Under the pieces are notes generated by a model. The model saw only the letters and a program-made list of their open reading frames with translations, was not told the origin of the DNA and did no database searches. A DNA stretch of 12,746 nt from Methanomassiliicoccales archaeon (GTDB lineage Archaea; Thermoplasmatota; Thermoplasmata; Methanomassiliicoccales; UBA472). The translations under genes were made by a program, and so were the position numbers. The stretch's first letter is position 1. Every line of letters starts with the position of its first letter. Below, in pieces: positions 1 to 12,746 of the stretch. The stretch is from NCBI GenBank assembly GCA_013329565.1, contig DUJZ01000160.1:1-12746 (forward strand), in the 5' to 3' direction.

Positions 1-510
1 CTTCTCCCCGGCAGTGGGGAAGAAGACGTCCCCATGCCCGAAAAGCCTCTCGTACCAGGGCTGGATGGTGGTGACGCTCTGCACCTTCTCTATCTCGGTG
101 CTAGCGTACCTCAGGGTGAATATTCAGTAGCGGGTGATGATCCGCTGGTCGGTGACCACGAAGAGCACCCTGCTCAGATAGACGAAGTTGATGATCAGTA
201 GCAGCAATGCGAACGCTAGGGGTATCAGGTACATGTACCAATCCAGCGGTCTGTCGATCAGGGCGGTCCAGGTAAGGATGGCGATCCCGGCCAGCCCGCC
301 GACCAGACCGAGCTTCTTGCGGTCGGTGAGAATCATCAGCAGACATGCCACTGCCGCGATGACCAGCACCAGGATGTCGTCGCTGCTTTCGTAGAACAGC
401 CCCATCAGGACCGCATAGATCAGGGCGAAGACGGTCAGCAGCAAACCCTTTCTCATGATAATGATGGCGGCTGGCTTACCCTGCCATTTGATGCTCTCTC
501 CCGATGTCAG
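1..510 (-). pseudogene. Bacterial-PH-domain (bPH_2/DUF304-like) membrane protein, interrupted by in-frame TGA, partial
   Basis: I see an uninterrupted hydrophobic stretch from the ATG at 456, with about four membrane segments (GLLLTVFALIYAVLMG, DILVLVIAAVACLLMIL, LGLVGGLAGIAILTW, YLIPLAFALLLLIINFV). It leads into the PH-type sequence LFVVTDQRIITRY, then a TGA at 126-124. The same frame stays open to the window edge and still reads as the PH domain (IEKVQSVTTIQPWYERLFGHGDVFF). The family normally has Gly at the TGA position, so GGA to TGA is the simplest change. Upstream of 456 the frame also matches the family start (GESIKWQGKP, around 500-470) but has no ATG; a CTG at 510 could be an altered or non-canonical start. 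I read this as a decayed gene, or as one with sequencing errors. The family has no well-defined biochemical role. The remainder of the domain lies outside the window. Confidence 0.62.
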
Positions 511-815
511 ATGGTCCGAGGCCGGCGAACCGCCAGCAGCCCTGGATAGCAGCGAAGCTCCCTTGCCCCTCCCACATCTTTCTCCCTTTCTCGTATCCCG
601 GCCATACCGGACGCACCGGCCATCACGGCCCGAGGTACGGAGGAACCATGGCCATGCTAGATGCTATATTGATTTGTGATACCGTACCAGTGCTGGTGAG
701 TGTGGCGGTCGTGCCTTCGCCCGGTCTAGCGGCCTTCCCCATCCTTCTACTTGCACGGAGAGAGGGAAGCCATGCGTCCATATGCGAACTCCAAGGGACG
801 CAGGCGAGCAAAAGG
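511..815. other. Intergenic stretch with no supported gene
   Basis: Between the PH-domain gene and the eL41 promoter I see no RNA gene or recognisable protein. One small plus-strand frame (648-833, 61 codons) follows a GGAGG at 639-643 with only 4 bases of spacing. Its translation has no recognisable domain and it overlaps the eL41 promoter, so I do not call it. Confidence 0.5.
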
Positions 816-824
816 TTATTAAAG
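811..824 (+). promoter_or_regulatory. TATA-type promoter of the eL41/tRNA-Trp unit
   Basis: The sequence AAAGGTTATTAAAG resembles an archaeal BRE (AAAGG) plus TATA box (TTATTAAA, 816-823). It lies about 40 bases before the eL41 ATG. The expected transcription start, about 25 bases downstream of the box, leaves a leader of about 15-20 bases that includes the weak Shine-Dalgarno-like GGTG at 851-854. Confidence 0.5.
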
Positions 825-861
825 ACCCATTGAATCAGGGCAGCTAGTCTGGTGTGTACTG

Positions 862-969
862 ATGAAGAGAAGTTCACGCGCCTGGAAGAAGAAAGGCAAG
901 CAGCGCTGGAAATGGCGCAAGAAAAAGATGAGAAGGCGAAAGCACGCCCAGAAGATGCGAAAGCGTTAA
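862..969 (+). CDS. rpl41e: Large-subunit ribosomal protein eL41 (35 aa)
   Basis: This 35-codon gene starts at ATG 862 and ends at TAA 967-969. Over a third of its residues are Lys or Arg. It begins MKRSSRAWKKKGKQRWKW and ends RKKKMRRRKHAQKMRKR, with Trp residues in the pattern KQRWKWRKK. That is the signature of eL41, a single-helix protein of 25-38 residues on the intersubunit face of archaeal and eukaryotic ribosomes. A TATA box lies about 40 bases upstream and the stop is only 12 bases before tRNA-Trp, so the two may share a transcript. Genes this short are often missed by annotation pipelines. The main alternative is a chance basic frame, but the family pattern and the promoter argue against it. 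Confidence 0.78.
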   Translation: MKRSSRAWKKKGKQRWKWRKKKMRRRKHAQKMRKR

Positions 970-981
970 AGCTGAACCAGT

Positions 982-1153
982 GGGGGTATGGGGTAACACG
1001 GTATCCTCGCGGGCTCCAGTTAATATGGAGTGATTGCTAACGGGTTTGCTGATCCGGTGATGACTAACTGGAGCGATGACCTGTTAATTCGCGTGGGGTC
1101 GCTCCCCGCGTGGTGGAAACCCGCTGATCTGGGTTCAAATCCCAGTGCCCCCA
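982..1153 (+). tRNA. tRNA-Trp (anticodon CCA) with a 99-nt intron
   Basis: The acceptor strands are GGGGGTA (982-988) and TGCCCCC (1146-1152), with discriminator A1153 and no encoded CCA. The anticodon stem GCGGG (1009-1013) pairs fully with CCCGC (1120-1124). The anticodon CCA is at 1016-1018, followed by G37 (1019), then the intron 1020-1118, then A38 (1119). The T-arm is CTGGG-TTCAAAT-CCCAG (1129-1145). The intron sits at 37/38, the usual archaeal site. The bulge-helix-bulge is slightly relaxed: CTCC of the anticodon loop pairs with GTGG at 1113-1116 with one mismatch. The spliced tRNA is about 73 nt. The gene lies 12 bases after eL41. Confidence 0.92.
1020..1118 (+). ncRNA. Box C/D guide RNA inside the tRNA-Trp intron
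   Basis: The intron contains a C-like box GTGATTG (1030-1036), a D' box CTGA (1049-1052), a C' box GTGATGA (1057-1063) and a D-like box ATGA (1076-1079). The guide before D', CGGGTTT (1041-1047), pairs with AAACCCG across the 3' splice site; the fifth base upstream of D' faces position 39. The guide before D, TAACTGGAGC (1065-1074), pairs with ten bases spanning the anticodon loop and the 5' splice site; the fifth base upstream of D faces C34. This is the arrangement known for archaeal tRNA-Trp introns, which direct 2'-O-methylation of positions 34 and 39. Boxes C and D deviate from consensus. A GC hairpin (1091-1110) lies 3' of box D. Confidence 0.75.
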
Positions 1154-1174
1154 CCTCATTTACTTTCCAATATA

Positions 1175-1216
1175 GGCCAGCACCGTAAAAGGTGCGGCCC
1201 CTTTTTCCTTTTTTTT
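1175..1216 (+). terminator. Hairpin plus oligo-T terminator of the eL41/tRNA-Trp unit
   Basis: The arms GGCC-A-GCACC (1175-1184) and GGTGC-GGCC (1191-1199) form a stem with one bulge and a short loop. It is followed by CC and a T-rich run, TTTTTCCTTTTTTTT, ending at 1216. In archaea the T tract alone could terminate transcription. It begins about 20 bases after the tRNA. Confidence 0.7.
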
Positions 1217-1218
1217 AT

Positions 1219-1232
1219 ACCGTTCGAACGGT
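1219..1232. repeat. Perfect 14-bp palindrome, possible operator
   Basis: ACCGTTCGAACGGT is fully self-complementary and directly follows the T tract of the terminator. It lies about 90 bases upstream of the TATA box of the methyltransferase gene. The length and symmetry suit a dimeric helix-turn-helix repressor, for example of the TetR type. No regulator gene is adjacent. Confidence 0.45.
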
Positions 1233-1317
1233 CATATTGACTATTTTCGAGGGATCCGACACACATGAATCTTCGACACGCTCTGAATCGGACCTGCGGT
1301 TGATGGGGTTCTGCCGG

Positions 1318-1330
1318 GCGGTTATTAATA
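1318..1330 (+). promoter_or_regulatory. TATA-type promoter of the methyltransferase-like gene
   Basis: The AT-rich core GTTATTAATA (1321-1330) lies in GC-rich sequence, 35 bases before the ATG at 1365. Transcription would start near 1350 and leave a very short leader. No Shine-Dalgarno sequence is seen before the ATG, as in many single archaeal genes. Confidence 0.5.
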
Positions 1331-1364
1331 CCGGCAGCTTTCATCCACTGGCCTGAAGCCGCCC

Positions 1365-1934
1365 ATGAATGTGGCCTTCTTCGCCATCATCTACGTCCTC
1401 TGTGCCGCCCTCTACATCCGAGTTATCTTCATGACGATCATAGGGGACAGGAAGGCTCACCACAGCACCATGATGGACAAGCTGCTGGTATTCATGATAG
1501 TAGCCAGCATGGTGGCCCCTCTGGCCTACATTCTCACCCCGCACCTGAACATCGCGAATTACGCGGTGCCAGATGGACTGGCCTGGTTTGGGGCCTTGCT
1601 GATCACGGCTTCCCTGCTCCTCTTGCAGAGGTCCCATTCCGACCTGGGCATCAACTTCGCCCTGACACCGGGAGTGCACGGTGAACAATCGCTGATCGGG
1701 AAAGGCGTGTACCGTTACGTGCGCCACCCAATGTACGCATCGCTATGGCTGTGGGTGCTCTCCATGCCACTGTTGCTTCAAAACCTGATCGCCGGGGCCA
1801 TCTTCTTGGTGGTGTTCGGGGCTTTCTATCTTGCCCGCGTACCGGTCGAGGAAGCTCACATGACCGAGAAGTTCGGACAAGAATACCGGGAGTACATGGA
1901 AGAGACCGGGAGGCTTCTGCCACGGTTGAAGTGA
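1365..1934 (+). CDS. Isoprenylcysteine carboxyl methyltransferase (ICMT)/phospholipid methyltransferase-like membrane protein
   Basis: The 189-residue protein has about four to five membrane segments (residues 3-25, 40-58, 68-88, 124-152) and the family's C-terminal signature. That signature is YRYVRHPMYASLW at about residues 116-128, then a second hydrophobic pair, then EEAHMTEKFGQEYREYMEETGRLLP near the end. In ICMT and related enzymes, the RHPxY segment and the EE..L...G..Y..Y...V.R..P tail form the S-adenosylmethionine site at the cytoplasmic face. The methyl acceptor in archaea is unknown; lipids and small molecules are possibilities. The length is normal for the family. The gene stands alone behind its own TATA box, with a perfect palindrome upstream that may regulate it. 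The family call is firm, the substrate unassigned. Confidence 0.82.
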   Translation: MNVAFFAIIYVLCAALYIRVIFMTIIGDRKAHHSTMMDKLLVFMIVASMVAPLAYILTPHLNIANYAVPDGLAWFGALLITASLLLLQRSHSDLGINFALTPGVHGEQSLIGKGVYRYVRHPMYASLWLWVLSMPLLLQNLIAGAIFLVVFGAFYLARVPVEEAHMTEKFGQEYREYMEETGRLLPRLK

Positions 1935-2058
1935 ACTCCACCTAAGGTCCGTGTATACATCCCGTTCTAATGACATCGATGGGCCAGGTCGTTTGACGAT
2001 AGCTCGCTCCGTTGCGCAGATTTCTGCACCCGGTCTTAAAATTATTCGCAAGAACAGA

Positions 2059-2087
2059 TTATCAGTCGTCGAACTTGTTCCTGATAA
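2059..2087. repeat. Inverted repeat abutting the TATA box of the receiver-PAS gene
   Basis: TTATCAG (2059-2065) and CTGATAA (2081-2087) form a 7-bp inverted repeat. It encloses a second short repeat, GAAC-TT-GTTC (2071-2080). The element ends 3 bases before the TATA box, where an activator or repressor could act. No binding protein can be named. Confidence 0.35.
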
Positions 2088-2089
2088 CT

Positions 2090-2098
2090 TTATAAAAC
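2090..2098 (+). promoter_or_regulatory. TATA box of the receiver-PAS gene
   Basis: TTATAAAAC (2090-2098) is a strong archaeal TATA box. The transcription start expected near 2120 leaves a leader of about 50 bases before the ATG at 2171. Confidence 0.6.
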
Positions 2099-2170
2099 GC
2101 CCTCGGCATCCAAGCCTGAACCATACATGTTTACGGGATCGCCGGGACGGATGGGATGGGACGGTCTCCG

Positions 2171-3319
2171 ATGATGCGCTGCATTTACGTCGACGACGAG
2201 GAAGGGCTACTGGAGGTGGCCAAGGAGTTCCTCGAGCTGGAGGGTGACATTTCGGTGGACACGGTCTCCTCCGTTGAGACCGCTCTCAAGTTGCTCTCCG
2301 GTAGCACCTATGACGCCATCATCTCCGATTACCAGATGCCCGAGATGGACGGCATCAGCTTCTTGAAGAGGATACGTTCCGAAGGCAAGGACATCCCGTT
2401 CATCCTGTTCACTGGAAGGGGACGCGAGGAGGTGGTCATCGAGGCCCTGAGGTGCGGGGCCGACCATTACATCAAGAAGGGTGGCGACCCCATGTCCCAG
2501 TATGCCGAGCTGGCTAATCTGGTGCGGCAGACCGTTCGCCGCAAGGAGGCCGAGGAGGCCATCCGTTACAATGCCATTCGCTTCCGGGCGCTGATCGAGA
2601 ACACCCGCGACCTGGTCACAATAATCGACTGGTCCGGATACATCATCTATTCCAGCCCCTCGACCAAGAACGCTCTGGGCTATAACGTGGATGAGATCAG
2701 GGGGCGCAGCATCTTCAACTACCTGCATCCGGACGACAGGTACATCGAGGACATCCTGATGTACGTCGCCCAGAAGGACAAGTGCGGCCTACCAGCTGAA
2801 TTCCGCCTTCTGGCCAAGGATGGCGGCTACCGATGGTTCCGGGGGAGCGCCTCCGGGTACCTCGACGAGAAGGACAAGCGTCAGGTCATATTGTACGCAT
2901 GGTACATCGACGACCGCAAGAGCGTGGAGGACGAACTGGTGGCCAGGGACCGGGCCTACCAGGGTATCATGGAGCATTTGGATGAGATGGTCTTCATGCT
3001 CGACGAGATGGGCCGTTTCCTAATGGCCAACGACGCCCTGTGCGATTTTCTTGGCAGGTCCCGGGATTCACTGATGGGCGTTCCGGTCACAGACGTGGCC
3101 TCCCCGGTGAGCCAGGACCTCATGTTCTCGGTCGTGATGGGCAAGCTGAACGGTCATCATGCCCGGTCCAAACATATCTACCAGGTAGTTGATGGCAGGG
3201 GGGCCGATGTGGAGGTGGAGGTCGCCTCCTCGGTCATGGTGGCCAACGGATTGAAGTGCATCCTGGGGGTGGCCGTTCCCCGAGGGCGCTCTCCGCCGAG
3301 CGGCAGCCGGGCGATGTAA
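2171..3319 (+). CDS. Response-regulator receiver domain with two PAS domains (orphan signalling protein)
   Basis: The N-terminal receiver domain (residues 1-125 from ATG 2171) has the acidic pair in YVDDEEG, the phospho-acceptor Asp in IISDYQMPEMDG (about residue 53), the Thr in FILFTGRGREEVV and the conserved Lys in HYIKKGGDP. Two PAS domains follow, at about 138-255 (FRALIENTRDLVTIID... YRWFRGSASG) and 264-370 (MEHLDEMVFMLDEMGRFL). The receiver subtype with FTGRGREEVVIEA and GGDP is typical of methanogen sensor proteins, which often continue into a histidine kinase. Here the protein stops after the second PAS with no kinase or DNA-binding domain, so output is probably by protein contact. 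The last 14 residues (VPRGRSPPSGSRAM) do not look like a PAS end; a late frameshift is possible but not shown. An in-frame ATG at 2156 would add five residues. I prefer 2171 (or 2174) because the receiver strand MRCIYVDD begins there. Confidence 0.85.
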   Translation: MMRCIYVDDEEGLLEVAKEFLELEGDISVDTVSSVETALKLLSGSTYDAIISDYQMPEMDGISFLKRIRSEGKDIPFILFTGRGREEVVIEALRCGADHYIKKGGDPMSQYAELANLVRQTVRRKEAEEAIRYNAIRFRALIENTRDLVTIIDWSGYIIYSSPSTKNALGYNVDEIRGRSIFNYLHPDDRYIEDILMYVAQKDKCGLPAEFRLLAKDGGYRWFRGSASGYLDEKDKRQVILYAWYIDDRKSVEDELVARDRAYQGIMEHLDEMVFMLDEMGRFLMANDALCDFLGRSRDSLMGVPVTDVASPVSQDLMFSVVMGKLNGHHARSKHIYQVVDGRGADVEVEVASSVMVANGLKCILGVAVPRGRSPPSGSRAM

Positions 3320-3350
3320 AATTTATCCATTCGGTAACGCATCAGTGCCC

Positions 3351-4574
3351 ATGGCCGGTAGGGACCCCCTGAAGGTATACATCCTCAATCAGATGATCCA
3401 TTGGTTCTTTGTGGGATTGACCTTGCCGGTCCTGGTGCTCTACATGATGGATAAGGGACTGGACCTCTTCCAGGCCGGGATCGCCTTGTCCGTGTATTCC
3501 TGAACGGTCATCCTGCTGGAGCTTCCGACCGGCGGTCTCAGTGACTCAATTGGCAGAAAAAAGGTCTATCTCCTGTCCCTGGCGTTCTCTCTGTTCAGCG
3601 GAGGGGTCCTGCTGTTCGCCGAGGGCACACCACTTTTTCTGATCGGATTCGTCATCTACGGTATGGCGCGTGCCCTGTCCTCAGGATCCATGGACGCCTG
3701 GTTCGTGGATGAGTTCAACTCGGCCAATCCCGGGGATGACCTGCAGAAGGCCCTGGCCACGGCCAACGTGTTCATCCCGTTGGGCATAGGCTTCGATTCA
3801 TTGTTGGGAGGAGTGATCCCCATGCTAGCGTCCGACCTTCCCGCAGCGGTGGAAGGGATGAGCATCTACTCCGCCAACATAATGCTCATGATGATCGTAG
3901 TGGCCATCCAGATCGTCCTGAAATCTCTGCTGGTGGAGGAGAGGTCGTTCAAGCGCCAGATGGCCGAGGGATCTGGCCTCAAAGCCCTACCCGTGGTGCT
4001 CTCGGACGCGATATCCCACGGAATTAAGGACCGATTCACCTTCGTAATGCTGCTCTCCTCGGCCTTCATGGGGTTCGGCCTGCTGTCCGTTGAGCTGCTC
4101 TGGCAGCCCCGAGCCCAGATGCTGATAGCAGACCTGACCCAGACCTGGGCCTTCGGAGCGCTGGCCGCCGGTTATTTCGCCGCCTTGTCGGTCGGCAATC
4201 TACTGGCATCCTGCGGCTCGGCGCTCCTAGGGCGAAGTCTCCTGCGATCGCTCACCTGGATAAGGTCACTGAGCGGAACTGTGTTGGTGGTCCTGTCATG
4301 GCAATCCGGACTGCTGGGGTTCGCCATACTCTATTTGTTCCTCTATGCAGTGTTCGGGTTGGCCAATTCCCCGCATGCTTCCGTATTCAACGACCACATA
4401 CCCAAGCAGAGGCGTTCGACGCTGATGTCCTTCGAATCTCTCATGGTCCAGGCCGGTGGGCTGGTCGGTTCGCTGACCATTGGTTGGCTGGCCGAGAGCA
4501 GCGGCATCAACGCCGCATGGACCGCGGCCGGCATCGTGCTCGCGGCGTTCTCGACTACTTATGGACATCTTTAG
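3351..4574 (+). pseudogene. Major facilitator superfamily transporter interrupted by one in-frame TGA (codon 51)
   Basis: From ATG 3351 the frame reads a normal MFS N-terminus (PLKVYILNQMIHWFFVGLTLP, then GIALSVYS). It meets TGA at 3501-3503 and continues in the same frame as LLELPTGGLSDSIGRKKVYL, the diagnostic loop-2/3 motif A of MFS proteins. The frame then stays open to TAG 4572-4574. Motif SGSMDAWFVDEF after the third or fourth helix and about 12 hydrophobic segments overall fit a drug/metabolite efflux-type MFS of about 400 residues. An ATG at 3663 opens a 303-residue frame, but it would lack the first helices and motif A, so it is not a credible start. The C-terminus (AAFSTTYGHL) is abrupt; dropping one base near 4547 would give FSLLMDIFR and a TGA stop, so a second lesion is possible. 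Either a pseudogene or a gene with base-call errors; read-through cannot be excluded. A TATA-like sequence (about 3317-3327) suits a leaderless transcript. Confidence 0.8.
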
Positions 4575-4644
4575 ATGAAGGGGCGTGGAAGGTCCAACGA
4601 CGGATCTGGGCCGGGCGATACAACCCAGGCCACCTGATTCTTTT

Positions 4645-4651
4645 AAAAAAA
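4645..4651 (-). terminator. Oligo-T run downstream of the PIN gene (minus strand)
   Basis: On the minus strand a run of seven T (the A run 4645-4651 on the plus strand) lies about 120 bases after the PIN stop. It is the first strong T tract downstream of the long minus-strand gene series and could terminate that transcript. Confidence 0.35.
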
Positions 4652-4670
4652 TGATACAAATAAGGCGTAA

Positions 4671-4680
4671 TCTTTATATT
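4671..4680 (+). promoter_or_regulatory. TATA-type promoter in the convergent intergenic region
   Basis: TCTTTATATT (4671-4680) sits in AT-rich sequence and is preceded by a purine-rich BRE-like stretch (AAATAAGGCG). The expected transcription start, about 25 bases downstream, falls at 4699-4702, exactly where a long hairpin begins. No normal-sized gene starts there. Confidence 0.45.
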
Positions 4681-4700
4681 CAGCAATCAATCCTGAACAT

Positions 4701-4760
4701 GGGAGTACCCCGCGGACCTTCTCCAACTTCCCCACCATCAACGTTTTGCGGGGTCTCCTT
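4701..4760 (+). ncRNA. Candidate small RNA: 12-bp hairpin with C/U-rich loop
   Basis: GGGAG-T-ACCCCGC (4701-4713) pairs with GCGGGGT-CTCCT (4748-4759): 12 base pairs (one G-U) with a single bulged T. The loop is 34 nt and rich in C and U (CCTTCTCC, CTTCCCC, CCACC). A TATA box ends 20 bases upstream of the stem, so a transcript would begin at the hairpin. The loop resembles anti-Shine-Dalgarno sequence, as in some archaeal and bacterial small RNAs. Downstream, the RNA would run into the 3' end of the PIN gene in antisense. A 26-codon frame from ATG 4699 is an alternative reading. In the other orientation the hairpin could mark the 3' end of the PIN transcript. Confidence 0.35.
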
Positions 4761-4771
4761 TACCTTCCCTA

Positions 4772-5875
4772 TCATCTGATCTCCTTCCAGGGGAACCTGC
4801 TCTTGATCGCCGATATCACGCGCATGTCCCTGGCCAGCCTGTCGCTGAGCACCGATCCGTCCGGAACCCTCACCCGCACCTTCTCGTTCCTGTAATCGTC
4901 GACGGTCTTGCCCATCCACTCCCCCTTTATCCGTATCCCGGTGCCCTTCAGCGTCAAGGAGGTGTGCAATATGCTCAGGTCGTACAGCAGCTCGGTCATG
5001 AGCCAAGGGTCGTAGGAGATGGTCGTGGGAACCTCGTACGGATAGCTGATCAGGAGCGAGGGCACCTTGTGGGCATTGGCGTGCGCTCGCGTCTTATCGT
5101 CATTGGTAAGGAACAGCACGTCCACGCGTTGCTCGAACATCTCTGCCGCCACGGAACGAAGCATTTCGTCGTCCCTTGCCTCCTTGTCATCCACGAAGGA
5201 GCCGCCCTGCGCAGACCAGCAGTTGTAGCGCTGCTTCAGCGCCACCACCTCCGCCTGTCCGTTCAATGCCTTCCGTCCGTTCTTGTTGAGGCAGTTGAAC
5301 AGGTCGTCAGCGACGGTGCGGTCCCGCACGGCCCTTCTCAGTTCCTCAACGTCCCTACGGTCGTACTTCCTGCCGACCCGGCGGGACAGCTCCTCCTCGG
5401 CCATGGACGGTATCAGCACCTGCACCTTCTGCGGATCGAACGACCGGACGTTGCATCCTTTGCCCGCCAGAAGCAGCCTGGAGAACAGCCTGCGGTACAG
5501 AAGGTTGGTGTCAATCCCGAGGCACATCTGGCGCGGGAAGCGGTACGGGTCGCCGCGCCTCTCGTTGAAACGGTATATCTCGGCCATCAGGGCGTCCAGG
5601 TTGGTCGGCGGCATGAACAGGGAGGCTTGCAAAGCTTCGCGCAGGTCCAAGAACGTGGGGATATCCCTGGCCAGCTGCTCCCCCAGGGCGCTGGCGATCC
5701 TCCCGTGCGCCTCATCGTATTCCCCTTCCCTGGCAACCCACTGCACTTCTTGATGGTCCAGGTCCAGGGCCAACAGGTCAACGTCGAGCAGGTCCGAGCG
5801 CACGATGAGATTGCCTTTGCCGGCCATTCTGGATTCGTTGAGCACGACGGTGATGAACTCCTTGTCCACCTCCAT
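4772..5875 (-). CDS. PIN-domain nuclease-like protein coupled to a CARF-like gene
   Basis: The 367-residue protein has an N-terminal region of about 115 residues that I do not recognise, then a PIN-type nuclease core. The expected acidic residues are visible: D122 in CLGIDTNLLYRRL, E160-162 in PSMAEEELSRR, acidic residues at 229-236 (DDKEARDDE) and D259/D260 in FLTNDDKTRAHANAHKVPSLL, the classic last PIN strand. About 100 residues follow, with no named domain. PIN domains cut RNA with a metal ion held by these acids. At 367 residues it is far longer than a VapC toxin (about 130), and no antitoxin-like gene is adjacent. The ATG overlaps the upstream stop (TGATG), with a full GGAGGTG site 6 bases before it, so translation is coupled to the CARF-like gene. 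The pair therefore probably acts together as sensor and RNase. The gene ends in TGA immediately followed by TAG. Confidence 0.75.
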   Translation of the reverse strand: MEVDKEFITVVLNESRMAGKGNLIVRSDLLDVDLLALDLDHQEVQWVAREGEYDEAHGRIASALGEQLARDIPTFLDLREALQASLFMPPTNLDALMAEIYRFNERRGDPYRFPRQMCLGIDTNLLYRRLFSRLLLAGKGCNVRSFDPQKVQVLIPSMAEEELSRRVGRKYDRRDVEELRRAVRDRTVADDLFNCLNKNGRKALNGQAEVVALKQRYNCWSAQGGSFVDDKEARDDEMLRSVAAEMFEQRVDVLFLTNDDKTRAHANAHKVPSLLISYPYEVPTTISYDPWLMTELLYDLSILHTSLTLKGTGIRIKGEWMGKTVDDYRNEKVRVRVPDGSVLSDRLARDMRVISAIKSRFPWKEIR

Positions 5876-6348
5876 CAGCGCACCTCCTTCAGGAGGTCAT
5901 GGGAGCTCTGGAGGTCTAAAGGGATCTCCAGATACGGCCGTGAGGCGTTCTGCAGCGATTCGATGTACAGATAGAAGATGTGATCGACCTTGACCTTGCC
6001 CGAGCCTATGACCGTGCCCAGCACGATGGCCTTGGTGCCCGGCGTCACGTCAACCGCCACCTCGCTGCCCTTGGCGTTCTCCGCGCCGATGATCTCGTTG
6101 ACCTTCCGCCCAATCTCCTTGATGTCATCTCCCGGGACGTCCACCAGCTCCACCTCTGCCGGGGAGCCGTGCTCCTTGAGCAGCACGACGAGCATGTCCT
6201 TGGCCATCTGGCCACGGGCGGTCTCGCAGCCCGCGGTCAACACGTAGACCTTGTCCGGAAGATAATCGAACTGGCGGATGTTGGACCAGACGGAGTTGAA
6301 CAGTCCCCAGACGCTCCGCCCCATCATGGTCAGCAGGACCTTGCCCAT
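5875..6348 (-). CDS. Stand-alone CARF-like (CRISPR-associated Rossmann fold) sensor protein
   Basis: The 157 residues form one alpha/beta domain with features I associate with CARF domains. These are a first strand and glycine turn (KVLLTMMGRSVWGLFNSVW), a second strand ending in a small-residue loop (DKVYVLTAG, then helix AKDMLVVLLKEHG), and the late motif VAVDVTPGTKAIVLG. TPGTK (residues 102-106) corresponds to the TGGTK ligand-binding motif of Card1/Csx1-type proteins. The last strand is VDHIFYLYIES. In type III CRISPR systems CARF domains bind cyclic oligoadenylates and switch on a fused effector. Here the effector (PIN) is a separate, overlapping gene. No cas gene or CRISPR array is in the window. 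It starts at ATG 6348, 39 bases after the HprK-like gene. Alternatively it is a Rossmann-type nucleotide sensor that is not a true CARF. Confidence 0.68.
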   Translation of the reverse strand: MGKVLLTMMGRSVWGLFNSVWSNIRQFDYLPDKVYVLTAGCETARGQMAKDMLVVLLKEHGSPAEVELVDVPGDDIKEIGRKVNEIIGAENAKGSEVAVDVTPGTKAIVLGTVIGSGKVKVDHIFYLYIESLQNASRPYLEIPLDLQSSHDLLKEVR

Positions 6349-6370
6349 GCCCTAGCCATGGCGATGGGGA

Positions 6371-6378
6371 ATTTATCA
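6371..6378 (-). promoter_or_regulatory. Possible TATA box for the CARF/PIN pair
   Basis: On the minus strand TGATAAAT (6378-6371) lies about 26 bases before the CARF ATG, the spacing expected for a leaderless archaeal transcript. It would let the pair be expressed separately from the upstream amino-acid genes. The evidence is position and AT content only. Confidence 0.38.
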
Positions 6379-6387
6379 GCCTTTCCC

Positions 6388-7323
6388 CTATTTAATCAGC
6401 TCGACTATGGCCGCCTGCGTCTCCTGCGGGGTGGCGGTGGTATTGACCAGATGCACCCTGGCCTGGGCCAGGAACTGCCGGAAGAACTTTTCCCGCACCT
6501 TCATCTTCCTCTCGTCGCGCACCATCTGGTGGGGATTGCAGAGGTCGTTGGCCGACAGATATTCCCACGCCTCTTCAGGCGTTAGCTCCCTGACCAGCCG
6601 CTTGTCCTCTCTGTCCCGCTTCAGCATCACCACCTCGTGGATGGTGGTCATGGGAACCACGGAACCCCTCCCGGTGACCCATCGGACGTTGACGACAGCC
6701 CTCTGGCGGTTGTCGAACTTGGCCTTCTCGACGAGTCCACGGTATTCGTCCCAGATGGTCCCTATGTCCGCGTCGATGTAGCAGTTCTTCTCCGAGCCGA
6801 AGGCCACGGGGCGTCTTTCCGACGAACGAACGAAATACCAGTCGTCCGTCACCAGCCGGGCGTCCTTTGACCGTAGCAGACCCCAGGAATGAGTGGTCTT
6901 GCCGGTCTTGGAGGGAGCGATGAGGGTTATCCCCTTCCCATCGATGTCCAGGGCTGCGCCGTGAACGGAATGGATCTGATGCTCGTCCTCCAGTATATCG
7001 CCAGCGAGAGCCAGGGCGACGCTCTTTATCCATCCGTAATAATCGAAGTTGAAAAGGAAGGCGGTCTTCGTGTTGGGTTCGAACAACACTTCCAGAGGGC
7101 GCTCGGAATCCTCCAGGCATATCACTCGTCCATGGGAGCGCACCGTCTCCGACATGGAGTAGAAATTATCCTCCCACATGTCCTTGACCGAGCTGCTTAG
7201 CGTGTATAGTTTCACGCAGCAGCCGCTGATGTCCGCCTTGGCGGTGTGGAACGGGTACGAGGAATACTGTTCGTAAAGGAGGTCCTTCTCCTCGTACGAT
7301 ATCAGCCTGACCGGGTAGCTCAT
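6388..7323 (-). CDS. HPr kinase/PEP-carboxykinase-like P-loop protein of unknown role
   Basis: The 311-residue protein has the HprK-type core: HSVHGAALDIDGKGITLIAPSK begins at about residue 118, the Walker A is APSKTGKTTHSW (136-147), and an acidic Walker-B-like strand LVTDDWYFV follows (157-165). Bacterial HprK uses this fold to phosphorylate HPr of the sugar phosphotransferase system, but no such partner is present here. Relatives scattered through bacteria and archaea are mostly uncharacterised or act in peptide and coenzyme modification. The first 110 residues and the C-terminal 90 match nothing I know. The gene follows citramalate synthase by 15 bases and precedes the CARF-like gene by 39, so it could belong to either unit. 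The ATG at 7323 has no clear Shine-Dalgarno site. The fold call is fairly safe; the substrate is unknown. Confidence 0.7.
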   Translation of the reverse strand: MSYPVRLISYEEKDLLYEQYSSYPFHTAKADISGCCVKLYTLSSSVKDMWEDNFYSMSETVRSHGRVICLEDSERPLEVLFEPNTKTAFLFNFDYYGWIKSVALALAGDILEDEHQIHSVHGAALDIDGKGITLIAPSKTGKTTHSWGLLRSKDARLVTDDWYFVRSSERRPVAFGSEKNCYIDADIGTIWDEYRGLVEKAKFDNRQRAVVNVRWVTGRGSVVPMTTIHEVVMLKRDREDKRLVRELTPEEAWEYLSANDLCNPHQMVRDERKMKVREKFFRQFLAQARVHLVNTTATPQETQAAIVELIK

Positions 7324-7338
7324 GGACAGCGGAACGTA

Positions 7339-8994
7339 TTACTGGCAATTCAAGCTAACGCCGTTCCCGTTGACGCCCGCCCGCATCAGCTTGTACTCGA
7401 TGCTGTCGATCAATGCCATAAGGGACGCCTCGATGATGTTGCCTGAAACGCCGATGGTGGTCCAGGTCTGGTTCCCGTCGGTGGATGTGATCAGCACACG
7501 GACCTTGGCCGCCGTTCCATCCTTCCCGTCGATGACCCTCACCTTGTAATCTATCAATCGAACTTCCTTCAGCACCGGATAGAAGCGCTCCAACGCTTTG
7601 CGCAACGCGCGGTCCAACGCGTTAACTGGCCCGTTGCCGTCGGCGGCGGTATGCTCCGTCGTCCCATCAAAGTCCACGACGCGCACGGACGCTTCGGAGG
7701 TCATGACATCACCGGTGACGTCCATGAAGGTTCGGAATCCTTCCAACTGGAACGGTGAGGTGTTCTCTCCTCTCAGCTTGCGTATCAGCAGCTCCAGGCT
7801 GGCCTCGGCCGCCTCGTACTGGAAACCCTCCGCCTCCCGATGCTTCATCAGTTCCAGGATCGACCGTCCGCCGTCCTTCTCGGTGTCTATTCCCATCTCT
7901 CCGGCCTTGGCCATTATGTTGGAGACGCCGGAAAGCTCGGATACCAGTATGCGCCGCTGATTGCCGACCAGCTCCGGCTCCACATGCTCGTAGGTTCGGG
8001 AATCTTTCAGCACCGCGCTGACATGGATTCCGCCTTTGTGAGCGAAGGCGCTCCTGCCCACGTACGGCGCCCTTGGATCAGGCGAAACGTTGGCCATCTC
8101 GGCCACGAAGTGCGACAGCTTGGAAAGCTGCTCCAGGTTACGTACTCCGGTCTCGACCTTCATCTTGAGCATGAGGTTGGGGATTATCGAGCACAGGTTG
8201 GCATTGCCGCAGCGCTCGCCCAGGCCGTTTATGGTACCTTGCACCATGGACGCTCCAGCCTCGACCGCGGCCAGTGAGTTGCCGACGGCCAGTTCCCCAT
8301 CGTTATGAGCATGAACGCCCAACGGCACCCTCATCTCCTTGCGTACGCAGGACACGACCTCCACGACCAGGCTGGGGAACGCCCCTCCGTTCGTGTCGCA
8401 CAAGCATATCCATTCCGCTCCGGCGTCCTCCGCCTCGTGGAGAACCTTCATGGCGTATTCGGGATTGTTGCGGTAACCGTCGAAGAAGTGCTCGGCATCG
8501 AAAATCACGCGCCGCCCCTTCTTCTTGAGAAACGCGACGGTGTCGTGCACGATACGCAGGTTCTCGTCCAACGATACCTGCAATGCTTTCTCCACATGCA
8601 GGTCCCAGGACTTGCCGAACACGCTGACCCATTCGGTATTCGTTTCGATGAGCGCATCCATGCCCTTGTCGTGCTCAGGACGCACCCCCGGCTTGTGCGT
8701 CGCGCCGAAGGCGACCAGCTTTCCATTCTTCAGCATGACCTTCTGGGCCGCTTTGAAGAAAGCCTTATCCTTGGGGTTGGAGGCTGGGTATCCGCCTTCA
8801 ATGAAATCTATGCCGAAGGCGTCCAGGCGTTCCAGGATCTCCAACTTGTCCTCGGTGGAGAAGGAGACCCCCTCGGTCTGCGCCCCGTCCCTCAATGTGG
8901 TGTCGAAGATACTAGCCCTGGCAGGCAATAAATAAATCCCACCCGTTGTTTGATTTTGACATGACGATGCCTCAGGTAAGGTGTGCTTTATCAT
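7339..8994 (-). CDS. cimA: (R)-citramalate synthase, bacterial CimA type (alternative to LeuA-like isopropylmalate synthase)
   Basis: The enzyme condenses pyruvate with acetyl-CoA to citramalate, the first step of the threonine-independent isoleucine route. The catalytic TIM barrel opens with SIFDTTLRDGAQTEG (residues 28-42, with the metal-binding Asp and catalytic Arg). It also carries DAEHFFDGY, CLCDTNGG, the HAHND metal motif and GTINGLGERCGNANL. A C-terminal allosteric domain follows from about residue 410 (FQLEGFRTFMDVTGD... VRVLITSTDGNQTWTTIGVSGNIIEASLMAL). Length and motifs match the bacterial citramalate synthase group (TIGR00977-like, about 530 aa) better than the LeuA-like CimA usual in methanogens, suggesting ancient transfer. 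The ATG at 8994 lies 8 bases after the hom stop. Family proteins start close to the DTTLRDG motif, so a TTG at 8928-8926 (residue 23), behind a GGGTGGG site, is a realistic alternative start. Confidence 0.88.
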   Translation of the reverse strand: MIKHTLPEASSCQNQTTGGIYLLPARASIFDTTLRDGAQTEGVSFSTEDKLEILERLDAFGIDFIEGGYPASNPKDKAFFKAAQKVMLKNGKLVAFGATHKPGVRPEHDKGMDALIETNTEWVSVFGKSWDLHVEKALQVSLDENLRIVHDTVAFLKKKGRRVIFDAEHFFDGYRNNPEYAMKVLHEAEDAGAEWICLCDTNGGAFPSLVVEVVSCVRKEMRVPLGVHAHNDGELAVGNSLAAVEAGASMVQGTINGLGERCGNANLCSIIPNLMLKMKVETGVRNLEQLSKLSHFVAEMANVSPDPRAPYVGRSAFAHKGGIHVSAVLKDSRTYEHVEPELVGNQRRILVSELSGVSNIMAKAGEMGIDTEKDGGRSILELMKHREAEGFQYEAAEASLELLIRKLRGENTSPFQLEGFRTFMDVTGDVMTSEASVRVVDFDGTTEHTAADGNGPVNALDRALRKALERFYPVLKEVRLIDYKVRVIDGKDGTAAKVRVLITSTDGNQTWTTIGVSGNIIEASLMALIDSIEYKLMRAGVNGNGVSLNCQ

Positions 8995-9002
8995 GGCACG
9001 AC

Positions 9003-10025
9003 CTATTTAACCTTGCCGTTCAGCAGGCAGGCGTTCCTCTTCAACAGGCCGACCAGGTCGCTCATGATCGCGCTGGCCGTTTCCTTTCTGCCAGCGCCGC
9101 GGCCGGTGACGGTTATCGCCCCGGCCAGGTCGGTGTGCATGTGCAGCACGTTGAGCGTTCCCGATATGGAGAGCGGATGTCCCAGCGGCACCATGCGCGG
9201 GGAGACCTCGACGCCCCCGCCGTTCACCTCGCCGATGAGTCGTATGACCTTCTTCTCCTTGGCCGCCAGCTCCACCGCTTCAAGGGTGATCCGCCGGATG
9301 CCGGTCCTCCGTACGTCATTGTAGGTGACGTCCAACCCCATTATGGCGTTGGCCAGGATGGCCAGCTTGCTGGCGCTATCTATTCCGTCGATATCGTAGC
9401 TGGGGTCCGTCTCCGCGTACCCCATCTCCTGGGCTTCCTTGAGCACGTATTCGAAGGGAAGGCCTTCCTCGCCCATGCGGCTCAGGATGAAGTTGCACGT
9501 GCCGTTAAGAATGCCCTTCATGGACTCTACCTTCTCGGCCATGAGCAGCTCCCGGGACAGGTTGATTATTGGCGTAGCGCCGCCCACGGTCGCTTCGAAG
9601 CGCAGTTCCACGCCGTTCTTCTTGGATAGCTCGTCAAGGGTCCGGTAGTTCAAGGCCAGGGGGCCCTTGTTGGAGGTGACCACGTCACGGCAGCACTCCA
9701 GGGCGGTGCGGATGTTCGTGTACCCCGGCTCGGCGTTCTCGATGTTGGTTGGTGTCATCTCCACCAGCACATCGTAATCGAGCTCGCGCAGCATCTCGGC
9801 CACGCTCTTCGGCCTGGTCTTTCCCAGCCCCTTGCCGGACTGCTTTTTGGCGACCAGCTCCAGCGGCTTCAATCCCCTGGGGTCCATGGCGTAGGTCATG
9901 GAATCAAAGGCGGCCACGATCTTCAGGTCCGTGCCAAAACGGTCGAAGATGAAGTCCTTCTTCATGGCGACCGCCTCGGCGACTCCCTGGCCTACAGTGC
10001 CGAATCCAACGAGAGCCAGGCGCAT
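9003..10025 (-). CDS. hom: Homoserine dehydrogenase
   Basis: The enzyme reduces aspartate-4-semialdehyde to homoserine, the branch point to threonine and methionine. The 340 residues show a Rossmann NAD(P) site (VGFGTVGQG, 6-14), the catalytic-lysine segment VTSNKGPLA (K120), the conserved GILNGTCNFIL (171-181) and the substrate-site block MGYAETDPSYDIDGIDSASK (201-220, with the second catalytic Lys at the end). This is the short, monofunctional form without the C-terminal ACT domain of the classic bacterial enzyme. A separate ACT protein is encoded 1 base upstream, with coupling (TGATATG), and may supply feedback control in trans. A GGGGGTGTGAT site precedes the ATG. The stop is TAG and cimA begins 8 bases later. 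Confidence 0.95.
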   Translation of the reverse strand: MRLALVGFGTVGQGVAEAVAMKKDFIFDRFGTDLKIVAAFDSMTYAMDPRGLKPLELVAKKQSGKGLGKTRPKSVAEMLRELDYDVLVEMTPTNIENAEPGYTNIRTALECCRDVVTSNKGPLALNYRTLDELSKKNGVELRFEATVGGATPIINLSRELLMAEKVESMKGILNGTCNFILSRMGEEGLPFEYVLKEAQEMGYAETDPSYDIDGIDSASKLAILANAIMGLDVTYNDVRRTGIRRITLEAVELAAKEKKVIRLIGEVNGGGVEVSPRMVPLGHPLSISGTLNVLHMHTDLAGAITVTGRGAGRKETASAIMSDLVGLLKRNACLLNGKVK

Positions 10026-10026
10026 A

Positions 10027-10524
10027 TCACACCCCCATCCCGCGGATGAGGAGGAAGTCGTTCCGCTTGCTCCTGGACCTGAGGTAATCGTCGATGTCCC
10101 TCACCTTCTCCTTGTTCCGGAGGTTGACGAGGAGCAGCACGGATTTGTTAGCGGTGCTGGTCGATAGTGAATATTGAAGGTCGATGGTCTCCACCCCCTC
10201 CATCTTCTCGATGCCCTCGGTGATGCCCCGCAGGGTGGAATGAGCGAGATTTCCGACCATTAGATACTCGGCCGCGAAGGTGCGTACGATCTCCCCCATC
10301 TTGACGACCTCCACTCCTCGCTCCTTCCAGGCAGAGAATATGGCGTCCAGGGACCTCTGGTCCTTGTACTCGAAGGTGACATTGACAGATATGCGCCCTC
10401 CGGTGACCAGGTCGTGGTTGTGCACCACTCCCACTATGTTCCCTTCGTTGACCGATATCGGTTCCAGGGCCTTGATCAACTGCCCCGGCACGTCCTTCAA
10501 GCGCAGATCCACGTTGACCCTCAT
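10027..10524 (-). CDS. ACT-domain regulator associated with homoserine dehydrogenase
   Basis: The 165-residue protein begins with an ACT fold (MRVNVDLRLKDVPGQLIKALEPISVNEGNIVGVVHNHD) that has the DxPGxL turn and the following helix. A second half (VGNLAHSTLRGITEGIEKMEGVETIDLQYSLS) may be another ACT-like unit. It resembles the archaeal family of predicted amino-acid-metabolism regulators (COG2061-like) found next to hom. ACT domains bind amino acids and change the activity of a partner; threonine would be the natural ligand, by inference. It is the first gene of the unit, with its own TATA box and a GAGGAGATG Shine-Dalgarno before ATG 10524. Its stop is 1 base before the hom ATG. Confidence 0.85.
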   Translation of the reverse strand: MRVNVDLRLKDVPGQLIKALEPISVNEGNIVGVVHNHDLVTGGRISVNVTFEYKDQRSLDAIFSAWKERGVEVVKMGEIVRTFAAEYLMVGNLAHSTLRGITEGIEKMEGVETIDLQYSLSTSTANKSVLLLVNLRNKEKVRDIDDYLRSRSKRNDFLLIRGMGV

Positions 10525-10546
10525 CTGGTCATCTCCTCAATATGTG

Positions 10547-10557
10547 GGCAAATTGCC
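10547..10557. repeat. Small inverted repeat at the predicted transcription start of the hom unit
   Basis: GGCAA-A-TTGCC (10547-10557) lies between the TATA box (10576-10585) and the Shine-Dalgarno site of the ACT gene, close to the expected transcription start. It could be an operator, but at 5-bp arms it may be chance. Confidence 0.25.
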
Positions 10558-10575
10558 AATCAACGGTGCCCGGCC

Positions 10576-10585
10576 ACATATAAGG
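10576..10585 (-). promoter_or_regulatory. TATA box of the ACT-hom-cimA unit
   Basis: On the minus strand CCTTATATGT (10585-10576) stands out in GC-rich sequence, about 55 bases before the ACT ATG. Transcription would start near 10550 and leave a leader of about 28 bases carrying GAGGAGATG. Confidence 0.5.
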
Positions 10586-10644
10586 GTTCGATTATGTAAT
10601 GCTTTCAATCCACAGTGTCCACGGTCGATCAGAATAACGAAGAA

Positions 10645-10745
10645 TGGCGCCGAGGGGGAGATTTGAACTCCCGAGGCGTTGCCGCCACGAGCTAGCTGGC
10701 GGAAAGTTTCCAGGCTCGCGCCTTACCGGGCTGGGCCACCTCGGC
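10645..10745 (-). tRNA. tRNA-Ser (anticodon GGA) with a 14-nt intron
   Basis: On the minus strand the acceptor GCCGAGG (10745-10739) pairs with CCTCGGC (10655-10649). Discriminator G (10648), the serine identity base, and an encoded CCA (10647-10645) follow. The anticodon stem CGAGC pairs with GCTCG (10692-10688) and the anticodon GGA is at 10711-10709. The long variable arm (GGCG-GCAA-CGCC) is typical of serine tRNA. The T-arm is GGGAG-TTCAAAT-CTCCC. The intron 10707-10694 lies between positions 37 and 38. The bulge-helix-bulge is exact: 4-bp helix CTGG/CCAG, bulges AAA and CTA. The mature tRNA is about 87 nt with CCA. Confidence 0.95.
10694..10707 (-). other. 14-nt intron of tRNA-Ser(GGA)
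   Basis: The intron is ACTTTCCGCCAGCT on the minus strand. Its CCAG pairs with CTGG of the anticodon loop, and it leaves only a 7-nt loop. It is removed by the archaeal tRNA splicing endonuclease at the two 3-nt bulges. Confidence 0.85.
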
Positions 10746-10770
10746 ACTTCTGCGGCCATAAACGCCAGCC

Positions 10771-10780
10771 CATTTAAATC
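10771..10780 (-). promoter_or_regulatory. TATA box of tRNA-Ser
   Basis: On the minus strand GATTTAAATG (10780-10771) lies about 27-30 bases before the tRNA 5' end (10745), the classic archaeal spacing. It sits 9 bases beyond the stop of the RCK gene. Confidence 0.6.
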
Positions 10781-10788
10781 TATTGTGC

Positions 10789-12129
10789 TCATCTGACCAG
10801 CAGTACGCTGAGCTTCGAGTCGCTGACCACCTTTCTCAGGATGTCCCGTCTCACGTTCTGGCAGCTCCAGCGAATGGCCAGGAGATCGTATTCCCCGCCG
10901 GTCACTAGGGCTACCAGGTCCAGGGTGGGGTTCCCCTCCACGAAGAGATCCTTGACCTCTACGTTCCGTTTGCGTCCCAGTTTCTTCAAGTGCTCCAGGT
11001 CGGGTGCGGCTCCTTCCGATTCACTGATGTCCAGGACGTATAGGGAGGACCCGGTATGGATGGCCACCTTGAGCGCCAGCTCGATCAGGTCCATGGACCC
11101 CTCCGTGCCGTCGAAAACGGCCAGTATCTTGGAGTAGGGTATCCTGCGTCGGCACAGGAGCACCCTGGCGGTCTCCAACCCCAGTATCTTTTCCAGTTCG
11201 CACTTCTTGAACAAACCCCGGTCGGTGATCTTCCCGGGTGCCAACGCCACCAAGGTGCCTTTGCTCATCTTGAGGTATTGAAGATAGGCGAGGTCCTTGG
11301 ACTGGGCGCTGGTCATCATGGAATGATGAACGGGCACTCCCCATGTCTGCGCCAGGTCGTTCATGCGCTCAGGCAGGTCCTCGGCCGGGCAATGCACGGA
11401 CACGGGAACCTTGCCCATATGGGCCGACAGGTAAATGCTCTCATCGCCAACCGTCTCGATCTGCGAGTTATCCGTTAGGACCACCAGTATCTCCAAGAAT
11501 GGAAGTAGGCCGTCGGTCTCTTGCGCTATCAGCTGCGTCAGCTCTGGGGTCATGCCACCGATGCTGCACAGCAGTATCTCATCCCCCGTCATGACCACCA
11601 GGTCAGGATCGGGCTTCAGGACGTCCCTCTTGCGGATGACCCCCAACACCCTGGTGGCGGCCTGGCTCCCGATCTCACCGAGGCGGACCCCATCCAGCTT
11701 TGAACCTTTCGTTACATGTATGGAGGCCACGTCCTCCACGTCATGAAAGAGGGTGGAATGTATCATTCGGCTGGCGGTCTGCGCCGGGCAGATCACGTTG
11801 TCCACCCCCTCCAGGCGCATCACCTCGATGAAGGGCGGGTCGTCGCAACGGGCGATGACCTTGGGCACCCCCATGGCCTTGGCCGCTAGTGCGACCTTGA
11901 GGTTGGTCTGGTCATGGTTGGTGATGGCAAGCAGGGCGTCCGCCTGCCTGGTCCCGGCCTTCTCCAGGACCACGGGATTCGACCCATCTCCGATGATCAC
12001 GTGCTCCTCCCCCAGCTCCCGCGCCAGGTTCTCCGCCCTCACCCTCTCCCTTTCTATGATGACATAGTCCTCAAGTTCCTTGGCCAGGAACTTGCCGATC
12101 CGGCCACCTCCCACGATCACTGTGCGCAT
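10789..12129 (-). CDS. RCK/TrkA-type potassium transport regulator with C-terminal UspA-like domains
   Basis: The 446-residue protein starts with an RCK-N (TrkA-N) Rossmann domain: VIVGGGRIGKFLAKEL (4-19), then VIIGDGSNPVVLEKAG (44-59) and ITNHDQTNLKVALAAKAMG. This is the nucleotide-sensing unit of potassium channels and transporters. An RCK-C domain follows at about 140-205 (LDGVRLGEIGSQAATRVLGVIRKRD). The rest looks like two alpha/beta domains of the universal-stress type: about 212-330 (LEILVVLTDNSQIETVGDES... VLLCR) and 335-446 (SKILAVFDGTEGSMDLIELALKVAIHTGSSLYVLDIS... LSVLLVR). The ATG overlaps the antiporter stop by one base (TGATG) behind a GGAGG site, so the protein very likely gates that antiporter. 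RCK domains bind NAD(H), nucleotides or ions. The first UspA-like domain is tentative; the RCK call is firm. Confidence 0.88.
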   Translation of the reverse strand: MRTVIVGGGRIGKFLAKELEDYVIIERERVRAENLARELGEEHVIIGDGSNPVVLEKAGTRQADALLAITNHDQTNLKVALAAKAMGVPKVIARCDDPPFIEVMRLEGVDNVICPAQTASRMIHSTLFHDVEDVASIHVTKGSKLDGVRLGEIGSQAATRVLGVIRKRDVLKPDPDLVVMTGDEILLCSIGGMTPELTQLIAQETDGLLPFLEILVVLTDNSQIETVGDESIYLSAHMGKVPVSVHCPAEDLPERMNDLAQTWGVPVHHSMMTSAQSKDLAYLQYLKMSKGTLVALAPGKITDRGLFKKCELEKILGLETARVLLCRRRIPYSKILAVFDGTEGSMDLIELALKVAIHTGSSLYVLDISESEGAAPDLEHLKKLGRKRNVEVKDLFVEGNPTLDLVALVTGGEYDLLAIRWSCQNVRRDILRKVVSDSKLSVLLVR

Positions 12130-12746
12130 CAGTCGCCCTCCTTGCGGTAGAGGTGCTTGAAGATCACGGGCATGATGGCCGAGAATATTACGGCCAGGAG
12201 GATGATCATGCCTCTTTCCGTATTGGATATGATGTCCAGCGAGACCCCTATCTGGGCCGCGGCGATCATCATGGTGAGCCCTCCGGTCAACAAGGCCCCG
12301 GTGGCCACGTCCTGTTTGATGCTTCCGGACCTCAAGAACAGCATGGCCGGCAGGATCTTGGATATCGCGGCTATGACGAACAGTATGGGTATCAGCAGCA
12401 CCGTCGGCGAAAGTATGGCATCGAAATCGAAGGAGATGCCTATGTTGATGAAGAAGATGGGCACCAGGAACCCGTAGCCTATGCCGAACAATTTCTTCCC
12501 CAGCATGGCCCCTTCCTGGAATAGCAGGGATATCACCATCCCGGCCAGGAACGCTCCCAATACGGCCAGCGCCTCCGAATGGATGACCGTGGACAAGGCT
12601 ACAAAGACGAAGATGATGGCCAGGGAACCACGCACTCCCAGCTCATGGGGGTCGTCCAGCTTGAAGAACTTCTGGAGCACTTGGGGATAGTGCCACATGG
12701 CCAGGGAGCCCAGCTTGAAGGTCAGGTAGAAGAACACGACGATCAG
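12129..12746 (-). CDS. CPA2-type cation/proton antiporter, C-terminal part (cut by the window edge)
   Basis: The frame is open from the right edge to TGA 12131-12129, about 205 residues. It shows the second half of a CPA2 (KefB/Nha-type) antiporter. Visible are ELGVRGSLAIIFVFVAL, HSEALAVLGAFLAGMVIS with the conserved AFxAG, FLVPIFFINIGISFDF, the ALLTGGLTMMIAAAQIG helix and a terminal membrane segment IILLAVIFSAIMPVIFK. These proteins exchange potassium or sodium for protons across the cell membrane. A GTG near 12737 is not the true start, since the family needs several more helices upstream. There is no C-terminal RCK domain in the protein; instead the RCK regulator is the next, overlapping gene. 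Confidence 0.88.
   Translation of the reverse strand: MIVVFFYLTFKLGSLAMWHYPQVLQKFFKLDDPHELGVRGSLAIIFVFVALSTVIHSEALAVLGAFLAGMVISLLFQEGAMLGKKLFGIGYGFLVPIFFINIGISFDFDAILSPTVLLIPILFVIAAISKILPAMLFLRSGSIKQDVATGALLTGGLTMMIAAAQIGVSLDIISNTERGMIILLAVIFSAIMPVIFKHLYRKEGD

Follow-up and report, generated by a model that had tools for sequence, protein, structure and literature searches.

What does a CARF domain sense, and on what does it act, when it is encoded as a small separate protein beside a nuclease gene and away from any CRISPR locus? CARF domains have mostly been studied as readers of the cyclic oligoadenylates made by Cas10. The window, that is the whole stretch of 12,746 nucleotides analysed here, comes from a Methanomassiliicoccales archaeon and holds a CARF gene and a PIN nuclease gene that overlap. 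The strands and coordinates of the two open reading frames, their TGATG overlap and the GGAGGTG site are as given in the earlier note, and the TPGTK motif reported there at CARF residues 102-106 is correct and lies inside a longer signature. The features are as follows.

5875..6348, minus strand: CARF sensor gene, 157 amino acids (PADLOC CARF_m1 profile, AF2 model, PDB matches)
6031..6051, minus strand: CARF signature D100-V-T-P-G-T-K106, predicted ligand loop (read from the sequence)
5881..5887, minus strand: GGAGGTG within the end of the CARF gene, a putative ribosome-binding-like site 5 nt ahead of the PIN ATG
5875..5875, minus strand: TGATG, the 1-base overlap of CARF stop and PIN start (from the ORF coordinates)
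4772..5875, minus strand: PIN nuclease gene, 367 amino acids (Pfam PIN_4 over cut-off, AF2 pLDDT 90.7); linker domain at residues 1 to about 110 and PIN fold at about 113-285, as delimited by VIA comparison with SiRe_0806 and PIN structures
5510..5512, minus strand: PIN acidic residue D122, invariant in 23 rows
5390..5392, minus strand: PIN acidic residue E162, invariant in 23 rows
5171..5173, minus strand: PIN acidic residue D235, invariant in 23 rows
5099..5101, minus strand: PIN acidic residue D259, invariant in 23 rows

The 157-residue protein had been called CARF-like from its letters, and the PADLOC profile CARF_m1--CARF (2.1e-27 in the profile search), the AF2 model and the PDB comparison all agree with that assignment. 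The Rossmann-like CARF fold is present in the model and in the structure comparison, while residues 130-157 are poorly modelled; these final 28 residues have pLDDT below 50 and likely lie near the partner. The CARF_m1 profile names presumably go back to the census of Makarova 2020. DVTPGTK at residues 100-106 fits the CARF motif [DN]X[ST]XXX[RK], which PMC4012209 places after strand 4. In the alignment of 22 CARF rows T102 and K106 are each kept in 90% or more, and position 106 is lysine in 21 of them and arginine in one (alignment read by eye). Position 12, where CARF proteins have a polar S/T at the end of strand 1, is more variable. The window CARF has S12, which aligns with the serine of Sso2081 in the profile match, and by eye a serine is found in 12 of the 22 rows and another residue in 10, so that it is not kept family-wide.

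The second protein matches the PADLOC profile CARF_m1--CARF_PIN at 5.7e-11. The Pfam PIN_4 match and the PDB matches, with VapC toxins among them, show that the PIN fold is present, and the acidic cluster, whose loss in homologues would have refuted the earlier note, is retained, with D122, E162, D235 and D259 unchanged throughout the 23-row alignment. Single-sequence PDB searches of the proteins and searches with profile A2 gave no convincing relative.

One part of the earlier note does not stand. It took the PIN effector to be unlike known CARF systems, while fused CARF-PIN proteins have already been described, both as the PADLOC model CARF_m1--CARF_PIN and as SiRe_0806 of Sulfolobus islandicus (PDB 9jxw, apo; 9jxx, with cA4; deposited as a PIN domain-containing protein). 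In SiRe_0806 a CARF part is followed by a linker domain and then by PIN, as in the window pair, and each window protein can be aligned with it both structurally and through profiles. However, it is one polypeptide, only 15-18% identical, whereas the window pair consists of two overlapping genes and its ligand is hypothetical. The two PADLOC models are likewise the best profile matches, and the fused one spans both reading frames in order, but here it is spread over two genes; among 14 control genomes it matches only Sulfolobus acidocaldarius. PIN RNases are listed among the cOA effectors in section 8 of PMC12669027.

Other CARF systems share less with the pair. Card1, Csm6, Csx1 and Can2 also couple a CARF sensor to a nuclease, but they are fused, have other nuclease folds and are driven by Cas10, whereas the window pair is split and of PIN type. 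The Crn1 ring nucleases Sso2081 and Sis0811 are stand-alone CARF proteins resembling the window CARF in length and fold, but they have no nuclease partner gene, and the position-12 serine is only partly kept in the window family. In RtcR, according to PMC9650030, the CARF domain does not respond to oligoadenylates and acts in trans together with other proteins. RtcR controls transcription, and the basic residue that follows strand 4 is for the most part missing from its families (PMC4012209), whereas the window CARF keeps it. No account of SiRe_0806 or of a split CARF-PIN pair was recognised in the literature searched; the 2020 CARF census was outside that scope and may mention the pair. CARF-PIN as such is known; the novelty lies in the division into two genes, in how widely that form is conserved and in the rarity of Cas10 among the genomes that carry it.

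The named relatives of the two proteins are from Methanomassiliicoccales or Thermoplasmata archaea, and on that basis the class and phylum sampled are given here as Thermoplasmata and Thermoplasmatota. In the class sample (300 genomes of Thermoplasmata) the CARF query found 57 genomes and the PIN profile 61, including all 57. Of these 57 genomes, 56 have the PIN gene behind the CARF gene, with contig and strand shared; in the remaining one, G105, both genes are near contig ends. Three of the genomes found by PIN alone (G013, G030 and G255) have a divergent CARF gene directly upstream, which brings the adjacent cases to 59 of the 61. In the phylum sample (389 genomes of Thermoplasmatota) there were matches in 37 genomes, including eight carriers outside the class, and the locus fetched from each of these eight is split and adjacent. 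The adjacency that the earlier note proposed to survey across archaea is therefore conserved, within the class and in these eight carriers.

Some copies are irregular. G232 carries a shortened PIN copy without CARF (L107 2872-3708) and is the only such carrier among the 61. One extra partial CARF match without a PIN gene beside it is found in G150 (contig C160). In the phylum sample, related PIN proteins for which no CARF neighbour was found occur at L149 1874-2989 (G019) and L150 1671-2759 (G006). G071 has three CARF-PIN places (contigs C126, C68 and C168) in which the PIN matches contain stop codons or are in pieces; several copies or assembly errors are possible.

A fused frame was found in none of the 35 of 44 fetched loci that hold both parts (some from the same genome), and none of the 60 CARF matches in the class lies in an open frame longer than 254 amino acids. 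The protein search with profile A3 gave no fused homologue among 43 proteins, all of 336-383 amino acids; it scored only the 7997 candidates sharing most words, and fused relatives may therefore have been missed. The haemagglutinin rows of profile A3, from 0.029 upward, were rejected as spurious, as were the TAL-effector rows of profile A4 (2.6e-12, 1.8e-7 and 3.1e-7), which are made up of many weak repeats without a passing stretch. In 30 loci the PIN gene starts a few bases from the CARF stop; the one exception is L009, whose earliest detected start lies 25 bases further along.

Both genes are under purifying selection. Compared with three genomes of the same genus (G078, G172 and G220), dN/dS is 0.11-0.20 for CARF and 0.07-0.14 for PIN, and somewhat lower, 0.04-0.10, for the adjoining metabolic and kinase genes. 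CARF and PIN trees were each built with 52 of the 69 carriers (61 and 8) in 11 family groups; ten rows belong to no group, several branches are long and the label of G107 was assigned in this analysis. In both trees the 11 groups are separated by 10 label changes, the minimum possible. Ten of the groups fall on one side of a branch and f24, with two rows, does not; support for f1 is modest (79/68 and 80/90). The pair is absent from two of the eight sampled genomes of the window's genus, its own genome counted. A tblastn search of plasmids gave no match, and none of the 51 pattern matches to query A2 in viral contigs is a relative. The pair gives the impression of an ancient chromosomal module, though one that many genomes lack.

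The pair was said to lie outside a CRISPR locus, which is borne out in that no cas-type match was found among the window genes scanned. Every CARF family includes genes unlinked to CRISPR-Cas, according to PMC4012209. In the window's order the pair follows amino-acid genes: among 12 loci an HPrK-like gene is found in 11, a LeuA-like gene in 10 and homoserine dehydrogenase in 10, and in L041 the LeuA-like gene is present without being adjacent. The gene neighbours differ outside the order. In the window the HPrK-like kinase gene (6388-7323) has a weak match to the HPr kinase C-terminal domain and lies 39 bases upstream of CARF. The neighbour scan covered 20 flanking or window genes, five of them from the window, with Pfam alone. 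At that scale a defence-island reading is not supported, with amino-acid genes ahead of the pair in the window's order and genes of other kinds among the few flanking genes tested in other families. One flanking gene has a PLD-like domain.

Another kind of CARF protein occurs near some of the pairs. In family f23 the order is CARF-HTH, CARF-HTH, CARF, PIN in four of five genomes (G053, G097, G025 and G076, not G163), the two CARF-HTH-like genes being immediately upstream of the pair. CARF-HTH-related genes are also found upstream of the pair in G302 and G311, upstream with one opposite-strand reading frame between in G084, and about 6 kb away in G111. Sequences from G025, G084, G111 and the pair of the window genome itself went into the profiles, so that the hits in G053, G097, G076, G302 and G311 are independent of profile building; flank lengths vary. 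This association suggests, as an association only, that the CARF-HTH regulators and the CARF-PIN nuclease read one signal. The window genome (G000) has its own tandem CARF-HTH-like gene pair on contig C90 (L001 1267-2570), and the other loci with CARF-HTH-related genes are:

L018, L019, L020, L021, L049, L141 and L143

The possible source of a signal was sought among known messenger synthases. A Cas10 palm was matched in six of the 300 class genomes: three of the 61 carriers (G013, G164 and G174) against three of the 239 others (Fisher p 0.10). The remaining 58 carriers gave no palm match; 38 carriers have a completeness of 90% or more with contamination of 5% or less, and 35 of these are among the 58. 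The same model matched five of 14 control genomes. It also matched the E. coli control, where a GGDEF protein is the probable cause, so it is not strict. Some of the genomes are incomplete, among them the window's own (83%), in which Cas10 was not matched. RAMP genes were found in three of the 57 carriers scanned (G079, G164 and G174; the four PIN-only genomes were left out) and Cas1 in 17 of 61. From the Cas10 and RAMP counts, at most four of the 61 carriers have a detectable type III marker. In G079, G164 and G174 these markers are on other contigs than the pair, and in G013 they are about 400 kb from it.

No carrier of the 61 matched mCpol, a result with a weak control because the model had no control genome over its cut-off. 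DAC, the c-di-AMP cyclase, is found in 22 of the 61 carriers and in none of the 15 in the window's order. SMODS, the CD-NTase domain, is matched in 16 of 61 at E 1e-3 and in four over the cut-off. One of these four, in L122 (447 amino acids), reads like an archaeal CCA-adding enzyme, and most of the weaker rows have a similar length, while the match in L121 (260 amino acids) may be a real CD-NTase. In this locus (1471-3005, G011) the 260-residue SMODS-type nucleotidyltransferase is followed by a gene for 251 amino acids, and a CBASS-like locus is possible. A 2026 survey (PMC12988326) reports low CRISPR-Cas prevalence with CBASS retained in Thermoplasmatota, and CD-NTases may therefore have been missed by PF18144. 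The check for type III CRISPR or another synthase that the earlier note proposed thus gives 35 of 61 carriers without Cas10, mCpol, SMODS or DAC when matches over the cut-off are counted, and 27 of 61 when all 16 SMODS rows are included. Five other carriers of the window's genus, 94-99% complete, have none of the four. Without a known messenger synthase, the CARF ligand might be something else, or there might be none.

Three other explanations of the pair deserve attention. In type II toxin-antitoxin systems a PIN gene is usually preceded, and overlapped, by a small gene. The window pair has this order with a conserved overlap, as in VapBC, and VapC toxins are among the PIN matches, so the CARF protein could be an antitoxin that restrains the PIN RNase until a ligand, or loss of CARF, frees the toxin. 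We consider this unlikely. The partner is CARF-type by its Pfam matches and its model, not a known DNA-binding antitoxin fold; the PIN subunit is much larger than VapC, has a linker domain and can be aligned over its length with the effector half of a CARF-PIN protein; and the searches of plasmids and viral contigs gave no relative, while the trees fit inheritance within families.

The pair could instead be an ordinary type III CRISPR effector that acts at a distance on cA4 made by a Cas10 which has been missed or recently lost. In its favour are a structure of the fused relative SiRe_0806 with cA4, the statement in PMC12669027 that no CRISPR subtype is more abundant in Thermoplasmatota than III-A, a nominally higher Cas10 frequency in carriers, and the presence of Cas10 in three carriers and of RAMP genes in one more. 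Still, most carriers lack a palm match even though the same model matches five of 14 control genomes, RAMP and Cas1 genes are infrequent, and the markers that exist are remote from the pair, so we find this explanation decidedly unlikely. There is very little probability, in our opinion, that CARF is a ring nuclease that removes the messenger and that PIN is an independent RNase sharing its transcript. The CARF protein does resemble Crn1, but the position-12 serine is missing from nearly half of the aligned rows, one fused protein holds both halves in order, and in the class no CARF gene of this family was seen to lack a PIN neighbour except at contig ends or as the one extra partial match.

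We think it probable, if well short of certain, that the CARF and PIN proteins are two subunits of one effector, a CARF-gated PIN RNase that works in trans. Computation supports this with the fold of each protein, the CARF signature, the retention of the PIN acidic residues, the homology of the two subunits to one fused protein whose parts have the same order, the conserved gene coupling, the purifying selection and the scarcity of Cas10. The poorly modelled C-terminus of CARF and the absence of serine from position 12 in 10 of the 22 rows count against it. A nucleotide-type signal would bind CARF and switch on the PIN-family RNase. The CARF subunit would dimerise around the ligand and probably contact the linker domain at the N-terminus of PIN, much as the joined halves of SiRe_0806 would, and the gene overlap would match the supply of one subunit to that of the other. 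For the majority of hosts, something other than a recognisable Cas10 would provide the signal, perhaps a synthase so far unrecognised that makes a cyclic oligonucleotide, or else RNA from which the signal derives. RtcR is a precedent for a CARF that does not answer to oligoadenylates and acts in trans with proteins. The complex, the ligand, the direction of the switch, the RNA target and an outcome in growth arrest or stress are what we infer for this two-subunit effector.

A wider interpretation is offered tentatively and is perhaps rather doubtful: Thermoplasmatota may have an old, CRISPR-independent nucleotide signalling in which an unrecognised synthase or an RNA-damage product supplies a CARF ligand to which the split CARF-PIN RNase would respond, joined in some lineages by tandem CARF-HTH regulators of the same gene cluster. 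The fused version would then have been taken up by type III CRISPR, and the module would not be a stray CRISPR part. A CARF and nuclease pair with intact motifs is found phylum-wide, mostly in hosts where Cas10, mCpol, a c-di-AMP cyclase and a convincing CD-NTase were not found, which makes it a testable question what other ligands CARF domains recognise and where these come from. With two distinct proteins, the binding of a ligand can be measured apart from the activation of the nuclease, and the split form bears on the origin of the fused CARF effectors.
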